5,159 nucleotides of DNA from Candidatus Brocadiaceae bacterium (GTDB lineage: Bacteria; Planctomycetota; MHYJ01; JACQXL01; CAKKQI01), in NCBI GenBank assembly GCA_919901895.1, contig CAKKQI010000477.1, positions 1 to 5,159 of the forward strand, read 5' to 3'. Position numbers and translations under genes: made by a program. Position 1 is the stretch's first letter, and every line of letters begins with the position of its first letter. A model generated the notes under the pieces. The model saw only the letters and a list, made by a program, of their open reading frames with translations. It was not told the DNA's origin and ran no database searches. This document shows positions 1 to 5,159 of this stretch, one piece after another.

Positions 1-793
1 AGGGCAGAATCATTCCCAAGATAATTTCCGTCACCAGAAACATATTGCGGAATGGACCATCCAAAAGTAGGCTGGCCGCGATATTATTCTCGGGTGTTGA
101 GTAATAAAGAAGCAGGACATCCGAGAAGGCGATAAAAAGGTCAATCGCAATAAACACCGCCAACAGTTTACCTAATTCCCAGATAACTTTATCTTCCACT
201 TTCTGAAAGAATCTGTTAATCAGTGTGCTATTAGCAAACACCTTCTCTTTGATTACGGCAAGAATAATCAGTAGCGCTGTGCCTGAGACCATTGCTGAAA
301 TCAGGAAGTAAACCGGCATCAGCGGCGTGTTCCAGAGGGCGATCCCTTTAGCCAACGCCAGAATAAAACCGGTGTAGCCGTGTACGGCAATCGCCAACGG
401 GATACCGATGCTGCCGAAGGTCTTAATCTTTGCTTTGTTATCTTTGTAGATAAAGAAAAGATAGATCAAACAGTTTATCGGATAAAGTGTCAGCAGAATT
501 GTGCCCCAGGTTACCGGCGAGCGAAAGTTAAACATATAAAAGAGGTGCACAAATCGCATCGGCTGTAACAGGTCAATCACAAGAAAAATCGGCGCAATAA
601 TCAGTACCAGCGGTGCAATGACGGCGCCGATCCGTCCGATCGCCTTAAATCGTTCCATTCCGAAGACATAGGCCATCGTGGAGATAATAAACGAGGCCGC
701 GCTTACGCCGGTCAGGTAAAAATAAAAGGCAATGTTCTTCTCCAGATAAATCTCGTGCGGTGCATTGTAAATCACTCTGGTTAATTCGTCCAT
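1..793 (-). CDS. NrfD/PsrC-family integral membrane subunit, 3' end cut by window edge
   Basis: This frame stays open for 264 codons from the ATG at 793 to the left edge, so the C-terminus is missing. A good ribosome site, GAGG at 803-800, sits 6 bases before the ATG. The product is strongly hydrophobic, with helices at roughly residues 19-41, 55-75, 95-115, 128-148, 158-180, 205-230 and 250 onward. The stretch near residues 138-172 (HGYTGFILALAKG, then LWNTPLMPVYFLISA and SG) is the hallmark of the NrfD/PsrC family. These proteins anchor periplasmic iron-sulphur subunits in the inner membrane and exchange electrons with the quinone pool. The ferredoxin-type gene 72 bases upstream on the same strand is the expected partner, as in PsrB-PsrC, TtrB-TtrC or DsrO-DsrP. 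The catalytic subunit is not visible and could lie beyond the left edge. Family assignment is firm; the substrate and exact complex are unknown. Confidence 0.92.
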   Translation of the reverse strand, partial: MDELTRVIYNAPHEIYLEKNIAFYFYLTGVSAASFIISTMAYVFGMERFKAIGRIGAVIAPLVLIIAPIFLVIDLLQPMRFVHLFYMFNFRSPVTWGTILLTLYPINCLIYLFFIYKDNKAKIKTFGSIGIPLAIAVHGYTGFILALAKGIALWNTPLMPVYFLISAMVSGTALLIILAVIKEKVFANSTLINRFFQKVEDKVIWELGKLLAVFIAIDLFIAFSDVLLLYYSTPENNIAASLLLDGPFRNMFLVTEIILGMILP

Positions 794-799
794 TTCTAT

Positions 800-803
800 C
801 CTC
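800..803 (-). promoter_or_regulatory. Ribosome binding site of the NrfD-like gene
   Basis: On the minus strand TGAGGATAGAA precedes the ATG at 793. GAGG with 6 bases of spacing is a normal Shine-Dalgarno element and fixes the start of the NrfD-like gene. Confidence 0.7.
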
Positions 804-812
804 ACTTTCTTT

Positions 813-828
813 CCCGCCGAATGGCGGG
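813..828. repeat. Small GC-rich palindrome between ferredoxin and NrfD-like genes
   Basis: CCCGCC-GAAT-GGCGGG is a perfect 6-bp stem with a 4-base loop in the 72-base gap between the two genes. No T run follows on either strand, so it is not an intrinsic terminator. It resembles the GGGCGG/CCGCCC arms of the palindromes found in rex. It may be another small dispersed palindrome or an mRNA-processing or stabilising hairpin; the sequence does not decide. Confidence 0.5.
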
Positions 829-865
829 ATTGGACCTCAATTTTATAACGGGGTCTTTAATTACC

Positions 866-1735
866 TTATAACGAACCGACTTTATTAATATTATCTTTCA
901 ATTTATAGTTATAGGTCCGGTCTGCGCCGCATTTATCCTTTAAAACGCTGGAAACATCGGAAACCGATGCCTCGCTCAGACCCATCTCCTTGACGATGTT
1001 ACGCCGATAATACTTCATATATTTGAAATTAGCTTTATTGCCTTCTACCATCATATAATCCAAGTTGAGATAAAAGACATGCGGCTTAGTATTCTGCTCC
1101 GGTTTCAGGACATGAACCGGTTTAGTTTTTATAAGCCGAGCCACTTCGCTTTTGGGGTCAAGCATATTACCGAATACCCTTGACTTACCGATACAGGCCT
1201 CAACGCAGGCCGGTTTCAGGCCCCGGTCAATCCGGTGCACGCAAAAAGTACATTTATCGGCAGTTTTTCTGGAAGGGTGTGCAAAACGCATATTATAGGG
1301 GCAAGAAACCATACAATACTTGCAACCGAGGCAACGGTCTTAATCCACCAAAACGATTCCATCTGGTCTTTGATAAGTTGCATGAACCGGGCAGTTACGA
1401 TTACAGATAGGGTTCTCGCAGTGATTGCAGAGCATCGAAGTGAAACCACGAGTAACCTGCGGATAGGTGCCGCGTTCCACATCCTTTACCCAGGTCCGGT
1501 TAAAGCCCAGAGGAACATTATTTTCCTGCTTACAAGCAACCACGCAGGCATTGCAACCGATGCATTTTTTCAGATCAATCACCATTGCGTAACGCACTTT
1601 TGAGGAAGGTCCGTTTTCACCCGTGCCGGCAAATAATTTTAAGGCCGACGGCAAAGTGGCTAAACCAACAAAAGTTAACCCGCCCAACTTTAAAATTTCC
1701 CTCCGCCCCATCGTCTTATTTTTAGGTTCATCCAT
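866..1735 (-). pseudogene. Tat-exported four-[4Fe-4S] ferredoxin subunit (PsrB/TtrB/DsrO type) interrupted by one in-frame TAA
   Basis: This is the electron-transfer partner of an NrfD-type membrane subunit. The ATG at 1735 is chosen because GGAGGGGG (1748-1741) lies 5 bases before it. Residues 8-36 form a Tat signal (GRREILK followed by a hydrophobic stretch), so the protein is expected outside the inner membrane. Sixteen cysteines fall in four groups: 58/61/64/68, 103/106/111/115, 135/138/141/145 and 162/165/177/181, enough for four [4Fe-4S] clusters. Codon 132 (1342-1340) is TAA, and the same frame then continues with intact motifs for 157 residues to a second TAA at 866. The visible pieces are therefore 1340-1735 (131 aa) and 866-1339. 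Relatives usually have Glu, Gln or Lys at this place, so a single base change explains it. In this family clusters are built from cysteines of different motifs, so either half alone should fail. Nonsense mutation, sequence error or readthrough are all possible. Family assignment is firm; whether it works is open. Confidence 0.85.
1340..1342 (-). other. In-frame TAA inside the ferredoxin gene
   Basis: The minus strand reads GTG GAT TAA GAC CGT TGC. The stop falls between the second and third cysteine groups and there is no frame shift. CAA, GAA or AAA would each give a normal residue after one base change. TAA also ends rex, the barrel gene and this gene itself, so a general reassignment of TAA is unlikely. 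UAA is not known to be decoded as selenocysteine or pyrrolysine. Confidence 0.9.
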
Positions 1736-1740
1736 AAATT

Positions 1741-1748
1741 CCCCCTCC
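1741..1748 (-). promoter_or_regulatory. Ribosome binding site of the ferredoxin gene
   Basis: GGAGGGGG on the minus strand, followed by AATTT and the ATG at 1735. It decides the start. The longer open frame reaching up to 1846 runs through a GC-rich hairpin and has no such site. Confidence 0.8.
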
Positions 1749-1814
1749 ATCTTCGTTTTTAATACTAGTATCCGTCTATAATACCGTTTAATGATTTTAT
1801 CGGAACAGGTAAAT

Positions 1815-1843
1815 CTCCCCCCGATAAACCGTATCGGGGGGAG
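1815..1843. terminator. Strong 12-bp hairpin between barrel and ferredoxin genes
   Basis: CTCCCCCCGATA-AACCG-TATCGGGGGGAG is a perfect 12-bp stem with a 5-base loop, 24 bases after the stop of the barrel gene. Seven Ts (1846-1852) follow it on the plus strand, the shape of an intrinsic terminator for plus-strand transcripts. On the minus strand, where the genes lie, only ATTTA follows, so termination there should be weak or partial. It could separate or dose barrel and ferredoxin expression, protect an mRNA end, or be one of the palindromic repeats seen elsewhere in the window. Confidence 0.55.
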
Positions 1844-1867
1844 CATTTTTTTACCTTTTCAACACCG

Positions 1868-3034
1868 TTAAAACTTAGCCGTAATTAACAACGAAAACTG
1901 GTTATTGTCCGGTTCATCCGTTCCGGTCGGAACGTCTTCACTATTAGACATACTTTCCACTTTAATATGGGTCTTATCGGATAAGCGATAACCGACCCCA
2001 AGCGAAGTTCTGGTATACTCATTGGCATTAACACCATTCAGCGAAGCAAACATATCCGAATCGTCAAACGCGATGTTGCTTTGCCGGGCAGCCAGATAGA
2101 CCTTTTCGGTGGCATTATAACAACCTTCAATAAAGTAATACTTACCGTCTCTTTTGGTAACCACTAAGATGGGCGCCACTTCATCGTCTCCATTATCCAC
2201 GAAGTTACCATAGGCCACTCTGATAAAACCTTTGCTGTCAGACCAAGCCGGCGCACCGGGATTCAAGCGGTCTTCTTTGCCGGGCTGGAAATCATAGCGC
2301 AGGTTAATCTCGGTTATCTTTCTAGTCCAGACGGTCGCATTGGTCGGACGGGTCTTAAGACCGGCATAACTCGCTTCTGCATCATTCGCTCCGATGTCAT
2401 AGGAATTAAAATAAGTGGCCGAGGCATAAAGTTCCGGCACCGGATTGGCCGCGATCTTAAAACAAATCGCCTTGCCCTGCTCGTCATCTTTGCCGGTACC
2501 GCTATTGGCATTGGTAAAACTCAGAGACCATTTCATCGGGATACCGAGTTGCTCTTTTTTCACGGTTCCGGAAAATTGGATCCCTTCATCGGTCGCGTTG
2601 AAATTACTGGCCGAATTAGATATGACTACACTTTCCACGCCATTATTTGACCAGGTTTCTTCGCCGGTCTCCAATTTGAAACGACCCATTCGGACTTTCG
2701 GGTTGAAGAAACTATCTTTGACCGATGGGGAGAGATTAACAAAGAGATCTTTGTAATCAATGTACAGATAATCAATTTCCTTGAAAGTTGAATCGTTCAA
2801 ACTCATCCGGGTAACAATGGTTGCATCCGGAATAATGTTCCAGTTAAACCGTAGTTTGGTATCAGGCACTTGGTAAGAACCCTTGTGAAAGGCACCATCT
2901 GTTTGGGAATCCAGATAACCGGCGGCAAAACGCGAACCTTTGAAATCAAAGTTGGGTTTGAATTCATCCTGAGACATTAACAAGCCGGTTGAGGCAAATG
3001 ACACCATCAACAACACGATCAATATCTTTCTCAT
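1868..3034 (-). CDS. Outer-membrane beta-barrel (porin-like) protein
   Basis: The product has 388 residues from the ATG at 3034. A signal peptide covers about residues 1-21 (MRKILIVLLM followed by VSFASTGLLMS). The mature part alternates polar and hydrophobic or aromatic residues in many short stretches, for example ELYASATYF, EINLRYDF, GFIRVAYGNF, KVYLAARQ and TSLGVGYRL, separated by polar Asp/Asn/Gly-rich turns. It ends in FSLLITAKF; the alternating hydrophobics and final Phe are the usual signal for outer-membrane insertion. I cannot name a specific porin family; size and pattern fit a channel of roughly 16 strands. AAGGAG at 3051-3046 lies 11 bases before the ATG, somewhat far. An in-frame GTG at 3064 would place its first codons in a repeat and is less likely. 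Lying just upstream of the ferredoxin/NrfD pair, it may supply a substrate or release a product across the outer membrane (inference). Confidence 0.82.
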   Translation of the reverse strand: MRKILIVLLMVSFASTGLLMSQDEFKPNFDFKGSRFAAGYLDSQTDGAFHKGSYQVPDTKLRFNWNIIPDATIVTRMSLNDSTFKEIDYLYIDYKDLFVNLSPSVKDSFFNPKVRMGRFKLETGEETWSNNGVESVVISNSASNFNATDEGIQFSGTVKKEQLGIPMKWSLSFTNANSGTGKDDEQGKAICFKIAANPVPELYASATYFNSYDIGANDAEASYAGLKTRPTNATVWTRKITEINLRYDFQPGKEDRLNPGAPAWSDSKGFIRVAYGNFVDNGDDEVAPILVVTKRDGKYYFIEGCYNATEKVYLAARQSNIAFDDSDMFASLNGVNANEYTRTSLGVGYRLSDKTHIKVESMSNSEDVPTGTDEPDNNQFSLLITAKF

Positions 3035-3045
3035 CTTTTTTAAAA

Positions 3046-3051
3046 CTCCTT
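3046..3051 (-). promoter_or_regulatory. Ribosome binding site of the barrel gene
   Basis: AAGGAG on the minus strand, 11 bases before the ATG at 3034. The spacing is long. It lies inside the coding part of the alternative GTG start at 3064, which argues against that start. Confidence 0.55.
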
Positions 3052-3060
3052 CTTTTCTAG

Positions 3061-3132
3061 CCACAGATTAACACTGATTTATTAATCAATGAACACTGAT
3101 TAAATCCAAGTAATCTCTGGGGACATCTGTGG
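3061..3132. repeat. CCACAGAT...ATCTGTGG inverted repeat with internal direct repeats
   Basis: CCACAGAT (3061-3068) and ATCTGTGG (3125-3132) form perfect 8-bp ends of a 72-base element. Inside, AACACTGATT occurs twice (3070-3079 and 3092-3101). From memory, sequences of the type AATCTGTGTTAATCTGTGG are dispersed repeats in many bacterial genomes; I could not check this. The element ends just upstream of the barrel gene's ribosome site, so any promoter or leader of that gene must cross it. Confidence 0.6.
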
Positions 3133-3155
3133 ATTTGTCCCTTTATAATTAAAAC

Positions 3156-3237
3156 CACTATCACTTATCTCCTGCGGTTCCTATTCACCGCGTCCGTACG
3201 TCCCGATACAATCGGGGCACTAACGTTATCACCTCCC
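3156..3237 (-). repeat. Pair of imperfect 18-base direct repeats flanking two hairpins
   Basis: On the minus strand AGGTGATAACGTTAGTG (3234-3218) and AGGAGATAAGTGATAGTG (3173-3156) match at about 14 of 18 positions with one gap. Between them lie the hairpin CCCGAT-TGT-ATCGGG (3216-3202) and the hairpin GCGGT-GAATAGGA-ACCGC (3191-3174). The arrangement could be a structured leader RNA of the barrel gene or a small mobile repeat. I tried the common riboswitch consensus motifs I remember and none fits. Confidence 0.4.
3202..3216. repeat. CCCGAT-N3-ATCGGG palindrome
   Basis: A perfect 6-bp dyad with a 3-base centre (ACA on plus). The same core, CCGAT-N3-ATCGG, recurs at 3319-3335, inside rex (3435-3447) and inside the EBP gene (4815-4827), each with a different centre. 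Confidence 0.6.
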
Positions 3238-3273
3238 TTCACCAGTTTTTGTTATCACGATTCGGCTTCGCAG

Positions 3274-3297
3274 TTCGGCCCTGAGCTCACTGCCGAA
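3274..3297. repeat. 24-bp near-perfect palindrome centred on TGAGCTCA
   Basis: The outer arms TTCGGC and GCCGAA and the centre TGAGCTCA are all symmetric. Only the two base pairs between arm and centre mismatch (CC against CT). There is no T run, so it does not look like a terminator. It resembles, from memory, the dispersed CTGAGC...CGAAGG type of bacterial palindromic repeats. Confidence 0.6.
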
Positions 3298-3306
3298 GGG
3301 CTCACC

Positions 3307-3348
3307 GCCCCGAGCCTGCCCCGATTCGATCGGGGCCTGCCGAGGGGC
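3307..3348. repeat. Nested GC-rich palindrome downstream of rex
   Basis: The inner stem GCCCCGAT/ATCGGGGC (3318-3325 and 3329-3336) has a TCG loop. An outer stem GCCCC/GGGGC (3307-3311 and 3344-3348) encloses it. No T run follows on either strand. It shares the CCGAT-N3-ATCGG core with other elements in the window. Confidence 0.65.
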
Positions 3349-3385
3349 TGTGAAATCACTCACGTATCATTAAAAAAAATAGCGC

Positions 3386-4219
3386 TTATTCTTTTGGTTC
3401 GTCTTCCGATTGTTCTTCTTGTGTTACGCCTACTCCGATAGAATCGGGCCGCCCATTTGGGCGAGCCTCGCCAAAGGCGGGAGTTATTCCTGCTTCACTC
3501 TGTTCCGGTTGTATGGGTAAAGGTTGGGACAAATAATACGATAAACGTGCTAATTCAGTCGCGACATCCATATTTAAAACTTTAATCCCGGCCGGGACGA
3601 CTACCCGAGTTGGGGCAAAATTTAAGATAGCTTTAATACCGGACTCAAGTAATACATTAGTAACCTCCTGGGCGGCCTGGGCTGGAATCGTGAGTATGGC
3701 CATCTTGATGCAGCCGTCTTTAAGTTCATCTTTAATAGTTTGAATATCTTTTATTTTCAACCCGGCGCTCGCCTCCCGCCCGTGAGGGCGAGGTTCGCCC
3801 ATGGCGACGCCTTCGCGAGAGCGAAGCGGGCAGGTATTGCCTATTTTAGCCGGGTTGCTGTCAAATACTTGGGTAATATTAAATCCCTGGGAATGCAAAC
3901 CTCCGTAAGATAACAGGGCCGTTCCTAAATTACCGACTCCCACCAAAGCGATCTCCCATTCCCGGTCAATTCCCAGTATTTTCAGCAATTTTTGTTTTAG
4001 TGGTTCAATATTATAGCCGCGGCCGGGGGTCCCGAATTGTCCGAAGTAAGTCAGATCTTTTCTAATCTGGGCCGCGGAAAAACCGGTTATCTCGGCTAAC
4101 TCCTCTGATGAAATAACTTCATTACTTCTTGATTCAGCCAACACGCGGTAATACAAAAATAACCTCCGTACGGTTAATTCAGGAATTTTTTTGGAACTAT
4201 TTTCTTTTTCAACCACCAT
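3386..4219 (-). CDS. rex: Redox-sensing transcriptional repressor Rex, with two in-frame palindromic inserts
   Basis: Rex dimers sense the NADH/NAD ratio and leave DNA when NADH rises. The 277-residue product has the Rex winged helix at about 10-85 (KKIPELTVRRLFLYYRVL, then SAAQIRKDLTYFGQFGTPGRGY), a Rossmann domain starting with GVGNLGTAL at 94-102, the FD pair at 119-120 and the family blocks ILTIPAQAAQ and ILNFAPTRVVVP. Two parts are foreign. Residues 130-151 split the usual KIGNT-AGLK region, and the C-terminal tail after LSYYLS (226-231) carries a related block at 247-260. They contain GEPRPHGR and GEARPNGR, each encoded by GC-rich palindromic DNA. The ATG at 4219 is chosen although no Shine-Dalgarno is visible; a TTG at 4255 would place the first codons in the sigma-54 promoter. 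The predicted transcript then starts only about 9 bases before the ATG. Typical Rex proteins have about 210-220 residues, so the inserts and tail explain the extra length. Likely soluble and cytoplasmic. Confidence 0.93.
   Translation of the reverse strand: MVVEKENSSKKIPELTVRRLFLYYRVLAESRSNEVISSEELAEITGFSAAQIRKDLTYFGQFGTPGRGYNIEPLKQKLLKILGIDREWEIALVGVGNLGTALLSYGGLHSQGFNITQVFDSNPAKIGNTCPLRSREGVAMGEPRPHGREASAGLKIKDIQTIKDELKDGCIKMAILTIPAQAAQEVTNVLLESGIKAILNFAPTRVVVPAGIKVLNMDVATELARLSYYLSQPLPIQPEQSEAGITPAFGEARPNGRPDSIGVGVTQEEQSEDEPKE
3440..3481 (-). repeat. Palindromic insert in rex, copy 2 (C-terminal tail)
   Basis: It encodes PAFGEARPNGRPDS (residues 247-260). The DNA contains the dyads CGCC-TTT-GGCG, GGCGA-GGC-TCGCC, CGCCC-AAAT-GGGCG and CCGAT-TCT-ATCGG on the minus strand. 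The 24-base core at 3449-3472 matches the core of copy 1 at 19 of 24 positions, with most differences in loops. Confidence 0.7.
3767..3832 (-). repeat. Palindromic insert in rex, copy 1 (inside the Rossmann domain)
   Basis: It encodes 22 extra residues (130-151) between KIGNT and AGLKIKD, where ordinary Rex proteins run straight through. It contains VAMGEPRPHGREAS (138-151). The core at 3776-3799 has the dyads CGCCC-TCAC-GGGCG and TCGCC-ATG-GGCGA nearby. The 66-base length is a multiple of three, so the frame is kept. The insert is much richer in G+C than the surrounding rex sequence. Confidence 0.7.
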
Positions 4220-4238
4220 ATTCGTTATAACAATATAC

Positions 4239-4254
4239 AGCAAATAATGTGCCA
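4239..4254 (-). promoter_or_regulatory. Sigma-54 (-24/-12) promoter of rex
   Basis: The minus strand reads TGGCAC-ATTAT-TTGCT, an exact match to the sigma-54 consensus TGGCAC-N5-TTGCW with correct spacing. The conserved GC of the -12 element is at 4241-4240, so transcription should start near 4228, just before the rex ATG at 4219. The gene immediately upstream encodes a sigma-54 activator, the protein class such a promoter requires. Confidence 0.75.
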
Positions 4255-4255
4255 A

Positions 4256-4470
4256 AATTTAAAATTAACAACTAATTTCACAGTGAAAATCATAACTGTG
4301 TGTTTTGTAACGAGTTATAAGTGAAAATAATTATAATCTTAGAACGAGCATTAATTAGTAAATAAAGACAATCTGACGGAATCTTGACGGCTAAACTGAA
4401 AACGATTTAAATGAAATTAAAAACGGTTTATTTGGTTTTGAGCGCAAAATATTTCGTGACGTAAATTCGC
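4256..4470. promoter_or_regulatory. AT-rich control region upstream of rex with candidate protein-binding dyads
   Basis: This region separates the EBP stop (4471) from rex. It contains TTTCAC-A-GTGAAA (4276-4288), CACAGT-N10-ACTGTG (4279-4300), TTGTAA-CGAG-TTATAA (4305-4320, one mismatch in the dyad) and the tandem direct repeat ATCTGACGGA/ATCTTGACGG (4371-4390). The last lies about 140-160 bases before the predicted start, a usual distance for an activator enhancer. TTGTAA-N4-TTATAA loosely resembles Rex operators of the TTGTTAA-N4-TTAACAA type and could serve autoregulation. No clear terminator follows the EBP gene. Confidence 0.4.
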
Positions 4471-5159
4471 CTATGGATTTTTGATTCGATTCATTTTCTC
4501 GCGCAGGGTTGTTCTCGGAATACCCAATATTTCGGAGGCTTTCGTCTGGTTTCCGCCGGTCTTAGTTAACGCCCATTCAATAATTTCCCGTTCAACTTTA
4601 TCAACCATCTTGGTTAAATTAAAAGACTCTTGTTTTTTAAAATTAAGTAAAGTCGGCATCACCAGCGATTCCGGCAAGTCCCCTATTTCCAGTTTACCGG
4701 TTTTATTTATGGTAACCATCTGTTCAATGACATTTTCCAACTCACGAACATTACCGGGCCAATCATAATCCATCAGGTACTTAAGTATTTCCGGCGGGAT
4801 ATTTTTATCAAACCCCGATGTAATCGGAGCAGGCATATTTTTACAAGCCGTATATTTTCCAAGGAAATGGGCGGCCAGATAATGAATATCTTCTTTCCGG
4901 TCTCTCAGCGGCGGCAGGTTAATAGTTATCACGCCGAGCCGGTAAAACAGGTCATCGCGAAATTTACCTTCCGAGACCAACTCGCGCAGGTTAAATTTAG
5001 AAGCGGCGATAATCCGGACATCGCTGGCAATCTGTTCTTCCCCGCCGACCCGTTCAAACTTCTTTTCTTCAATCACCCGCAGGAGTTTAACCTGGAGTTC
5101 ATAAGGGATATCGTCCACTTCATCCAGTAAGATGGACCCCAGATGAGCCAGTTCAAAGC
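4471..5159 (-). CDS. Sigma-54-dependent enhancer-binding protein (NtrC family), 5' end cut by window edge
   Basis: The frame is open from the right edge to TAG at 4473-4471, giving 228 residues. It begins inside the AAA+ domain: FELAHLGSILLDEVDD is Walker B (DE at 12-13). Sensor I (RIIAAS, 48-53), the arginine-finger block FRDDLFYRL (66-74), LPPLRDRKEDI and YDWPGNVRELEN (sensor II, 131-142) follow. A Fis-type helix-turn-helix ends the protein (NQTKASEILGIPRTTLREKM, about 203-222). Such proteins hydrolyse ATP to open sigma-54 promoters from distant enhancers. The sensory domain, Walker A and GAFTGA loop lie outside the window, so the signal it answers to is unknown. Residues about 108-116 (MPAPITSGF) are extra compared with the usual linker and contain a CCGAT-N3-ATCGG palindrome. 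An internal GTG at 5118 is not the start, since conserved residues continue upstream. Confidence 0.93.
   Translation of the reverse strand, partial: FELAHLGSILLDEVDDIPYELQVKLLRVIEEKKFERVGGEEQIASDVRIIAASKFNLRELVSEGKFRDDLFYRLGVITINLPPLRDRKEDIHYLAAHFLGKYTACKNMPAPITSGFDKNIPPEILKYLMDYDWPGNVRELENVIEQMVTINKTGKLEIGDLPESLVMPTLLNFKKQESFNLTKMVDKVEREIIEWALTKTGGNQTKASEILGIPRTTLREKMNRIKNP
4815..4827. repeat. CCGAT-GTA-ATCGG palindrome inside the EBP gene
   Basis: A perfect 5-bp dyad with a 3-base centre, within the codons for PAPITSG in a surface linker between the AAA+ core and its lid helices. The linker seems about 7 residues longer than usual. The frame differs from the rex copy (PDSIG there, PITSG here), so the similarity is at DNA level. 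Confidence 0.45.

Follow-up and report, generated by a model that had tools for sequence, protein, structure and literature searches.

The two related segments within the rex gene of a Candidatus Brocadiaceae bacterium are copies of one GC-rich palindromic repeat that is scattered between and inside genes of the source genome. The repeat forms a dispersed family, occurs in frame in conserved genes, and is absent from the relatives examined at the same sites. It is probably a small mobile element that multiplies non-autonomously and, by prediction, gives flexible surface loops to the proteins that it enters. Palindromes that code for protein are known chiefly from the obligately intracellular Rickettsiales and, in the form of tagged REPs, from scattered species. 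The family described here carries no tag; it is found in central enzymes of uncultivated bacteria, numbers dozens of copies in a genome, and occurs as traces in other phyla.

Two copies of the repeat in rex

rex encodes the redox-sensing repressor Rex and lies on the minus strand at positions 3389 to 4255 of the window, the whole 5,159-nucleotide stretch of DNA that was analyzed. Its longest open reading frame (ORF) encodes 289 aa, with the Pfam domains PF06971 and PF02629. The true start is likely an ATG 12 codons inside this ORF, giving 277 aa; residue numbers in the initial annotation were counted from that internal ATG. Copy 1 is a 63-nt insert (3767 to 3829, minus strand) delimited by alignments with relatives and homologues. 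It encodes the 21 residues PLRSREGVAMGEPRPHGREAS, placed by alignment against relatives at residues 143 to 163 of the 289-residue ORF, and contains an exact match to the core pattern, GGCGAACCTCGCCNNNNNGGGCG (3777 to 3799, minus strand). Copy 2 (3435 to 3483, minus strand) consists of the two-hairpin repeat and an adjoining CCGAT/ATCGG hairpin (3435 to 3447), encodes part of the C-terminal tail, and also contains an exact core match, GGCGAGGCTCGCCNNNNNGGGCG (3450 to 3472, minus strand). The resemblance between the copies described in the initial annotation was reproduced: 8 of the 14 positions agree between the peptides VAMGEPRPHGREAS and PAFGEARPNGRPDS, as do 19 of the 24 bases between the DNA cores (3776 to 3799 and 3449 to 3472, minus strand). 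Most core differences had been assigned to hairpin loops, and three of the five lie in the 4-nt loop, with the other two in the central junction.

Alignment of Rex with its relatives, proposed earlier as a check, gave a clean absence of copy 1. Exactly 21 residues are missing in six of six relatives or paralogues aligned, and the stretch between the anchors, 23 residues long here, has a length of 2 in all 119 other homologues listed (the best 120 of 5,997 hits). The second Rex of the source genome (contig C386) also lacks the segment in the alignment. The proposal that rex holds two in-frame inserts stood for copy 1, which splits a conserved segment and keeps the frame, but not in full for copy 2, which splits no conserved segment because it is located in the variable C-terminal tail. 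The tail with copy 2 is absent or different in the six relatives aligned. The 69-nt stretch holding the copy 1 insert is 73.9% GC, versus 43.4% for the remainder of rex. As single-stranded DNA, copy 2 folded better than 200 of 200 shuffles (z, -3.2); the fold of copy 1 was unremarkable (z, -1.6; 13 of 200 shuffles as good).

A structure model, likewise proposed as a check, placed the insert in a low-confidence loop of an otherwise Rex-like fold. In this AlphaFold2 model, built on a 42-sequence alignment (mean pLDDT, 82.9), residues 131 to 153 (numbered from the ATG) form coil between confident beta strands at 113 to 120 and 154 to 158. Mean pLDDT was 67 and 58 in the two 10-residue blocks containing the copy 1 insert and about 50 in the C-terminal blocks with copy 2, and the model still matched Rex crystal structures (best E value, 6.3e-24). 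The copy 1 insert is predicted to be a flexible loop.

Other hairpins were observed around rex. A second family, with CCCGAT/ATCGGG arms, lies between genes at 1815 to 1843, 3200 to 3219, and 3317 to 3339, and at 3435 to 3447 beside rex copy 2; several core copies, e.g., the one in the guaA insert, contain hairpins of a similar kind. The intergenic stretch downstream of rex (3240 to 3350) is dense in GC-rich hairpin repeats of the CTGAGCTCACTGCCGAAGGG type, which are unlike the core. Elsewhere in the window, a 4Fe-4S ferredoxin-like gene (866 to 1846, minus strand) is split by a TAA just before its cysteine-rich motif into two same-frame ORFs (866 to 1312 and 1340 to 1846) and represents either a pseudogene or a sequence error.

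A dispersed repeat family in the source genome

The genome search with the rex core called for in the initial annotation identified a dispersed repeat. With up to three mismatches allowed, the degenerate core GGCGARSCTCGCCNNNNNGGGCG matched the 2.5-Mb source genome 61 times on the forward strand and 59 times on the reverse strand. One site can count twice among these 120 places, the 23-base core being near-palindromic. A reversed-pattern control gave 6 and 3 matches, 9 in total. Among the 100 of these 120 places that were listed, at least 27 were exact, both rex copies included. The initial annotation had named two outcomes that would speak against it, a segment carried by Rex orthologues across the phylum and a core with no other copies in the genome; the Rex relatives examined lacked the segment, and the core was dispersed. 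Chance resemblance and an ordinary Rex loop were ruled out by the genome-wide core counts together with the 119 homologues that lack the insert.

Copies were characterized in a sample of 61 contigs comprising 460,848 bases (48 with listed matches, 12 others, and the window), which contained 50 exact 13-base cores and 11 with one mismatch. In 37 aligned copies, the left arm CCCGCC, the center, and the right arm GGGCGG are conserved and the loops are free, giving a unit of about 33 nt, CCCGCC-N3-GGCGAGSCTCGCCC-N4-GGGCGG. The unit comprises two hairpins joined by a GGCGAGSCTCGCC palindrome and is often part of longer mosaics with other hairpins. A known RNA family was ruled out as the identity of the repeat, as no Rfam family scored above its gathering threshold in the window, and phage carriage was ruled out by the absence of exact matches to a strict pattern in viral_contigs.

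Copies within open reading frames

ORFs were assigned on the 61 contigs by greedy choice of the longest ORF, with frame-broken genes outside the counts. By this measure, 41 of 61 cores (exact and one mismatch) lay inside ORFs of at least 60 aa, and 29 of the 50 exact cores lay inside ORFs of at least 100 aa. Greedy choice overstates these counts, since most frames stay open through GC-rich palindromes and some ORFs run to the end of a contig, and several in-ORF copies near ORF starts may be upstream of the true start. Cores were under-represented in genes: ORFs of at least 100 aa held 58% of exact cores versus 85% of bases, as expected if most in-gene insertions are harmful. In-ORF copies occurred in all three phases. 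The remaining 21 exact cores, which fell outside ORFs of at least 100 aa, had on average 5.3 of six frames open, compared with 3.0 of six for 1,000 random same-length stretches outside such ORFs, an excess explained in part by the GC content of the repeat. Since most frames are open in these copies, an insertion with a length that is a multiple of three is usually readable.

A Pfam scan of 20 core-bearing proteins found a family in 17 at an E value of 1e-4 or below, 16 of them over the curated cutoff. The hosts identified include carbamoyl-phosphate synthase, where the core falls within the linker joining the two halves of the enzyme, EPSP synthase, transketolase, GMP synthase, TsaD, and a RadA-like ATPase.

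Inserts in other conserved proteins

Insert lengths ranged from 33 to 63 nt, as single or small composite units. GuaA carries a 39-nt insert, and the corresponding 13 residues are missing in three of three full-length relatives aligned, the split-type GuaA of other members of the order standing outside the comparison. RadA carries a 48-nt insert whose 16 residues are missing in six of six relatives aligned. In TsaD, 33 residues around two cores are missing in three of three relatives aligned (with the G002 copy left out). In these alignments, the inserts in Rex, GuaA, RadA, and TsaD are equally clean. AroA, transketolase, and three further proteins have gapped, less clean inserts. AroA was aligned with five relatives (a sixth locus, L231, was left out). 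At site 1, the relatives are without 6 to 13 residues, with a loop length that varies among the five; at site 2, 39 to 58 residues are missing, and one relative (L230) has its own, shorter segment there. At the transketolase site, the six relatives are without 11, 11, 11, 11, 3, and 1 residues, and two of the six carry another insertion in the same loop. In the best PDB match, all nine proteins queried from the source genome were gapped or unaligned at a core or immediately next to one; in the ABC exporter the gap directly precedes the core, and the one at AroA site 1 is small.

TsaD (locus L105, G000:C395, ORF 17 to 1369) also has a second, unrelated 48-residue insertion (residues about 334 to 381) that is built of the repeated peptides SVISHQ and ITDYRLPIT and is absent in the three relatives aligned; it is reminiscent of heptamer-type DNA repeats. 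The TsaD of a same-order relative (locus L167, G004:C3) carries its own unrelated peptide, SPSPSPLPHGERVGVRG, at another site. This last peptide suggests that several repeat families enter genes in this order.

The repeat in other genomes

At up to one mismatch, the core had at least one match in 35 of 59 relatives. The same-order planctomycete MAG G006 had 108 matches (52 + 56; control, 0). Another member of the order, G003, had a moderate count (7 + 9; control, 0), the counts for same-order G001 and G004 were low (2 + 4 and 3 + 1), and the remaining relatives mostly had 0 to 4 matches each. Counts were above controls in G023 (8 + 11; control, 1 + 3), G058 (8 + 8; control, 1 + 2), and G044 (5 + 2; control, 0 + 1); nearly all matches listed for these three contain a mismatch and have varied arms, and on these features they are read as probable chance matches.

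A strict 32-nt pattern was found in 26 stretches across species genomes, a scan that may leave out the source genome. Twenty were in the Planctomycetota MAG Yes70-35, and one each was in MAGs titled Elusimicrobia, Caenarcanales, Bacteroidetes, Melainabacteria, Curtissbacteria, and Sungiibacteriota. G006 and Yes70-35 share ORFs on several contigs and were taken as one genome. There, 8 of 10 core-bearing ORFs scanned have a Pfam family, and hosts include MutL, ribonucleotide reductase, PBP transpeptidase, and KDO-transferase domains. The six MAGs titled as other groups had 3 to 11 looser core matches each (control, 0), and the core lay in an ORF of at least 60 aa at 20 of 27 loci and outside at 7. 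Hosts in these MAGs include 60KD_IMP (YidC-type), Pth, topoisomerase I, RecG (two copies), ScpB, and a menaquinone-biosynthesis protein. All three copies in the Bacteroidetes MAG are within 20 residues of an ORF start, and comparison of the Sungiibacteriota Pth showed an unaligned stretch after residue 140 and no clean gap.

A bold reading of these occurrences, less likely than not, is that a single untagged palindromic family has entered several phyla (Planctomycetota, Elusimicrobia, Bacteroidetes, the Melainabacteria/Caenarcanales group, and two CPR lineages), repeatedly in frame in housekeeping proteins, and acts as a cross-phylum mobile supplier of peptide segments. Such a family would be moved by machinery not yet described. 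Contamination or convergence, instead of horizontal spread, may lie behind the copies in other phyla; five listed core sites of the Melainabacteria MAG lie on one contig longer than 500 kb, which argues against contamination in that MAG.

Mobility of the repeat and alternative explanations

Each copy would arrive by insertion from another copy, most likely by means of a hairpin-recognizing single-strand (Y1/HUH) transposase that acts in trans or has since been lost; a trans-acting HUH transposase is the leading candidate for the mover. Frame-breaking copies in needed genes would be purged and in-frame ones would remain, their peptides presumably tolerated loops and not selected parts. The genomes behind this mobile-element reading are fragmented MAGs, with no strain pair that has filled and empty sites, and the edges of the rex and guaA inserts are blurred at the nucleotide level relative to the nearest relatives, such that a target-site duplication is not readable. 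Transposition of the core repeat is inferred, with no transposase or target-site duplication tied to it in the source genome and the loci examined.

The only Y1 transposase found in the source genome is a 160-aa Y1_Tnp (RAYT-like) gene on contig C364 (about 15000 to 15800; locus L151), with GTAG-tagged hairpins on both sides; there were 12 Y1 matches in six genomes, and 6 of the matches were examined as loci. The C364 locus probably constitutes a REPtron whose own GTAG REP family is distinct from the core repeat. A rather unlikely alternative to the mobile-element reading, though the strongest of those considered, is that the core derives from REPs of the same genome and is copied by the C364 enzyme or by a Y1 class with another foot. 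In addition to the C364 gene amid its GTAG hairpins, this alternative draws on the frequency of GTAG-tagged GC-rich hairpins (42 in 461 kb versus 5 in one shuffle), some with stems that resemble the outer arm of the repeat, e.g., GTAGC-GTCCCGCC-TTT-GGCGGGAC. The tetranucleotide guide stands at the hairpin foot, and Y1 class 3, mainly from Planctomycetes, Acidobacteria, and Proteobacteria, has atypical structures and a CnGA foot, according to the portion of PMC6006769 available. GTAG was the strongest hairpin head but not the only one, as seven other four-base heads also exceeded the shuffle (11 to 28 versus 2 to 6). The cores themselves showed no GTAG tag: GTAG/CTAC was within 40 nt of 7 of 50 cores versus a mean of 9.4 in random windows, and no GTAG position was among the conserved columns of the 37 aligned copies. 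The six Y1 loci examined (about 1.5 kb on each side, one locus shorter) contained no exact cores. Membership among GTAG REPs was ruled out on these grounds, with no GTAG at the hairpin foot and no copies flanking the Y1 genes examined. CGTC REP membership was also ruled out, with a CGTC/TGTC/CCTC head plus AT within 40 nt of only 7 of 50 cores (a count without random control). Bare CGTC/GACG and GGAG/CTCC were enriched near cores, each at 27 of 50, versus random means of 18 and 15.7, respectively (maximum, 26 for both), which may be explained by GC-rich DNA.

It is improbable that the repeat is kept for a function, such as RNA stability or gyrase or protein binding, with its presence in genes selected. 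Such roles have been proposed for REPs (PMC3733652, available text), and copies are relatively denser outside ORFs, but those inside occupy many unrelated proteins in all three phases with no shared position, and the window holds no Rfam family over the gathering score. More improbable still is that templated (quasi-palindrome) mutation produces the palindromes in place and that they are alike only by convergence on GC-rich stems. The freely variable loops, the short stems, and the several hairpin families side by side would fit such an origin. Against it, 50 instances of the same 13-nt core with similar arms occur in 461 kb, a longer stretch is identical in five copies whose flanks partly differ, and the strict pattern recurs at low copy in unrelated genomes. 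Finally, short-read assembly or binning artifacts around repeats are a very improbable source of the in-gene copies: the MAG has 509 contigs, and several copies are at contig ends (C90, C144, C332, and C428), but the verified inserts keep the frame and join the two halves of the right protein, and the same is seen in another MAG of the order and at the five listed Melainabacteria sites.

The many natural pairs of filled and empty sites bear on how proteins absorb new segments and on what machinery copies an untagged hairpin. For annotators, peptides such as GEPRPxGRE, GRASPxxAG, and xASLAxGG inside a protein may be repeat-derived.

Comparison with known systems

A literature search of titles and abstract beginnings among open-licence papers returned no description of this core repeat family. 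The initial annotation had likened the element to the Rickettsia palindromic elements (RPEs), as a coding-compatible palindrome of a different sequence family. The likeness is borne out by in-frame copies in several conserved genes, in all phases, and by the dispersed core, and the difference in family holds by description; the account is extended by copies outside the source genome and outside Planctomycetota. In the available parts of PMC2229807 and PMC10969869, RPEs are described as dispersed palindromes between genes and in frame within conserved genes, where they add tolerated extra peptides. Wolbachia palindromic repeats are comparable in-gene palindromes (cited in PMC2229807 and mentioned in PMC3733652, in the text available). 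The core repeat is likewise dispersed between genes and in frame inside conserved ones. In contrast with RPEs of 105 to 146 bp (PMC2229807, same portion), its unit is about 33 nt and its inserts 33 to 63 nt. It also has hosts other than those of the RPEs and Wolbachia repeats, and is set apart from both by their descriptions, not by consensus sequences.

Intragenic GTAG/CGTC REPs are known from Opitutus terrae, R. conorii, and Thioalkalivibrio, where they contribute 20 to 30 or more residues to known proteins and at times occur twice in one gene, and tagged REPs are reported from Planctomycetes too (PMC3733652, excerpted). The core repeat similarly forms small hairpins, single or grouped, inside known proteins. 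Unlike these REPs, most of its copies have neither a GTAG tag nor a CGTC-AT head, and it is a two-hairpin mosaic. Untagged REP families exist, and many more are likely, according to the same excerpts of PMC3733652. Bacterial MITEs are non-autonomous palindromic elements of roughly 100 to 200 bp that are sometimes fused in frame to genes (PMC2229807, available text). The core repeat resembles untagged REP-like elements and MITEs, e.g., enterobacterial RU, in being palindromic, in frame in genes, and putatively non-autonomous; compared with MITEs, its units are far shorter, and with blurred edges it has no recognizable terminal inverted repeat with target duplication. Among known in-gene palindromes, the core repeat is a new untagged family, with no GTAG tag and no CGTC layout.
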